Below are positions 1 to 64,000 of a DNA stretch of 64,000 nucleotides, in pieces. A model generated the notes under the pieces. It ran no database searches. It had not been told where the DNA came from and worked only from the letters and a program-made list of their open reading frames with translations. Source of the stretch: Synechococcus sp. CBW1004 (GTDB taxonomy: Bacteria > Cyanobacteriota > Cyanobacteriia > PCC-6307 > Cyanobiaceae); assembly GCF_015840715.1 (NCBI RefSeq), contig NZ_CP060397.1, positions 434,001 through 498,000 of the forward strand. The letters are read 5' to 3'. Each line of letters begins with the position of its first letter. Position 1 is the stretch's first letter. The position numbers and the translations under genes are program-made.

Positions 1-219
1 CGCGGCCGATGAAGCAGCCGTCGCGGCCTTCTGAGTGGCGGAGTACTGGCTCAGCACCTTGGCGCCATCCATGCGCAGGAAGGCCAGAAGATGGCCGCCC
101 CGATCTACAACGGCGATGCACTGGGGCGTGCCGATCTCCCGGGCCTTGGCCGCCGCCGCCTGAAGGGCAACCATGGCCCCCTCAGCGCTGAGTTCAGGCC
201 TGTGCTGCAGGTACGTCAT
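1..219 (-). CDS. GlcG/HbpS (DUF336) family heme-binding-like protein, N-terminal fragment
   Basis: Reading the minus strand from an ATG at 219 gives 73 codons that run off the left edge of the window. The fragment has the start of the GlcG/HbpS fold: an alanine-rich helix (about residues 12-28) followed by the strand-turn-strand motif [20 protein letters not shown] (34-53), which is typical of this family. Members bind heme or corrinoids or sit in glycolate-utilisation operons; the actual ligand here cannot be told. It is transcribed divergently from the AEC permease to its right, with about 170 bp between the two starts. The C-terminal half is outside the window. Confidence 0.72.
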
Positions 220-391
220 GGACTCAAGCGGGGATCCAGGCCAAGGCGACGCTGGTTTGGCCCAAAGGCCGACCCTAGAGCGATTGGCGCCCACAGGCGA
301 CGCAGAAGCCACAGGTGGATCATGGTTCCGGGCGTCGATGATGGTGATCCATGCGCAAGCCGGTGAGGATGACTCTGCGTACCCACCACAG

Positions 392-1315
392 ATGACGCCG
401 GTCCTGCTGGCCCTCGGCCTGATCGCGCTGATCGGCAGCCTGCTGCGCTACATGGTTGCCGATCTCGATGTGGAGGCCGCCCGCCGGACCATCGGCGTGC
501 TTGTGCTGAATGTGTTCCTGCCGGCCCTGGTGTTCCGGGTGATCTGCAGTGTTCCAACCGGACCGGAGATGCTGCAGATCCCGCTGGTGATGGCCATCGG
601 AGTGGGCTGCTGCCTGGCGCTGGCGCTGCTGATCTTCCGCCCCCTTGCCCTGCGTTCCGAAGAAAAGGGGGCCCTGATCCTCGCCAGCGCCTTCGGGAAT
701 GTCACCTATCTGGGGCTGCCGGTGCTGCAGGGTCTGTTCCCTGCTCTGGCCCTGCAGGTGGCGAAGGTGGCGATCCTCAGCGAGGTCACCACCACACCCC
801 TCAATCTCAGCGTCGGCGTGGCCCTGGGCGAAAGCTTCAGCGGCAATGTGAGCAGCGGGGTGCTGCGTCAGGCCATCCGCGCCGTGATCACGATGCCGGC
901 GCTCTGGGCCATCGTGCTGGCCCTGGCCTGGACCGGTAGCGGCATCCCGATCCCGGGGTTCCTGATGGAGGCCACGCGGATCCTCGGCAACACGGTGACC
1001 GGCCTGATGATGCTGTCGCTGGGGATGGGGCTGCGCTACCGCCGCATCCACCAACCACTACCGCTGCTGCTGGCCAGCGCCATCAAACTCCTTGTGTCGC
1101 CGCTGGTGATCCTGGCCGCCGCGCGCTGGATCGGCCTGCAGGATCCCTACCTGCAGGCCGTGGTGCTGGAAGGAGGCATGCCCACACAGCTGCTCACCTT
1201 CGTGATCGCCGATCGGGTGGGTCTGGATGTGGAGCGGCTGGCCCTGTGCATCCTGCTCAACACCGCCGCGTCCTTCCTGACGATCCCACTGCTCCATGGC
1301 TGGCTGTTCAGCTGA
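392..1315 (+). CDS. AEC (auxin efflux carrier) family transporter
   Basis: A 307-residue, very hydrophobic protein with about ten predicted membrane segments and the AEC signature regions: [10 protein letters not shown] near residue 40, [13 protein letters not shown] near residue 100 and [14 protein letters not shown] near the C-terminus. The family exports small organic anions in bacteria; the substrate cannot be read from sequence. The open frame extends upstream to 173, but the ATG at 392 is chosen because the first membrane helix begins right after it and the upstream codons look non-coding. It converges on the small gene at 1058-1558, whose frame overlaps its last 258 bases. Confidence 0.8.
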
Positions 1316-1558
1316 AGGCTGCCAGCTCAACCCTTCGTCCGGTATCGGCTGGAAATTGGCCCGTGCGTGCTCACCCTGATGCAGATGGCAGGCGAGCTGC
1401 GGGATGCAGTTGGGGCCCGGATGGTGCCGGAAGAAGTGGCAGGTCATGTAGACATGGCGGCTGCGGCTGGAGCGCAGCACCGCCTCGTCGAGCCAAGGCC
1501 ACTCCTCGATCGCCTCGTCGCGGGAGGGCTGCAGCCCTGAGAGCGGGACCGGCACCAT
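1058..1558 (-). CDS. Small cyanobacterial protein with CHFF/HHPGP motif, 3' end probably frameshifted
   Basis: The first ~65 codons look like a conserved small cyanobacterial protein: an EEWPWLDEAVL segment, then MTCHFFRHHPGPNCIP and CHLHQG, a Cys/His-rich core that could bind metal. Function is unknown. The start is well supported: AGGAGG sits four bases before the ATG at 1558, and a LexA-type box lies just upstream. After CHLHQG the frame loses this character and continues for 258 bases antisense to the AEC gene. In another frame, from about 1365-1378, the sequence gives a short His-Gly/Arg tail ending in TGA at 1327-1329, just outside the AEC gene. The ancestral gene therefore probably ended there. 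The first half is fairly secure; the C-terminus is not. Confidence 0.55.
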   Translation of the reverse strand: MVPVPLSGLQPSRDEAIEEWPWLDEAVLRSSRSRHVYMTCHFFRHHPGPNCIPQLACHLHQGEHARANFQPIPDEGLSWQPSAEQPAMEQWDRQEGRGGVEQDAQGQPLHIQTHPIGDHEGEQLCGHASFQHHGLQVGILQADPARGGQDHQRRHKEFDGAGQQQR

Positions 1559-1573
1559 GGCGCCTCCTCAATG

Positions 1574-1587
1574 CGTACACCTGTACT
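1574..1587 (-). promoter_or_regulatory. LexA-type SOS box
   Basis: On the minus strand the 14 bases read AGTACAGGTGTACG, an exact match to the published cyanobacterial LexA motif RGTACNNNDGTWCB, with perfect GTAC-N4-GTAC symmetry. It lies 16 bases upstream of the ATG at 1558, between a probable promoter and the Shine-Dalgarno. About one match to this degenerate motif is expected by chance in a window this size, but the position and the full half-site symmetry favour a real operator. Confidence 0.5.
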
Positions 1588-1642
1588 AGCAGGGCTGGGG
1601 TTGTGGTGCCAGGGGCAGGCGAGTACTTGTTTTTTGGGAATC

Positions 1643-2719
1643 TCAGCCATGGTGCTCAACGGCAGGCGCCATGGATGTGCACCGGTCTCGGGGGATGAGC
1701 AGGGCGAGGCGATTGGTCTGCAGGGGGCTGAGGTTGTCGTCGCTGACCAACAGCATGGTGGGACGGCCGTCGGGAAGTGGTGGTCCTTGGCTCAGGGCCT
1801 CCCAGTTGTCCGGCGCCAGCCCACCGGCGATCAGGTCCCATTCGGCCAGTGGCGCCGCCTCGCCGGTGCTGCCCGCGGCGGGCAAGGGATAGAGGGCCAG
1901 GCGGATCTGCCAGCGATCCGGCGGCTCAAAGCGGCGCAGCAGACCTAACAATTGGCCAGGGCCAGGCGTCAGAAGGTCAGTGAGGCCCCATCCATCGCCC
2001 CGCGGCAGCAGTAGAGCGCCATGGGGCGTGGGGGTTGGCGCCGCCTGGAGCGGATTGGTTCCCACCGGCCACGTCCAGCGCAGCAAACGCACCTGCCGAG
2101 GTGGATCCTGCAGCAGTGGGTGCTCCGAGGCCATCAGCAGTGAGGGCGCCTGGCCTCGATCGGTCCTGGGGAGCAGCAGTAGCGACTCGGGACCGCCGTT
2201 GCTGGCAAGTCCACTGCCCTCGCCAGGTCGCCAGGCCTCGGGGAGGTCAAAGGCATCGAGAAGGGTGCCGCCAGGAGCGTTGAACCGAAACAGCTGGGGC
2301 GGCCGTTCCGGGCTGCGCCGACCTTCGCTGGCAACCCACCACTGACCCGCCAGGTACACAAAGCCCTCGCCGTCGATGGTGGCCGGCAGGCGGCGACCGG
2401 GACCGCTGCGCAGCGGGATTTGCTCAAGCAGAGAGGGCGCCGTCCCAGCGGCAAGCCCGCCCCATCGGCTCACCGTCCCGGTGGGAAGGTCGCTCAGCAG
2501 CCAGAGGCTGTCGAGGTCACCGTCGTAGTAAGCGGCTGAGAACCCCCCGATCGGCTCACCGGCGGCGTTGCGCCGAGGCAGCTCCAGCTGCCGGGCCACC
2601 TCCCAACCGCTGGAAAGGGGGCAGGGCAGGGAGATCGAGGCAGGAGTGGTTCCGGCCTGCAGAGGAAGGTCCCAGAGGACCACAGCAAGGCCGGCCGAGA
2701 GCAGGTGACTCCATCGCAT
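1643..2719 (-). CDS. Secreted phytase-like esterase-domain protein (PF13449 type)
   Basis: A 358-residue protein starting with a signal peptide (MRWSHLLSAGLAVVLW, cleavage near the following QAG). The body has features of the 'esterase-like activity of phytase' beta-propeller family: GGFSAAYYDGD and LWLLSD near the N-terminus, then GLASNGGPESLLLLPRT, and DNWEALSQGP followed by LLVSDDN at the end. Family members act outside the cytoplasm on phosphate esters or are uncharacterised. The frame continues upstream to 2767, but the ATG at 2719 is used because it starts the signal peptide directly. It probably marks the chromosomal side of the accessory region to its right. Confidence 0.75.
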   Translation of the reverse strand: MRWSHLLSAGLAVVLWDLPLQAGTTPASISLPCPLSSGWEVARQLELPRRNAAGEPIGGFSAAYYDGDLDSLWLLSDLPTGTVSRWGGLAAGTAPSLLEQIPLRSGPGRRLPATIDGEGFVYLAGQWWVASEGRRSPERPPQLFRFNAPGGTLLDAFDLPEAWRPGEGSGLASNGGPESLLLLPRTDRGQAPSLLMASEHPLLQDPPRQVRLLRWTWPVGTNPLQAAPTPTPHGALLLPRGDGWGLTDLLTPGPGQLLGLLRRFEPPDRWQIRLALYPLPAAGSTGEAAPLAEWDLIAGGLAPDNWEALSQGPPLPDGRPTMLLVSDDNLSPLQTNRLALLIPRDRCTSMAPAVEHHG

Positions 2720-2783
2720 CTGGCAAGCATTGGCCCAGGCCGCTGCAGCGGCGGCATCAGAGGACACGTGACGTCACTCAGCG

Positions 2784-3002
2784 TCACTCCTCCAGTTTCT
2801 CCAGCTCTTCCCATGCCGCCTCCAGGGCACGGGTCTGACGTTCGGCCCGGTCGATGGCGTTGGCGGTCTGACCGATTGCCTCGAGCAGTGGCCCCGCCAC
2901 CGGGGCGAGCTCTGAGGTGTAGGAGGCGATGGTGCTCCAGAAGCCGCTTTGCATAGCGACGGGGAGCGCGGGTCTGCTGCGGCGCTTCGGTTTGCTGGTC
3001 AT
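2784..3002 (-). CDS. Small hypothetical protein with C-terminal coiled coil
   Basis: A 72-codon frame giving a basic N-terminus (MTSKPKRRSRP) and a C-terminal amphipathic helix rich in Ala, Glu and Arg, likely a coiled coil (about residues 38-72). No family is recognised. It follows the DUF932 gene on the same strand and stands at the left edge of the plasmid-like cluster. A hairpin with the 11-mer repeat lies 106 bases upstream, farther from the start than in the other three units. Confidence 0.45.
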   Translation of the reverse strand: MTSKPKRRSRPALPVAMQSGFWSTIASYTSELAPVAGPLLEAIGQTANAIDRAERQTRALEAAWEELEKLEE

Positions 3003-3107
3003 GGGGTTGGCGTCGGTTGATGGGGTGAAGTGCAGAGGCGCCGCTGGCGCCGGGGCGGAATGCCCGTAGGCTCGAGCCGCTCACTCAGGGCGGGGTTCTG
3101 CCTTGGA

Positions 3108-3146
3108 TGAGCGGATACACCCGGACCGGGCGTGAGACCCCGGTCC
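3108..3146 (-). repeat. Intergenic hairpin plus 11-mer repeat, unit 1
   Basis: TGAGCGGATAC occupies 3108-3118; next to it is a perfect 8-bp inverted repeat, GGACCGGG (3123-3130) and CCCGGTCC (3139-3146). Unlike units 2-4, the T-run (TTTT) follows the hairpin on the plus strand. The unit lies between the DUF932 gene and the small gene at 2784-3002. Confidence 0.6.
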
Positions 3147-3181
3147 TTTTGTGTCGTTGGCTGTGCCGTTGGGCCTTGCGA

Positions 3182-4198
3182 TCAGGCGCGGGTGGCGGCG
3201 AGCGCCAGCTCCTGAGCGCGGGTCAAGGTCGCCGCACCCTGGCCCCAGTACAGGGACTCGAGGCGTTGGCGGGCGGCTTCGGTGGGGTCCTTGGCGCGGC
3301 CCGCCTCATGCGACAGGAACTCCGTCAAGGCCTGGTACGCGCCCCAGTAGCTCCCACGCACTCCGGGGATGTGGGCGCCGATGCCACGGCCGTGGAACTT
3401 GTTGGCCAGGCTCTCCCACGCCGGTAGATCCTCCAGCTGCCGGGGCCGAGCGGTGCTGGCGTCACCGCGGCGATCGTTGATGGTGCGGCTCAGCTGCTCG
3501 GCGAACACCCGCTCGACGTAGGCCCGGAACTGGGCGGCGGTGCAAGGTGTGGAGGCCATGGCCCGCAGCTCGGCGAGGCCGCCGGTGAACTGCTGGCGCT
3601 GCACGTCGATCAGCGCCGGTAGCTGCTCAATCAGCGCATTGGCATTGCGTGTGTGCCGGATCCGGCAAAGCTTGCCGCTTTGGCTTGGTCGTGCCGCCTG
3701 GCCCAGCGCTGCCGAAAGGGTGTTCTGGCAGACGACCCGGATCGGTGAAAACAGGACCTGAAAGGCGAGGCTGCCGTCATGGCTTGTGCAGCCGACGAGG
3801 TATTGCTGCACCGGATCGCCACGCAGGACATCGCCCTCGGCCTGCCGGATTCGTGCCGTGAAGGTCACCTTGCGGCCTTCCGCCAGGACGCAGACGGCAT
3901 CCATCGTGGCGTCTTCATGGAGGGCTTCTGCGAGGCGGATCAGCTGCTCGTTCTGGACCAGGGTGTAGGTGCTGTTCATCACCGCCAGGACCGTGCCGGT
4001 GTCGGTGCGGGTGATCGCCTGATACCCATCGATCGGCCGCATGTCGGCGTCGTAGACGGCGCGGCCGGCGACGGTGAAATCAGCCTGGGCGATGCGGAAG
4101 GCCTCCCGGGCCGGCAGGGTGCCATCGAGGACGGTGCCGAGCTGGTGCCAGGCGCTCTGGCCATGCAGGAAGACGCCGGAAGTGAACTGGTGGGACAT
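3182..4198 (-). CDS. DUF932 domain protein (plasmid/phage-type, TIGR03299-like)
   Basis: A 338-residue protein with the DUF932 architecture: N-terminal FLHGQSAWHQLGTVL, then DGYQAITRTDTGTVLAVMNSTYTLVQN, CTSHDGSLAFQVLFSPIRVVCQNT in the centre, and HIPGVRGSYWGAYQALTEFLSHE near the C-terminus. The family is found mostly on plasmids, phages and integrated elements; its biochemical role is unresolved. It is the downstream neighbour of ArdC, separated by a terminator-like hairpin and an 11-mer lying 29 bases before its ATG, so it probably has its own transcription start. Confidence 0.85.
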   Translation of the reverse strand: MSHQFTSGVFLHGQSAWHQLGTVLDGTLPAREAFRIAQADFTVAGRAVYDADMRPIDGYQAITRTDTGTVLAVMNSTYTLVQNEQLIRLAEALHEDATMDAVCVLAEGRKVTFTARIRQAEGDVLRGDPVQQYLVGCTSHDGSLAFQVLFSPIRVVCQNTLSAALGQAARPSQSGKLCRIRHTRNANALIEQLPALIDVQRQQFTGGLAELRAMASTPCTAAQFRAYVERVFAEQLSRTINDRRGDASTARPRQLEDLPAWESLANKFHGRGIGAHIPGVRGSYWGAYQALTEFLSHEAGRAKDPTEAARQRLESLYWGQGAATLTRAQELALAATRA

Positions 4199-4226
4199 GG
4201 GGGTGTGCCGGCTCGGTGAGCCGGGT

Positions 4227-4262
4227 TGAGCGGATACGAAAAAGCCCCACCAAGGGCGGGGC
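4227..4262 (-). terminator. Terminator hairpin plus 11-mer repeat, unit 2
   Basis: On the minus strand, downstream of ardC, a GCCCC/GGGGC stem (4244-4262) is followed by TTTTT and then the 11-mer GTATCCGCTCA (4227-4237). The DUF932 start lies 29 bases farther on. The unit therefore ends one transcript and heads the next. It shares roughly 30 bp of similarity with unit 4. Confidence 0.65.
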
Positions 4263-4331
4263 GGGCCGCACTCGGGGGAGAGCGGCGAAAGCTGGGGCAG
4301 GGTTCACACCTGCCCTCCCGTTTGCGACGGA

Positions 4332-5354
4332 TCAGCTGGCGTCAGGCGCTGTAGCGGCCTCGTCCTCGGCTGGTTCTGGCGCGATCAGATCGGCCGCCTT
4401 GCGGGCAGCGCTCAGCACCTGGAACAGCACCGATGGCGACTCCTTCAGGAGCTCGGCCCAGTGGCTGAGGTAGGCGGCGTGGTTCTGGAAGTCCGACCCG
4501 ATCTGGAGGCGCTGGCAGACGATCACCGCGCCCAGTTCGGCCACCAGCTCCTCACGGGCATAGGCCGCCGTGCCCATGGCGCCGCGTTGGTTGCGGTCCA
4601 GCCGCGAGGGGTGACCGGTCGAATGAATCTGCTCGTGCGCCCAGGTCGCCGCGAACGCCTCCCGGTTGGAGAAGGCTTCCGCGACAGGCATGGAGATCCG
4701 ATCGGCGCCAGGGCTGTAACAGGCCACGGCACCGCCAAAGACAGTGGGCACGGGCCAGGCCTCGAGCATCGTCTCGGCGTGCTCGAGGCGGACAGCTGCA
4801 GAAGGTGGCGGAGCGGACTGCTGGAGGGCAGCGGCGATCGCCACCGCGAGAGCCTCCTGGGCCTCGGGCGTGGTGCCGACCAGATCGGCGGCGTTGAACA
4901 CCGGCACCACCTTGTATGACACCCAGCTGGTCGTAAGCGGAACGCCCTCGGGGGAGAGCTGGACGTTGCCCTGCTCATCGCGCTGATCGCGCTGGTTCAG
5001 CTGCGGCCGGACGATGCGCACGGCACTGCATCCCTTGCGCGGGAACCAGCCGTTGGCCTTGGCCTGGGCGCCACCGAGCCATAGCGGCAGCGTGTGGCCC
5101 TTCAGGAGGGCGCCGAACTCCAGCAGCAGTGGGTTGGAGCCGCGGTAGGCGTGGCCCGTGAGCAGGTTGCGGTGGGAGCCCTGGTGGCCCTGCCACTCCC
5201 GCCGCCATGGGGCGGTGCCCTGCTCCATCAGGGCGATCAGATCGGCGACGAGCTTCTCCTCGGGTGAGGGTCCGCGCTCGGTGGCGGAGGCCTTCCGGGA
5301 TCGGCGTCCATTGGCTGGGCGATGGGTCCGGTTCGCGGTGGTGGCGGTGCTCAT
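4332..5354 (-). CDS. ardC: ArdC-like antirestriction / ssDNA-binding zincin protein
   Basis: A 340-residue protein with the two ArdC parts: an N-terminal ssDNA-binding domain (about residues 30-140, including MEQGTAPWRREW and GHAYRGSNPLLL) and a C-terminal metallopeptidase-like domain with HEQIH (HExxH) in WAHEQIHSTGHPSRLDR, followed by AREELVAELGA. Plasmid ArdC proteins protect incoming single-stranded DNA from host restriction. Its ATG overlaps the TGA of the upstream SSB paralogue (ATGA), which implies translational coupling and a joint role in handling ssDNA on entry or replication of the element. Confidence 0.85.
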   Translation of the reverse strand: MSTATTANRTHRPANGRRSRKASATERGPSPEEKLVADLIALMEQGTAPWRREWQGHQGSHRNLLTGHAYRGSNPLLLEFGALLKGHTLPLWLGGAQAKANGWFPRKGCSAVRIVRPQLNQRDQRDEQGNVQLSPEGVPLTTSWVSYKVVPVFNAADLVGTTPEAQEALAVAIAAALQQSAPPPSAAVRLEHAETMLEAWPVPTVFGGAVACYSPGADRISMPVAEAFSNREAFAATWAHEQIHSTGHPSRLDRNQRGAMGTAAYAREELVAELGAVIVCQRLQIGSDFQNHAAYLSHWAELLKESPSVLFQVLSAARKAADLIAPEPAEDEAATAPDAS

Positions 5355-5656
5355 GCCACCTCCGCTGCATCGCTGCAGGGTGCGCAGAGAACCTCAAGGC
5401 GATCCACGAGGATCCAGGGCTTGCCGTCTTGCATGCGGAGATCGCCGACCACGCCGATCAGGGCGCCGAGCTGGACCTCGTCGTGGGCACGCTGGGCCGG
5501 CTTCCCCCAGAGCTCAAGGAAGAACGGCTCGGAGGGCCCGCCAAAGCGGCGGCGGTTGATCGTCACCGCGAACGTGACGCGGACCGAGCCGGATTCGTAG
5601 AACACGGCCGCAAGAGGGGTCGCAGCGCGACCCACCAGGGTGATGGAAGCTGTCAT
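5351..5656 (-). CDS. ssb: Single-stranded DNA-binding protein paralogue
   Basis: A 101-residue OB-fold protein matching cyanobacterial SSB along its length: SITLVGRAATP at the N-terminus, YESGSVRVTFAVTINRRR, PFFLELWGKPAQ and LGALIGVVGDLRM. Compared with chromosomal SSB it lacks the long flexible linker and the acidic DDDIPF-type tip, ending in CSDAAEVA, so it may bind DNA without recruiting the usual host partners. It overlaps ardC by the ATGA arrangement. The frame continues upstream to 5854, but the ATG at 5656 fits the domain boundary and lies 24 bases after the unit-3 11-mer. Confidence 0.75.
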   Translation of the reverse strand: MTASITLVGRAATPLAAVFYESGSVRVTFAVTINRRRFGGPSEPFFLELWGKPAQRAHDEVQLGALIGVVGDLRMQDGKPWILVDRLEVLCAPCSDAAEVA

Positions 5657-5679
5657 GGGTGATCCGGCCAGAGACCGGG

Positions 5680-5722
5680 TGAGCGGATACAGAAAGGCGT
5701 GCCCGGCGGCGATCAGCCGGGC
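5680..5722 (-). terminator. Terminator-like hairpin plus 11-mer repeat, unit 3
   Basis: On the minus strand a perfect 7-bp stem, GCCCGGC (5716-5722) and GCCGGGC (5701-5707), is followed by a weak T-tract and GTATCCGCTCA (5680-5690). The ssb paralogue starts 24 bases downstream. This unit separates the Cys-rich small-protein operon from the ssb-ardC operon. Confidence 0.6.
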
Positions 5723-5741
5723 GAGGTGTCGACGCAGGGCG

Positions 5742-6023
5742 TCACTCGAGGACCAGGAGGGAATCGCCCTCGCAGCAGTTGCAGGCCCAGATCCAGAGCA
5801 GGCGGCGGCGGTTGGCCTGGTGATCACAGAGATCGGCTGTCGACCAGGCGCCATAACCGCGCAGGTGGTGGCGGATCATCCAGGGAGGGCCGTCGAAGTC
5901 CAGGCGACGAACCCAGTACTCGACGGCGTCATCGACCGGGCCGGAGGCGGAGCAGTCGGCTACGCAGTCAGCCGGCAACAAGCCGTGGCTGAACGATCCG
6001 TGGAACCAGCGGTTGCGGAACAT
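5742..6023 (-). CDS. Small Cys/Trp-rich hypothetical protein
   Basis: A 93-codon frame giving a protein rich in Cys and Trp (cysteines in CVADC and WACNCCEG), perhaps metal-binding. No family is recognised. It is the last gene of a three-gene minus-strand run (6554 to 5742) whose members are three bases apart, which suggests one operon. A terminator-like hairpin follows directly. Confidence 0.5.
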   Translation of the reverse strand: MFRNRWFHGSFSHGLLPADCVADCSASGPVDDAVEYWVRRLDFDGPPWMIRHHLRGYGAWSTADLCDHQANRRRLLWIWACNCCEGDSLLVLE

Positions 6024-6026
6024 CGC

Positions 6027-6284
6027 TCAGCCCTCCTGATGAATCAGGAAGGTGAACGTGGCCACCTCACAGGCCAGGCACCACCGATCGGCGTCGTGGT
6101 ACTTGCAGAAGTGCGTGTTATCGGCCAAGTCAACGCAGGAGACGTTCTGACCAGGGAAGGTCTCCTCCCACCAGCCGTCTGCCGCCGCGATGTCGGCGTC
6201 ATCAAGGCTGCTGGGGTCGGCGTTGATGAAATAGCAGGCCCAGTGGGTGGGGAGCTCGTAGGTGTCGACACGCAGAGAAGCCAT
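6027..6284 (-). CDS. Small hypothetical protein, possibly DUF6926-like
   Basis: An 85-residue acidic protein: YELPTHWACYFINADPSSLDD at the N-terminus and a C-terminal CKYHDADRWCLACEV segment with paired cysteines and histidine. It resembles small plasmid- and phage-encoded proteins of the DUF6926 kind, an assignment made from memory of the pattern and not certain. It sits three bases from both neighbours in the same operon. Confidence 0.55.
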   Translation of the reverse strand: MASLRVDTYELPTHWACYFINADPSSLDDADIAAADGWWEETFPGQNVSCVDLADNTHFCKYHDADRWCLACEVATFTFLIHQEG

Positions 6285-6287
6285 CGA

Positions 6288-6554
6288 TCAGGCCTCCGCG
6301 TAGGCGGACTCGATGCGATCACTGCAGTGATCGCAGAAGAGCTCGGGGTCTTCCCAGTTGACGGCAAGAGCGATGACGTTCCAGCCGTCGCTGCCGGTCG
6401 TGGTGGCGATGCAGAGGCGCTCGGAGGCGCAGCAATGGCGGCAGAGGCAGGCGCCATCGGAGGTGATGGCATGCAGGGGATAGCCGCTAGGCCATGCGAA
6501 AGGGGCCCGGCTGAGCGTGTCAGCCAGGCGCAGTGATCTGGATTGTGTGGTCAT
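6288..6554 (-). CDS. Small Cys-rich plasmid-type hypothetical protein
   Basis: An 88-residue protein with two Cys clusters: CLCRHCC in the middle, and LFCDHCSDRIESAYAE at the C-terminus, which looks like a small zinc ribbon. The segments FAWPSGYPLHAITSDGA and NWEDPELFCDHC recall small proteins carried on conjugative plasmids. The frame continues upstream to 6719 through a terminator-like hairpin; the ATG at 6554 is chosen because it lies 25 bases after the unit-4 11-mer, the spacing seen at the other units. First gene of a three-gene operon. Confidence 0.6.
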   Translation of the reverse strand: MTTQSRSLRLADTLSRAPFAWPSGYPLHAITSDGACLCRHCCASERLCIATTTGSDGWNVIALAVNWEDPELFCDHCSDRIESAYAEA

Positions 6555-6578
6555 GAGTTGACCGATTGGGGTAGAGAA

Positions 6579-6615
6579 TGAGCGGATACGAAAAGGCCCC
6601 ACCACGAGGGGTGAG
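6579..6615 (-). terminator. Terminator-like hairpin plus 11-mer repeat, unit 4
   Basis: On the minus strand a CCCC/GGGG hairpin is followed by CCTTTTCG and then the 11-mer GTATCCGCTCA (6579-6589). The first gene of the small-protein operon starts 25 bases later. The unit is similar to unit 2 over about 30 bases. Confidence 0.6.
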
Positions 6616-6619
6616 GCGA

Positions 6620-6645
6620 GCCAATCCAGGCGGACTTGAACCGCC
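6620..6645 (-). other. tRNA T-arm-like fragment (possible old attachment site)
   Basis: On the minus strand GGCGG-TTCAAGT-CCGCC forms a textbook T-arm (5-bp stem, 7-nt loop). No matching acceptor 5' strand or anticodon arm is found upstream, so this is not a complete tRNA. Such 3' fragments are often left by integration into tRNA genes. It does not match the tRNA-Ser at 14.4 kb. Confidence 0.3.
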
Positions 6646-6648
6646 AAA

Positions 6649-6688
6649 CAGCAAAAGCCCGACCTGTAGGTGCACGGGTCGGGCGATG
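6649..6688 (-). terminator. Rho-independent terminator-like hairpin
   Basis: On the minus strand GCCCGACC and GGTCGGGC form a perfect 8-bp stem around a 12-nt loop, followed by TTTTGC. It is a good intrinsic terminator for minus-strand transcription from the 6.7-7.9 kb region, although no gene is recognised upstream of it. Confidence 0.5.
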
Positions 6689-6689
6689 C

Positions 6690-7899
6690 TGCGCCTTGCC
6701 TGTTCATGCCAACGGCCACGCCGTCAACATGCAGGTGGATTGGGTTGGGGACGGTATTCGTCGGGTGTTCTTGCCCTTCTTTTCAGTCACGTCCAGAGAC
6801 TGGAAGCCAGAGTTGCACTGGCTGCGACGAGTTGGCACACGGGGTGCACAGCGCGTCAGGGCCGCAAGGCCCCGCAGGAGGAAGACTTGGCGTCTATTGA
6901 TACTGTCCTGCGCTTCTATTCAGCCGGATTCAAGTTCCGGAACGCTGGGGCAGCTCAGCCACGGGACGCCTGTAGATTCCGAGCCCACAAGGGGGCCGCA
7001 CCGGCGTGATCCGTCCTCGGGGAGCCGTGCCAATCGCGGCCACCCCTCGTCTGCCCGCTCACCCCCTGATCCACTTGGCCGAGTGAGAGCGCCACGGGGA
7101 CCGCATGTCCCTGACCCAGACGCAGAGCGCCTGGCCCTCTCACTTGCACCTACCGGTTGACGTCAACAGTCCTCATAACAGGACCGAATCCGTGTGGCCG
7201 CCGGGGAAGCGTTTCTATAATTTGGCGCGGCAAAGCAGCCGCTCAGCGGAAGTGCATAGGCTCGGCGCCTGTTCGGCGCAGTCAATAGAAGAGAAGAGAT
7301 GCAATCGACCCGGCCGCAATGGCTGGGGGCCTGGCCGCTGAGGGTGAGCGACTGCGGCGCAGTCCTGCCTGAGCGGTTGAGAGAAAGGTAAGGGGTAAGG
7401 GTCGCGAACGTCAAGCAACTCGCCGGAAGCAAGTCATAGCCAGAGAGGCGACAGATGCGCCAGTCAACGCAACATCCAGGGCGCATATCATTTCCACCCG
7501 CAATAGGAAAATGTATGTAGATCAGGCGCTCTGATTTGGTTTGCGAGCCTGACGGGAGGGAGGGGTGGTGATCTTTATGCAAATACACTGCCCATTCATT
7601 GATTCATTTGCCGAGCAGCGCTTTTCCTGTTGCGAGTCAGCCGCGGCAATGACTTAGAAGCCTGCTGTCGATAATGCTAGTAGAGGCGCGACTAGAAGGC
7701 GTCTTCGCGTAACAGGCAAAAAGCAGTAGCAAGAACTCTCTGTTTAGTGCTATGACACGATATCTTGACACTTCATTATCGCCAGGAGCCCGCATGGCGA
7801 TCTCCGTAAGTTGTAGATGACCGGACACATCAAGCAAGAAGGCCCGCTCAAGTCGGCGAGCAGGCCCGCGGGTCCGGTGGTACATCCGTCCTATCTTAC
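6690..7899. other. 1.2-kb region without a supported gene
   Basis: Several short frames exist here but none has convincing protein character or a good start. Visible elements are a 12-bp palindrome GTTGACGTCAAC (7156-7167), a consensus -10 hexamer TATAAT (7216-7221) without an obvious -35, a TTGACA (7765-7770), and an inverted repeat GGCCCGCTC/GAGCAGGCC (7841-7865) just upstream of the replication gene. From about 7380 the base composition is more AT-rich. This could be the regulatory or left-end region of the element, or hold an RNA gene. Confidence 0.4.
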
Positions 7900-10647
7900 A
7901 TGGCCAACTCCTCTCCCGACAATGCTTCCCCCCAAATTGAGGGAAGGGCAATTGACTTATTGCGTTCTGGCGTATTTCCTGAGTGGTGGACGTTCATTCC
8001 GGTAGCAGGAAAAGCGACGTTCGTTAAAGAGTGGTCAACGAAGCCTTTGACCAAGGAGCAGTGCATCCTCGAATACAAGACGAAACAGGCCTATCGCGGG
8101 CTCGGGGTGGTCACCGGGGAGTTCTCGGGGGGCCTGATCGCGCTGGACATCGATGGGCTGAGCGCCGATGACCGGTACGAGGCTTCGGTGGGCGAGGCCT
8201 ACGAGGCACCTGGGGAGGAGAGCACGATGTCGTGGACCTCAGGGCGGCCGGGGCGGCGGCAGATCCTTTATCGGGTGCCGGCCTCGGTGGTGCCGGAGCT
8301 GCGACACGTCAAGACGCTGATCCTGCGCGCCGACGGGGAGTGGCACCTGGGGAACGGGGACACGGACCGCAACGCACAGCAGGAGGCCCAGAAGGACGGC
8401 GACGCCGAGTACGAGGAGGTGGTCCTCCGCTTCAACCAGTGCCAGAGCGTGGTGCCGGGGTCGCCGCACCCGAGCACGGGCATGCGGTATCGGTTCCTCA
8501 ACTACAACGAGGGCAAGGTGGCCCTGGCGCCGGAGTGGCTCCTGGACATCCTCCGGGGCTTCCGAAAGCCGGTGCAGTGGCTGAGCGATGCCGATCAGAA
8601 GGCTCTGGATGCCGAGCTCGGGGAGACGGCGATTCCGTCGCGGCAGATCCGGGGCTGGTTCTTCAAGGAGGAGGTGCAGGCCCTGCTGAGGCCCCGGCTC
8701 GAGGAGCTGGTGTTCCGGCACGAGACGTTCGACGCCTATGGGTGGCGGGAACGGGATGGAGCCAAGCCGCAGCGGATGTCCGGGTGCCCCTGGCATGGGG
8801 GCAAGAGCGGGACGTCATTCCAGTACTCGCCGGACTCGGGGTGCTGGGACTGCAAGGCGTGCGGCGTGGGCGGGGACGTCCTGGACTTCATCCACAAGGT
8901 GCGGGTCAACAACCTGCATGCGGAGAGGCCCCAAGGCCCGGACCTGGAGGTCTATGTGGCGGAGATCGCGACGGCCCTCGGGTTCAACTACCCGGAGGAC
9001 GCCCGGGCGTCGACGGTCAAGAACCAGGAGGTGCCGCTGCGCCGGTTGACGGGGCATGAGTTCTTCTCCGCGGCGCTGAAGATCGAGGACTCGTTCGAGA
9101 ACGCCGAGCTCGGGGACTACCACCTGATGGAGCTGGTGCGGGACGCCGGCCTGATGAACGTGTATCGGTCGGGGCCCCAGGTGAGGGCGGCGCTGGAGCG
9201 GTTCATGCTGCATGAGCAGCAGGAGCTGGACGAGGCCGACTGGCAGGAGAAGTGCCGGGGGCAGCGGGACTACCTGATCCCGGACTTCGTGTCGCGGCCC
9301 AGCTCGATCATGTTGCACGCCCGGGGCGGCCTCGGGAAGACGCGGCTGGCGGTGCTGATCTCGAAGATCGTGGGCCAGCAGCAGACCATGAGGGTGCGGG
9401 GGCTGGAGGTGCAGCCGACGCTCTCGGGGAATGTGCTGTTCATCGGCAACGACATGTCGATGACGGATTACGCCGAGTACTTCGATCAGCAGGGGATCGA
9501 TACGTCGGGGCCAGATCGGTGGATGAAGTTCAAGCCGCAGTGGCAGCAGAGCCAGTACAAAGTGCTGCTGCGGTGGCTGAACGAGCACAAGCCGGTGTTG
9601 GTGGTGATTGACTCGCTGACGTCAGTCAGCACGATGATCGCGGCCAAGGAGTACGAGAAGGAGTACGCGACGACGCTGTATCGGCTGGCGCGGGAGAACG
9701 GGACGGCGTTCCCGGCGACGACGTTCCTGTGGATCCACCACGACAAGAAGGATGGGACGGGGTTCCGGGGGACGGACACGCTGCGGAATGCGGTGCATGA
9801 GACCTGGCACCTGAAGGAGCTCTCGGATGAGGAGCGGGCGGAGTTCGGGGACCACGCGCTGATCCTGGAGATCGACAAGAGCCGGGGCATGCGGGGTGGG
9901 GACCGGTTCCTGGTGCGGGAGGACATCGAGGAGGCCCTGAGCCTGGAAGACCTCACGCCGACCGTGAAGCGGGACAACCGGGGCCAGGGCGACGAGACTC
10001 CGCGGACGCTCGTCCTCGGGATCCTCAAGGAGGCGTCGGGGCCGCTGACGGTGAAGGAGCTGCGGTACGAGCTCAACAGCCGGCTGTCGGGGCGCCGGGG
10101 CCAGGGGGCGCACGTGTCCGCCAGGACGGTGCAGCGGTGGCTGAAGGCCTGGGTAGGGGCCGGCCTCGTGGTGTCTCCAGGGTCTCAGACCTCGGTGGGG
10201 AAGGGGAGGCCTGAACCCCTCTTCGAGGTGGCCTCTTCTATATACGAGGCAAATTCTGTCGTTAAGTCTGTGGAAAACCTTGAGATCCCAGTCCCCGAGG
10301 GCGATCTAATTAACGACACGGGTTTGTCGTTAAATGCCCCTGAGGAGGGGTGTGTCGTTAAGTCAGCCCAGATCTCGCCCGAGACCGGTGGGACGAGGAC
10401 CGTGTCGCTGCCCACCGAGAACGGGGTGACTCAAGTGGCCTCGCCAACGCCCTCGGGGGAGGGGCCGGCAATTAACGACACAAGCGACACCACCGAGGGC
10501 GTGTCGTTAAATACGATGCCCGAAAACCGGTCCAGGACAGGGGTTTCGAGCGACCAGGCCCGAATTAGCGACATTCCGGCACAGGTAAAGGAGAAACCCG
10601 TCCTCCGCTACGAGCTCGACAACTGGGGCGAGGTCGATTGGGGGTGA
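7900..10647 (+). CDS. Primase-polymerase / zinc-ribbon / RecA-like helicase fusion replication protein
   Basis: A 915-residue multidomain replication protein. Residues about 15-215 form a bifunctional primase-polymerase domain (ALDIDG at 81-86, TSGRPGRRQILYRVP, then VVPGSPHPSTGMRY). Residues about 297-330 form a CHC2/DnaG-like zinc ribbon (CPWH then CWDCKACGVGGD). Residues about 465-680 form a RepA/AAA_25-type ATPase with Walker A GGLGKTR, Walker B VLVVIDS and FLWIHHDKKDGTGFRGTDTLR. A winged-helix-like segment (about 700-770) and a low-complexity tail follow. Together these would prime, unwind and start replication of a mobile element. The tail DNA carries the iterons. The gene converges with the small recombinase. 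The ATG at 7900 has no clear Shine-Dalgarno. Confidence 0.85.
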   Translation: MANSSPDNASPQIEGRAIDLLRSGVFPEWWTFIPVAGKATFVKEWSTKPLTKEQCILEYKTKQAYRGLGVVTGEFSGGLIALDIDGLSADDRYEASVGEAYEAPGEESTMSWTSGRPGRRQILYRVPASVVPELRHVKTLILRADGEWHLGNGDTDRNAQQEAQKDGDAEYEEVVLRFNQCQSVVPGSPHPSTGMRYRFLNYNEGKVALAPEWLLDILRGFRKPVQWLSDADQKALDAELGETAIPSRQIRGWFFKEEVQALLRPRLEELVFRHETFDAYGWRERDGAKPQRMSGCPWHGGKSGTSFQYSPDSGCWDCKACGVGGDVLDFIHKVRVNNLHAERPQGPDLEVYVAEIATALGFNYPEDARASTVKNQEVPLRRLTGHEFFSAALKIEDSFENAELGDYHLMELVRDAGLMNVYRSGPQVRAALERFMLHEQQELDEADWQEKCRGQRDYLIPDFVSRPSSIMLHARGGLGKTRLAVLISKIVGQQQTMRVRGLEVQPTLSGNVLFIGNDMSMTDYAEYFDQQGIDTSGPDRWMKFKPQWQQSQYKVLLRWLNEHKPVLVVIDSLTSVSTMIAAKEYEKEYATTLYRLARENGTAFPATTFLWIHHDKKDGTGFRGTDTLRNAVHETWHLKELSDEERAEFGDHALILEIDKSRGMRGGDRFLVREDIEEALSLEDLTPTVKRDNRGQGDETPRTLVLGILKEASGPLTVKELRYELNSRLSGRRGQGAHVSARTVQRWLKAWVGAGLVVSPGSQTSVGKGRPEPLFEVASSIYEANSVVKSVENLEIPVPEGDLINDTGLSLNAPEEGCVVKSAQISPETGGTRTVSLPTENGVTQVASPTPSGEGPAINDTSDTTEGVSLNTMPENRSRTGVSSDQARISDIPAQVKEKPVLRYELDNWGEVDWG
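10257..10573. repeat. Iteron cluster, probable replication origin inside the rep gene
   Basis: Six perfect copies of the 9-mer TGTCGTTAA lie in 254 bp: plus orientation at 10257, 10325, 10353 and 10502, minus orientation at 10310 and 10472. Degenerate copies lie at 10403 (+), 10484 (-) and 10565 (-). The copies at 10310 and 10325 form a 9-bp inverted repeat with a 6-bp spacer. The copies fall in three codon phases (VVKS twice, L/VSLN twice, INDT twice), so what is conserved is the DNA, not the protein. This is how Rep-binding iterons of an origin look. Confidence 0.7.
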
Positions 10648-10667
10648 CCAATTGCACCGCTAGAGCT

Positions 10668-10702
10668 CATTCCTAAATTTATTATCAACCATTAATCAAT
10701 GC
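10668..10702. other. AT-rich stretch beside the iterons, candidate unwinding element
   Basis: About 35 bases composed mainly of A and T lie just after the stop of the rep gene and run into the 3' end of the small recombinase gene, in otherwise GC-rich DNA. Next to an iteron cluster, this is the expected place for a DNA unwinding element. Function is inferred from position and composition only. Confidence 0.4.
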
Positions 10703-11275
10703 AAGAGCAGCCGCTTCGTCTGATTCGGAAACGTCGATATATTGCTGTAGTTGACCGAGGGAGGCATGCCCTGTAAACCGCTGCACGGTTCGCAGGGATG
10801 CCCCCCTTTGGGCCATTGTTGTTGCCAATGAGCGCCGGAAGGAGTGCAGCGAAACTCCTGAGGCTATGTGTGATCCAAGAACCTTCAGAGTCTTCCTAAG
10901 TGCCAGATCGGCAGCTTGGCGCGTCATCGGCTGTGTCTCCGAGTTCGGGCTAAGGAACAGCAGGGCGCCGTTGCGGGCTTCGCGGCCATGTCGCTGCTCC
11001 CAGTGCTGTCGGTACCGATCGAGCTCGGCTCTCAGGCGCTCGCCCATCAAGGGCTCGCGGGTGCGCTTGGTCTTGGTGGTCGTCGCCTCGAACACGATCC
11101 GATCGCTGTGGATGGCGCCCCAATGCAGGCGAAGGGTTTCGGTGACGCGCGAACCGCTGAAGCGCATCACCGCCCATAGCGCTCGGTGCTCGAGCGATGG
11201 AGCGGCCTCCATCAGCTGATCGAGCTCATCAGGGGTCAGCACCCGTGCCTGGCCGTTGCCGTTTGTCTTGGGCAT
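10685..11275 (-). CDS. Short tyrosine recombinase (catalytic domain only)
   Basis: A 196-residue protein that is essentially the catalytic domain of a phage-type integrase: Arg I in FSGSRVTE (R43), box II HSFRRSLAT (H144, R147), GH at 169-170 and the Tyr nucleophile in QQYIDV (Y179). It lacks the N-terminal arm- and core-binding domains of full-length integrases, so it may be a compact recombinase, a resolvase for element dimers, or a truncated gene that kept its active site. The ATG at 11275 is used; the frame upstream to 11374 is poor. An inverted repeat lies just before the start. Confidence 0.8.
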   Translation of the reverse strand: MPKTNGNGQARVLTPDELDQLMEAAPSLEHRALWAVMRFSGSRVTETLRLHWGAIHSDRIVFEATTTKTKRTREPLMGERLRAELDRYRQHWEQRHGREARNGALLFLSPNSETQPMTRQAADLALRKTLKVLGSHIASGVSLHSFRRSLATTMAQRGASLRTVQRFTGHASLGQLQQYIDVSESDEAAALALING

Positions 11276-11289
11276 GGGCGACCTCGGAG

Positions 11290-11315
11290 CTTGTCGAATA
11301 CTAGAGAAGGACAAG
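11290..11315. promoter_or_regulatory. Inverted repeat upstream of the short recombinase
   Basis: CTTGTC (11290-11295) and GACAAG (11310-11315) form an inverted repeat with a 14-bp spacer, ending about 15 bases before the recombinase ATG. A third CTTGTC lies at 11403-11408. The position suggests an operator; no regulator is assigned. Confidence 0.3.
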
Positions 11316-11435
11316 CGGCGAGGCTGGGCGATCGTTCTCAACGGGCCTGAGCACTCGGGGCGGAGTCCGGGCACTTGTTGATTCTCAATAAGGGCGTCGT
11401 TCCTTGTCCTACTGAGAGCGCCGCTTCATGTGTGC

Positions 11436-12113
11436 TCAATCCCGCAGGGCGAGAACCTCGATCGTCCCGTCATGAGCTTGGGCCCGCATCCGGTCGCGCT
11501 CCGCCACGGTCCATGCGCGCCGCGGGAAGGGGTCAGGCGGGGCCTGGGTGGTCGGCGCTGGTCCAGGTGGGTGCAAGGGCACCTCGCGAGGTGCCAGCTC
11601 CTCCTGGGCGAGGACGAGGAGGTCAGCAAGCGCCGGCTCGGTCTCGGGGTTCGGATTCCGAAGCCAGGCGCAGCGTCTGTCGTTGTCGGCGCTGAGCAGG
11701 GCGAGGGCGAGCTGGAGGTGCCATGGGTCGCGCCAGATCTCACGGGGGTCGCGGAAGGTCAGCTCGGTGGGGCTGACCAGGCGACGGTGCATGTCACCAG
11801 TGAGCCAGCGAGGGGCGAAATGGGGGCCTGTGGCCCGGATCCAGGCGGTGTGTTCGTGCCCCTGGGTGATCAAGCCCACAGGCTGTCCTGCTGGCCACTG
11901 CCTGGTCGGGGTCAGGGCGTCATAGAGCACGGGTTCAGGCACTGGGCCCGCGAGCCACCTGGCATGCGCAACGGTGTCGCACGGCCGCCACCAGGCGAGC
12001 GGCTGGTCGATGTCCACCTCGCGGGCGTTGGCCGCTCTGCGCCGCTGCTCCAGAGCCTTGCGCAGGGCGCGGGTGTGGGCTCCTCCGTCAATCTGCCGCA
12101 ACTGGCGGCGCAT
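11436..12113 (-). CDS. Hypothetical protein downstream of the TerS-like gene
   Basis: A 225-residue protein with no recognised family. It has a basic, helical N-terminus (MRRQLRQIDGG then RALRKALEQRRRAANAREV), a Trp-rich central part (WWRPCDTVAHARWL; WHLQLALALLSADND) and a Pro-rich C-terminus. The ATG at 12113 gives a 26-bp overlap with the TerS-like gene upstream, so the two are probably co-transcribed and translationally coupled. In small phage satellites genes in this position often modify packaging or regulation, but nothing in the sequence proves that. Confidence 0.5.
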   Translation of the reverse strand: MRRQLRQIDGGAHTRALRKALEQRRRAANAREVDIDQPLAWWRPCDTVAHARWLAGPVPEPVLYDALTPTRQWPAGQPVGLITQGHEHTAWIRATGPHFAPRWLTGDMHRRLVSPTELTFRDPREIWRDPWHLQLALALLSADNDRRCAWLRNPNPETEPALADLLVLAQEELAPREVPLHPPGPAPTTQAPPDPFPRRAWTVAERDRMRAQAHDGTIEVLALRD

Positions 12114-12621
12114 CTCCGAGCTCACCAGTGTTGACAGCGACGCCGTCGAGGATCGAGAGAGGCTCATCAGAGACAAGGCAGGTGGCAACTTCAGCGAAGA
12201 CTTCAGGTGAAAGCTGATCGCGGAGTTTTGTCGCGATCTCGGTGATCACCGATCGACGTAGTACGAGTTCAGTCCGGCCCAGTGGTTGGACATCAAGTGC
12301 ATATAACTTTCTGATTTCAGAGGAGGCCTTTAATGCTGATGGCACCTGCGAGAGATCGCCACTGGCAATGGCTTGATCAAGTTTTGAGGCAATGTTGTCA
12401 AGTCGCTCATATTCCTCGGCCCTAAGTGCAGCGGCGCCCTCGATGCAGGCAGCATCGAGTTTTGTCAGATATAAATTGATATCCCTTCTCACTGTTTCGC
12501 GAGAGCAGCCTGTCTTCTTTGCAATCTCCCGCATCGTTAAGCGTGAATCACGGCGCAAAGCGATCACCTTCGCCTGCCTTTCGGCCTTTGCGATCAGATG
12601 CGGGCCTCCTCGTCTTGGCAC
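12088..12621 (-). CDS. HTH protein resembling phage terminase small subunit
   Basis: A 177-residue protein. Residues about 12-50 form a helix-turn-helix (LTMREIAKKTGCSRETVRRDI); then comes a helical region with the pattern EEYERLDNI...ASGDLSQVPSALKASSEIRKLYALD, seen in small terminase-like proteins whose C-terminal helices drive oligomerisation. In phages TerS picks the DNA for packaging; in satellites a dedicated TerS redirects packaging. An ordinary HTH regulator is the main alternative. GTG start at 12621; an ATG seven bases upstream is out of frame. Confidence 0.55.
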   Translation of the reverse strand: MPRRGGPHLIAKAERQAKVIALRRDSRLTMREIAKKTGCSRETVRRDINLYLTKLDAACIEGAAALRAEEYERLDNIASKLDQAIASGDLSQVPSALKASSEIRKLYALDVQPLGRTELVLRRSVITEIATKLRDQLSPEVFAEVATCLVSDEPLSILDGVAVNTGELGDAPPVAAD

Positions 12622-12769
12622 GGCTCATATGTCACACCAATCCCATTCTGCCAGCAGGAACTCGGTCGTCTGGCTGCCATGTCCTAGGGCAAACCTGTTC
12701 TTGTCTTGGTTAAATGATTGCACCATGTGAGCTTGCATCGCAACTGCATCTCGCCCTATGGCCCCAGAT

Positions 12770-13051
12770 TCAACCGCGGTTCAGTCCGAGTTCAGTCAGG
12801 GTGTGCTCGCGGTGATATCGATACGTGAACGACTTCCCGCGTTTATTTCGCTTGAAACTTCGCTGTGAGAGTCTGCCTTGGCTGATATAGTTCTGAAGCG
12901 TTCTTGGTGTTACTCCCACGATCCGGCTCATTTCTGCTGGAGTCAGCCATGCCACTGCTGCTACTGGGACGTGTCTCTCCAGGGCATGAAGCCGAGTGTT
13001 GATCTGTTTGAGTTCTCTGAGAATGGCATCCCCGAGATCGGCATCAGACAT
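12770..13051 (-). CDS. Excisionase-like HTH protein
   Basis: A 93-residue protein with a short N-terminal coiled coil (ILRELKQINTRLHALERHV) and a winged helix-turn-helix: WLTPAEMSRIVGVTPRTLQNYISQ followed by the basic wing FKRNKRGKSFTYRY. Size, fold and position 80 bases downstream of the integrase fit a recombination directionality factor (Xis) of the MerR/Xis type. It could instead be a repressor. Confidence 0.65.
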   Translation of the reverse strand: MSDADLGDAILRELKQINTRLHALERHVPVAAVAWLTPAEMSRIVGVTPRTLQNYISQGRLSQRSFKRNKRGKSFTYRYHREHTLTELGLNRG

Positions 13052-13132
13052 GGCCCGGCTGCGTTCGCGTCTTCACGAAACGTACGGACTTTTCGCTCGG
13101 ACCGTAAGCGACGGATGTTTGCTCGAAGCTTG

Positions 13133-14275
13133 TCACACGCTCTCGGTGGCCATGGCGCGGCGGAGGTCGCTGGCCTGGATGTGGCGGTGGTAGGTCTGCT
13201 CGTGGACCGCGGCGCTGTGACCGAGGGCGCGGGCGCAGAGGGTGAGGGGCTTGCAGGCCTCGATGCTGCGGATGGCCCAACGGTGGCGGAGGTCGTAGAG
13301 GTCAAAGTCGGGGAGGAGCTCCGCGAAGATCGGAGCGATGTCCTTGGCGCGGCGGCTGTGGCGCCAGGCGTCGACGAAGCGCTTGGCCCGGGCGGAGTCG
13401 TAGTCCTCGGGATGAGTCCAACGAGTCTCGGCCGGGATGGAGATGTCCCCGAGGGCGTAGCGGTCGATCCAGGCTCGGGGGAGGGCGAAGCAGGTGCGTA
13501 GGGCTGGGGCTCGGTTGCGGCGCTTGATCGTGAGCACCTCGGCGGTGCCGTCGTCGTGGATGACCAGGGAGGGGATCTCCGCGGGACGGCAGCCGAAGGT
13601 GGCCAGGGCGGCGTAGCACCAGCCCCATTTCGTGGGGCGGAGGGCGTCGAGGAGGGCGGTGATGGTGTCGTCCTCGGGGATGGTGCGTTCGGCCGGCGCG
13701 TAGCTGCCTTGGAGCTCGCTGATGCGCTCGAGGTTGCCGGGCAGACCCAGGTGGCGCGCCAGGCGCTTCAGCACCTTGCAGCATTCCACCCGAGTGCGGG
13801 TGCCGGGCTCGGTGGACGTGATCGTGCGGAGGAGCGTTTCGAGCGTGCAGGGCAGAGCTGGGGGGAGGCGGCGCAGCTCGAGGTGGATGCGTTCCCAGGT
13901 GCGTTCGGAGGCGGAGTTGCGGGGGCGGCTCTGCCAGTAGGCGACTTCGAAGGAGTGGATCGCGGCGCCGCAGGACATGGGGGCGTCGCTCTCGGGGGAG
14001 TCCCCCGAGGACGGGCGTGCCGCGGGTGTCGCCCAGGGCAACGCTGCCGGGAAGGTGCCGGCCTCGATGGCGCCGTGGAGCTGCAGACAGCGGAGCTCAG
14101 CGGTGACGAGGTTCGCCGGGACGGCCTTGAGGTCGAGGGAGATGTACCTGCGCCGCCGTGAGCCATCTGCGTCGGGGAAGGTGCCGCGGATGAAGAGGGA
14201 CTGACGACGCTGCTCGACCAGCATGCGGAGGCCCCGCTCTCGGAGGGCGGCGTTGGTGGGGGCCAGATCGAGCAC
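13133..14275 (-). CDS. int: Tyrosine integrase of the tRNA-Ser-linked element
   Basis: A 380-residue phage-type integrase. The N-terminal third resembles an arm-DNA-binding domain (SLFIRGTFPDADGSRRRRYISLDL), the middle is the helical core-binding domain, and the C-terminal third holds the catalytic residues: Arg I in FGCRPAEIP, box II LYDLRHRW (about 326-333), GH at 352-353 and Tyr 362 in EQTYHRH. It starts with GTG at 14275, 134 bases from the 3' end of the tRNA-Ser gene and pointing away from it, the standard layout for an element integrated at a tRNA 3' end. Confidence 0.88.
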   Translation of the reverse strand: MLDLAPTNAALRERGLRMLVEQRRQSLFIRGTFPDADGSRRRRYISLDLKAVPANLVTAELRCLQLHGAIEAGTFPAALPWATPAARPSSGDSPESDAPMSCGAAIHSFEVAYWQSRPRNSASERTWERIHLELRRLPPALPCTLETLLRTITSTEPGTRTRVECCKVLKRLARHLGLPGNLERISELQGSYAPAERTIPEDDTITALLDALRPTKWGWCYAALATFGCRPAEIPSLVIHDDGTAEVLTIKRRNRAPALRTCFALPRAWIDRYALGDISIPAETRWTHPEDYDSARAKRFVDAWRHSRRAKDIAPIFAELLPDFDLYDLRHRWAIRSIEACKPLTLCARALGHSAAVHEQTYHRHIQASDLRRAMATESV

Positions 14276-14317
14276 GGCACACGTGAGCCGGTTGTGAGCC
14301 GTTTTACCACGCGCAAC

Positions 14318-14334
14318 GACGCGACATGACGCGA
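14318..14334. repeat. Direct repeat GACGCGA between integrase and tRNA
   Basis: GACGCGA occurs at 14318-14324 and 14328-14334, one helical turn apart (10 bp centre to centre). GTGAGCCG is also repeated nearby (14283 and 14294). Spacing and position suggest integrase arm-type or Xis binding sites of the attachment region. Confidence 0.35.
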
Positions 14335-14408
14335 AGGATCGGGAAAGTTAGCTTGCGAGCCTCAGTCCAGATCCCTGATGCTGTCTGAGATCTCAGGCTT
14401 TCACTGAA

Positions 14409-14493
14409 CGGAGAGGGTGGGATTCGAACCCACGGACCCTTGCGGGTCGCCGGTTTTCAAGACCGGAGCCATCAACCACTCGACCACCTCTCC
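14409..14493 (-). tRNA. tRNA-Ser (UGA)
   Basis: On the minus strand the acceptor 5' strand GGAGAGG (14493-14487) pairs with CCTCTCC (14416-14410), with G73 at 14409. The anticodon loop CTTGAAA carries TGA at 14457-14459, a long variable arm (GACCCGCAAGGGTC) follows, and the T-arm is GTGGGTTCGAATCCCAC. CCA is not encoded. The gene is intact and is the probable integration target of the element to its left. Confidence 0.97.
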
Positions 14494-14588
14494 AGACGCT
14501 GGTTGGTGCTGGCACCGAATCAGCTCAGCCATGATCCCATGCCCGCCCCCGGCGCAGCGAGGACTCCGGTTGGTCGAGGAGCCAGTGA

Positions 14589-15824
14589 TCAGGGGTGTGG
14601 TTCAGCGCTCGGTGGGGGCTGCACCAGCTGATTGGCGATGCCGCGGCATCCTCCCGGCAGCGTCGCCCGGCTGCGGGTTCCGCTCCAGCTGGCCAGGTAG
14701 TAGTGCTGTTGAGGATCGAGTCGACGGATGCCTCGGAAGGAGGCATCGACCACGATGGCTCCGCTTCCGCCGCCGGTGACCAGATCCCTGGGCCGCTCGG
14801 GATGGATGGGTGTGGCCGTCTGGGCTCGGCCGAAAAACAGCAGGGTCCCGTCCAGGCAGCAGCGGTCGAGGATCGCCCCCGTGAGATCGGCTCCCGCCAG
14901 ATTGGCGTCGCTGAGGTCTGTCCCGCTGAAATCCACGCCACGGAGATCGGTTCCGTGCAGATCGACACCCCGCAGATCGCAGCGACTGAGATCCGTGCCT
15001 CGCAGCATGGAATGCAGTCGCACCACGGCGACACCGCTCTGCCAATCGAGTTCATAGCCGCCAAGCCCGTCGAGAATCGCGCGGCCAAGCCGGGCATCGC
15101 GTCGCAGAGGGCTCAGCAGGAGCGCATGCGAGAGAAAGCGCAGCACCCTGGCCTTGCCCTGGGCGTCGATGCTGCTGAGAACCGCGGCCAGCCGCCCCTC
15201 CGCCAGCATCCGCTCCAGGGGCCAATCCTCCAGCAGCCCTTCCTCATCGACGATCAGTTCACTGATGCCCTGGATCAGGTTGTCAATCGTCTGGGCCTGG
15301 GTGATCACGTTCTGCTGGCCGGTGAGACGTTGGTCCACCCGCACCTGCTGCCAGGCGATCAGCAGGGCCACCATCGCCACCAGGATCTGTCCGAATGCTC
15401 CGATGACCCCCTCGCCAATGGCCCCGATCGCTTCCCAGTTCCGTTCCTGCCAGAGGGACAGGTAGGGCTCCAGCCAACCCAGCTCCGCGGTGACGACGAC
15501 CCCGGCAAGCAGCAGGCCGGCGGTCGCCACGATCCGCAGCACGGTTGGGTCGTCCAGGCGGCGCTGCAGGTTGTTCAGCAGCGGTGGAAGGAGCACCAGC
15601 AGGGAGAGCGCCAGCAGAGCCAGTCCCGACCCCAGCAGCAGTGGGGTCCACTGCAGCAACTGCGCGGCCAGGGCCAGTCCGATCAGGCCGAGCAACTGCA
15701 CGCTGGTGGCGCGTGGTGAGCGTGCCCAGAGCGGCAGTGACCGCAACGGGCCAGGGGGCATCGCCAGCGGGACGATCGCTGCAACACCCTTGTCACCATC
15801 ACCGCTTCGGCTGTTGGGGGTCAT
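14589..15824 (-). CDS. Membrane-anchored pentapeptide-repeat protein
   Basis: A 411-residue protein. The first ~160 residues contain about four hydrophobic membrane segments, then a cytoplasmic helical linker, and residues about 280-345 form a short run of pentapeptide repeats (LRGTDL, RCDLRGVDLHGTDL, SDANLAGADLTGA), which fold as a right-handed beta-helix. Function is unknown. The ATG at 15824 lies a few bases after the stop of the antiporter gene, so the two are probably co-transcribed; a longer frame from 15869 would overlap it. A similar but frameshifted pentapeptide protein is found at 56.9 kb. Confidence 0.75.
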   Translation of the reverse strand: MTPNSRSGDGDKGVAAIVPLAMPPGPLRSLPLWARSPRATSVQLLGLIGLALAAQLLQWTPLLLGSGLALLALSLLVLLPPLLNNLQRRLDDPTVLRIVATAGLLLAGVVVTAELGWLEPYLSLWQERNWEAIGAIGEGVIGAFGQILVAMVALLIAWQQVRVDQRLTGQQNVITQAQTIDNLIQGISELIVDEEGLLEDWPLERMLAEGRLAAVLSSIDAQGKARVLRFLSHALLLSPLRRDARLGRAILDGLGGYELDWQSGVAVVRLHSMLRGTDLSRCDLRGVDLHGTDLRGVDFSGTDLSDANLAGADLTGAILDRCCLDGTLLFFGRAQTATPIHPERPRDLVTGGGSGAIVVDASFRGIRRLDPQQHYYLASWSGTRSRATLPGGCRGIANQLVQPPPSAEPHP

Positions 15825-15831
15825 CGGCAGG

Positions 15832-16938
15832 TCAGACGAGAGGCCCCGACTGGAGCGCGAATCCGGCACCCAGGATGATGTATGTCGCTACCAGCAACAC
15901 ACCTTCCAGCCAGTTGGACCGTCCGTCGAGGGTCACCAGATTGCTGACCACCACGGCGGTGATCACCGCGAGCAACTCGGCGACGCTCAGCCTCAGGGTC
16001 AGGGGATGGCCGAGCAGCGGTGAGAGCAGCACCAACAGGGGCACCACCAGCAGGGCCACCAGCAGGGTGGAGCCGAGTGCCACCGACACCGAGAGGTCCA
16101 CATTGTTGCGCCGGGCCAGAGAAATACAGGTGATGAATTCGGCGACACCACCGAGCAAGGGCAGCAGCACCACGCCGGTGAACACGGCGCTCAGGCCGAG
16201 GGACTGGGTGACGGGCTCCAGCACCCCCACGAACAGCTCCGACTCGTAGGCCAGCGCTGCGGTGGCGCTCATCAGAACCATCAGCCATGGCAACAGCCTG
16301 GGCTTGTGTTGTGCTTCGTCGCCTTCGTCCCAGTCGGCGTCCATCTCCGCTTCAGCGGCTTCGTAGAGGCTGCGGTGGGTTCCCAGAGAGAACAGCAGGG
16401 TGAGCCCATAGACCAGCAGCAGCAACCAGGCGACGAACTGGGAGAAGCCCTGCTCCGCGGCCTCGGAGACAGGCAGCTCGCCGGCCAGTCCAAGGTGATT
16501 GATGGTGGGAATCAGGATTGCCACCACTGCGAGGGTCATCAGGGAACCGTTGACGCGCGCCACGGTGGGCTGGAACTGCTGTTCCTGCCTGCCGATGCCA
16601 CCCACCAGAAAGGCAAGGCCCAGTGCCAGGAGCAGATTGGCGATCAGGGTCCCCGTGATGCTGGCCTTGACGATCTCCACCAGGCCCGCTTTCAGGGCAG
16701 TCAGGCCGATGATCAGTTCGCTGGCGTTGCCGAACACCGCCGTCAGCAGGGCACCCAGGGTCGGCCCCAGGGCGATGGCCAGTTCTTCCGTGGCGGTGCT
16801 CAACCAGATCGCCAGCGGCGCGATCGCGAGAGCGGAGCTGAGAAACAAGGCGCCCTGACCCCAGTGGAGCACTTCAGCCGCCACCGAGACAGGCACCAGC
16901 GCCAGCAGCGCGAGGGAGGCTTTGTTGCGAAGATTCAT
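15832..16938 (-). CDS. CaCA-family calcium/cation:proton antiporter
   Basis: A 368-residue protein with about eleven membrane segments and the duplicated alpha repeats of Cax antiporters: AVFGNASELIIGLTAL near residue 70, and LPLLGGVAEFITCISLARRNNVDLSVSVALGS near residue 280. The acidic residues of both repeats (Glu in GNASE and in GVAE) are present. An acidic loop with DADWDEGDEAQ (about 195-208) separates the two halves. It would export Ca2+ or a related cation in exchange for protons across the plasma membrane. Divergent from the sia operon. Confidence 0.85.
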   Translation of the reverse strand: MNLRNKASLALLALVPVSVAAEVLHWGQGALFLSSALAIAPLAIWLSTATEELAIALGPTLGALLTAVFGNASELIIGLTALKAGLVEIVKASITGTLIANLLLALGLAFLVGGIGRQEQQFQPTVARVNGSLMTLAVVAILIPTINHLGLAGELPVSEAAEQGFSQFVAWLLLLVYGLTLLFSLGTHRSLYEAAEAEMDADWDEGDEAQHKPRLLPWLMVLMSATAALAYESELFVGVLEPVTQSLGLSAVFTGVVLLPLLGGVAEFITCISLARRNNVDLSVSVALGSTLLVALLVVPLLVLLSPLLGHPLTLRLSVAELLAVITAVVVSNLVTLDGRSNWLEGVLLVATYIILGAGFALQSGPLV

Positions 16939-17144
16939 GACTGAACGTCACGGGCGAATGGCTGGCCAGGCAGGCGTCTTGTGTTCAATCTGGGTTCGTC
17001 CGTGCCGATGCAGGAGACCGGGATCCTTCTTGTCATGGTGCCACGTGTTCCAGTCCGTTTCCCTCACGCCACGGCTGCAGGCCCGCGAGACGAGGATGTT
17101 GCCTTTGTGCCGCAGTGCCTGCAGATCCACCCCCAGGGAGAATG

Positions 17145-18338
17145 ATGAACGCCCAGCGATGGAAGCTACGCAGATGGATCCAGGCGCTGCTGCGCCAGAG
17201 GGGGCAGGTGTCGATTCAGGCCACCTTCACCTTGATCACCCTGATCAATGGGGGGGTGCTGGCCTATCTCATCGTGGTGTCGGCTGCGAAGCTGCAGGAA
17301 GGGGATACAAGCGCTTCGGATTATCTGGCGCTGTTGCTCACGATTCTGCTGGCAGTGCTGGCGCTGCTCTCCTTTCGCATCATCGACACGCGTGTGATCC
17401 GGCCACTCGCTCTGATGGCGCGTCAGGCGAGACGCATCGAGTCGGGCGACAGTGAAGCCTTGCTGACGGTGCAACATGACGACGAGATGCACCAATTGGC
17501 CATGGCCTTCAACATGGTGCTGACTAACATGCGTTCTGCTTATAACGATCTCGATCGCTCCAATGAGCAGTTGCGCCATGCGAATAAGCAGATCGCCGAT
17601 TCAATTCGATACGCCGGCATTCTCCAGCGCTCGATTCTCCCCGATCATTTGTTGAGGAAGACCTTTGGAGAACGCCATTTCGTGCTTTGGGAACCCAAGG
17701 ATATTGTGGGTGGCGATTATTATCTGTTTCACAGTGACGGTGGTCGCTGCCTCACTGGAGTCGCCGATTGCGCAGGCCATGGTGTTCCCGGAGCCATGAT
17801 GACGATGATGGCGCGGGTGGGGGTGGACCGTGCAATCCAGGAGGTAGGCATCACCTCCCCGGCCGCTGTTCTGCATACGATCGACAGCTCGCTCCGCGAG
17901 ATCCTCAGTGATGACCAGGCGACCCGTTCGATCGCCACAAGCATGGATATGGGGCTGGTGCTTCTGGATTTCACGGCTCGCAGGCTGCGCTTTGCCGGTG
18001 CTCGTATCTCACTCTTCTGGAGCGACGGCATTGAGCTCAACAGCCTGGGCGGTGATCAGAGGGCCCTCTGCGACCGTCGCCGCGGCAGCTATCGTGATCA
18101 TGATCTGCCGCTCCTGTCCGGCTTCACTTACTATCTGACGACCGATGGATATCTTGATCAGTCAGGCGGGGAGGATGGTTTCGCCGTCGGACATGAGCGC
18201 TTCACCGGCTGGCTGCTGGAACATGCGCGCAAGCCGCTCTCTGATCAGCGGCAGGCTTTTGCGGAGTCGTTGGCTCAATTCCGTGGTGACTATCCTCAGA
18301 GGGACGACATCACAATCCTGTCATTTCGGTTTGACTGA
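17145..18338 (+). CDS. siaA: SiaA-like HAMP-PP2C (SpoIIE-type) phosphatase
   Basis: A 397-residue membrane protein: two transmembrane helices (about 25-47 and 63-83) joined by a loop of only ~15 residues, a HAMP linker (to ~135), a coiled coil, and a PP2C/SpoIIE phosphatase domain with the metal-binding aspartates in IVGGDYYLF, GVADCAGHGVPGAMM and QRDDITILSF. In Pseudomonas SiaA dephosphorylates SiaC to switch on the SiaD diguanylate cyclase. Here the large periplasmic sensor of the Pseudomonas protein is missing. ATG at 17145 follows GGGAG; an ATG three bases earlier is also possible. First gene of a four-gene operon. Confidence 0.85.
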   Translation: MNAQRWKLRRWIQALLRQRGQVSIQATFTLITLINGGVLAYLIVVSAAKLQEGDTSASDYLALLLTILLAVLALLSFRIIDTRVIRPLALMARQARRIESGDSEALLTVQHDDEMHQLAMAFNMVLTNMRSAYNDLDRSNEQLRHANKQIADSIRYAGILQRSILPDHLLRKTFGERHFVLWEPKDIVGGDYYLFHSDGGRCLTGVADCAGHGVPGAMMTMMARVGVDRAIQEVGITSPAAVLHTIDSSLREILSDDQATRSIATSMDMGLVLLDFTARRLRFAGARISLFWSDGIELNSLGGDQRALCDRRRGSYRDHDLPLLSGFTYYLTTDGYLDQSGGEDGFAVGHERFTGWLLEHARKPLSDQRQAFAESLAQFRGDYPQRDDITILSFRFD

Positions 18339-18371
18339 TTCTTTTGCTTTCTTCTTTTGCTTTCATCTGAC

Positions 18372-18920
18372 GTGAACTCAGCATCGGACAGCCTCGCCTC
18401 CCTGCGTGACTTCTTCAGCGGCCAGCGCATTCTCATCTGTTTCAATGGGCCAATTTCACGCACTCTGATCGGCGAGATCGGTATTGCCCTCAAGGATCAC
18501 ATTTCGTCGACACAGGTCCACCAGTCGGCGGCGATGGACGTGTTCAGCGTTTATATTGAGATGAGCCAGAACATCCGTCATTATGCCAGCAGGATGGGAT
18601 ACGATGATCTCTCCGCGGCCGCCACTGTCGTGATCGCTGAAACAGATGGTGGGCATTACACCGTTTCGGCCGGCAACCTTGTGGAGCGCCAGGATGGTGA
18701 AGTCTTGCTGAAGAAGATTCGCGAACTCTCCCTGCTTGACAAGATTGAGCTCAAAGCACTTTACAAGCAGCAGCTGCGACTTCCTCGCGAGGCTGGTCAG
18801 CCCAGTGGAGCTGGACTTGGGCTGATCGAAATGGCCCGCAAGTCCAGCGCACCTCTGCAAGCTACATTGGATGAGGGCCCTGAGGGCAAGGTCTTCTTCA
18901 GTCTGCGTGCGGTGATCTGA
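18372..18920 (+). CDS. siaB: SiaB-type (DUF6272) protein kinase
   Basis: A 182-residue GHKL-like kinase of the SiaB family: ILICFNGPISRTLIGEI at the N-terminus, VYIEMSQNIRHYASRMG (the N-box-like helix), and GAGLGLIEMARKSS near the C-terminus (the ATP-lid region). It would phosphorylate SiaC and so keep the diguanylate cyclase off. The frame is open from a TTG at 18357; the GTG at 18372 is preferred, leaving 33 bases after siaA. It is followed six bases later by siaC. Confidence 0.85.
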   Translation: MNSASDSLASLRDFFSGQRILICFNGPISRTLIGEIGIALKDHISSTQVHQSAAMDVFSVYIEMSQNIRHYASRMGYDDLSAAATVVIAETDGGHYTVSAGNLVERQDGEVLLKKIRELSLLDKIELKALYKQQLRLPREAGQPSGAGLGLIEMARKSSAPLQATLDEGPEGKVFFSLRAVI

Positions 18921-18926
18921 AAACCA

Positions 18927-19328
18927 ATGGCCAGCAGCGACGCCTACGATCTGACCCTGGAGGCCACGCAGTTCAGCCCCAGTGTCAGCACGGACTGGGA
19001 ACAGGGATGCTTGCGCATGAGCGGCGAATCTTATCCTGAAAACACGTACGAGTTTTTTGCGCAGGTCATTGCGTGGACGGAGCGCTTTCTCAATGCCACT
19101 GCTGATCCGCTGACCCTTGAGCTGCATTTGAGTTATCTCAACACCAGCAGCATTCGTGCCATGATTGATATTTTCGATCTCCTGCAGGATGCCAGCAGCG
19201 AAGGGAAAGAAGTCAGTGTTCGCTGGCTGTATGACAACCGTAATCCACGCGCTTCCGAGTTGGGGGAAGAATTCAAAGAAGATTATACTTTCCCCTTCGA
19301 TATAGTGGCTCTCGACGTCCCGTCCTGA
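18927..19328 (+). CDS. siaC: SiaC-type (DUF1987) phosphoprotein switch
   Basis: A 133-residue protein with the compact DUF1987 fold. The phosphorylation site region HLSYLNTSSIRAMIDIFDLL is intact (Thr in NTSS, corresponding to Thr68 of Pseudomonas SiaC), as are GESYPENTYEFF and the C-terminal WLYDNRNPRASELGEEF. The unphosphorylated form binds and activates SiaD. Genes are tightly spaced: 6 bases from siaB and 3 to siaD. Confidence 0.88.
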   Translation: MASSDAYDLTLEATQFSPSVSTDWEQGCLRMSGESYPENTYEFFAQVIAWTERFLNATADPLTLELHLSYLNTSSIRAMIDIFDLLQDASSEGKEVSVRWLYDNRNPRASELGEEFKEDYTFPFDIVALDVPS

Positions 19329-19331
19329 ACT

Positions 19332-20210
19332 GTGACTCTTCCTCGCAATCTTGATGACGCGCTGGAAGCGCAGATTCTGGAACTTCTCGCCGACGAGAAG
19401 TATCAGGGGCATCCGTGCCGGCTTGCCTTGCAAGATCTTTGGGAAGCCATGAATTCCCAGTTGGACAGACTGGAGCGCATCACGGAGCTCTCTGATCGCT
19501 ATCAGAAGGCTGCGCGTGAGAACACGCTGCATCTCGCCAAGCGCTACGACCGTCAGATCCGGCTGCTGGAGCGTGTGTTGCGCATCTCGGATCGCTATCA
19601 GTCGATGCTCAAGGATCTGAATGTGGCATTGCGAGAAGCTTCAACCCATGATCTTCTGACTGGCATCGCCAATCGTCGGCTGATGATGGACTGCTGCAGG
19701 CAGGCTGATCTGCAATTTGCCAAGCAGGGCATTCCTTACTCAATGGTCGTGATTGATGCTGATCACTTCAAATTGATTAATGATACCTATGGTCACGACT
19801 TTGGTGACCGCATGTTGGTTGAGCTCGCCAGGGTCTTCCGCGAGAATCTTCGAAGTGCCGATGTCTGTTCGCGTTGGGGTGGCGAAGAATTCCTTGGTCT
19901 GATGAACCAAGCAAGCCTTACTGAGGCAGAACGAATCGTTGAACGTCTGTTGGAATCTGTGCGTTCCTCGAGGATTCCCTATGAACAGGAGATGGTCACG
20001 TTGACCGTCAGCATGGGAGTGGCCGAGCACGAGGAAGGTGAAACCTATGCGGACACCTTCCGTCGTGCTGATGAGGCTCTCTTTGTGGCCAAGCGGCGCG
20101 GGCGCAACTGCTACGTCGTCGCCCCGCCTTCCGGTGCGGCCAGTGGCAGCAGGCACTTATCCGAATCGCAACCGGCTGGGCCTGCCTCCAGCAGTTCGCC
20201 GCCGTCATAA
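19332..20210 (+). CDS. siaD: SiaD-type GGDEF diguanylate cyclase
   Basis: A 292-residue cytoplasmic protein. The N-terminal ~115 residues are a long coiled coil with the SiaD stalk pattern (ELSDRYQKAARENTLHLAKRYD). A GGDEF domain follows with an active GGEEF in SRWGGEEF and an RxxD inhibitory site (RSAD) five residues before the signature, so product feedback is expected. It synthesises c-di-GMP when bound by unphosphorylated SiaC. GTG start at 19332. The Ser/Pro-rich last ~33 residues are encoded antisense to the 3' end of nrdJ (100-bp convergent overlap). Confidence 0.88.
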   Translation: MTLPRNLDDALEAQILELLADEKYQGHPCRLALQDLWEAMNSQLDRLERITELSDRYQKAARENTLHLAKRYDRQIRLLERVLRISDRYQSMLKDLNVALREASTHDLLTGIANRRLMMDCCRQADLQFAKQGIPYSMVVIDADHFKLINDTYGHDFGDRMLVELARVFRENLRSADVCSRWGGEEFLGLMNQASLTEAERIVERLLESVRSSRIPYEQEMVTLTVSMGVAEHEEGETYADTFRRADEALFVAKRRGRNCYVVAPPSGAASGSRHLSESQPAGPASSSSPPS

Positions 20211-22498
20211 CGAGCCAGCGCCTCGAAGAAATTCTCCTGCTGGCGGCGCTTGATCACCTCAGCCTGAAGGTGCTCATAGGTGGCATGATCGATCGGCTCA
20301 AAGGGCAGCCGTGGGAACGTGGCGTTGGCATCGAATCGTGCGAGCAGGGCGGCTGAGATATAGCCTTCATCGCATTCGATGGCGCGATGAATCGCATCCG
20401 CCAAGCCTTCAATCTCATGGTCACGGAATTCAACCGTAGCTGATGTGTTGTGGGCGGTGTAATGCTTCTGCACCTGCATGTAGAAATCGAACTGAGCCAG
20501 CGATGAAAAATGATTGATTTCCACGCGGTCGGCTCCAGGCAGATTGGCCCAGCTCACCTCCGTGGGGATCTCCACAAGCCACTCACTGCAGCGGGGATCA
20601 AACGGGTCATCCAGCAGGCGCCCTTGCTCATCCTTATCCGACTGGGAGGGCACGATCGTGTAGCCGTAATCCAGGCAGGCCAGGGCAACTGGATCATTCT
20701 TGCGGAAGGTGATCCGTCGGATGAATCGCTGTGCCTTGGGCGGATGCCAGCCTGGAGAGGCTCCGGTGAGCAGGCTCTTGGTGCCTGCGGGCTGGACGGT
20801 GGTACAGCGATTCGGGCGGTGCAGGCCATGGCGATCGCAGTAGTCCCAGACCGCTTCATGGACGATCTGTTTCCAGCGGCTCAGATAACGGGCCTCTCCC
20901 TCACGAAAGGCGCGTCCCTCTTCGCTGTCGGGACGGCCCGCCTCCCACCATTGCAGCCAGGGCGTCCCGAAGGCATGCACGAAGAAGTCGAACAAGCCGG
21001 TGAAGCTCACCCCGACGATCGGATCCCAGTCACGGCTCTGGCGGTAACGCTGCACCTCGAACCGATGGTTCAGGAGACAGGCCACTGACAGCGCCGCGGC
21101 CCGGAAGGCGTCTTCCTGGTCACGCTCATCGTGGGGATCGATGCGGTTGAGATGAACTTCGGCGAGGTTGCAGTGGAAATCGGCGCCGATGATCTCGCCG
21201 CAGGGATTGAGTCCGTAGCGGCCGAGGCGATGCTCAAGCTCAGGCGCCTTCATCCCTGGCTTCAGCCGCATCAGCCACTCGCCGGCCTGTTCACGTCCCT
21301 GACCGCAGTAGACATGGATGAAGCTCTGGCGCAGTTCTGCTGTGCTCAGCAGATCGGCGTTGGCGCGCGCCAGGGCTTCCGGGGCGAACTGGATCGCGCC
21401 TTCACCGGAATGGAACTGTTTGGTGACCGCCTCCAGCACCACCTGACGTGACGGACGCACGTGATAGACGCGGGTGTGATTCGCCATCCGCAGCGAATCA
21501 CGTTCTGGATCGATGCGCCAGTTACCCTCGTCGTCCTGTTGCCACAGGTTGTCCTTGGCCACGGCGGCGGCGCTGTCGTCGGCATCGAACTGGCGCATGC
21601 CGGCGCTGCGGCGGATGTTGCCGGCCACGATGGTGACCGCTGCTTCATCGATCAGCAGGCAGCACTCCACCGAGGTGAGCTGACGGCCCTGAGCCTTCGC
21701 CAGGATCTGGGCAACGCGACCATAGAGATCGCGGAGCTTGACGGGGTTGGCCACACCTCCGAAGCCGCGGAGCTTCTCGCCGACGGGGCGCACGTCGCCG
21801 AGATCGACCAGGACCTCGACGGTCCCGTTGAAGCGGCTGTCGCTGCAGAGCTCGAGAAGCAGCCGGTAGCTCTCGACCCAGCCCTGGCGGGTGTCGCCCA
21901 CCTTGATGGAGACGCGCTGTCCCTCGATCGTGTGACTCGTGATCTGCTGGCGCTCACCTGGCGGCGTGAGACCGATGTCCTGCACGATCGTCACCTGCAG
22001 CTGGTTGCGCACCACCGGCAGCCGGGAGATCAGATGCGGCTCGATGATGGCGCCGGTGCCGCAGCCCATCATCGCCAGATCCATCATCAGGGCGAAGGCT
22101 TCCCAGTCCACCAGATTGGTGGAGGTGCAGTTGTAGGCACCGGAGAAATTCTGAGGATTCTCGATCCAGTCGGTGCCTCCGATCCAGAGCCAGCGGCCGG
22201 AGGGGAGAGCCTTCTGCTGCATGTGCATGCGCCGCAGCAGTTCCACTTCCGAGGTGGTCAGATCACCGAGTTTGCGCAGCCCCGCCAGGCTGCGTTCGCA
22301 GACCTCCTGCCAGCTCTCTCGACCTTGGGCCGACCGTCTGCTGTAGGTCCTGTAGAAGACGGGGTTGGCCGCTGGTGCCGAGGCAGGGAAATCAACGGCG
22401 TTCTGCGGGGCAGCTCCAGCTGAAGGCAGAGCCTCTGTGGGCTGCTGCGTGGCCGCGAGCGACGGGTCTGCAGCGGTACGGGAGGGAGTCAGGGTCAC
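20111..22498 (-). CDS. nrdJ: Adenosylcobalamin-dependent (class II) ribonucleoside-triphosphate reductase
   Basis: A protein of about 795 residues, the monomeric class II reductase common in marine and freshwater picocyanobacteria. It has NCTSTNLVDWEAFALMMDLAMMGCGTG in the N-terminal half, the active-site loop NPCGEI (with the Cys that carries the thiyl radical), TTVQPAGTKSLLTG in the nucleotide-binding core and a C-terminal CDSDKC cysteine pair for re-reduction. It makes dNTPs and needs B12. The GTG at 22498 gives an N-terminus beginning MTLTPS as in homologues; an ATG at 22528 is an alternative. Confidence 0.93.
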   Translation of the reverse strand: MTLTPSRTAADPSLAATQQPTEALPSAGAAPQNAVDFPASAPAANPVFYRTYSRRSAQGRESWQEVCERSLAGLRKLGDLTTSEVELLRRMHMQQKALPSGRWLWIGGTDWIENPQNFSGAYNCTSTNLVDWEAFALMMDLAMMGCGTGAIIEPHLISRLPVVRNQLQVTIVQDIGLTPPGERQQITSHTIEGQRVSIKVGDTRQGWVESYRLLLELCSDSRFNGTVEVLVDLGDVRPVGEKLRGFGGVANPVKLRDLYGRVAQILAKAQGRQLTSVECCLLIDEAAVTIVAGNIRRSAGMRQFDADDSAAAVAKDNLWQQDDEGNWRIDPERDSLRMANHTRVYHVRPSRQVVLEAVTKQFHSGEGAIQFAPEALARANADLLSTAELRQSFIHVYCGQGREQAGEWLMRLKPGMKAPELEHRLGRYGLNPCGEIIGADFHCNLAEVHLNRIDPHDERDQEDAFRAAALSVACLLNHRFEVQRYRQSRDWDPIVGVSFTGLFDFFVHAFGTPWLQWWEAGRPDSEEGRAFREGEARYLSRWKQIVHEAVWDYCDRHGLHRPNRCTTVQPAGTKSLLTGASPGWHPPKAQRFIRRITFRKNDPVALACLDYGYTIVPSQSDKDEQGRLLDDPFDPRCSEWLVEIPTEVSWANLPGADRVEINHFSSLAQFDFYMQVQKHYTAHNTSATVEFRDHEIEGLADAIHRAIECDEGYISAALLARFDANATFPRLPFEPIDHATYEHLQAEVIKRRQQENFFEALARYDGGELLEAGPAGCDSDKCLLPLAAPEGGATT

Positions 22499-22703
22499 GT
22501 TCAGCTCACAGCGCGTGACGAGAACCATAAACGCCACAGGTAGGGGCTGCAAGACGCCATGACCACCAGTGACGGGGGCAGGCAGCTGGTGGGGGCACCA
22601 GAACGGCCGCTGCCGGCGACCCCCGAGGCAGGCGGGGGACCTGGCCTCGCCTCGCTCCGCCGGGCTCCGCACGATGCTGTCAGGCGTGTCCCGCTCCGCT
22701 CCG

Positions 22704-23399
22704 ATGCAACGCCGTCCCGAACCGGAACTGATGGACGAAGCGCAGCAGGCGCTCGCCTATGCCGAAGCGGACTTCTCGCGCACCGATCAGGCCCTGGTGG
22801 AGGCCATCCTGCAGCGGCTCCAGGTCAGTTCCCTGTCCGTGAAGAATGTGGTGGATCTGGGCTGCGGGCCCGGAAACATCAGCTTTCGTCTGGCCGAAGC
22901 CCTGCCATCGCGGCCTCTGCTGGCGATCGACGGCGCCGCCGCGATGCTGGCGCCCGCCCTGCGGCGTCAGCAGGCCGAGCCCGGTCGCTGGCCTGGGCTG
23001 CGCTTTCTGCAGGCCTGCCTGCCGCTGGAGGACGGGGTGCTGTCGGGCCTGCCCTTGCCGTTTCAGCCCCCGTTTCAGCTGCTGATCAGCAACAGCTTGT
23101 TGCACCATCTGCATCAGCCGGAGGTGCTCTGGAGGGCTGTGCGGGAGCTGGGAGCCCCCGGCAGCCTTGTGGTGGTGCGTGATCTGCGTCGACCCGACAG
23201 TCCCGCGGCGCTGGAGGCTCTCGTCGCCCGTCATGTCAGTGCCGCTCCGGCCGTGCTGCAGCGGGATTACCGCGCTTCGCTGCAGGCTGCCTTCCGGCCG
23301 GACGAGGTGGAGGAGCAACTGCGACAGGCCGGCCTGAGCTGCCTGCGCGTGCAGGCGGTAGAGGATCGCTATCTGGATGTAAGCGGTCAGCTCGACTGA
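22704..23399 (+). CDS. Class I SAM-dependent methyltransferase
   Basis: A 231-residue methyltransferase: motif [20 protein letters not shown] (about residues 48-66), the acidic SAM-binding residue in [10 protein letters not shown], and [28 protein letters not shown] as the post-motif region typical of methyltransferase domains 11/25. The substrate is unknown. The frame is open from 22569, but the ATG at 22704 gives the expected N-terminus ([20 protein letters not shown]). Divergent from nrdJ; prfC follows 53 bases later. Confidence 0.8.
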
Positions 23400-23452
23400 G
23401 CTGTCACCATCTCTGCCAGCAGCCTGATCGGGCCGGCTGGCAGGCTGGGTCC

Positions 23453-25147
<1,695 letters not shown>

Positions 25148-25497
25148 ACAACCGGCGCGGGCTTGCCTTGCTGAACCATGGCGGACGCCGTCGGGGCTGA
25201 CGTTCCAGAGGGCTACTGGCTGTGGCCCCATGGCCCTGCCTCGGCGACCTGCCCTGATCGGCGGAGCAACGCAGCGCAGGGAGCAGATCCGTGATCATGG
25301 GACGCCACCTGTCCTCGCACCCGGTTCGCTGCCAGCACGGCAGGAGTCGTGCGAGTCCCTGCTGCGGCTGCCTCCAGCAGCGGCCGGGGAGTCCCACCAC
25401 CGCGTCACTGGTCAGCGCCTTGCCGGGGTCGCGGTCTCACGCTGGCTGGCTGACGGCGCCACAATGAGAGCAACATTTCGTCACGCCGCAGGCTTCG
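25148..25497. other. 350-bp intergenic region, nothing recognised
   Basis: The space between prfC and the next small gene is GC-rich. No frame with protein character, RNA gene or clear terminator was recognised. Confidence 0.5.
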
Positions 25498-25761
25498 ATG
25501 GCCGTGATGCCCCATGCCCCCAGTCCGACCCCGCTCTGGCTGGTGCGCCCCCGTAGTGATGGCGGCTGTGATTACGTCCGCTTTCTGTCCTCCGCCGGCA
25601 GTGACGACACCGCCGAGGTGGAAGTGCGGGAAGGCAGCCACCTGCCGCCCCAGATGCCGCTTCTCAAGCGACGGCTGCGCCTCCCCGCAGCTGAGGCCGA
25701 GGCCTGCCGGCGGCATCTGCAGCAGGAAGGTGGATATCGCCGCAGCGAGCCCCTTTTCTGA
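25498..25761 (+). CDS. Small conserved-looking cyanobacterial protein
   Basis: An 87-residue protein, basic in the second half. It has TPLWLVRPRSDGGCDYVRFLSS near the N-terminus, and LLKRRLRLPAAEAEACRRHLQQEGG then RRSEPLF at the C-terminus, the style of short single-domain proteins of picocyanobacteria. No function is known. A start at the internal ATG (25507) is equally possible. Its stop lies 23 bases before the CPP1-like gene on the same strand, so the two may be co-transcribed. Confidence 0.6.
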   Translation: MAVMPHAPSPTPLWLVRPRSDGGCDYVRFLSSAGSDDTAEVEVREGSHLPPQMPLLKRRLRLPAAEAEACRRHLQQEGGYRRSEPLF

Positions 25762-25784
25762 GGGAAGCTCGGTACGCTCGGCAC

Positions 25785-26489
25785 ATGAACCAAGGCAGTG
25801 ATCCCACCCCCGATCCGGCCCGGGCCTCCGGCTCGGATCCCTATCAGCAGCTCGGCGTTGCGCTCGATGCCTCCTTCGATGACGTGCAGGCGGCACGACA
25901 ACAGCGCCTCAGCGAGCTCGGGGATGACCCGATGGCTCGTGCCCGTGTCGAAGCCGCCTACGACACGATCCTGATGAACCGTCTGCGGGAACGGCAGCAG
26001 GGGCGCGTCAGCACCGCCGCCCGTAGTGCCTCCCAGCGGGAGCAGTCCAAACCCCCGACCCCTGCAGGCTCGTCCGGTCCCTCCCTGCCCCGCCTGCCCC
26101 AGCTGCCGATGGGGGGACTCCCCAGGCCGGGCCTCTCGTGGCCCTCGCTTCCGTCGTTGCAGCTGGCCAGCGGCCGCGAGCTCTGGTTCCCACTCGCCAG
26201 TACCGGTGTCCTGCTGGTGCTGTTGTTCGCGCTCAGTTCCCCGCCGGCCGAGCTGATCCTGTCGTTGGCCACCCTGGTCACCGTGCTCAACCTGCAGCGC
26301 CGCAACGGCCGATTCCTGGTTTCCCTCGGCTGGAGTTTCGGGCTGCTCTGCCTGGGTCTGCTTGCCGGGGGAGTGCTGGCCGCGAGCCTGGATCCGTCCA
26401 TGCCCCTCGGCCTGCCGATCGCCCTTGTCCAGGTTCAGAGTCTTCCCGTGCTGCTGTTGCTGCTCCTCGGAGCCCTGTTCATCGCCTGA
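25785..26489 (+). CDS. CPP1-like (DUF3353) J-like membrane protein
   Basis: A 234-residue protein. The N-terminal ~70 residues resemble a degenerate J domain (DPYQQLGVALDASFDDVQAARQQRL, then VEAAYDTILMNRLRERQQGRV) without the HPD motif. A Pro/Ser-rich linker follows, then about four membrane helices. Plant CPP1 stabilises protochlorophyllide oxidoreductase at the thylakoid; the cyanobacterial members are thought to act similarly, though this is inference for this protein. Confidence 0.8.
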   Translation: MNQGSDPTPDPARASGSDPYQQLGVALDASFDDVQAARQQRLSELGDDPMARARVEAAYDTILMNRLRERQQGRVSTAARSASQREQSKPPTPAGSSGPSLPRLPQLPMGGLPRPGLSWPSLPSLQLASGRELWFPLASTGVLLVLLFALSSPPAELILSLATLVTVLNLQRRNGRFLVSLGWSFGLLCLGLLAGGVLAASLDPSMPLGLPIALVQVQSLPVLLLLLLGALFIA

Positions 26490-26625
26490 CAGCGTCCGCT
26501 GCTCCCGTCCTGCCTGCGAGTCGGTCCACCTTGCCCTGGATGCTCCACCGGGCAGTTCAGCTCTCCGCTGAGACGGCACCGCAGCGGAGTGGAGGGAAGC
26601 GATCGGCTGGGCAGGGACCGGTCGC

Positions 26626-27561
26626 TCAGCTCCGTGACGGAGTCGCCTCGAATTCGCTGATCAGCTCCTCCAGCTCCGGCTGATCCACGGTGTAGACGGC
26701 GCTGCAGAAATGGCAGGTGAGCTCGGCCTGGCCGTCCTCGCGCAGGATCGATTCCAGTTCCTCCCGGCCCAGAAGCTTCAGGGCCGAGACGCTGCGGTGT
26801 CGGGTGCAGGGACAGAAGAAGCGCACAGGAGTGATCGCTTCGGCATCGTCCAGGGGCTGGGGATCGAGATCGGGAAAGATGTCAGCCAGCAGGTCTTCGA
26901 GGTGGTCCCCACAGGCGGCCAGACGTTCGCTGAAACCGGTGATCTCACGGCAGCGTTCCTCCAGCAGCGCCACCAGGGCCGGCTCCCGGGCGGCCTTCGG
27001 CAACACCTGCACCAGCAGGCCGCCGCTGATCAGCACACCGGAGTGATCGAGGCGTTCGCCGACGAACACCGCCGAGGGGGTCTGCTCGGAGTGGAGCAGG
27101 TAGGAGGCGACATCCTCGCCGATCCCACCGCTCACCAGTTCCACGGTGCTGCTGAACGGCTCGCCTTCGCCGATGTCCCGCACCACATGCAGATAGCCGG
27201 TGCCGGTGGCTCGCCGGAAGTCGAGATGGGGCTGCCCCTCCTCGTTCACGAGGTCCAGCTCGAGATCGGGCCGGCCGACATAGCCGCGCACCGTGCCGTC
27301 CCGACCTGCATCCACCATCAGCCCGCGCAGCGGTCCATCGGAGCGGATGCGCAGATTGACGCGCCCATGGCGCACCTTCATCGAGCTGGCCAGTAGCAGG
27401 CCCGCGCTCATGGCACGGCCGAGCAGCGCGGTGGTGAGAAAGGAGAGGCGGTGGCTCCGCCTGGCTTCCCGGACGGCCTCCGTGCTGTTGACCGCCACGA
27501 GGCGGATCCCCCCGCCGGCGGCGGTGGCCCTGAGAACCCGATCGGACCGACCGTCGGCCAT
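26626..27561 (-). CDS. hslO: Redox-regulated chaperone Hsp33
   Basis: A 311-residue protein with the Hsp33 domain ([49 protein letters not shown]) and the redox-switch zinc site near the C-terminus: CPC in FFCPCTRH and CHFC in [10 protein letters not shown], four cysteines in the CxC...CxxC pattern. Oxidation releases zinc and activates the holdase, useful in a phototroph. The ATG at 27561 overlaps the TGA of the upstream ABC ATPase by one base (TGATG), so they are translated in a coupled way. Confidence 0.93.
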
Positions 27562-28205
27562 CACCCAAGCACTGCTTTCGGCATCGTACGGAGATGCCCT
27601 TTCTCGAGGAGCCAGCTGTGGCGCACGAAGCCCTCGAACAGCTCGGGCTCGTGACTGACGATCAGCAGGGCCCGATCCCGGCCGAGCTCCGCCAGCAGCT
27701 GCAGCACCTCGGATCGCACCGCCCAGTCCAGCCCGGCCGTCGGTTCATCGAGCAGCAGGAGCTTCGGATCGCGCAGCAGCTGCACAGCGAGCGACAGGCG
27801 CCGCTGTTGTCCGCCGCTCAGCCGCTCCGGAGCCTCCTGGAGGGGCAGCTCCGCCAGCCCCACCTGTCCGAGCACCTGCTGCAGCCGCTCGCCGCTGAGA
27901 CGGCGCTGTCCCAGCTTCAGCTCCTGTGCCACGGTGAGACCGAGGAAATGGCGTTCCGGAAACTGGAACACCAGCCCGCACAGCCAGCGGCGCTGGCGCG
28001 CATCGAGCGCTTTGCCGTTCCAGAGAATGCGACCCCGGGTGGGATCGGCCAGCCCGCTGATCAATTCCAGCAGGGTCGTCTTGCCGCTGCCACTGCGGCC
28101 GGCCACCAGGGCGGGCTCTCCCACCGGCAGCCGCAGCGACACATCCCGCAGCAGCGGCTCCGCCGTCGTGGCGGGGTGATAGGTGAGGGACTGCAGTTCA
28201 AGCAT
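27561..28205 (-). CDS. ABC transporter ATP-binding protein
   Basis: A 214-residue ATPase with Walker [17 protein letters not shown] (about 37-52), Q-loop in [20 protein letters not shown], signature [12 protein letters not shown], Walker [14 protein letters not shown] and H-loop IVSHEP. The sequence is closest in style to energy-coupling (EcfA/CbiO-like) or cobalt/nickel importers, but no permease lies nearby. The frame upstream to 28265 is not needed; the ATG at 28205 opens the domain directly ([10 protein letters not shown]). Overlaps hslO by one base. Confidence 0.85.
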
Positions 28206-28285
28206 CGCCCCAGCATGGGGTGCGGTCAGCCTGACTGCCTGCCGCATGGTTGCATGAGGGTTCAACCGTGACCCTGTCCACCGCC

Positions 28286-28738
28286 ATGGAGGTCCGCTTC
28301 CGCGAGATCGATCCGTTCAACTGCTGGATCTGGCTGCGTTTCCCGATGGCTCTGGGCCAGGGGGAGCGGGGTTATCTCGAGACGGCGCTGGACAGCTGGT
28401 TCTTCCTCGGCAAGCTCGGCGGCTTCAACGCCGAGAACCTCCAGGCCCATGAGGCCGGGGCCGAGCTCAGCTGGCTGGCCTGGGATGGCGGAAGCGCCGC
28501 CCAGGCCCTGCCGGCGCTGATGCACAACATGAGCCCGCTGGAGGTGCGCGGCGACTGGGCCCGCTTCTGGGTGGATCTGGGCACCAGCGATGCCTTTGGC
28601 CTTGACGTGCTGATCAACACCCTGCAGTGCCTCGACCGGGACATCGTTGAGATCGAGGAGGTGCTGATCGGCGGGCTGCAGGAGGAGTGGCCGATCGAGG
28701 AGGAGCCTGACAGCCCGTTCGAGCGTCAGGGCAGCTGA
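28286..28738 (+). CDS. DUF3531 family cyanobacterial/plastid protein
   Basis: A 150-residue acidic protein with the family signature: EVRFREIDPFNCWIWLRF at the N-terminus, LDSWFFLGKLGGFNAENLQ, and LDVLINTLQCLDRDIVEIEEVLIGG in the C-terminal half. It is conserved in cyanobacteria and chloroplasts; function is unknown. The frame is open from 28250; the ATG at 28286 matches the domain start. Seven bases separate it from rsmE, with which it probably forms an operon. Confidence 0.85.
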   Translation: MEVRFREIDPFNCWIWLRFPMALGQGERGYLETALDSWFFLGKLGGFNAENLQAHEAGAELSWLAWDGGSAAQALPALMHNMSPLEVRGDWARFWVDLGTSDAFGLDVLINTLQCLDRDIVEIEEVLIGGLQEEWPIEEEPDSPFERQGS

Positions 28739-28744
28739 GCCGTC

Positions 28745-29500
28745 ATGGCACGGGAGCTGCGGCGCCTGCTGATCGATCCCGTCCGCCTGGCGGCCACGGA
28801 CGAGGGGAATGACCGCCTGCCGCTGTGCCGTGATGAGGAGCACTATCTCGCACGGGTGCTGCGTCTGCGGCCGGGCGACCCCGTCACCGTGATCGATGGC
28901 TGCGGCGGCCAATGGCGGGCGCAGCGTGGTGAAGGGGCCTGGCTCGAGGCTCTCGAGCCGGAGTGCAACCCGCAGCCACCTCCGCGACCACGCCTCTGCC
29001 TTGCTCTGGCGCTGCCCCGCCAGGACGTGGAGCTGGTGTGGCGCATGGCCACCGAGCTGGGCATCGACCGTCTCCAGCCCGTGCTGGCGGACCGTTGTCA
29101 GGGTTCAGGCCGTCGCCCGGCACGCGAGCGCTGGTCGGCGGTTGTGCGGGAAGCCACGGAACAATGTGAGCGGCTGTGGCTGCCGCAGCTTGAGTCGCCG
29201 AGCACGGCTGAAGAGTGCTTCACCGCGAGCCGCGGAGGGCTGAAGCTGCTGGCGACGACGCGCCGTGAACACCTCCCCTCCCTGGAGGCCTGGCTCGCCC
29301 AGGTGGGTCAGCCGGGAGCCGATCCGGAGGAGATCAGCCTGGCGGTCGGACCGGAGGGGGGGTGGAGTCCCCGTGAGGAGCAGCTGGCTGAGGCGACCGG
29401 TTGGTGCGCGGTGAGCCTCGGCGCCACGATTCTGCGGACGACCACGGCTGCGGTCGCCGGCGTCAGCCGTCTGGCGGCCTGGCGGCTGCTCAGCTGCTGA
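28745..29500 (+). CDS. rsmE: 16S rRNA m3U1498 methyltransferase
   Basis: A 251-residue SPOUT methyltransferase: an N-terminal PUA-like domain (RRLLIDPVRL; HYLARVLRLRPGDPVTVIDG) and a C-terminal knotted SAM-binding domain with LAVGPEGGWSPREEQLAEATGW and LGATILRTTTAAVAGVSRL. It methylates U1498 of 16S rRNA. It follows the DUF3531 gene on the same strand, and its end overlaps the end of the convergent gene at 29490 by a few bases. Confidence 0.92.
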   Translation: MARELRRLLIDPVRLAATDEGNDRLPLCRDEEHYLARVLRLRPGDPVTVIDGCGGQWRAQRGEGAWLEALEPECNPQPPPRPRLCLALALPRQDVELVWRMATELGIDRLQPVLADRCQGSGRRPARERWSAVVREATEQCERLWLPQLESPSTAEECFTASRGGLKLLATTRREHLPSLEAWLAQVGQPGADPEEISLAVGPEGGWSPREEQLAEATGWCAVSLGATILRTTTAAVAGVSRLAAWRLLSC

Positions 29501-29864
29501 GCATGCCGCGGGCCATCTCGCGGAATCCCCCCAGATCGGCCCCACCGCGGCGGCGGCTGCGGGAGAGCGCACCGCCGGCGGTGACGCATTCGGGAGCGAA
29601 GGTGGCGAGCGTGGGGGCAGGACGGCTGGCCTGCTCAGCGGCCAGTTGGGCGGCGATCGCCTCGGCGGTTGTCTGGCTGGTGACCGGCTGGCTGGGCATC
29701 TCAGCCGTGGCGGCGGCCTCGGCCGGCCTGGATTCGGATTCGGCGGCAGCCGCCTTCGCCTTGGGCTGCGCCGCGGGCCTGGCGGTGGGCGGCGCGATGG
29801 TGGCGGGGGCCTGCTGCTCGCCGTCCGAGCCGAGATCCAGGAAGAACTTGTTCTTGAACACCAT
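29490..29864 (-). CDS. Conserved cyanobacterial low-complexity protein
   Basis: A 124-residue protein with an N-terminal FKNKFFLDLGSD block, an Ala/Pro/Thr-rich disordered middle and a conserved C-terminal block FAPECVTAGGALSRSRRRGGADLGGFREMA. The two conserved ends joined by a variable linker suggest a small adaptor or complex subunit; the role is unknown. The ATG at 29864 starts the first block; the longer frame to 29999 is rejected. It overlaps the 3' end of rsmE by 11 bases. Confidence 0.7.
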   Translation of the reverse strand: MVFKNKFFLDLGSDGEQQAPATIAPPTARPAAQPKAKAAAAESESRPAEAAATAEMPSQPVTSQTTAEAIAAQLAAEQASRPAPTLATFAPECVTAGGALSRSRRRGGADLGGFREMARGMLSS

Positions 29865-29952
29865 GTCGCCGCGGCACGGTCGGATGGGGCGATTATCCGC
29901 TGCCGGCCTGGCTGAGCGGCAGTTGTCGTAGACCTGTGCAACACAAGCGCAG

Positions 29953-30729
29953 GTGTCCGTGCCGCCGCTGCCGCCCCCGACGCCTGCCCTCTGGCTCATT
30001 GCCCTGCTGCTTCACGCGCCCCTGCTCCTGCTGGCCCGGCGGTTGCCTCTCCTCACTCCCGCAGGCTGGTGCCACGCCGCTTTGCTCGGCACCGTGCTCT
30101 GGGCCAGCCTGGGTTGGCGCGGCTGGCTGGCCGTGGTGCTCTACCTCCTGCTGGGCTCGCTGGTGACGCGTCTGGGACTGCGGCAGAAGCAGATTCTCGG
30201 GCTGGCGGAGGGCCGTGGTGGCCGGCGCGGGCCGGAGAACGTCTGGGGATCAGCCCTGGTGGGAGCCCTGCTGGCGCTGGCGGCGCCGCTGTTGACGGCC
30301 TCCGGGCAGGCCTGGCTCCTGCTGGGCTTCGCTGCCAGCTTCGCCGCCAAGCTGGCTGACACCTTCGGCAGTGAGATCGGCAAACGCTGGGGCCGTCATG
30401 CGGTGTTGATCACCACCGGACGGCCGGTCCCCCCCGGCACCGAAGGAGCGATCAGCGCTGAAGGCACGGCGGCCAGCCTGCTGGGCAGCCTTCTCATGAC
30501 TTTGGTGATGGCGGCGCTGGGCCTGATCGAGGGGGGTGCGGCGATCCTCCTCGTCAGTGTTGTGGGTCTGGTGGCCACGCTGCTGGAGAGCCTGATCGGC
30601 GCCACGCTGCAGCGTCGGCTGGCCTGGCTCACCAACGAGATGGTCAACGGTCTGCAGACCCTGCTGGCGGCGGTCCTTGCTCTGCTCCTGGCGCCGCTCT
30701 TCCTGCCTGCTGCCCTGCCCTTGCCCTGA
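29953..30729 (+). CDS. DUF92 / TIGR00297 membrane protein (VTE6-like)
   Basis: A 258-residue protein with six or seven membrane segments and the DUF92 signature: GRGGRRGPENVWGSALVGALLAL, ASFAAKLADTFGSEIGKRWG, and the TEGAISAEGTAASLLGS motif (about 160-176). The plant homologue VTE6 is a phytyl-phosphate kinase in phytol salvage for tocopherol and chlorophyll; the same role is likely but not proven here. Its start lies about 90 bases from the start of the divergent gene at 29864. Confidence 0.83.
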   Translation: MSVPPLPPPTPALWLIALLLHAPLLLLARRLPLLTPAGWCHAALLGTVLWASLGWRGWLAVVLYLLLGSLVTRLGLRQKQILGLAEGRGGRRGPENVWGSALVGALLALAAPLLTASGQAWLLLGFAASFAAKLADTFGSEIGKRWGRHAVLITTGRPVPPGTEGAISAEGTAASLLGSLLMTLVMAALGLIEGGAAILLVSVVGLVATLLESLIGATLQRRLAWLTNEMVNGLQTLLAAVLALLLAPLFLPAALPLP

Positions 30730-30960
30730 GCGACCCGCAGCTCTCCGAGGCGTCATGCGCCGATGGCGGACCTGGTCGCTGCCGGATGCAGCGGACGCCG
30801 CGGGGTGCTGCCGCTGCCTGATCTGGTGCCCGCAGGCCTCACGCCGGCGACGGGTCGGTGTGGGCAGACCTTCACCATCCCTCTGGCAAATGGGGGCGCG
30901 GGTCGTTCGGCTGCAGGCTGCCGATGAGCCGGACCCCGGCATCGGGTTCCGCGCCGCCCA

Positions 30961-31944
30961 TCAGGCCAGCGACTTCGGCTCGCTGCCTCCGGCCCGCCAG
31001 CGTTGCCCTTCACTCTGGAGCCGGTTGAGCAGCGTCACGGTGCGGCGCTGGGCCTGGCGGGGGTGGAGGCCCAGCTCCCGTCCGAGTTCAGCCCAGGTGC
31101 GTCTCCCGCAGACATGCCCCAGCAGCAGCTCCCGCTCGAGGGGAGGCATGGCCAGGAGCCGTTGCTGCAGCCAGGAGAGCTCCGGTGAGGCAGGCCACCC
31201 GGTGGGTGCCATCGGTTCCGCGGTCCGTTCAGGAACGCTGGATGATGAGATGGCCTCGATGGGCTGGACCAGCGACGGGCCTGCAGGGTCAGGTTCCGAT
31301 CGCCCCTGGCTCGCCCCTCCCCCGATCAAGGCGTCCAGGAAGTCGCGTGCGTGCGGCGCGGCGTCTGGAATGGCCCTCGTCAGACTGGCGGGATCGGCCA
31401 GCTGGTCCAGCAGGGTCCGCGAGCCTGCTTCCTCGCCACCCTCCCCGGAGCTGGGCGCGTCCAGGCTGCGCATCTCCACCACTGCACTCACCTGCAGGGC
31501 TTCCACCACCTGGCTGGTGGAACAGTCCAGTGCCTCGGCCAGCTGGGCCGGGGTCAGCTGGCGCTGGCCCAGCCGCCGGCGCCGGTCCTGCAGCACGGTG
31601 GCCCGACGGCGCAGCTCCCACAGGGGCCGGGGGATGCGCATCAGGCTGGCGCGATCGCGCAGTTCGTGCTGGATGGCACCGCGGATGTAAGGCACCGCGA
31701 AACTGCTCAGGGTGCGACCCTGCGACGGTTCATACGCATCGATGGCACGGAGCAGTCCGAGGGAGCCGATCTGACGCAGATCCTCCTGCGGTAATGCCAG
31801 TGTTCGGCCGAGCCGGGCAGTGATGGCATACACCAGCGGTAGATTCCTGCGGACAAGCTCACTGCGCAGCGCCTGTCTCTCAGCTGGGTCACTGGAGCGC
31901 TTCAGCGCGGCGAGAGCGTCCTGATTGGTTGCCGGCGTACTCAC
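30961..31944 (-). CDS. Sigma-70 family RNA polymerase sigma factor (group 3 type)
   Basis: A 327-residue alternative sigma factor with region 2 (VRRNLPLVYAITARLGR; LRQIGSLGLLRAIDAYEPSQGRTLSSFAVPYIRGAI), region 3 (LTPAQLAEALDCSTSQVVEAL) and region 4 (LPPLERELLLGHVC-type, then RTWAELGRELGLHPRQAQRR). It lacks region 1. The segment between regions 3 and 4 is unusually long (about 90 residues, Ser/Pro/Ala-rich). GTG at 31944 is chosen because the upstream frame to 32151 is Arg/Pro/Gly-rich and lacks sigma features. Likely stress-responsive, like other cyanobacterial group 3 factors. Confidence 0.78.
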   Translation of the reverse strand: MSTPATNQDALAALKRSSDPAERQALRSELVRRNLPLVYAITARLGRTLALPQEDLRQIGSLGLLRAIDAYEPSQGRTLSSFAVPYIRGAIQHELRDRASLMRIPRPLWELRRRATVLQDRRRRLGQRQLTPAQLAEALDCSTSQVVEALQVSAVVEMRSLDAPSSGEGGEEAGSRTLLDQLADPASLTRAIPDAAPHARDFLDALIGGGASQGRSEPDPAGPSLVQPIEAISSSSVPERTAEPMAPTGWPASPELSWLQQRLLAMPPLERELLLGHVCGRRTWAELGRELGLHPRQAQRRTVTLLNRLQSEGQRWRAGGSEPKSLA

Positions 31945-32410
31945 TCTTCCACGCCTGGAGGGCCCTGCCGGAGGCCTCAGAGCCCTTCTTCGACCAGGAA
32001 GGGAGCCCGGCTGTGAATTCTGTCCCGGAAGGCCACGGCGGCTGGAGGACACAGGGCTTCCCCCCTGTTGATGGACCTGAGACGAGACCGGAGGTTGTAT
32101 CGAGTGTGGCTGAAACATCACGGTGGGTCGATGTCTCCCGGAACCGTGCATCCACGACGGCGATCCGCAATCCGTGAACCCAACAAATATTCACAGGACT
32201 CTCACTTGATTGTAGTCATATGCACATCCTGGTCTCTTCTGTCAGCGCTTTGCCACCCGTTGATTGCCGGACTGACCGCTTTCAACTATCTCCTTGCCGT
32301 TGCGATTCCTGGCAGGCTTTCTCTGGTGGCATGCAGCAGACTTCGCCCCCAGATGTGGTGTGTCAGCCAGCGACTTCCATCGCCTGGGGTCTGCTCCTGA
32401 CCGGCTCGGC
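31945..32410. other. Leader and intergenic region upstream of the sigma factor
   Basis: No gene is supported here. The sigma frame stays open to 32151 but has no domain character. On the minus strand an AT-rich stretch around 32180-32225 includes a TACAAT hexamer (plus strand 32209-32214), a possible -10 element for the sigma gene with a long leader. Confidence 0.35.
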
Positions 32411-33088
32411 TCACCATTGGGGTGTGGGTCGTTCCTGCAGTTGCAGCTCCGCCCAGTGCAGCAGGGCCGGCCAGCGCTGCAGGCGGCCTGCCACGTGGGC
32501 ATGGCCGACACTGTTGAGGTGCAGGCCGTCGCTGCAGAGCCAGCCCTGCCAGCCCGGTTCCTGCAGGAAGCTCTCCAACAGCGGCAGGAACGGAACGTCA
32601 GCCTCCTGGGCCGCCTCCTCCAGCAGGGATTCGTAGAGGCGGATGGTCTCCAGCTGGTACCAGAGCACCTCGGCGAAGGGCATCGCTTCCTCCAGCACCG
32701 GTGTCAGGCCGAGCACGAGGGTGGGGGCCAGTGCCGTGGCCTGGGCGAGCAGCTCCTGCAGGCCGAACAGGAAGGCGGCCGGATCGAGCTGGTGGCGACC
32801 ATCGGCTCGGCCGACCCTGGCGGTGTCGTTGAGTCCCACCGCCAGCAGGATGCCCTGGGGAAGCTGACGCCTCAACTCACCGCGTCCGCTCACCTCCTGA
32901 TGCAGCCGGGCACGCACCCGCTCCAGGCCGTCGCCTCGCACCCCCAGCCCATAGAGAACCGGACCACCCGGCAGGCCCATCCAATGGCGCCGGAGCCGTT
33001 CACACCAGCCCCCTTCCTCCGGATCCCCCCATCCATAGACACCGCTGTCCCCGAGCACGATCAGCTTGCGGGGAACGGCCAGGGGCAT
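32411..33088 (-). CDS. SGNH/GDSL-family esterase
   Basis: A 225-residue hydrolase with the four SGNH blocks: block I VLGDSGVYGWGD (Ser about residue 15), a Gly in YGLGVRGDGL, block III AVGLNDTARVG (Asn), and block V DGLHLNSVGHAHVA with the catalytic Asp and His. No signal peptide, so it acts in the cytoplasm. The substrate is unknown (acyl esters or acyl-CoA in relatives). It lies downstream of the aminotransferase gene, 61 bases away. Confidence 0.82.
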   Translation of the reverse strand: MPLAVPRKLIVLGDSGVYGWGDPEEGGWCERLRRHWMGLPGGPVLYGLGVRGDGLERVRARLHQEVSGRGELRRQLPQGILLAVGLNDTARVGRADGRHQLDPAAFLFGLQELLAQATALAPTLVLGLTPVLEEAMPFAEVLWYQLETIRLYESLLEEAAQEADVPFLPLLESFLQEPGWQGWLCSDGLHLNSVGHAHVAGRLQRWPALLHWAELQLQERPTPQW

Positions 33089-33149
33089 CGCAGGGCGGAA
33101 GCAAAGCGGAGCGATCCTGGCCGATGGCCCTGCAGAGCCCTGGCAGCCC

Positions 33150-34328
33150 TCAGAGCGTCAGGCTGCTGCGGAAGCGGGCCAGGCGCTCGATGCCGTCGCG
33201 GAGGGTGTCGGGGGAGGCGGCGCAGGAGAGGCGGATGCAGCGGTCATCGCCGAAGGCGGCGCCGGGCACCACCGCCAGTCCCACGTCATCAAGCAGGCGG
33301 GTGCACAGGGTGAGCGAATCGATGCCCCAGGCGCTCACATCAGGGAAGGCATAGAAGGCCCCTTCCGGCGGAAGCAGCTGCACACCCTCGATGGCCCGCA
33401 GGCCGTCGCTGAGCAAGGCGCGGCGTTCGTTGCAATGGGCCGCCATCTCCAGGACACAGTCGCGTGAGCCACTGATCGCGGCCAGGGCGCCGAACTGGGC
33501 GAAGCTGCAGACATTGCTGGTGCTCTGGCTCTGGAGCGCAGCCGCAGCGGCGATCACGTGGGCCGGACCCGCCAGCCAGCCGATGCGCCACCCCGTCATC
33601 GCCCACCCCTTGGCGAAGCCGTTGACGATCAGCACTCGGTCGGCCAGATCGGGAGCCACGGCCGCGAAGCTGTGGTGGGCGTGGCCCGGAGCACAGAGAT
33701 ATTCGTAGATCTCGTCGCAGACCACGGCCACCTGCGGATGGCGCCGAAGCACCGCTGCGATCGCTTCCAGGTCAGCGCGGGAGAACACCGCGCCCGTGGG
33801 GTTGGAGGGGCTGTTGAGCACCAGCAGCCGCGTCGCCGGTGTGATGGCGGCCTCGAGACGCTGCGGTTGCACCCGGAAGCCATCACTCGCGTCGCAGGTC
33901 AGGTAAGCGACGCGCGCGCCGGTGAGCTGCACCATCTCCGGATAACTGAGCCAGTAGGGCGAGGGCACCAGCACCTCGTCGCCTGGATCGAGCAGCACCT
34001 GGAAGAGGTTGTAGAGAGCCTGTTTGCCCCCATTGGTGACCAGCACCTGCTCAGAACTGGTCGGTACGCCGTTCTCCTGGCTGAGCTTGGCAGCGATGGC
34101 CTCACGAAGGGCCGGTTCGCCGGCCACGGGGCCGTAGCGGGTATGACCGGCTTCGAGCGCGTCGATTGCCGCCTGTCGGATGAAGGCCGGAGTGTCGAAA
34201 TCGGGTTCGCCGGCGCTGAGGCTGCAGATGTCCCGGCCTTCGGAGCGGAGCTGGCGGGCCCGGGCGGTGATCGCCAGGGTGAGGGAGGGCTGCAGGTCAC
34301 GGGCCCGGGCGGCCAGAGGAAGGGACAT
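33150..34328 (-). CDS. aspC: PLP-dependent class I aminotransferase (aspartate aminotransferase type)
   Basis: A 392-residue fold-type I transaminase of the Ib aspartate aminotransferase group: LSAGEPDFDTPAFIRQAA near the N-terminus, NGGKQALYNLFQVLLDPGDEVLVPSPYWLSYPEM, LNSPSNPTGAVF, CDEIYEYL, and the PLP lysine in NGFAKGWAMTGWRIGW. It interconverts aspartate and oxaloacetate with glutamate as amino donor; some homologues also act on prephenate. The ATG at 34328 gives the expected MSLPLAARARDLQPS start; the upstream frame is not coding. Confidence 0.9.
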   Translation of the reverse strand: MSLPLAARARDLQPSLTLAITARARQLRSEGRDICSLSAGEPDFDTPAFIRQAAIDALEAGHTRYGPVAGEPALREAIAAKLSQENGVPTSSEQVLVTNGGKQALYNLFQVLLDPGDEVLVPSPYWLSYPEMVQLTGARVAYLTCDASDGFRVQPQRLEAAITPATRLLVLNSPSNPTGAVFSRADLEAIAAVLRRHPQVAVVCDEIYEYLCAPGHAHHSFAAVAPDLADRVLIVNGFAKGWAMTGWRIGWLAGPAHVIAAAAALQSQSTSNVCSFAQFGALAAISGSRDCVLEMAAHCNERRALLSDGLRAIEGVQLLPPEGAFYAFPDVSAWGIDSLTLCTRLLDDVGLAVVPGAAFGDDRCIRLSCAASPDTLRDGIERLARFRSSLTL

Positions 34329-34492
34329 CTGTGGGTGGCTGGGTCGCCAGGTGAGGCGTGGGACCGGCAGGCGGCGGCGCAGCGGCAGCCGGCCATGGGG
34401 CTGAAAGGGCCTGCGGCGATCTTCGCGCACGCCCAACCCCCGGGCCGTTCCGGCGGGCAACAATTCAGCGCAATGTCTCAGCCGCTCCTTCC

Positions 34493-35149
34493 GTGCCCGA
34501 CCAGCTGTCGTCTGCTTCACTCCCGCAGCCGGCCGAGACCATCGACGCTGACCCGGCGACCTGGAAGCAGGCTCTGGTGGCTCTCGCGACCGATTGCGCT
34601 GCCTGTCAGGCCTGTGGCCTGGCCCAGGGCCGCAAGCATGTGGTGGTGAGCCGCGGCAATCCAGGAGCTTCCCTGCTCCTGATCGGCGAGGCCCCAGGCG
34701 CCCAGGAGGATGCACAGGGACGGCCCTTCGTGGGACGCGCCGGCCAGCTGCTGGATCGCATGCTGGAGAGCGTCGGGCTGGACAGCGAGCGGGACGCCTA
34801 CATCTGCAACGTGATCAAGTGCCGGCCGCCCGATAACCGTCGGCCCACGGCGACCGAGATCGCCGCCTGCCGACCCTTTCTGCTGCGTCAGATCGCCCTG
34901 GTCGATCCGCGCCTGATCCTGCTGGTGGGCGCCACGGCCCTCGAGGGCGTGCTCGGCATCAAGGGGGGTATCACCCGCCTGCGCGGCCAGTGGCGGGCCG
35001 GTGAAGGGGAGGGACTCGCGGGCCGCGTCCTGATGCCGATCCTTCACCCCTCCTATCTGCTGCGGAACCCCTCGCGCGAGCAGGGCAGCCCCAAGTGGCA
35101 CACCTGGCAGGACCTCAAGGAGGTGAAGCGGCGTCTCGAGGAGGGTTGA
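34493..35149 (+). CDS. Family 4-type (Fe-S) uracil-DNA glycosylase
   Basis: A 218-residue glycosylase. Motif A GEAPGAQEDAQGRPFVGRAGQLLD and motif B HPSYLLRNPS flank the uracil pocket, and cysteines in CAACQACGLAQGR, CNVIKCRPPDNRRP and ACRPFL can ligate a 4Fe-4S cluster as in family 4 enzymes. It removes uracil from DNA. GTG start at 34493, since the upstream frame to 34358 is poor; the aminotransferase is divergent with about 165 bases between starts. Confidence 0.88.
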   Translation: MPDQLSSASLPQPAETIDADPATWKQALVALATDCAACQACGLAQGRKHVVVSRGNPGASLLLIGEAPGAQEDAQGRPFVGRAGQLLDRMLESVGLDSERDAYICNVIKCRPPDNRRPTATEIAACRPFLLRQIALVDPRLILLVGATALEGVLGIKGGITRLRGQWRAGEGEGLAGRVLMPILHPSYLLRNPSREQGSPKWHTWQDLKEVKRRLEEG

Positions 35150-35224
35150 GATGCTCGTCACCCACCCGCAGTCGCCACTTCATCAGCCGCTGTGACAGGC
35201 TTTGGCCACGCGCCGCCCCCCGCG

Positions 35225-36496
35225 ATGACCGCCGCCCCGTCCCGTCCCGACGTCGCTCCCGCCATCCAGGCGCAGCCCTCGGCCGACGGCGCCGACCTGC
35301 AGGCCTGGGCAAGCAATCCGCGCTACGACACCGTCATCCGTCGCCGGAAGACGCGCAGCGTGCGGGTGGGTGACGTGTGGGTCGGCAGCGAGCACCCGGT
35401 GGTGGTGCAGTCGATGATCAACGAGGACACCCTCGACATCGAGGGCGCCACTGCCGGCATTCGACGCCTGCATGAGGCCGGTTGTGAGATCGTGCGGCTG
35501 ACGGTGCCCAGCCTGGCCCATGCCAAGGCCGTGGGAGAGATCCGCAAGCGCCTTCAGGACAGCTACCGCCCGGTGCCTCTGGTGGCGGATGTGCACCACA
35601 ACGGCATGAAGATCGCCCTCGAAGTGGCTCAGCATGTTGACAAGGTGCGCATCAATCCCGGCCTGTATGTGTTCGACAAGCCGGATCCGAATCGCACCGA
35701 ATTCAGTCCCGAGGAGGTGGCGGCGATCGGTGAGCGCATCCAGGCCACCCTCGAGCCGCTGGTGAGCCTCCTCAAGGAGCAGGACAAGGGGTTGCGCATC
35801 GGCGTGAACCATGGCTCGCTGGCCGAACGCATGCTGTTCACCTACGGCGACACGCCACTGGGGATGGTGGAGAGCGCCATGGAATTCATCCACATCTGCG
35901 ATCGCCTCGACTTCCACAACATCGTGGTGTCGATGAAGGCCTCGCGCGCGCCGGTGATGCTGGCCGCCTACCGGATGATGGCCGACCGCATGGATGCCGA
36001 GGGCTTCCACTACCCGCTGCACCTCGGCGTCACCGAAGCGGGTGATGGCGACTACGGCCGCATCAAGAGCACCGCCGGCATCGCGACCCTGCTGGCGGAG
36101 GGTCTGGGGGACACGATCCGCGTCTCTCTCACCGAGGCGCCAGAGAAGGAAATCCCCGTTTGCTACTCGATCCTGCAGGCCCTGGGCCTGCGCAAGACGA
36201 TGGTCGAGTACGTGGCCTGCCCCAGCTGCGGCCGCACCCTGTTCAACCTCGAGGAGGTGCTGCACAAGGTCCGCAGCGCCACAGCCCATCTCACCGGCCT
36301 GGACATCGCGGTGATGGGCTGCATCGTCAACGGTCCCGGCGAAATGGCCGACGCGGACTACGGCTACGTCGGCAAGACCCCCGGCACCATCTCCCTGTAC
36401 CGCGGCCGTGAGGAGATCCGCCGTGTTCCGGAGGCCGAAGGTGTGCAGGCCCTGATTGCCCTGATCAAGGAGGACGGCCGCTGGGTCGATCCCTGA
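35225..36496 (+). CDS. ispG: 4-hydroxy-3-methylbut-2-enyl diphosphate synthase
   Basis: A 423-residue enzyme of the MEP isoprenoid pathway, which reductively dehydrates MEcPP to HMBPP. The N-terminal TIM barrel carries [16 protein letters not shown] and [16 protein letters not shown]; the C-terminal 4Fe-4S domain carries [14 protein letters not shown] and [20 protein letters not shown], with the three ligating cysteines present. In cyanobacteria electrons come from ferredoxin. ATG 35225 is used; a GTG at 35192 would add 11 residues. Confidence 0.95.
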
Positions 36497-36665
36497 GTGC
36501 CGCCAGGCAGCCTCTCCCGCCAGGAAGGTCAGTGAGGCGCAAGCCATCATCCCCGAGCCGTGCTTGCGGCCGGCAGGCGCTCCTGGCTGGAGCGTCCTGC
36601 GGCAGGCCGGTTCTCCGCCCGGCGTCCGGCGCTAACTTGGATCCATTCCGTTAAGAGGCCTCCGC

Positions 36666-38006
36666 ATGGGAAGCGGTCGCACCACCTTCGTGGTGCTGGT
36701 TGGACTGAGCGCCTGTGCTGCCACTGCGGTCGTGGCCCGGGAGATGGTGATCGCCCCCAACGGTGGCGTCGCGATCAGCGACAGCCCCAAGGAGGTGATG
36801 GATCAGGCCTGGCAGATCGTCTTCCGCGACTACCTCGACACCACCGGCAAGTACAACCCGGAGAAGTGGCGTCAGCTGCGACGGAACCTGCTGACCAAGA
36901 GCTACGGCAGTCCCAAGGAGGCCTATGAGGCGATCCGGGGCATGCTCGCAACGCTCAGCGATCCCTACACGCGGTTCCTCGATCCGCGTGAGTTCAAGGA
37001 GATGCAGATCGACACCTCCGGAGAGCTCTCCGGGGTGGGCATTCAGCTGAGCGTCGACAAGGACACCAAGGAGCTGGTGGTGATTGCTCCGATCGAGGGC
37101 TCCCCGGCCTCCCGGGCGGGTGTCCAGCCCAAGGATGTGATCGTCTCGATCGACGGCAAGTCCACCAAGGGCATGAGCACCGAGGATGCCGTCAAGCTCA
37201 TCCGCGGCCGGGCTGGCACCAGCGTCAAACTGGAGCTGCGCCGCAAGGGGCAGAACATCGATGTGCCGCTCACCCGGGAGCTCATCGAGCTGCATGCGGT
37301 GACCCATCAGGTGAACACCACGCCTGAGGGGACGAAGATCGGCTACGTGCGTCTGCGGCAGTTCAACGCCAACGCCGCCAAGGACATGCGGGCGGCGATC
37401 CGCGACCTGGAGAGCCAGGGAGTGCAGGGCTACGTGCTCGACCTGCGCAGCAATCCCGGGGGCCTGCTGATGGCCAGTGTCGAGATCGCGCGCCAGTGGC
37501 TCAATGAAGGGGTGATTGTCTCCACCAAGACCCGCGAGGGGATACAGGATGTGCGGCGCGCCACCGGCCGTGCCCTCACCAGCCGTCCTCTGGTGGTGCT
37601 CGTGAACGAGGGCTCGGCCAGCGCCAGCGAGATCCTCTCCGGGGCGCTGCAGGAGAACAACCGTGCGGTGCTCGTCGGTCAGAAGACCTTCGGCAAAGGG
37701 CTGGTCCAATCGGTGCGGGGTCTGTCCGACGGCTCCGGCATGACGGTGACCATCGCCAAGTACCTCACGCCACTCAACCACGACATCCACCATCGCGGCA
37801 TCGTTCCCGATGTGCCCGTGAAGATGACCGACGCGGAGGCGGAGCGGTTGAAACTCGAGGATCTCGGCACCCGAAAGGACAGTCAGTACCGGGTGGCGGA
37901 ATCGACGCTCCTCAAGAAGCTGCGCAGCACGGCCTCGGCTCAGCCGGCCTATCAGCCGGGGACCGCCAACCTGCCTGCAGCCCTCGGTGGCGCCCCGAGG
38001 CCCTGA
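36666..38006 (+). CDS. Carboxyl-terminal processing protease (CtpB/CtpZ type, S41A)
   Basis: A 446-residue S41 protease with an N-terminal signal/anchor helix (residues about 6-24), the DSPKEVMDQAWQIVFRDYLD helical region, a PDZ domain (GVGIQLSVDKDTKELVV; SPASRAGVQPKDVIVSIDGK) and a catalytic domain with Ser in NEGSASASEIL and Lys in GQKTFGKGLVQ. Cyanobacteria have several Ctp proteases; CtpA trims the D1 protein, whereas this sequence is of the CtpB/CtpZ kind, whose substrates are less clear. Lumen or periplasm. Confidence 0.9.
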   Translation: MGSGRTTFVVLVGLSACAATAVVAREMVIAPNGGVAISDSPKEVMDQAWQIVFRDYLDTTGKYNPEKWRQLRRNLLTKSYGSPKEAYEAIRGMLATLSDPYTRFLDPREFKEMQIDTSGELSGVGIQLSVDKDTKELVVIAPIEGSPASRAGVQPKDVIVSIDGKSTKGMSTEDAVKLIRGRAGTSVKLELRRKGQNIDVPLTRELIELHAVTHQVNTTPEGTKIGYVRLRQFNANAAKDMRAAIRDLESQGVQGYVLDLRSNPGGLLMASVEIARQWLNEGVIVSTKTREGIQDVRRATGRALTSRPLVVLVNEGSASASEILSGALQENNRAVLVGQKTFGKGLVQSVRGLSDGSGMTVTIAKYLTPLNHDIHHRGIVPDVPVKMTDAEAERLKLEDLGTRKDSQYRVAESTLLKKLRSTASAQPAYQPGTANLPAALGGAPRP

Positions 38007-38188
38007 GCGACGCCGATCCTGCTGGAGGCCTTCTGCGGGAGCCGCCCCGCTTCCGAGGCGGCTTGGCCATTCCTGAAGAACTGGAGGGCAGGATCAGGCT
38101 CTCCGCTGGTCGCCACTCTCATCGCTTGTGGTACTGGCAGCCTTGGATCGCGATCAGGCCACCATGGTGCAGCGCCTTGATCACAGCC

Positions 38189-38434
38189 ATGTCCGCAGAA
38201 CCCACCTCGCCCGCACAGGTGGGCTCGATCTGGCAACACAAGCCCCGGTGGTGCCAACCCTGGTCGATTCTGCTGACCGGGCTGGCCGCGATGGGCTTGA
38301 GCTGGATCTGGCTGCAGCACTGGTGGATCACCGCCCTTGTGTCGGCTGCCGTGCTGGTGTGGTGGGTCCTGTTTCTGGTGTTGGTGCCCCGGGCCTGGAA
38401 AGCGGCGGCCGAGGCGGGCGAACAGATCACCTGA
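38189..38434 (+). CDS. DUF6737-like small membrane protein
   Basis: An 81-residue protein with two transmembrane helices (about 25-43 and 46-66) and a Trp-rich N-terminal part (IWQHKPRWCQPWSILLTG), in the pattern of the cyanobacterial DUF6737 family; the family name is from memory. Function unknown. The ATG at 38189 is chosen over the longer frame from 38063. Confidence 0.7.
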   Translation: MSAEPTSPAQVGSIWQHKPRWCQPWSILLTGLAAMGLSWIWLQHWWITALVSAAVLVWWVLFLVLVPRAWKAAAEAGEQIT

Positions 38435-38500
38435 GGAGGGATTCGCCTCGGTGCAGGTTGCGTGGAACGTGGAAGGAGCGGTGGCCCGGGAGCGATGCGC

Positions 38501-38668
38501 TCAGGACACCGGCTGCATCAGACCGCCACCGGGATTCGAGTCGTCGTCGTCGTTCTCCGGACGTCCCTGGAGCAGGGCGTAGAGGCCGAGGGCGAGGAGG
38601 CTGATGACACCTGACACCAGGCTGAAGCTGCTTTGGAAGCCGCCACCCACTTCAATCAGCTCGCCCAT
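38501..38668 (-). CDS. Small single-pass membrane protein, acidic C-terminus
   Basis: A 55-residue protein: a short N-terminus (MGELIEVGGGFQSSF), one transmembrane helix (about residues 16-35, LVSGVISLLALGLYALL) and an acidic tail PENDDDDSNPGG. It is shaped like a small photosystem-associated subunit but matches none that I recognise. It sits downstream of mfd on the same strand. Confidence 0.6.
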   Translation of the reverse strand: MGELIEVGGGFQSSFSLVSGVISLLALGLYALLQGRPENDDDDSNPGGGLMQPVS

Positions 38669-38838
38669 GAAGCCTTGTAACGAAAGATGAGTGCAGCTTA
38701 ACAGCGATTCACAAGGTCCGCGGACATCGACCCTGCGGAACCGCTGAGCCCCGCCACGGCGTGGACGGCGTCGTCCTCCGGATGGTGGTCGCACTCCTGT
38801 GACCTTGACCCTGGCATCCGGGGGAGCGTGCCTTGGGT

Positions 38839-41800
38839 TCAGACCACCAGGACCTCCGCATCGCGTTGGAGGTCCTGTTCGTTCCGCTGCGTCTGGCTGA
38901 GGCCATCCGCACCGGGCAGCTGGGCAGCCATGGCCTGGAGCCATTCCGTCAGCTGGCTGAGCTGCTGGGCCGGGCTGAGCACCCCCAGACCGCGCGCCTG
39001 CACCCTGGCGATCGTGCCGGTGCCGGCCTGATAGACGAGCCGGCCATGGAGATGCTGCGGCAACCCCTGGCGCAGGCGGCGGAACGCCGGCTCCTCCATC
39101 GGTGTTTCGAGCACCAGGTTGGGCTTCTCCGGTTTGATGCGCGAAAAGCCGCACCGCTTCGCCAGCAGTTTGAGTTCCATCAGCTGCAGCAGGCTCACCA
39201 CTGGGGGTGGCAGCGCCCCGTAGCGGTCCGCCCAATCGGCTGCGAGCTCGAGCAGCGCCTCCTGGCTGCTGCAGTCGGCGGCGGCCTTATAGGCGGCCAT
39301 CTTCTCGTCGTTCTCGCTGATCCAGTCTCCCGGGATGAAGGCCGTGATCGTCAGATCGATCTGGGTGTCCTCCACCTGCGGGATGTCCTGACCCTGGATC
39401 TCGGCCAGGCATTCCTGCAGCATTTCCATGTACAGGTCGAAGCCGATCGCCTCCATCTGGCCGCTCTGCTCCACTCCCAGCAGGTTGCCGACGCCGCGGA
39501 TCTCCATGTCGCGCATCGCCAGCTGATAGCCGGACCCCAGCTGTGCGAACTCCTGAATCGCCCGCAGTCTTTGGCGCGCCGCCTCGCTCAAGGACGCATC
39601 TCCGGGATAAAAGAGCCAGGCGTGGGCCTGGATGCCGCTGCGGCCGACGCGGCCGCGCAGCTGATACAGCTGGGCCAGGCCGAACCTGTGGGCGTCCTCG
39701 ATCAGGATCGTGTTCACCCGCGGAATGTCCAGGCCGCTCTCCACGATCGTGGTGCACAGCATCAGATCGGCCTCGCCGGCGTTGAACGCCACCATGGCGC
39801 TCTCCAGCTCCCCCTCGGCCATCTGGCCGTGGGCCACCAGCAACCGCAGCCCCGGAATCATCTGCCGCAGCCGCTCGGCCACCTCCTCGATCCCCTCCAC
39901 CCGCGGCACCACGTAGAAGATCTGGCCGCCGCGGTCGAGCTCCTGGCGGATGGCGCTGCGCACGGCCTCCTCATCGAGCGCCGCCAGGTGCGTCTTGATC
40001 GGGCGGCGCAATGGCGGCGGCGTGGTGATCAGGCTCATCTCACGTACCCCAGAAAGGCTCATGTAGAGCGTTCTGGGAATCGGCGTGGCGCTCAGCGTCA
40101 GCACATCGACGTCCTTGCGCAGGGCCTTGATCTTCTCCTTCTGATTCACACCGAATCGCTGCTCCTCATCCACCACCAGCAGGCCCAGCTGCTTGAAGCT
40201 GGTGCCCTTGCCCAGCAGCTGGTGGGTCCCCACCACCACATCGACGGTGCCCTCGACCAGACCCTCCTGGATGGCCTTGCGCTCGGCGGCGGTGCGGAAG
40301 CGGTTGAGCAGGCTCACCTTGAGCGGATAGGGGGCGAAGCGTTCGCTGAGGGTGCGCCAGTGCTGCTGGGCCAGCACCGTGGTGGGGGCGAGCATCGCCA
40401 CCTGGCGACCGGCGGTCACCGCCTTGAAGATCGCCCGGATCGCCACCTCCGTCTTGCCGAAGCCCACATCGCCGCACACCAGCCGGTCCATCGGTGAGGG
40501 CTGCTCCATGTCCCGCTTCACCTCGGCGATCGCCTTGAGCTGATCGGGCGTCGGCTCATAGGGGAAGGAGTCCTCGAGCTCGTTCTGCCAGGGTCCATCG
40601 GCGGGATAGGCGAAGCCGGCGGCCTTGTGGCGCTCGGCATACAGCTTCACCAGATCGACCGCCACCTTGCGGATGGCCTTCTTCGCCCGCTCCTTGGCCC
40701 GCGTCCAGGCGGTGCCGCCCATGCGGTTCAGCTCGGGGGGCGTCTCGCCGGTCGCGCGATAGCGGCCGAGGCTGCCCAGCTGGTCGGCGGCCACCCGCAG
40801 GAGCCCGTCGGCGTACTGCACCACCAGGTAGTCGCGGGCCTCGCCGCTGATCGCCAGTTTCTCGAGCTTGAGAAAGCGGCCGATGCCGTGGTTGCGGTGC
40901 ACGACGAAGTCGCCGGGCCGCATCTTGTTGGGATCGACCGTGCGGCTGGAGGCACGGCGGCGGCGGCGTACATACCCCGTGGCCGCCAGGGCGTGCTGCC
41001 CGAAGAATTCCCGGTCACTGATCAGCACCAGCTTCCAGGCCGGCAGCTGCAGGCCCTCCAGCTCGGCGGTGCCCCTGGTCTTGAGCGCCACCGGGGTGTT
41101 CTGCTCCAGCAGGCGATCGATCGCCGGCCGGTCCTGCGGGTTGGGGACGAAACGGGCGATGCAGTCGTGCTCCTCGAGCAGGGCCACCGCCCGGCTCGGC
41201 TGGGCCGAGAGGAGCCACACCCTGGTGCCGTCCTTCTGGAAGCCCTTCACCAGGCCGGCGAGCTTGCCGAAGGCGTTGGGATAGGCGGGCACCGGCCGGC
41301 AGGCCAGGTCGAAGGCGTTGGGATGGCGGTCGCTTTCGTGCAGTTCCGCCAGGTCGAAGCCCGTGAACGCCGCGGCATCAGCCAGCGCTTCGGCGGGCGG
41401 CCGGTGCAGCGTCGTCGGCAGGAGCGCCGCGATCCCGGCGGCGTCGCCCTCCTCGCCGGCCAGCTCGGCGCAGACCTCGGTGTGATGCTCGCCGGCGTGG
41501 TCGAACCACTGCTGGCCGTGAGCCAGGCAGTGGCGCCGCTCATCCACCGCCACCACCGTGGCCTCCGGCAGGTAGTCGAGCAGCGACGCGGGGCGCTCCC
41601 AGGCCAGACCCATCAGCCGCCGCATCCCCTCCGGAGTGCCACCTTCGAGCAGTTGCTCCAGGGCTTCTGCCGTCAGCAGGGCGTCGAGGCCGTCCGGCAT
41701 CGCCTCGCGCAGCGCTTCGGCCACCAGTGGCCCATAGCTGCTGGGGGTGAGCCGCACCAGTTCGATCGCATCGAGCGAGCGCTGGGTGGCGGGATCGAAC

Positions 41801-42456
41801 TCGCGCAGCTTCTCGAGCGTGTCGCCGAAGAACTCCAGTCGAACCGGCAGTTCAGCACTGACCGGGAAGACATCGACGATGTCGCCTCGGCGGCTCCAGC
41901 TGCCCTCCTGCTCGATCGTGGGGACCCGCTCGTAGCCCAGGCGCGTCAGCGTCTCGCCGAGCTGCTCAAGATCCTGGGTGTCGCCCTTCGCCAGGCTCAG
42001 GCAGCGTCCCGCCAGCACCTCTGGCGGCGGCAGGTGCGGTTGCAGCGCGCGCTCCGTGGCCACGATCGCCGGTCGCCAGGGCGACGATCCCGCCGGCCGT
42101 TCCGCCACCAGCTCGGCGAGCACCTGCAGCTGGCCCCAGGTGATCTCGCTGGTGGGATCGAACGGTTCGTAGGGCGATCCCTCGCTGGTGGGATACAGAT
42201 GGGCGGTGCTCCAGCCCATCAGCTCGAGCAGCGCCGCCCAGCGGCCGGCCTCCTCCAGCGTGGGCACGATCACCAGCAGCGGCGACGCCTGGCCGGAACC
42301 GCTCGCCTCCTGGGCGGCCAGGGCGCTGGCGACCAGGGCCCTGCCGGCCCGTCCCGCTCCCCCGAGCCGCAGCCGCTCGCTGCGCCGCAGGCGGGCGGCC
42401 ACCTCAGCGGTGAGGGGCACCTGCTGCAGCTGGCGCACCAGGGCGGTCAGGGGCAT
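38839..42456 (-). CDS. mfd: Transcription-repair coupling factor
   Basis: A 1205-residue ATP-dependent translocase. It has the UvrB-like N-terminal part ([44 protein letters not shown]), the RNA-polymerase-interacting Tudor-like domain ([23 protein letters not shown]), the RecG-like motor with Walker [13 protein letters not shown] and [18 protein letters not shown], and the C-terminal TRCF domain. It removes stalled RNA polymerase and recruits UvrA. The start at 42456 ([11 protein letters not shown]) fits homologues. The extreme 3' coding end contains a perfect 10-bp inverted repeat (38848-38877). Confidence 0.96.
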
Positions 42457-42621
42457 CGGGACAAGGCGGCGACAGCCCAGATTGTGGCAACCGCACCCCA
42501 GGCCACGGGATGGTCTCGCCCCGTGCTGCCCTGGTCCGGCGATGCGTCCGGACCTCCAGCGGTTGTTTCGACCCGACATGCTGGGGCGAGCCGATGGGTG
42601 CTGGTGCGACGTTCGGGCCCG

Positions 42622-43425
42622 ATGCTGACGCTGATCGCTCTGGCGCTGCTGGTGGCGGCCCTGCCCGAGCTGCTGCGCCGCCTCGAGAGCCTCGAGCTTC
42701 CATCGCGAACGCTGGCAGTCGTCGCACCAGCCGACGACCCTCCGCCGCTCGATCCGGCTCTGCGGCCGCTGGCGCTGCTGGAGGGGGGCCTGATGCAACG
42801 CCTTGATCACGGCGACCGTGACTGGATTCCCCGGGCCGAACCGCTACCGGAGGGGGGCACCCGCTACATCTATCGGCGTCGCCCCGGTGATCCGGAACTC
42901 TCCCTGGCCCAGATCCGCGCCCTGATCGCCCAGCCTCCCAGCCATGCGCCGGAGCGACGCGCCATCGTCGATCTGCTCACCACCCTCGAGCAGGTGGGTG
43001 CCGGTGTCGGCCTGATCGAACCGATCAAGACCGGCGCCGCGGCGGAATGGGATCCCCGGGCGCGCACGATCCGTGTGCGACCCGATGTACCCGACCAGGG
43101 CAGTCTCGAATTCGCCCGGGTGCTGAATCACGAGGCGATCCATGTGGCCCAGAGCTGCGCTGCCGGGGGAGTGGCGTCTCCGCCCCGTCCACTCGGTCTG
43201 GTGGCCGCTTCGGAGCAACCTCATGACACCAGGGTTCACGGGGGGGAGACCGGGAACCCCGAACCCTCGGATCCCAGCGCGTTCCGTCAGCTTCAGGATC
43301 CGCTCTACGCCGATCTCAGCCCGAGCGAGCAGCGGATGGAGAAAGAGGCGTATGCCCTGCAGAACCGCCTCGATCTCGGTGTGAAGCTGTTGCGCATCCA
43401 GTGCCTTGATGGCCGTGCCGGCTGA
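42622..43425 (+). CDS. Conserved cyanobacterial protein with HExxH-like motif
   Basis: A 267-residue protein with an N-terminal membrane anchor or signal (residues 2-15), Pro-rich spacer, and a domain with [12 protein letters not shown], an HExxH zinc-metallopeptidase-like motif (about residue 175), followed by [18 protein letters not shown], where a third metal ligand could lie. Cyanobacterial homologues are annotated as hypothetical. A GTG six codons upstream (42604) could also be the start. Convergent with the GAPDH gene, with a shared hairpin between. Confidence 0.7.
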
Positions 43426-43426
43426 A

Positions 43427-43451
43427 GGGGCGGATCGCCATGGTCCGCCCC
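43427..43451. terminator. Hairpin between convergent genes
   Basis: GGGGCGGA (43427-43434) and TCCGCCCC (43444-43451) form a perfect 8-bp stem with a 9-nt loop, exactly between the stops of the convergent genes ending at 43425 and 43465. It can serve both as a terminator, though no T-run follows. Confidence 0.5.
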
Positions 43452-43464
43452 CGGGATCTCCAGA

Positions 43465-45443
<1,979 letters not shown>

Positions 45444-45815
45444 GAAGCGGGGAGCGGAAGGAGGTTTCTAGAGTGAAGGTTGGCCCCAGTCCGCGCCGGT
45501 TGACTCCCCGGCTTTTTGGCATCGCCCGCGGCGCTCAGCGCCGCCCGGCCCAGGACCTCGAAAGAAGGTGACGTTCCATCGTCATGCGGATCTTCGGCCC
45601 CATCGACCAGGAGTCTCCGTCCCTGGACCCTTCCCTTCCGTGGGAGACGCCCGGCAGGCCCGCGCACCCCTCTTCCGGCCAGCCGTCGCAACCGCCTCCG
45701 TTCCCTTCGCTTTCCCTGCCCTGAACGATTCCGAGTCCCCGGTCCCTGTTGCGAGGCCCCTGCCCCCCGGTGATGGCCGATCACAGCTCCTGCCGCCTGC
45801 CGGAGGGAGGGGCTG
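45444..45815. other. 372-bp leader region of the TerC-family gene
   Basis: No gene is supported. A perfect hairpin GCGGCGC-TCA-GCGCCGC lies at 45528-45544. TerC-family genes are often controlled by the yybP-ykoY manganese riboswitch, but its conserved core was not recognised here; the leader could still hold a different control element. Confidence 0.4.
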
Positions 45816-46883
45816 ATGGAAGCCGAGATGGTGCCGTCGCTCACGCCGCTGCTGCAGGGGGCGGATGAGTGGGGGGAGGTTCTGCTGCTGTTGCCTCTGC
45901 TGGTGGCTCTGGAGGCGGTGCTCTCCGCTGACAACGCCATCGCCCTGGCGGCGATCTCCCGCCGCCTGCACGATCCCGCCCGGCAGCGGCAGGCCCTGAA
46001 CCTGGGGCTGTTGCTGGCCCTGGTGCTGCGCATGGGGCTGATCCTCGCCGCCCGCTGGGTGCTGGATGCCTGGCCGCTTCAGCTGGCTGCCGCCGCCTAT
46101 CTCCTATGGCTGTGCGGCCGCCACCTGCTCGGATTCGACGAGGATCAGTACGACGGCTCCGATGACGAGAACGGTCCGGCGGAGGTGCTGTCGTCGTCTC
46201 CCGCCATCGTTTCCCCAGCCCCTCCGGCTCGTGCCTCTGTTTCGCCGGGCTCGCCTGGTCTCCAGGCCGCGCAGCATTCCCCGGAGCGCTCGGAGCCTGG
46301 GACGCACACGTCCCATGGAGCCCGCCACAACCACGGATCACCCCATGGTCACGGCGGCCCCTGGCTCTCGTCCATTGCTCTGACCCTGGCGCTCACCGAT
46401 CTGGCCTTTTCCCTCGACAGCGTCGCCGCCGCGGTGGCGGTGACCGACAGGCTGGCCCTCGTGATGACCGGTGGTCTGCTGGGGGTGTTGGCGCTGCGGC
46501 TCACCGCCGGCCTGTTCGTGCGCTGGCTGGAGGTGTTCAGCCGCCTGGAGACCGCCGGCTACCTGGCGGTGGGGCTGGTGGGCATCCGTCTGTTGCTGCG
46601 GCTCCTGGTGCCCGCTCTCGAGGTGCCCGAATGGGTGCTGCTGGTGCTGGTGGTCGCGCTGTTCCTCTGGGGTTTCTCGCGGCGCAACGTCATTGTTGAG
46701 CAGGTTGAACCGGAGGCAGCGGAGGCTGCTGCAGAGCTTCCTGGTGCCGTCTCCACAGCCGGGCTCGACCAGGGAGCGCGTGCCGTCGTCACTCCTGCCG
46801 GTGCCCCTGCGGAGGCGACCATCGTCACCGTGCCGGCGCCCTCCGTGCAGGTCCCCGAGGCAGCCGATCCTTCGAAGCCATGA
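45816..46883 (+). CDS. TerC-family membrane protein (metal exporter-like)
   Basis: A 355-residue membrane protein with seven or so helices and the TerC signatures: LEAVLSADNAIALAAISRRL (about 34-53) and LTDLAFSLDSVAAAVAVTD (about 198-216), whose aspartates bind the metal. A large His-rich cytoplasmic loop (HTSHGARHNHGSPHGHGG) between the halves and a variable C-terminal tail are unusual. Relatives export Mn2+ during metallation of secreted or thylakoid proteins. Its TGA overlaps the ATG of the DUF6464 gene (ATGA). Confidence 0.85.
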   Translation: MEAEMVPSLTPLLQGADEWGEVLLLLPLLVALEAVLSADNAIALAAISRRLHDPARQRQALNLGLLLALVLRMGLILAARWVLDAWPLQLAAAAYLLWLCGRHLLGFDEDQYDGSDDENGPAEVLSSSPAIVSPAPPARASVSPGSPGLQAAQHSPERSEPGTHTSHGARHNHGSPHGHGGPWLSSIALTLALTDLAFSLDSVAAAVAVTDRLALVMTGGLLGVLALRLTAGLFVRWLEVFSRLETAGYLAVGLVGIRLLLRLLVPALEVPEWVLLVLVVALFLWGFSRRNVIVEQVEPEAAEAAAELPGAVSTAGLDQGARAVVTPAGAPAEATIVTVPAPSVQVPEAADPSKP

Positions 46884-47266
46884 CCACCGAGCTTCCCTCC
46901 GGACTGCAGCTGGAGCTGCGTCGCATCGAGGACGACGGGCTGATCACCCGGCTGGAGGCTGATCAGGTCGAGGAGATTCCCCAGCCGGGACGGTGGCTGA
47001 ACCTGGCCGAAGGCAGTTATCTGTTGCTGCAGCGCCGCCATCGCTACCGCCTGCGCAACGGTCGCTATGAACTCAGCAGCGTGGCCCTTCAGGTGCGTGC
47101 CCAGCAGCAGCCGGCCGATGCCCGCTGGTGGAACGGGCGCTGGGTCATCGGGGATCCCAGCTGCCGGTTCAATGCCCGCAGCCCCCTGCTGCGCTGCGCC
47201 GTGCTTCCGGAGGGTCCCTGCGACCGATGCAGCCACTTCCGCAGCGAAGCGCCGTTCCCCGCCTAG
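46880..47266 (+). CDS. DUF6464 family cyanobacterial protein
   Basis: A 128-residue protein with the conserved C-terminus [33 protein letters not shown], in which four cysteines can form a zinc site; the N-terminal half is a beta-rich domain ([29 protein letters not shown]). Function unknown. It overlaps the TerC gene (ATGA) upstream and, by about 40 bases, the helicase start downstream. Confidence 0.82.
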
Positions 47267-48795
47267 GGTTGAGGGTCGCCGGTCCGTCAGCCATCCGCCG
47301 CTCCGATCCCCGCTCCTCCGCAGTTCAGGCCGCCGCTGAGAGCGGGCGCCGTCGTCCCGGCGGGGATCGCCCGGCAGGGCGGCGCCCTGCCGATGCCGTC
47401 GCGGCAGATCACCCGACAGACCAACAGCCCCTCGGATCGTCGCCAACCCGAAGCGCCGCTCCGGTCTCCGCCCTGGCAGCGGATTTCGCTGAGCTGGGCC
47501 TCTCCGAGCCGCTGCTCAAGGCGGTGGCTGCCAAGGGCTATCGCACCCCTTCACCGATCCAGCGTCAGTGCATCCCCGCGGTGCTCGAGGGTCATGACGT
47601 GATGGCCGCCGCCCAGACCGGCACCGGTAAGACGGCCGGCTTCACCCTGCCGCTGCTGGAACGTCTGCGCCACGGTCCCCATGCCCGCGGTGGTGTGGTG
47701 CGGGCCCTGGTGCTCACGCCCACCCGTGAACTGGCAGCTCAGGTCGCCGAGAACGTGGTGGCCTACGGGCGCTACCTCGATCTGCGCAGCGATGTGGTGT
47801 TCGGCGGGGTCAGCATCAACCCGCAGATCGATCGACTGCGGCGCGGCACCGACGTGCTGGTGGCCACCCCCGGCCGGCTGATGGATCTGCAGCAGCAGCG
47901 CGCTCTGCGCCTGGATCAGGTGGAGATCCTGGTGCTCGATGAGGCCGACCGCATGCTGGACATGGGCTTCATCCGCGACATCCGTCGCATCCTCGCCCTG
48001 CTGCCGGAGCGGCGCCAGAACCTGCTCTTCTCGGCCACCTTCTCCGGCGAGATCCGCCGCCTGGCTCACGGGCTGCTGCATCAGCCGGTGCAGCTGCAGG
48101 CCAGCCCCGAGAACGGCACGGCGCCGCTGGTGGAGCAGGTGCTGCATCCCTGTGACATGGCCCGCAAGGGCGATCTGCTGTGCCACCTGATCCGCAGCAA
48201 CGACTGGCGTCAGGTGCTGGTGTTCTCGCGCACCAAGCATGGCGCCAATCGCATGGCCGAGCGGCTGGAGAAGGAGGGCCTTTCAGCGGCGGCGATCCAT
48301 GGCAACAAGAGCCAGGGAGCCCGCACCCGTGCCCTGGCCGGCTTCAAGAGCGGCGAGGTGCGCGTGCTGGTGGCCACGGACATCGCGGCTCGCGGCATCG
48401 ACATTCATCAGCTGCCGCAGGTGGTCAATCTCGACCTGCCGAACATCGCCGAGGACTACGTGCACCGCATCGGCCGCACCGGCCGCGCCGGTCAGAACGG
48501 CCATGCCATCTCACTGGTGGCGGCGGAGGAACAGGAACTGCTGCGGGCCATCGAGAAGCTCACCGGCACCACGCTGCCCCGTACGGTCGTCCCGGGCTTC
48601 GAGCCCACGGTGCTCACCGCCCCGCCCCTCGACCTCAGCGGCGGCCGGGGGCGGCGTGGCGGCCCCACACGGGGTGGTGAGCGCTCCGGCGAGGAGCGTC
48701 GCCGGCGGAGCCCTGACGCTGGGGCACGCACTGGTGAACGCCGGCCGGCCCGCGAGGGTGACCGGCGTGAGCGCAGCCGCCCCCGCAGCCGCTGA
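47227..48795 (+). CDS. DEAD-box RNA helicase (RhlE-like)
   Basis: A helicase of about 522 residues. The core has all motifs: Q motif ([14 protein letters not shown]), [10 protein letters not shown], Ia PTREL, II DEAD ([14 protein letters not shown]), III SAT, and [12 protein letters not shown]. The C-terminal tail is Arg/Gly-rich ([23 protein letters not shown]) for RNA binding. RhlE-like helicases act in cold adaptation and ribosome or mRNA remodelling. The start is uncertain: ATG 47227 follows GGAGGG at about 10 bases; a TTG at 47269 lies just after the DUF6464 stop. The N-terminal ~100 residues are disordered. Confidence 0.85.
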
Positions 48796-48961
48796 ACGTT
48801 GCTGTCTGACTGACGAACCCCCGGCATCATCGCCGTGCCACGGTCCACCACCGACCCAACTGAGTCGGCCAGGAAGTGGTGTTCGCCATGACCGCTGTAA
48901 CGGAGGCGACGGTCGTCAACGGCGATCCGAGCTGCAGTACGAAGGTTCCGTTGCTCCTGCA

Positions 48962-49174
48962 ATGCCCTACGAACCCGGCTCCAGCCAGTGCCGCGTCCTG
49001 ATCGACTGCAAGGTTCAGGTGGAAACCATGTTGATGGCCCTCTCGCGCATCGAGGCGAGCGAGCCGATCCGTGAGCAGTTGCTTCAGGTCCACCAGCAAC
49101 TTGAGCAGCTCCACGACCGTCATCGCAGTGATCCACCCCGCTCCCAGCCGAGCGCCGAACTCCACTGCGCCTGA
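48962..49174 (+). CDS. Possible small helical protein
   Basis: A 70-codon frame whose central part, CKVQVETMLMALSRIEASEPIREQLLQVHQQLEQLHDRH, is a convincing amphipathic helix or coiled coil, with Cys at positions 9 and 14. No family or Shine-Dalgarno is recognised. A sequence matching the LexA motif (AGTACGAAGGTTCC, 48936-48949) lies 12 bases before the start; this may be chance. Confidence 0.42.
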   Translation: MPYEPGSSQCRVLIDCKVQVETMLMALSRIEASEPIREQLLQVHQQLEQLHDRHRSDPPRSQPSAELHCA

Positions 49175-49482
49175 ATCGTGGCGGCAGCCGCTGCAACGTC
49201 CGTTCCGTCCCTCCGTCGATGGCAGCGGTGATTCTGAACCGGTGTCAGCCGCCTCTCGGGATCACCACGGGCTCGGACCTGCAGCGGCAGCCGTCATCGC
49301 TGCTGCTGGCTGCCTCCATTCGTGACACATGGCGTCGACACAGCGGCAAATCTTGGGTGGCACAGCACAGCCCTGCTCGTTGAAGCGCCGCGGTGGGCAA
49401 TGACGGCAGACCTGCCATTGCCACTGTCTCTGCACCTGTCCATGCTGAAGGGGTTCCCTCTGCGGACGCAGCGAAACCGACC
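49175..49482. other. 308-bp intergenic region, nothing recognised
   Basis: Between the possible small helical protein and the secreted protein gene no coding frame, RNA or clear terminator was recognised. Confidence 0.4.
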
Positions 49483-49977
49483 ATGCGCCATCGCTCCCTC
49501 TGTCTCAGCCGGGGCGGCCTGATCTCGGCCCTGACCATGGCTCTGCTGGTCTCGCCCCTTCCCTCGCGCAGCGAGGTTCTGTACACGCTCAGGACCCAGT
49601 GCAGCCTCGCCGGTGCCGCCCCGGTTCCCTGCAGCGTCGAAGCTGTCAATGACAGCGGTGCCACGCTCTACCGCCATCGGATCGGCGACCAGATCCAGAC
49701 GATTCGCATCACCGACAAGCCGGTCCGCATGGCGTTGTGGGATCACTCTGCCAAGCAGTGGCGCCCCCTCAACCGAGCCTCCGCACGTTTCTCCACCAAC
49801 ACGGTCTGTTTCAACGACAGAGAGTTGTGCGTCGTCAATCCCAATTACCTCAACAGTGTGCGTGAGGGCAATGTCGCCGCCATGGCGGGTCGCGATCTCA
49901 TCAAGGTGAATTTCGGCTCCGACGGGCGCATCAACGCCAGCTGCTACGACGACGGTTGCGAGGTGAGCCTGCAATGA
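49483..49977 (+). CDS. Secreted hypothetical protein
   Basis: A 164-residue protein with a signal peptide (RHRSLCLSRGGLISALTMALLVSPLPSRS) and a small Cys-containing domain (TQCSLAGAAPVPCSVEAVNDSGATLY; VCFNDRELCVVNP; ASCYDDGCEV), whose paired cysteines could form disulfides outside the cytoplasm. No family recognised. The ATG at 49483 opens the signal peptide. Its TGA overlaps the ATG of the next gene (ATGA), so the two are translated together. Confidence 0.65.
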   Translation: MRHRSLCLSRGGLISALTMALLVSPLPSRSEVLYTLRTQCSLAGAAPVPCSVEAVNDSGATLYRHRIGDQIQTIRITDKPVRMALWDHSAKQWRPLNRASARFSTNTVCFNDRELCVVNPNYLNSVREGNVAAMAGRDLIKVNFGSDGRINASCYDDGCEVSLQ

Positions 49978-50978
49978 CCATCCACACGTCTCTGGGTGGC
50001 TTCAGCCTCGCTGCGGTTCTGATGTTGCCGCCTGCAGGCCATGCCGCGTTACTGGCAGCATCTCCGGCCTCATCACAGCTGGCATCCATGCCTCTGATCG
50101 CCCGGGGTGGCGGCGGGCGCGGCGGTGGTGGGCGTGCCGGTGGCGGAGCCAGCCGCGGAGGCGGCGGGGCCGCCCGCTCCGTGGGCAGCCGCGGCGGTGG
50201 CGACCGGATGCGCGCACAGACAGGCTTTCAGGGAGCCGCTTCCGGCCTCAACCGCGGTGAACGCCGGCCCAGCGGTGGCTGGAGCGGCGGTGTGCCGGCC
50301 TCCAGTGCGCGGCCCAGCCTCGATCGCCCGGCAGGCCGCGATCTGGGCCGTGTACCGAGTCGTGACGGCAGCGCCGGGGTGAGCCGACCCGCCAGCGGAC
50401 GTGATCTCAACCGCGCGGAGCTCAACCGGCCGGCGGGCGATCGTGAGTTCAATCGCGCTGATTTCAACCGGGCTGACCTGAACCGGACAGATGTCAATCG
50501 CAATATCAACCGAGATCTGAATCGCACGGTCAACCGCAACTGGACGCGCAACGTCAACATCGGCGCCATCGATCTCCATCCCGGTTGGGCCAGACCCGGC
50601 TGGGGCCTGGCGCGTCCCTGGAACACCGGTTGGTATGGCGGCTGGAGCAACCCGCCCTGGGGCTGGTGGGGAGCCAGAGCGGCGGTCTGGGGGGTCGGGA
50701 CGCTGGCCACGGCCTCACTGATCAACAGCGCCGTCGATGCGGCGATCAATGATCAGGTGACCTACATCGTCGTGCCGAACACCTCCTATCAGCTGCTCTA
50801 TGGCTCGGTGGCTCCCAGTGGCAGTTCGTCGGTCTCCTTCGCTGTCAGCGCCGATGGCAGCACTTATCAGCTCACGGCCGACTGCCAGGCCGGAACCATC
50901 AACGGACAGGATCCTGCCAGTGCCGCCGAAGCCGAACTGCTGAATGCCGCCTGTCAGGTGGCGTACGGAACAGCCTGA
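49974..50978 (+). CDS. Secreted Gly-rich / Asn-Arg repeat protein
   Basis: A 334-residue exported protein in distinct blocks: signal peptide (to about residue 23), a Gly/Arg-rich stretch (about 45-80, GGGGRGGGGRAGGG), a degenerate NR-x-x-(L/F) repeat tract (about 140-195: NRAELNRPAG, FNRADFNRADLNRTD, NRNINRDLNRTVNRN), a Trp/Gly-rich segment (WYGGWSNPPWGWWG), a hydrophobic helix and a small C-terminal domain (VTYIVVPNTSYQLLYG). The build suggests a surface or envelope protein. Function unknown. Overlaps its upstream partner (ATGA). Confidence 0.68.
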   Translation: MTIHTSLGGFSLAAVLMLPPAGHAALLAASPASSQLASMPLIARGGGGRGGGGRAGGGASRGGGGAARSVGSRGGGDRMRAQTGFQGAASGLNRGERRPSGGWSGGVPASSARPSLDRPAGRDLGRVPSRDGSAGVSRPASGRDLNRAELNRPAGDREFNRADFNRADLNRTDVNRNINRDLNRTVNRNWTRNVNIGAIDLHPGWARPGWGLARPWNTGWYGGWSNPPWGWWGARAAVWGVGTLATASLINSAVDAAINDQVTYIVVPNTSYQLLYGSVAPSGSSSVSFAVSADGSTYQLTADCQAGTINGQDPASAAEAELLNAACQVAYGTA

Positions 50979-51190
50979 GGCTCCATCGGGTCCATCGCCA
51001 CACCACCTCTCGGTGGGCCCCAGGAATCGGGTCGTCTCTCGTCGGGTTGCAGCAACAGCAACCCAGGATGGTTCCGGAAGGAATCGGGGCTGCTTTCGCT
51101 GTAACTCCCCCACCCGTGCTCGGCCGTGTCCATGCTGGTGGCCACGGTAGGGGCCTGTCGGGGCACATCGTTCACCTCGGAGGTCGTGCT

Positions 51191-52048
51191 CTGTCCATCA
51201 CCCCATTTCGCGTCGTCCTGTACTGGACAGCCATCGTCAGCCTGACGACAGCACCTGCGTTGGCACAGGAGGCTTCCAGGGATGCCTTGCCGGCGCCGGC
51301 TGCCGCCCCGGAGGCGGTGTGGGATGGCACGGTCGAGCTCTATGGCTATCTGCCCTGGCTTCAGTCCACCACCACCGTGCGCGGCTTTGAGGCCGAAACG
51401 GATCTGGATCCCGCCCAGATCCTTCAGAGACTCCAGTCCACCTTCAGCGCCAGGGCCAGCCTCGAACGCCGGCGTCTCGGCCTGCTGATGGATGTCTCCA
51501 CCAACCAGATTGGTGCGGCGAATTCCCGCAGCACCCGCCGCGGAGTGTTCACCGGCAACAGTGAAGTCACCTCGATCAACGGCGTCTATGACGTGGCGCT
51601 TCGCTGGCGCCTCGGAGAGCGCGAAAGCGCTGTGGGCCTCCCCGGTAGTGGCTGGCTGATCCCCTACGCGGGCATGCGCGTGGTTCAGGCGCGTCTCGAT
51701 GTGGCAGCGGAGCTGCGCGGCAACGGTCCTCGCGGCGTCAGCCTGCAGCGCCAGAGCACGCTGGAGCGGACCTGGACCCAGCCGCTGCTTGGCCTGCAGG
51801 GATCGGTCTTCCTCACGCCACGCCTGCGGGCCTTCGCCCGAGGTGATCTCGGCGGATTCGGCCTGGCAGGCGCTGAAGATTTCAGCGCCAACGGTCAGGC
51901 CGGTGTCGGCTATGCGATCGGCAACAACACGAATCTGAACGTCTCCTGGCGTTATCAGGGCCTGCGCTGGAATAATGGGGCCGCACGCAGCAATGGTTTC
52001 ACCAGTGATCTGAACGGTATCGAAGTGGGTGTGAAGTTCTACTTCTGA
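51191..52048 (+). CDS. Outer-membrane beta-barrel protein, probable CTG start
   Basis: A 285-residue protein: a signal peptide (SITPFRVVLYWTAIVSLTTAPALA), then alternating beta strands typical of small outer-membrane barrels (VELYGYLPWLQSTTTV; RLGLLMDVSTNQIG; LNVSWRYQGLRWNNG), ending in KFYF, a C-terminal aromatic residue as in barrel proteins. The frame is open from 51047 with an ATG at 51068, but these starts would bury the signal peptide ~40 residues in. A CTG at 51191 lies 7 bases after GGAGG and starts the signal peptide exactly. Confidence 0.7.
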   Translation: MSITPFRVVLYWTAIVSLTTAPALAQEASRDALPAPAAAPEAVWDGTVELYGYLPWLQSTTTVRGFEAETDLDPAQILQRLQSTFSARASLERRRLGLLMDVSTNQIGAANSRSTRRGVFTGNSEVTSINGVYDVALRWRLGERESAVGLPGSGWLIPYAGMRVVQARLDVAAELRGNGPRGVSLQRQSTLERTWTQPLLGLQGSVFLTPRLRAFARGDLGGFGLAGAEDFSANGQAGVGYAIGNNTNLNVSWRYQGLRWNNGAARSNGFTSDLNGIEVGVKFYF

Positions 52049-52131
52049 ACCCAGGCTCGGTGAGCCGGCTCTGGGTGTCGCACCTGTTCAGTTCACGCTG
52101 ACACGGTCGCCCGACACGCAGGGTCTGGTGA

Positions 52132-53046
52132 TCATTCCGGGACACCCAGTCCGCGCAGGCCTTCGCGAAGAAGATCGGAGGGCCTGACGTTGAAGGCTCT
52201 CTGGAAATCGCGACTGAACTGGGAAAGATGGGGGGAGCCGTAACGGGCGGCGATGGCTGATACCGTATCGCCGGATTCCGGGCTGAGCAGCCGCATGCGG
52301 GCGGCATCAAGACGTCGGCTGCGAATCCAGTGGACCGGACCACAGCCGAAGCGCTCCTGGAAGAAGTTGCGCAGACTGCGCTGTGAATAGCCACTCTGCT
52401 CCACGAGATCGGTGAGTTGGATCGGGCGATGCAGATGGGCATCAATCCAGGCGAGCAGCTGATCGAAAATGTGATTCTTGCTCCCCCGCTGCGGCTCCTG
52501 GCGATGGTCCGCCGTCTGGATCAGATCACCACAGAGCAGCAGGGCGATCAGCCGTTGGATGGCCCGGTCGAGGCCTACCTTCTCAAGGTGCCGTTCCTGG
52601 TGAAGAGGTTCGCAGCCACTCAGATGCAGCAGCTGGAGCAGGGCTTCCCCAAGTTCACGCTGGGGACTCTGTCGCGGTTGCAGCGGCAGGGGGGTCTGCA
52701 GGCGCCGGCGGAACCGTGCCGGACTGAGGCGATGATCGGCGAGTTCGGCCGCCAGCTGGGCGAGGCGCTCGGGCTCCAGTTCGATCCGCCAGCCATGCAG
52801 CAAAGAGGTCTGCAGTCCTTGCGCCTGACTGGGGAGATAAAGCAGATCGAGCGAGGGGCGCAGGATGCGCTGCAGGTTGGTGTGATGCAGCGTCAGTGGC
52901 TGGTTCGTGGGAATCAGCAAGTCCGCGCCATGTCGTGGTGCTGCGCAGCGTCCCACCGCACCATGACAGAGCCTGAGTGTGCCCAGAGTCCAGGTCGCCG
53001 GGGCATTGGCAGGCGTGGGCTGCGTGATCAGGGAAAGAGTCGTCAT
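52132..53046 (-). CDS. AraC-family transcriptional regulator
   Basis: A 304-residue regulator. The C-terminal ~100 residues are the double helix-turn-helix AraC domain (IQLTDLVEQSGYSQRSLRNFFQERFGCGPVHWIRSRRLDAARMRLL, then SAIAARYGSPHLSQFSRDFQRAFNVRPSDLL); the N-terminal part is a divergent ligand-binding domain. It is the last gene of the sulfatase-FGE-AraC run; its ATG overlaps the FGE stop (ATGA). It probably regulates this operon, perhaps together with the AraC gene at 55.6 kb. Confidence 0.85.
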   Translation of the reverse strand: MTTLSLITQPTPANAPATWTLGTLRLCHGAVGRCAAPRHGADLLIPTNQPLTLHHTNLQRILRPSLDLLYLPSQAQGLQTSLLHGWRIELEPERLAQLAAELADHRLSPARFRRRLQTPLPLQPRQSPQRELGEALLQLLHLSGCEPLHQERHLEKVGLDRAIQRLIALLLCGDLIQTADHRQEPQRGSKNHIFDQLLAWIDAHLHRPIQLTDLVEQSGYSQRSLRNFFQERFGCGPVHWIRSRRLDAARMRLLSPESGDTVSAIAARYGSPHLSQFSRDFQRAFNVRPSDLLREGLRGLGVPE

Positions 53047-54047
53047 GGCTGCAGCCTCACAACACAACGAAAGCCGAGATGGCTGGTTGAGGTATCCAGG
53101 CCCTGAGCCCTGCGTGCCGCAGGGCGATAGCGCCGGCAGTATTCAGGTGCGCAGAGGAAGGAGCCTCCCTTCACCACGCGGCGAGGCGTTGATCCGTGCT
53201 CGGAGTGAGGGTCGATGCTGTTCAGCCGTGCCTGCTCGGCCGCCGCGCAGCAGTGCCCTGGTTCTGGTGTGCCCTGGTCCGGATCATGGCCATGGCGATA
53301 CCAGTCGCGCGTCCACTCCCAGACATTGCCGATCATGTCGACCAGCCCGAAGCCATTCGCCGGGAAGCTCCCGACGGGCGATGTGCGCTCGTAGCCATCG
53401 AAACGGCTGTTGTGGTGTGGAAAGGCTCCCTGCCAGGTGTTGGCCATCGCTCTCCCCCCTGGATGCAGCTCATCACCCCAGGCGTATTCGCAGTCCTGGA
53501 GGCCGCCGCGGGCGGCCCACTCCCATTCCCGTTCACTGGGCAGCTGCTTGCCGGCCCAGTCGGCATAGGCTTCGGCATCGGCAGCGGTGATGTGCACCAC
53601 CGGATGTCGGTCGCGACTTCTGATCGAGCTGCCGGGTCCCTCGGGGTGGCGCCAGTCGGCTCCGAAGACGTAGTGCCACCACTGATGCGTGTCCGTGAGA
53701 GGCACTGGTCCGCTGGGAGACACGAACACGATCGAGGCGGGCCTCAGGCGTTCCGGCGGAGCACCCGGATAGGCGGCAGGATCAGCGGGCTGCTCGGCCA
53801 CGGTGATGTAGTCCGTGGCCTTGACGAACTTCAGAAACTGAGCATTCGTCACCGGCGCCGGATCCATCCAGAATCCCTCCACCTCGACCCAGTGGGCCGG
53901 GGCTTCCTCGGGATAGTGATCATCTGAGCCCATCCGGAAGCGGCCTGGTGGAATCCACACCATTCCTGGAGCGGGCGGACGGCCCGCCGGTCTTGCAGCG
54001 GGCTTCTGCGTTGCAGCAGTGGATCGGGATGGCAGGGAACGTCTCAT
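53043..54047 (-). CDS. Formylglycine-generating enzyme (SUMF1/FGE family)
   Basis: A 334-residue protein of the FGE-sulfatase fold: GMVWIPPGRFRMGSD at the start, then EVEGFWMDPAPVTNAQFLKFV, LPSEREWEWAARGG, DMIGNVWEWTRDWY and GGSFLCAPEYCRRYRPAAR. The last holds both active-site cysteines (about C299 and C304, equal to human C336/C341), so this is a true sulfatase-activating enzyme, not a catalytically dead relative. It converts the sulfatase Cys to formylglycine. The sulfatase gene lies 12 bases upstream in the same operon. Confidence 0.9.
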   Translation of the reverse strand: MRRSLPSRSTAATQKPAARPAGRPPAPGMVWIPPGRFRMGSDDHYPEEAPAHWVEVEGFWMDPAPVTNAQFLKFVKATDYITVAEQPADPAAYPGAPPERLRPASIVFVSPSGPVPLTDTHQWWHYVFGADWRHPEGPGSSIRSRDRHPVVHITAADAEAYADWAGKQLPSEREWEWAARGGLQDCEYAWGDELHPGGRAMANTWQGAFPHHNSRFDGYERTSPVGSFPANGFGLVDMIGNVWEWTRDWYRHGHDPDQGTPEPGHCCAAAEQARLNSIDPHSEHGSTPRRVVKGGSFLCAPEYCRRYRPAARRAQGLDTSTSHLGFRCVVRLQP

Positions 54048-54058
54048 TCCTGCAGGCT

Positions 54059-55570
54059 TCAGGCGCCGCCGCTCGCGGCCTTCTCAAGTTTCTCGATCAC
54101 CCGCTCCAGCGAGAAGCTCGCGGCCTTCTGTCGCGGCGGATAGGCCACGAAGGTCTCGAGAAACTCGCCAACGAATGTCTGGGCGGGCACAAGCATGAAG
54201 ACATGATCGAACATCCAGTCCCAGTAGGTATTGGAGGTGATGTCAGCCCGCTCGTAGGGATCAGTGAGGAGGTTGAAGATCTTCGGAATCCGCAGCTCCA
54301 CAAACGGTTCAGCCCAGATCTGACAGGTTCCGGGGCAGCGCTGCTCCATGAAGACGAACTTCCAGTTGTCGTAGCGCAGTCCGACCAGGTCGCCGTCATC
54401 GGAGAAGTAGAAGAACTCCTTGCGCGGACTCCTGTCGGCCTTGCCTGTCCAGTAGTCGAGCATATTGTAGCCATCCAGATGGATGTGGAAGGTCTTGTCA
54501 CCGACCTGATGGCCTGCTTTGAGCTTCTGCTTGATCTCCGGCTCCCCCGCCGCTGCCAGCAGGGTGGGTAGCCAGTCGAGATGGCTGCAGATGCCGGTGA
54601 TGTTGGTGCCGGGAGCGATCCTGCCCGGCCAGCGCACCATGGCCGGCACGCGGAATGCACCTTCCCAGTTGGTGTTCTTCTCGCTGCGGAACGGGGTCAT
54701 GCCGGCATCGGGCCAGCTGTTCATGTGCGGCCCGTTGTCAGTGCTGTACATCACGATCGTGTCATCGGTGATGCCCAGCTCGTCGAGCAGGTTGAGCATC
54801 TCACCGATGCATTCGTCGTGATAGATCATCACGTCGTGGTATTCCGATTGCCAGCGCCCACTGCGGCCGACGTCCTGGGGCCGTGCATAGGTGCGGAAGT
54901 GCATGTGTGTCGTGTTGAACCACACGAAGAACGGTTCCCCTGAGGCCACTGCGTCGCGGATGAACCGCTTCGCCTCAGCCATGAACTCATCGTCCGCCGT
55001 CTCCATCCGCTTGCGCGTCAGAGGGCCGGTGCTCTCGATCCGCTGGGTTCCATCTCCGTTGGCCCAGCAATGCAGGACCCCCCGCGGTGCGAAGCGCTTG
55101 CGGAAGTTGGGAAACTCGGGGTCATCCTCCCTGGGATAATCGCGCAGTTCCGGTTCCTCTTCGGCATTGAGGTGATAGAGGTTGCCGAAGAATTCGTCGA
55201 ACCCATGCATCGTCGGCAGGTGTTCGTCGCGGTCACCGAAGTGGTTCTTGCCGAACTGACCGGTGCGGTAGCCCTGCGGCTTGAGCAGTTCGGCAATGGT
55301 GGGGTCCTCGGCTCGGAAACCGAGCTCCGCACCCGGGAGGCCGACCTTGCTCAGGCCGGTGCGATAGACGCTCTGCCCGGTGATGAATGCGGCGCGCCCT
55401 GCGGTGCAGCTCTGCTCGGCGTAGTAGTGGATGAATTTGGCTCCTTCCCTGGCCACCCGATCGATGTTCGGGGTCTCGTATCCCATCAGCCCATGGCTGT
55501 AGCAGCTGAGGTTGCTCTGGCCGATGTCGTCGCCCCAGAGGATCAGGATGTTGGGTTTTCCGTTGGGCAT
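54059..55570 (-). CDS. Arylsulfatase (formylglycine-dependent, CxAxR type)
   Basis: A 503-residue sulfatase: metal-binding GDDIGQSN near the N-terminus, active-site CTAGRAAFITG with Cys 55 (the CxAxR variant of CxPxR, which FGE can still modify), FGKNHFGD, TTHMHFRT and TDNGPHMNSWPD. No signal peptide is visible from the ATG at 55570, so it is either cytoplasmic or exported another way. It would hydrolyse sulfate esters, giving sulfate or freeing organic substrates. First gene of the operon with FGE and AraC; divergent from a second AraC gene. Confidence 0.9.
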   Translation of the reverse strand: MPNGKPNILILWGDDIGQSNLSCYSHGLMGYETPNIDRVAREGAKFIHYYAEQSCTAGRAAFITGQSVYRTGLSKVGLPGAELGFRAEDPTIAELLKPQGYRTGQFGKNHFGDRDEHLPTMHGFDEFFGNLYHLNAEEEPELRDYPREDDPEFPNFRKRFAPRGVLHCWANGDGTQRIESTGPLTRKRMETADDEFMAEAKRFIRDAVASGEPFFVWFNTTHMHFRTYARPQDVGRSGRWQSEYHDVMIYHDECIGEMLNLLDELGITDDTIVMYSTDNGPHMNSWPDAGMTPFRSEKNTNWEGAFRVPAMVRWPGRIAPGTNITGICSHLDWLPTLLAAAGEPEIKQKLKAGHQVGDKTFHIHLDGYNMLDYWTGKADRSPRKEFFYFSDDGDLVGLRYDNWKFVFMEQRCPGTCQIWAEPFVELRIPKIFNLLTDPYERADITSNTYWDWMFDHVFMLVPAQTFVGEFLETFVAYPPRQKAASFSLERVIEKLEKAASGGA

Positions 55571-55641
55571 GGGAGTGTTTGCCTGGCAAGGAAACGGGTG
55601 GGCCCAGCCCCTCGGCCCAGACCCCCTCTGTCCCGAGCTTG

Positions 55642-56676
55642 ATGGGCATGGGAGAATCGGGCCACTCAAAAAGTGCAAGCCTCCCCGCCCGCGTGATCGC
55701 CTTCGGCTGTGTCGAGCATCTGCGTCTGCTGCTCAGCCGAGCCGTTATGCCCCTGCAGCTCACCCAGCTGAGTGCCGGCACGATGCGTGGAGATCTGTTG
55801 CCCATCCGACTCGGTCCGGTGCAGCTGTTGCGCATCCGCCTGGATCGTCCCCTGCTGGCGCGGGGCGAGAAGGATCCGCGCCGCCAGATCGTCTGCCTGG
55901 ATCTGATCCCCCCGGCCGAGGCCCATCCCAGTCGCTCCCATGGGCTGGTGCTGCCGGCCACGGCCCTCTGCGGGCTGGCCAGCCATGGAGAAATCCACCT
56001 CTGTGTGCCGGCCGGTGCCGAATTGGCTCTGGTGGCCATCGACCGCCAGGCGTTCCAGCAATGGTGTTTCAAGCTGGGCTGTGAGGGCCTCGATGCCCGT
56101 TCGCTGCAACGCAACTGGTTGCGGCTGGATGCATGCCGCTTTGACGACCTGCGTGTCTTCCTGCGCCGGCTGTTCACCCTTGCCGAATCGGGGAACGGTC
56201 CGGGTAGCCAGGGGGTTGGAGGTGCTGCCGATCTTCCGACCTCCCTGGTGGTCAACGATCTGATGCCGCTGCTGATCGAGGCTCTGGTGCATGGCGCCGA
56301 TCGCAGTTCAACCCTGCTGCGGCCTCCGGCGCGCATCGAGCTGGTCAAGCAGTTCCAGCGTTGGATGGACCTCCATCCTGGACAGCCGATCTCTCTGGCC
56401 GATCTCTGCCAGGTCGCCTTCGTCAGCCGCCGCAGCCTGATCCAGGGTTTTCGCGACCACCTCGGCATGGGGCCGATGCAGTACGTGAAATTGCAGCGGC
56501 TCCACAGTGCTCGTCGCTCCCTCCTGCGCTCCGATCCCTGCGAGGTCACTGTCACCGAGGTGGCCGCCGACCACGGTTTTCTCAATGCCGGCCATTTCGC
56601 CCGCGACTATCAGAAGCTCTTCGGTGAACGCCCCAGTGCCACCCTGCGCCAGGGTCAGGTGAAGGTCCACGCCTGA
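55642..56676 (+). CDS. AraC-family transcriptional regulator, divergent from the sulfatase
   Basis: A protein of about 344 residues with a C-terminal AraC DNA-binding domain (ISLADLCQVAFVSRRSLIQGFRDHLGMGPMQYVKLQRLHSARRSLL, then VTEVAADHGFLNAGHFARDYQKLFGERPS) and an N-terminal domain (LQLTQLSAGTMRGDLLPIRLGPVQLLRIRL) typical of cyanobacterial AraC proteins. The start is uncertain: ATG 55642 or GTG 55693. Its start region faces that of the sulfatase gene with about 70 bases between, a classic regulator-target arrangement. Confidence 0.82.
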   Translation: MGMGESGHSKSASLPARVIAFGCVEHLRLLLSRAVMPLQLTQLSAGTMRGDLLPIRLGPVQLLRIRLDRPLLARGEKDPRRQIVCLDLIPPAEAHPSRSHGLVLPATALCGLASHGEIHLCVPAGAELALVAIDRQAFQQWCFKLGCEGLDARSLQRNWLRLDACRFDDLRVFLRRLFTLAESGNGPGSQGVGGAADLPTSLVVNDLMPLLIEALVHGADRSSTLLRPPARIELVKQFQRWMDLHPGQPISLADLCQVAFVSRRSLIQGFRDHLGMGPMQYVKLQRLHSARRSLLRSDPCEVTVTEVAADHGFLNAGHFARDYQKLFGERPSATLRQGQVKVHA

Positions 56677-56740
56677 AACGCCTGCAGGCCAGGGTGGAGT
56701 GTGGTCCCAGCGTCAGCGCCGCAGGCTGTGGCGACCTGCC

Positions 56741-57527
56741 TCATCCACTCGTCGGTATCCCGGCGGCGGCAGGTTCCACCGGGGCGGTGTCGCCCAGATC
56801 GGCACCCAGCAGAAGCGCCCCCTCCAGCCGGGCTCCCTCCAGGCGGGCGTGTCGCAGATCCGCTCCGCGCAGGTCAGCCTGGCGGAGATCCGCATTCCGT
56901 AGGTCGGTGCCGCAGATCGGCATGGGCGAGCCGTGCCTGACGCAGATCGGCCCCACTCAGATCGGCCCCCTGCAGATCGATGTCATGCAGGCAGGCCCCC
57001 TTCAGGCAGGTCTGATGCAGGTTGACGGAACGCCAGCGGCTGTGGGGTGCGCGCAGCTGCTCCAGGTGGGCCTGACTCAGATCGAGTCCATCCAGCCAGA
57101 TTCCGCGGGCGCTGAGCTTTTCGACGGCTTCATTGCGCGCATAGCTGAGCCGGGCGCCCGCCTGCTGGCAATCCAGGATCACGCCCATCGCCTCCAGGTT
57201 CTCGCGCCGCCGCCGCGCTCCTCCTTCCAGCAGATAGAGCAGGGCGGCCGTGACGATGGTCAGCGATTCGACATTGTCAACGGTGATGATGCCGCCGGCA
57301 TCGCGTTGCAGACAGACTCGGGCGAACGCATGGTAGCGGCAGTTCTCCCAGCGATTGACCGCGCCCAGGAGGGCTCCGGCCGTCACCAGGGCCAGCAACA
57401 GGCGGATGGGGAAGGAGTGGTCGATGAGCCTGGGCAGACCGCGCTGCGGTCCCGTGCCGCGAGCCCAGGGCCAGCTCCGCCGTGGTCTGGGTCCGGCTGG
57501 AACTCCCGTGCGTGGTGATGCGGTCAT
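56741..57527 (-). pseudogene. Pentapeptide-repeat membrane protein, frameshifted
   Basis: The ATG at 57527 opens a frame with a membrane helix (IRLLLALVTAGALLGAV), a linker, and pentapeptide repeats (ACLHDIDLQGADLSGADLRQARLAHADLR). This frame breaks around 56905-56915 and stops at 56874 after 217 codons. In a neighbouring frame the repeats go on without pause to 56741 (TDLRNADLRQADLRGADLRHARLEGARLEG). Loss of two bases in a CGCG run at the break would explain it. The ATG overlaps the stop of the upstream transporter gene (ATGA). Either a pseudogene, a sequencing error or a tolerated truncation. Confidence 0.7.
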
Positions 57528-58387
57528 GCGGGGACGCGGCGCCCGGCACGACGCACCAGCGGGATGCCGAGCAGCACCGTGATCAGCACATAGGCAAGGA
57601 CCCAGACCTTCAGGCCAGGCAGATCCTGGCCGTGGCTTTCGGCGAACACCAGTGCCAGCCCCGGATTGCGCATGGCCGTCACCAGCGCGGTGGTCAGTCC
57701 CTCGCGGGGATTGTTTCCTCCAAGCAGCCTCCCGAGCCCCAGCGAGATTCCGATCAACAGGGCCATGGACAGCAGTGCACCGGGATCGCGAGGCACGGCG
57801 CTCAGCAGGATGGGCCCCGCCTTCACCAGGATCACCACCAGTAGGAGGAGCAGCAGCACATTGGCGAGCTTCTCGAGCGGTCGTTCGAGGCGCTCCGCCA
57901 GGTGCGGCAGCTTCTGGCGCAACATCACACCGAGGAGCAGCGGCAGCACCTGCACCTGGCCCACCTGGAGCGCGACGTCCCTGGGGCGGATCAGCCAACC
58001 CTCCTGATGGAACGCCTGGCGGTATGCCAGGGCCAGCAACGGAATGGTGAGAATTGCGGCAACAGCGGCACTCACCTGAAGCAGCGCCGCCAGCTGCCGG
58101 TCGCCGCCGGAGACACCGGCCTTGCGCAGCGCCAGCGGCGCACTCGGGCAGACGGCCATCAGGGCGATGGCGTGGCGGGCTGACCGGGAGAGCTCGCCGC
58201 TCCAGGGCGACTGCAGCAGCAGCAGACCGGCCAGCGGGACCAGAACACAGGAGCCCAGCAGCACTCGCAAGGGCAGAGCAGGCCGGCTGCGCCAGTGATG
58301 CATGGATTCGGGCCGCAGGCTCACGCCCAGGGCCAGCATCACGCTGAACAGGGCGGGGGTGACCACAAGGGTCGGGGAGAGGGTCAT
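57524..58387 (-). CDS. BASS-family (bile acid:sodium symporter-like) transporter
   Basis: A 287-residue protein with about nine membrane helices and the BASS pattern: LGVSLRPESMHHW near the N-terminus, LMAVCPSAPLALRKAGVSGGDRQLAALLQV (about 78-106) and ALVTAMRNPGLALVFAE near the C-terminus, the second repeat's crossover region. Relatives take up organic anions with Na+. Its start and stop each overlap the neighbouring gene (ATGA), inside a five-gene membrane-protein operon. Confidence 0.8.
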   Translation of the reverse strand: MTLSPTLVVTPALFSVMLALGVSLRPESMHHWRSRPALPLRVLLGSCVLVPLAGLLLLQSPWSGELSRSARHAIALMAVCPSAPLALRKAGVSGGDRQLAALLQVSAAVAAILTIPLLALAYRQAFHQEGWLIRPRDVALQVGQVQVLPLLLGVMLRQKLPHLAERLERPLEKLANVLLLLLLVVILVKAGPILLSAVPRDPGALLSMALLIGISLGLGRLLGGNNPREGLTTALVTAMRNPGLALVFAESHGQDLPGLKVWVLAYVLITVLLGIPLVRRAGRRVPA

Positions 58388-58767
58388 GGCGAGGAGGCCC
58401 CGAGCAGCAGCACCACCGCAGCAGCCAGGCCGATCAAGGTGAGCATCAGGGCTGTGGCATTGGCGATCGAAGGCTCCTCGCGGTAGGTGAATTCCTCACG
58501 CAGCAGCCGCTTCAGGGAGCGGCGGTGCTGCAGGGTCGCCGCCAGCATCGCCACCACGCCCGTGAGCACGAAGGCCAGGGAGATCAGCCGCACTCCCCAG
58601 CCGTTCAGGTTGCCCGCAACACCAATGCCGCTGCGGATGGCGGTGACGATCTTGTCGAGGCCGAAGCCGAAGCTGATCAAGGACAGACAGGTGCGGATCC
58701 AGGCCATCAGGGTCCGCTCCGCCGCGTCACGGTTCCGCTGCCGGGCCAGGTGATCGGCGAGGCTCAT
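58384..58767 (-). CDS. DUF202 (YidH-type) membrane protein
   Basis: A 127-residue protein with three transmembrane helices and the DUF202 signature AAERTLMAWIRTCLSLISFGFGLDKI at the N-terminus. Function unknown; such proteins often stand next to other small membrane proteins. Overlaps both neighbours by ATGA. Confidence 0.85.
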   Translation of the reverse strand: MSLADHLARQRNRDAAERTLMAWIRTCLSLISFGFGLDKIVTAIRSGIGVAGNLNGWGVRLISLAFVLTGVVAMLAATLQHRRSLKRLLREEFTYREEPSIANATALMLTLIGLAAAVVLLLGASSP

Positions 58768-59411
58768 GGCCGGGTGCCTCGCGATGTTTCAGGTTCGGGT
58801 TCGGTCCTCAGCGTTCGGCCACGGTGGGGCAGGGAGCTCGCTGTCCGTCGCTGTTCACGGATCAGGTGGCTGAGCCAGCCTGGAGCGGCCAGGCAGATCA
58901 CCAGGATCGTCAGCGAGGTGCTGAGCCGGCTGGAGAAGGTGCGTGCCACATCCAGACCGGAATGGATGAAGGTGAGGGTCACCAGGGCGGCGAACACACC
59001 GGTGGTCAGGCCACTGGCGGAACGCAGCAGATCCCGGGGCTGACGATCGCTCACGGCTGGGGAGACCCGGGCCAGGCTTTGCCCCGCCACGGCCCCAGCG
59101 CAGCCAAGCAGCAACACAACCGCGAGCCGCGCGCCGGCGTGGGCCGTCGGCTGGGTCTCCTGCAGGGCGGCTGCCAGCACCCAGCCGTTCCCGATCAGGC
59201 TGCCGGTGGCAAAGCCGATCAGGCCCCACCAGCGGCTCGGCAGGTGACAGCGGGGGCTGATCCGCGCTCCCCCCGCCAGCACCAGGGCATTGAGAAGCGT
59301 GGAGGGGACCACCGGCAGAAAGCGGGTCAGCGACAGCCCGATGCCGATCCCCATCAGGGAGGCCAGCGCCGAACGCAGGGGCTGCGGCGGACGAGGCACG
59401 GACGGAGCCAT
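58764..59411 (-). CDS. Hypothetical membrane protein
   Basis: A 215-residue protein with about five or six hydrophobic helices (LASLMGIGIGLSLTRFLPVV; WWGLIGFATGSLIGNGWVLAAAL; LAVVLLLGCAGAVAGQSLA; LTTGVFAALVTLTFIHSGLDV; LTILVICLAAPGWLSHLI) and a basic C-terminal tail. No family recognised. First gene of the operon that runs down to the pentapeptide protein; overlaps the DUF202 gene by ATGA. Confidence 0.65.
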   Translation of the reverse strand: MAPSVPRPPQPLRSALASLMGIGIGLSLTRFLPVVPSTLLNALVLAGGARISPRCHLPSRWWGLIGFATGSLIGNGWVLAAALQETQPTAHAGARLAVVLLLGCAGAVAGQSLARVSPAVSDRQPRDLLRSASGLTTGVFAALVTLTFIHSGLDVARTFSSRLSTSLTILVICLAAPGWLSHLIREQRRTASSLPHRGRTLRTEPEPETSRGTRP

Positions 59412-59591
59412 CGGCTGTCACAGCTGATGCACCGTACGAACCCTGGTGCGTCGGCGCCTGCCTGATCCGGCGCCGCTGTGCCAGAACGGCAACGCAGACC
59501 TGATGGCACCTGCTGCAAGTCCAGCCAGCGAAACCTCAAGCGGCAGCCTCTGCGAAGCGACCCCCGTCGAGGGGCCGTTTCATGACAGGAA

Positions 59592-59616
59592 GGGCCCACC
59601 TCCCCGGGGTGGGCCC
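59592..59616 (-). terminator. Hairpin downstream of the small gene at 59646
   Basis: GGGCCCACC and GGTGGGCCC form a perfect stem (59592-59616), followed on the minus strand by the T-containing TTCCTG. It lies 30 bases after the small gene's stop and before the membrane-protein operon, so it probably ends the small gene's transcript. Confidence 0.55.
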
Positions 59617-59645
59617 GCTGGACGCCGTCCAGGACCTGTTGCGGT

Positions 59646-59852
59646 TCAGGGGAGGGGATTGGTCAGCGCCGCACGTTGCTCCCAGGTCCGGCAAGCCGCA
59701 TAGGCGCCGGCCAGGGTGGCAGCCATCAGGCGAGCCTGTGGCTGCTGGGGATGGCTGACCACGTAGCGCCCTGTGGTTTCCCGATGAATCTGACAACCGC
59801 TGCCGGTGGCCTTGACGAACGAGAGCTCGCCGCAGAAGGAATCAGGTCCCAT
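59646..59852 (-). CDS. Small hypothetical protein
   Basis: A 68-residue protein (SFCGELSFVKATGSGCQIHRETTGRYVVSHPQQ..., then ARLMAATLAGAYAACRTWEQRA) with three cysteines and no recognised family. The start is strongly supported by GGGGAGG four bases before the ATG at 59852. A terminator-like hairpin follows. It stands alone between the membrane-protein operon and fmt. Confidence 0.65.
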   Translation of the reverse strand: MGPDSFCGELSFVKATGSGCQIHRETTGRYVVSHPQQPQARLMAATLAGAYAACRTWEQRAALTNPLP

Positions 59853-60113
59853 CGATCCTCCCCGAAAAAGAAACTTCCCTCGTTCTAAACCCAGCCCCGG
59901 GAGCAGGAAGTGTGGGCAGACGCTAACAACACACAACGTAAAATCCGCCGTCCGTCGCCGGTACTTCCGCTAGGCAATTCTGCTTGCGGCGTGTTCGTAT
60001 TTTCTTCGCTATTCGCCTGTTCCTGCCTGTGGAGCATCGGCGCTCAGTCCTCTGCGAGGCGGAGCAACCAGCCCCGTGCCACCCCGGGAGAGTGGCCTGG
60101 GGGTCGGCGTCGA

Positions 60114-61262
60114 TCAGGCCTGGCGGCTCTCCACCGCGGCAGTGTTCTCCCCATCTCCAAGTCGGTTGCCGACCCGGCCGCCCCACTGCTGGATGAAGGC
60201 GGTGCCTGCCACCGTCCCCTTCCCCTCCAGGCGGGCCTCGCGCACCAGCAGGGGGCAGCCGCCGGTGGCGACCACCAGACCGACGCCTGGTTCGATGGCC
60301 AGTACCGCGCCCGGCGCGGAACCCATGGCTGCTCCGGCAGCCGGTGCCACGGCCCCGCCATGACTGGACCCTGGCCTGCCCTGGGCGCCTGCCGGGTCGC
60401 AGCCGCCACCCACCGCGGCCGGCAGACCCCACCGCTCCGCCAGCCGCGCGCCCTCAGGACTCAGCTGATCGGCCAGGCGGCGCACCAGCGGTTCACTCGT
60501 CAGGATCTGCAACTTCCGCCTTCGCCAGCTCGTGTGGGCGCCCGGGTAGAGCCCCATCACGCGGCGGTGCAGCGGCAGCGCCCCTTGGGACCAGTCCAGC
60601 TGGAAGTCCTCCCGGCTCAGCTGGCGGGCGTAGGTCATGCCCTCCTCGCTCTGGACGCGCACGCCGAGGCGGCGCCATCGTTCCGGCTCCGGTCCGGCGC
60701 CGGCAGCCTCGATCAGCGGCAGTGCCTCGACCAGCAGGGTCGCGGTGAGCCGGGAGAGCCGTTCGCCGAGCTGGGACGCATTCTCGAGAAGGCCGATTTC
60801 CAGACAGTGCTCCAGCAGCACCGGTCCGGTGTCGAGCCCCGCCTCCATCGCCATGATGCCGACCCCCGTCATGCCGTCACCTTCGATCAGGGACCACTGA
60901 ATCGGGGCGGCGCCGCGCCAGCGGGGCAACAGCGAACCATGGCCGTTCCAGCAGCCGAGGGGGGGAACGGCGAGCACCTCCGGCGGCAGGATCTGGCCGA
61001 AGGCCACCACAACCGAGAGGTCGGGTTTCAGGTCCGCCAGTTCCGCCTGCAGGGCCGGCTCCCGTCGGATGCGCTCCGGGGTGAACACCGGCAGACCCAG
61101 CTCCAGGGCCCGGGACTTCACTGCTGAGGGCATCAGGCCCCGGCCGCGGCCGCGCCGGCGGTCAGGCTGGCTGACCACGCCCACCACGGCATGGCCGGCC
61201 TGAACCAGGGCGTCAAGGCTGGGCACCGCGTAGGCCGGGGTGCCCCAGAACAGGATGCGCAT
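60114..61262 (-). CDS. fmt: Methionyl-tRNA formyltransferase
   Basis: A 382-residue enzyme that formylates initiator Met-tRNA. N-terminal catalytic domain: ILFWGTPAYAVPSLDAL at the start, VVVAFGQILPPEVL, and NGHGSLLPRWRGAAPIQWSLIEGD with the catalytic Asn-x-His and SLLP loop, plus GLDTGPVL. The C-terminal domain (RVMGLYPGAHTSW) carries an insertion of about 40 residues rich in Gly, Ala and Pro (AAVGGGCDPAGAQG...) that lengthens it beyond the usual ~320 residues. Directly downstream of the pmbA gene on the same strand (9 bases). Confidence 0.94.
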   Translation of the reverse strand: MRILFWGTPAYAVPSLDALVQAGHAVVGVVSQPDRRRGRGRGLMPSAVKSRALELGLPVFTPERIRREPALQAELADLKPDLSVVVAFGQILPPEVLAVPPLGCWNGHGSLLPRWRGAAPIQWSLIEGDGMTGVGIMAMEAGLDTGPVLLEHCLEIGLLENASQLGERLSRLTATLLVEALPLIEAAGAGPEPERWRRLGVRVQSEEGMTYARQLSREDFQLDWSQGALPLHRRVMGLYPGAHTSWRRRKLQILTSEPLVRRLADQLSPEGARLAERWGLPAAVGGGCDPAGAQGRPGSSHGGAVAPAAGAAMGSAPGAVLAIEPGVGLVVATGGCPLLVREARLEGKGTVAGTAFIQQWGGRVGNRLGDGENTAAVESRQA

Positions 61263-61271
61263 CGCCGCGGC

Positions 61272-62753
61272 TCAGGCCTCGCCGGTGATCGACAGCCCCT
61301 CGACCCACACCCAGGGGCAGAGACCCCCCGGGGTGACCTCGGGCTCACCCTCGAAGCCGACGATCGACTGCAGCACCTGGCGGATATCGCCGGCGACGGT
61401 GGCCGCCTCGATCGAGCGCCGTTCGCCGTCGCGCACCAGCCAGCCGTCGAAGGGCAGGGAGAAGGATCCCTGGGCGGCCTTGACGCCGGCATGCAGAGCC
61501 GAGAGCGAATCGATCACCACCAGCCCGCGGCCGCCAGCGGCGGCATGGCCCTGTCCGACGTGGCGATCGAGACCCAGGGCACCACCATCGGTGCCGGGCG
61601 TCGCGCCCACCTCGAACCAGTCCGGCCCCACCGACACCTTCGCCCCCAGGCCCGCATGGCCGGTGGGTGGCACGCCGAAGGCGCGGGCCGTGGCCTCGGA
61701 ATGCAGGAAGTGAGTCAGCACGCCGCCCTCCACCAGCGGCAGCCTGCCCGTCGGGGTGCCTTCCCCATCGAACAGCGAGGCACCGATATTGCCGGGATGG
61801 AGCCCGTTGTCGTGCAGCGAGAAGAAGGGCACCGCCAGGGGCTGGCCCATGGACTCGCGGCTGCTGAGGCTCACACCATCGAGCACGGCACGGGCATTGA
61901 ACAGCGAGCTGAAGGCCCCGAGCAGATCCAGGAAGGCCTCCGGGCGGAACACACAGACATAGCGGCCCGTGTCAATCGGCCCGTAATCGAGATGGGCGAT
62001 CGTGCGTTCTGCGGCCTCGGCGATGCAGCCGGGCACATCCAGGTCACCGGCTCCATAGGCCAGGCGGACGGCGCCGCTGCTGCGTGGCTTGCGGCCGGCC
62101 TCCTCGGCGCGGGCATAGAGGTAAAGGCTGGCGGTGGTGAGTGTCTGGTGACGACAGGCCCCCTCGCTGTTGAGGTAGATGCGCTCGCTGCGACGCTCCG
62201 CCAGACCGTTGTACGGAACGGTGCCGATGGCGGGATGGCGTCCGAGCAGGTCGCGCTCGGCCTCCTTGAGTGTCTCGAGCAGGGTGAGGATTCCCTGGGG
62301 TTCCCGCAGGGGCTGCTCGAGCTTCGGCAGCGGCGCCGTGGCCAGGGGTGAGAAGGCGGGGATGTCGTCGGGATTGCCGAAGCTGCTGGCCTCGTGGGCG
62401 CCGGCCAGGGCACGGGCCAGGCCCGAAGGCGAGAGGTCGGAGGTGCTGGTGATCCCCACCAGGCCGTCGCTGTTCCAGACCCGCACCGTGATGGCGCTGC
62501 GCTGCGCCCCCTTCATCTGCTTCGCCTCACCGCGGTCCACCTGCACGGAGGTGTCGGTGCTGCAGGCGGCACCCAGATCCCAGCGCTGGATGCCCTCCGC
62601 GGCGGCGAGGCTCTCCAGCTGGCTGGCGAGGCCGGCGGGATCGAGGCCTCGGACTGCCGCTGAACCGTTCGGGCTCTGGGCGCTGGTGGGAGGAGTTGCG
62701 GACACGGCGAGCATGGCGGCGTTGGCAGATCTGGATGGGGGAAAGGACTCCAT
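61272..62753 (-). CDS. pmbA: TldE/PmbA-type partner of TldD
   Basis: A 493-residue member of the TldD/PmbA family: TDTSVQVDRGEAKQMKGAQRSAITVRVWN in the N-terminal domain, and NARAVLDGVSLSSRESMGQ, then FDGEGTPTGRLPLVEGGVLTHFLHSEATARAFG, in the C-terminal half. It lacks HExxxH, as expected for the TldE subunit that pairs with catalytic TldD. TldD/E is a protease that degrades unfolded peptides and matures RiPPs such as microcin B17. The ATG is two bases after the tldD stop; an internal ATG at 62714 is an alternative start. Confidence 0.9.
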   Translation of the reverse strand: MESFPPSRSANAAMLAVSATPPTSAQSPNGSAAVRGLDPAGLASQLESLAAAEGIQRWDLGAACSTDTSVQVDRGEAKQMKGAQRSAITVRVWNSDGLVGITSTSDLSPSGLARALAGAHEASSFGNPDDIPAFSPLATAPLPKLEQPLREPQGILTLLETLKEAERDLLGRHPAIGTVPYNGLAERRSERIYLNSEGACRHQTLTTASLYLYARAEEAGRKPRSSGAVRLAYGAGDLDVPGCIAEAAERTIAHLDYGPIDTGRYVCVFRPEAFLDLLGAFSSLFNARAVLDGVSLSSRESMGQPLAVPFFSLHDNGLHPGNIGASLFDGEGTPTGRLPLVEGGVLTHFLHSEATARAFGVPPTGHAGLGAKVSVGPDWFEVGATPGTDGGALGLDRHVGQGHAAAGGRGLVVIDSLSALHAGVKAAQGSFSLPFDGWLVRDGERRSIEAATVAGDIRQVLQSIVGFEGEPEVTPGGLCPWVWVEGLSITGEA

Positions 62754-62755
62754 GC

Positions 62756-64000
62756 TCAGCGCCCCCCCACGGTGATGCTGTCGACCTTGATGTGGGGCTG
62801 TCCGACGGTGACGAAGATGCTGCCGCTCACCGAACCGCAGAAACCGGCGGCCAGTTCGAGATCGTTGGCACACATCGAGATCCGGGGCATCACCTCCTTG
62901 GCCTCACCGATCAGGGTGGCTCCCTTCACCGGGCGGCTCAGCTCGCCGTTCTCGATCCAGTAGCCCTCCTCGACCGCGAAGTTGAACTGACCGGTGGGCC
63001 CGACACTGCCGCCGCCCATCGACTTGCAGTAGAGACCCCGGTCGATCGAGGCGATCAGCTGAGCCGGGGAGTGCGGGCCGGCATCGATGTAGGTGTTGCG
63101 CATGCGGCTGGCGGCCGCGAAGGCATGGCTCTGGCGGCGGCCGCTGCCGGTGCGCGGATGGCCGGTGCGCAGTTCGCCGGCCCGGTCGCTGAGGAAGCCG
63201 CGCAGCACGCCGTTTTCAATCAGCACGGTGCGCTGCGGTTCCAGGCCTTCGTCATCCATCGCCAGCGAGCCGAAGGAGCCATCGCTGAGGCCTTCATCGA
63301 TGGCTGTCACCGCGGGGTGGGCGATGGTGTCGCCGATGCGTTCGGCGAAGGGGGTGGTGCCGCGCTCGACCTGGGTGGTTTCCAGCAGGTGCCCGCAGGC
63401 CTCATGGAAGATCACACCGCCGAAGCGGTTGGCCAGCACCACCGGGAACTGGCCGGCCTCGACATAGTCGGCGTAGAGCATCTGCCCGGCGCTATGGCAG
63501 AGATCAGCGGCAGCGGCATCGGCATCCCACTGGCGCAGGTCGTCGGGACGGTCGCTGGTGCCATACCGGCGGCCGAGGCTGGTGCGGTGGTCGCCATCGG
63601 CGGCCAACAGGCTGAGCCCAAGGGACTGATGCAGACGGATGTCGCGGGCGTGGGTGCCATCGCTGGCGGCCACCAGCACCTCCTGCCAGTCACGGGCGTA
63701 GCTGCCCCGTCGCGACTGCAGATGCTGGCCGTGGTGGAGCAGGCGATCGGTGCCACGCAGCAGGGCTTGGGTGGCTTCCGCCAGGGAGGGGCAACGGTCG
63801 AGCCAGGCTCCCTTGCCGCTGCCGTGATCCCGCAGATCGGGCAATCCCTCGAAGCCGGAACGACTGGTCGCCGCACCGCTGGGGCAGTGCAGGCCGAGCA
63901 TGCCCAGGGCCTGGGACAGGGCCTCCAGCAGCCCTGCCTCGCTGAGATCGTTCGTGGAGACGAAGCCGTCGCGGTGTCCCAGGAAGACGCGGATGCCGGC
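62756..64000 (-). CDS. tldD: TldD metalloprotease subunit, N-terminus outside the window
   Basis: The frame is open to the right edge of the window (last codons read [19 protein letters not shown]), so the N-terminal part is missing. The catalytic zinc site is intact: HEACGHLLE (HExxxH), with the downstream Cys in [29 protein letters not shown]. With PmbA it forms the TldD/E heterodimer. Two bases separate it from pmbA. Confidence 0.93.

Follow-up and report, generated by a model that had tools for sequence, protein, structure and literature searches.

In a 64,000-bp stretch of DNA from Synechococcus sp. CBW1004 (hereafter, the window), the 3′ end of a replication (rep) gene contains seven 9-bp sites in both orientations, and we interpret this array as the iteron origin of a mobile element, bound by the adjoining winged helix of Rep (with a probability of about 0.8; both the binding and the activity as an origin are inferences). 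The sites are clustered, are under selection at the DNA level and have a geometry that recurs among homologues, and their word changes jointly with a domain that has a predicted winged-helix fold.

Repeated 9-bp sites in the coding tail of rep

The rep gene (positions 7900–10647, + strand; 915 aa), described using a Pfam scan, an AlphaFold2 structure and homologues, contains six exact copies of TGTCGTTAA within 254 bp (10257–10510), on both strands. The repeat count confirmed the number, span and mixed orientation given in a preliminary description of this DNA and placed the copies in slots 1 (10257–10265, +), 2 (10310–10318, −), 3 (10325–10333, +), 4 (10353–10361, +), 5 (10472–10480, −), and 6 (10502–10510, +), with slots 2 and 3 forming the reported inverted pair around a 6-bp spacer. 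Slot 7 (TGTCGCTAA; 10565–10573, −) has one mismatch, and the homologue L065 has the same word in the same place. All slots sit in coding DNA between the predicted reader domain and the C-terminus. The strand of the array folds better than shuffled sequences (z = −3.84), probably because of the inverted sites.

Shuffling of the window gave an expectation of 0.02 copies of TGTCGTTAA per shuffle, and six or more copies in 0/100 shuffles. The whole genome (3,672,318 bp) holds ten copies, six in the array and four elsewhere, thereby providing the genome-wide count that had been proposed as a check; the control (the 9-mer read backwards) occurs eight times, at places that were not listed. The six exact sites fall into three strand and phase classes, in agreement with the earlier remark that they are translated in three ways, and synonymous-codon permutation of the gene produced at most three copies of any 9-mer in its last 600 coding nucleotides, compared to the six observed (0/200), which bears out the claim that selection acts on the DNA. 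The low complexity ascribed to the protein tail is matched by AlphaFold2 pLDDT values mostly <50 for aa 782–915. Compared to L065, which shares the word, 60/63 slot bases are identical but only 152/274 outside them, showing that the sites are kept while the tail drifts. Conservation of the peptide with loss of the 9-mers, which would have argued against this, is not shown by close relatives: the word changes among them, the slot places are largely kept, and the slot peptide changes with the word (sixth slot in the alignment: VSLN in the window, VTKT in L039, LSKT in L041, LSVN in L043).

An AT-rich stretch directly after the stop codon (10648–10720) had also been taken as part of the origin layout. 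Its first 50 bp are indeed 64% A+T in the window, but this property is not conserved (34% in L039; mean of 55 homologues 39%, and 48% from +100 on), and the flank was dropped as a conserved origin component; no conserved AT-rich opening region was found at the array in the 55 homologues. With this exception, the earlier reading of an iteron-type origin within the rep tail is supported by the sequence evidence.

Arrays and site geometry among homologues

The family was sampled from replication genes of picocyanobacterial genomes and related virus sequences. Loci L021–L038 (remote domain matches without a hit at 1e-20) were excluded, leaving a first set of 77 loci, 8 of which lacked a stop codon in the stretch; after removal of exact duplicate tails, 56 distinct tails were kept. 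Later searches returned 80 and 11 loci, of which 20 and 6 were taken on, the rest being judged repeats of the first set by contig name, coordinates or identity. These 26 loci included 4 duplicates and 2 without a stop codon, and yielded 20 further tails.

Four or more copies of one 9-mer occur in 54/76 distinct homologue tails, compared to 1/199 tails of other genes, and this single positive resembles the 3′ portion of a rep gene that has been interrupted. The remaining 22 of the 76 contain fewer than four copies of any one 9-mer. Synonymous permutation placed 43 of the first 56 tails at or below 1%, and 12 of the 20 later tails hold at least four coding copies, each with 0/200 in permutation. 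Matches to the top word are all coding in 64 loci, coding and noncoding in 10, and noncoding in 2 (scan to 200 bp past the stop codon; some top words are noise, and the L110 and L079 words were hand-set). The array lies wholly after the stop codon in L010 and L076 and partly so in L106 and L110. A convincing exact array was not found in the coding tails of L068, L091, L144, L173, and L177; L068 and L091 match one of the geometries below (class I) if up to two mismatches per site are allowed. Mixed words exist within the tails of L176 and L189, L040 retains fewer slots than the window, and slots of the same-word pair L066/L101 are only 31/61 identical in the alignment used. In 763 kb of loci, 370 word copies lie near rep tails and 5 elsewhere, a ratio favoured by the choice of words from tails; the loci cover only part of each contig.

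Even though the words differ by lineage, two layouts of site orientation and spacing are found repeatedly. Class I (+−+−+−, spacing 42/31/39/30/43) was matched at five or more of six sites by 11/76 loci with five words, in coding, straddling (L110) or noncoding (L010) positions. Class II, the layout of the window, was matched at six or more of seven sites by 4/76 loci at tolerance 1 and by 19/76 at tolerance 2, with three words. At most one mismatch per site was allowed, and the L110 word was hand-set. By comparison, 60 jittered geometries used as a null matched at most 0 loci at tolerance 1 and 1 or 2 at tolerance 2. This stricter count replaced a looser one (20/76, seven words hand-set) that had no null.

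Proposed reader domain and specificity cassette

Rep comprises a PrimPol domain (aa 30–213; PF09250, E = 8.2e-15), a CHC2-type zinc ribbon (293–335), an AAA_25 RecA-like domain (445–619), a winged helix, a disordered tail, and an acidic tip. The Pfam scan at E up to 0.01 returned only PrimPol, AAA_25, and the zinc ribbon; neither RepA_N (PF06970) nor an SF3 helicase model was matched, the helicase part being AAA_25. The proposed iteron reader is the winged helix-turn-helix predicted by AlphaFold2 at aa 701–777 (10000–10230, +; ten-residue mean pLDDT 75–94), whose best structural match is PerR (2rgv_B; Z = 10.4, rmsd 1.8 over 69 residues; VIA-align). The structure comparison listed 50 titles, none of them a P4 alpha or RepA_N entry, although this rules nothing out, and a sequence search of PDB chains against the protein alignment gave no match at E 0.01. 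Within this domain, the recognition helix (aa 741–754; 10120–10161, +) follows bases 3–5 of the word and the wing (aa 757–777; 10168–10230, +) follows bases 6–9.

The nearest neighbour by helix plus wing predicts the exact word in 22/43 cases, compared to 13/43 by aa 300–690 (better in 16, worse in 3; p = 0.0015), and helix plus wing had the best mean among 38-aa windows scanned in 10-residue steps. Only automatic words were used in this test (76 reduced to 55, then 43 sequences). A hand-edited prediction run excluded words not starting with TG, collapsed 62 sequences to 50, dropped L019, L020, L068, L091, L144, L115, and L177 (L068 was put back), and used hand-set words for L110, L079, L179, L176, L189, and L173. 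Partial Mantel tests (34 proteins out of the first 54 in the alignment; words not starting with TG and near-identical proteins sharing a word excluded; L079 word hand-set, as in the close-pair comparison) were downgraded because control regions correlate too (aa 145–280 with bases 3–5, r = 0.45; aa 705–738 with bases 6–9, r = 0.55), and we relied on nearest-neighbour prediction and close pairs. Between L043 and L044, the core is 99.5% identical, with 0/13 differences in the helix and 8/22 in the wing, and the words are TGTCCGTAA and TGTCCAAAA; between L086 and L099, the core is 100% identical, with 0/13 and 10/21 differences, respectively, and the words are TGTCCGTTC and TGTCCTTTG. A one-residue rule for base 5 (R after TV = TGTCA) was rejected, given that L141, L176, and L179 have TVRRW with TGTCC. 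Judged from sequences, without binding data, lineages have their own words, matched to the adjacent winged helix, and this joint change points to binding by Rep only indirectly.

Within both near-identical pairs, most DNA differences fall in the stretch encoding the wing and in the sites. The corresponding region of the window (10112–10588, +) is 45–73% identical to that of its nearest relative, L039, whereas the eleven 60-column blocks before it are 91–100% identical and the block of the acidic, aromatic C-terminal tip (KPVLRYELDNWGEVDWG; 10594–10644, +) is again 90% identical. The best reading is that winged helix and sites form an exchangeable specificity cassette, with exchange inferred. 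Under the proposed mechanism, the C-terminal winged helix would bind the seven sites, with its recognition helix reading bases 3–5 and its wing bases 6–9, and the fixed spacing and orientation would keep several Rep molecules in register; the helicase domain would then open the DNA and the PrimPol domain prime it, steps that are likewise inferred. One recombination event may swap reader and sites together, because both lie within ~600 bp, and thereby change the replication type.

Known origins, alternatives, and implications

The primase of phage P4 alpha is of the Toprim type and its helicase SF3, as opposed to PF09250 and AAA_25 in the window Rep, and N15 RepA is a single primase-helicase-origin-binding protein with its origin within its own gene. 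P4 alpha resembles the window Rep in being a single primase-helicase-origin-binding protein (in part PMC4234260). By analogy, the best reading is that the array would work like oriλ in gene O and like RepA_N origins, with another kind of initiator. Lambda gene O carries four 19-bp iterons (seven 9-bp sites in both orientations in the window) that O binds via its amino-terminal half (PMC4488673; Stx phages, PMC7466680), and some origin mutants leave the O protein working; both initiators have iterons in their coding DNA. However, O acts together with P and a helicase that has to be recruited (PMC4488673, PMC7466680), whereas primase, helicase, and proposed reader are combined in the window Rep, whose predicted winged helix lies at aa 701–777 of 915, before the sites. 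In the RepA_N plasmid pSK41, origin DNA in a linker directly follows the winged-helix reader, as in the window, and chimeric pPR9 differs from pSK41 in a ~500-bp region of reader and origin; the pSK41 Rep is only 319 aa and recruits DnaG primase (PMC5703833), and the window Rep lacks a RepA_N Pfam match. The DNA-binding domain of RepA in the Vibrio cholerae satellite PLE covaries with the origin and is exchanged as a module, and the phage nuclease Odn cuts the PLE origin, requiring its iterons; unlike in the window, this origin is intergenic and the protein of RepA_N type (PLEs 1 to 5 compared; PMC8263062). C-terminal domains of the initiator helicases SaPI Rep and SCC Cch2 bind repeats directly after the gene (the SCC origin is putative), differing from the window in repeats outside the gene and a separate primase (PMC7581432). 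ORF904 of pRN1 likewise unites PrimPol, helicase, and a C-terminal winged helix in a single protein, but its helicase is SF3, and the stem-loop that is its putative origin lies just 3′ of the gene and lacks iterons (PMC4234260); the window, with an AAA_25 helicase part and iterons inside the gene, does not fit this type in these two respects.

The phage collection gave a single match at 1e-5, S-LBS1 (34% identity over 21% of the protein), and this distant PrimPol gene has direct and inverted repeats directly 3′. The phage-type relatives examined carry a DNA polymerase beside rep, and none was among ten window proteins scanned, making the mobility of the window's own element uncertain. No exact repeat of at least 15 nt of the tRNA-Ser region (14250–14600) was found elsewhere in the window, and the element ends are therefore not fixed.

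It is improbable that Rep binds the sites for copy number or incompatibility control (titration, handcuffing) or for partition, the element's real origin lying in another place. Copy control is among the roles that iterons can have in known replicons (PMC5703833), such sites would likewise covary with the reader and could need a fixed geometry, and the array shows no evident opening region; yet no second same-word array was seen away from the rep tail in the loci examined, with the above reservations on word choice and partial contigs, and the known or putative origins of SaPI, SCC, and pRN1 lie directly after the gene. Operators through which Rep or another regulator controls rep or a convergent neighbour are still less credible: inverted, spaced sites and a Fur/PerR-like winged helix would suit a repressor, but the window sites lie at the 3′ end of the gene, 2.4–2.7 kb away from its start codon, the words track the domain of Rep itself, and of the five copies outside tail regions in the 76 loci only one, in L178, is upstream of rep (~400 bp before the rep match). 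A by-product of peptide repeats or codon bias is barely conceivable even in a low-complexity and mostly disordered tail, given sites on both strands in three phase classes, a count never reached by synonymous permutation, and noncoding arrays in L010 and L076.

A more serious, though still unlikely, alternative retains the origin but holds that domain and words were altered by fast divergence in place. Diversifying selection could yield the cassette differences, no donor was identified for a swapped stretch, and the mixed words of L176 and L189 look stepwise. However, the edges are fairly sharp in pairs that are near-identical outside (L086/L099 DNA: 96–100% on both sides of a stretch at 48–85%), and between 10203 and 10492 the window resembles L065 (76 and 56%) more than L039 (54 and 45%), the reverse of the rest of the gene (mostly >90% to L039, 52–71% to L065).

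Taking the array as an iteron origin exchanged with its reader, a broader proposal, on which we are evenly divided, is that the origin specificities of this family form a natural set that can be decoded. At least 21 different 9-bp words would each pair with a recognition helix (bases 3–5) and a wing (bases 6–9) and be set in two recurring geometries, of which one (42/31/39/30/43) has dyad symmetry, as if it served to load two Rep hexamers in opposed orientation. Phage-type elements and chromosomal islands of picocyanobacteria would trade reader and sites as one cassette of ~350 to 550 bp, with the slots changing mostly in concert and with incompatibility or escape from origin-targeting defences as the inferred motive. 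If so, replication specificity in this family would be readable largely from ~38 residues, a directly testable prediction for which the pairs L043/L044 and L086/L099 are ready-made swap experiments. An origin embedded in its initiator gene, familiar from lambda O and RepA_N plasmids, would then also be found with a primase-helicase initiator of other domain make-up, suggesting that this design recurs, possibly since reader and sites then travel together. The finding would also help to locate replication origins in uncultured cyanophages and islands, and to address the causes of switching between origin types.

Repeated 9-mers in rep gene tails

Six exact copies of TGTCGTTAA lie at 10257-10510 of the window, of which four are plus-strand and two minus-strand, and a seventh, singly mismatched copy (TGTCGCTAA) occupies 10565-10573 on the minus strand, confirming the cluster of repeated 9-mers noted in the preliminary description. 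All seven sites are within the 3' end of the 915-codon rep gene (7900-10647), which encodes PrimPol, Zn-ribbon, and AAA_25 domains. The mean count of TGTCGTTAA was 0.02 per shuffled window, and none of 100 shuffles contained six copies. In the whole genome (3,672,318 bp), six of ten copies form the array and four are scattered, distant from each other and from the array; read backwards, the pattern is found eight times. The six exact sites fall into three strand/phase classes, and across 200 synonymous-codon permutations within the gene, no 9-mer exceeded three copies in the final 600 coding nt.

Homologues were collected from IMG/VR contigs (65 loci; 80 by profile, many identical to the first 65) and from picocyanobacterial genomes. 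Of 400 family genomes, 60 had a match at E 0.001, in most cases confined to one domain. About eleven family genomes, besides the window's own, match into the winged-helix part, and a further search gave 11 loci, with Vulcanococcus, Synechococcus, and Cyanobium among the named records. In 54 of 76 distinct tails, the most frequent 9-mer within the final 600 coding bases (hereafter, the word) is present four or more times, and in the other 22 fewer than four times, compared to only one of 199 control tails (ORFs ≥250 aa from the same loci) with at least four copies of one 9-mer. This exception, in locus L115, has the look of the 3' portion of an interrupted rep gene (5064-6251), and carries six copies of its own word, GTGTCAGTA. 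Under synonymous permutation, 43 of the 56 first tails were at or below 1%, and 12 of 20 further tails had at least four coding copies (each 0/200). Words occur 370 times in tail regions versus five times elsewhere in 763 kb, a ratio favourable by construction because they were chosen from tails.

Among 43 filtered sequences there are 21 distinct words; those found include TGTCGTTAA, TGACCAAAA, TGAGCAAAA, TGTCCAAAA, TGTCCGTAA, TGTCCGAAC, TGTCCGTTC, TGTCCATTG, and TGTCAATCG. Judged from sequence comparison, each lineage tends to have a word of its own. No convincing exact array was found in the tails of L068, L091, L144, L173, and L177. Mixed words are present in the tails of L176 (e.g., TGTCCATTG together with TGTCCTTTG) and L189, arrays possibly caught in transition between specificities.

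Array geometry and coding status

The window and its nearest relative, L039, share a common layout (53/15/28/119/30/63, orientations +-++-+-) within two bases, with different words. Locus L065, which has the window's word, shows this layout minus slot 5, and the phage-type contig L040 keeps fewer slots than the window. The window layout is found in 4 of 76 loci at one-base tolerance and 19 of 76 at two. A second, dyad-symmetric layout (+-+-+-, 42/31/39/30/43) occurs in 11 of 76 loci with five words, and L068 and L091 match it if up to two mismatches per site are allowed. Of sixty jittered versions per layout, none fitted any locus at one-base tolerance, and at two bases none fitted more than one or two loci. 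The window and L065 agree at 60 of 63 slot bases, compared to 152 of 274 outside the slots. Slot identity in 15 TGTCCAAAA tails exceeds the rest by 0.136, a value reached by none of 313 mask shifts; of eleven pairs compared, one same-word pair (L066/L101) was poor (31/61 in slots, 106/276 outside). The array lies entirely past the stop codon in L010 and L076 and straddles it in L106 and L110, with the symmetric spacing kept within one base in L010 and L110. Therefore, coding is not needed for the array, and the protein by itself does not account for the spacing of the sites.

A predicted winged helix that changes with the sites

The region preceding the sites is predicted to be a winged helix (aa 701-777; three helices, two strands) with pLDDT mostly near 90 (AlphaFold2, alignment of 36 C-terminal parts). 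It groups with PerR/Fur-type winged helices in structure comparison (2rgv_B: Z 10.4, rmsd 1.8, 69 residues), with a best Foldseek E of 0.0088. Because this domain ends at aa 777 and pLDDT in the same model is mostly <50 from aa 782 onward, the site DNA probably encodes a disordered linker that joins the winged helix to a short C-terminal tip of acidic and aromatic character (10594-10644). Many Rep homologues end in such an acidic tip, containing tryptophan or phenylalanine and preceded by a variable linker; it is reminiscent of a peptide that docks onto a replication partner.

Near-identical homologue pairs differ in DNA mainly within one block spanning winged helix and array. L086 and L099 have an identical aligned core (aa 145-690) and recognition helix (aa 741-754), but differ at 10 of 21 wing positions (wing aa 757-777) and have different words (TGTCCGTTC vs. 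TGTCCTTTG). Similarly, L043 and L044 (core 99.5%, helix identical) differ at 8 of 22 wing positions and in words (TGTCCGTAA vs. TGTCCAAAA). The window and L039 share ≥91% identity in 11 of 14 full-gene blocks and 81-88% in the other three, but only 45-73% from about 10112 to 10588, returning to 90% at the C-terminal tip. At 10203-10492 the window is nearer to L065, with identities of 76 and 56% against 54 and 45% for L039; across the remaining gene its identity to L065 is 52-71%. These joint differences may reflect exchange of the stretch or fast change in place; with no donor found, the choice between the two is not settled.

Across 34 sequences, r was 0.63 between the helix and word bases 3-5 and 0.54 between the wing and bases 6-9, and the converse was absent; control regions correlated too, showing that relatedness was incompletely removed. 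In a cleaner test, the exact word was given by the nearest neighbour for 22 of 43 sequences using helix and wing versus 13 of 43 using aa 300-690 (better 16, worse 3; p-value 0.0015), similarly with 50 sequences (some words hand-set), and the best mean among 38-residue windows (10-residue steps from aa 150) was at 740. A one-residue rule (R after TV with TGTCA) derived from the first set failed on later sequences. The proposed recognition pattern of winged helix and word is open to direct testing.

The sites, their clustering, DNA-level selection, recurring geometry, and joint change are observed and, together with the predicted fold, they support the preliminary reading of an iteron-type origin embedded in the gene. 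The analysis takes it to be bound by the winged helix near the C-terminus of Rep itself; binding, opening, priming, and hexamer loading are inferred. Rep would bind the iterons in the DNA of its own gene through this domain, and would then open the DNA and prime. The dyad-symmetric layout suggests, as a guess, two opposed Rep assemblies. An AT-rich flank had also been proposed as part of the origin; this was not supported, given that comparison of homologue flanks revealed no conserved AT-rich region marking an opening site.

Surroundings of rep and known systems

Two phage-type contigs scanned (L046 and L040) encode between them a dNMP kinase, exonuclease, SSB-like protein, family-A DNA polymerase, endolysin, and integrase near rep; the polymerase is present in L043 too. 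In L040, a transposase gene (9438-10739) lies between the rep and polymerase genes of this close relative. In L089 (8890-9687) and L091 (8987-9754), rep is followed by a KilA-N type gene; that of L091 matches, among others, a family with the annotation BstA replication inhibitor. The window element (3182-14275) appears mosaic, combining island and phage components, inferred from DNA similarity, because the stretch upstream of rep (ArdC and SSB-like genes) has ~80% identity to rep-proximal stretches of L107 (4371-7418) and L105 (5053-7451), the integrase gene (13133-14275) matches L040 at 96.6% identity over 854 bp, and rep shows mostly >90% identity to L039, likewise a phage-type contig. The element ends were not fixed in the window. 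Tail to tail with rep, a 229-aa tyrosine recombinase (10685-11374; catalytic-domain match aa 45-217) has homologues adjoining rep in L011, L013, L015, and L020.

The phage collection contained no rep match except a remote one in S-LBS1, whose gene is directly followed by repeats of AGGTTRGGCAG on both strands. At the record end (L104, MG271909.1: 8129-8529), at least seven copies pointing one way and several pointing the other start just past the stop codon (8124) of this PrimPol/VapE-type gene, and the record terminates in an exact 127-nt direct repeat. This region is a possible origin in an isolated cyanophage.

The lambda origin lies within gene O (PMC4488673; Stx phages PMC7466680), that of pSK41 in the rep-gene linker after a winged helix, with pPR9 a natural chimera of reader and origin (PMC5703833), and PLE satellites show reader/origin covariation and an origin attacked by a phage nuclease (PMC8263062). 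SaPI and SCC helicases bind repeats just past their genes (PMC7581432), and the pRN1 PrimPol-helicase has a putative stem-loop origin just past its gene (PMC4234260). Among the titles listed by searches of open-licence papers, none reports an embedded origin in the PrimPol-AAA_25 family. The family is set apart from these systems by its domain make-up, by its number of words, and by a gene 3' end that carries first the reader and next the sites. The embedded origin design is already known and the PrimPol-AAA_25 rep family would be a variation on it, with reader and sites adjacent, so that a single recombination event could alter both.
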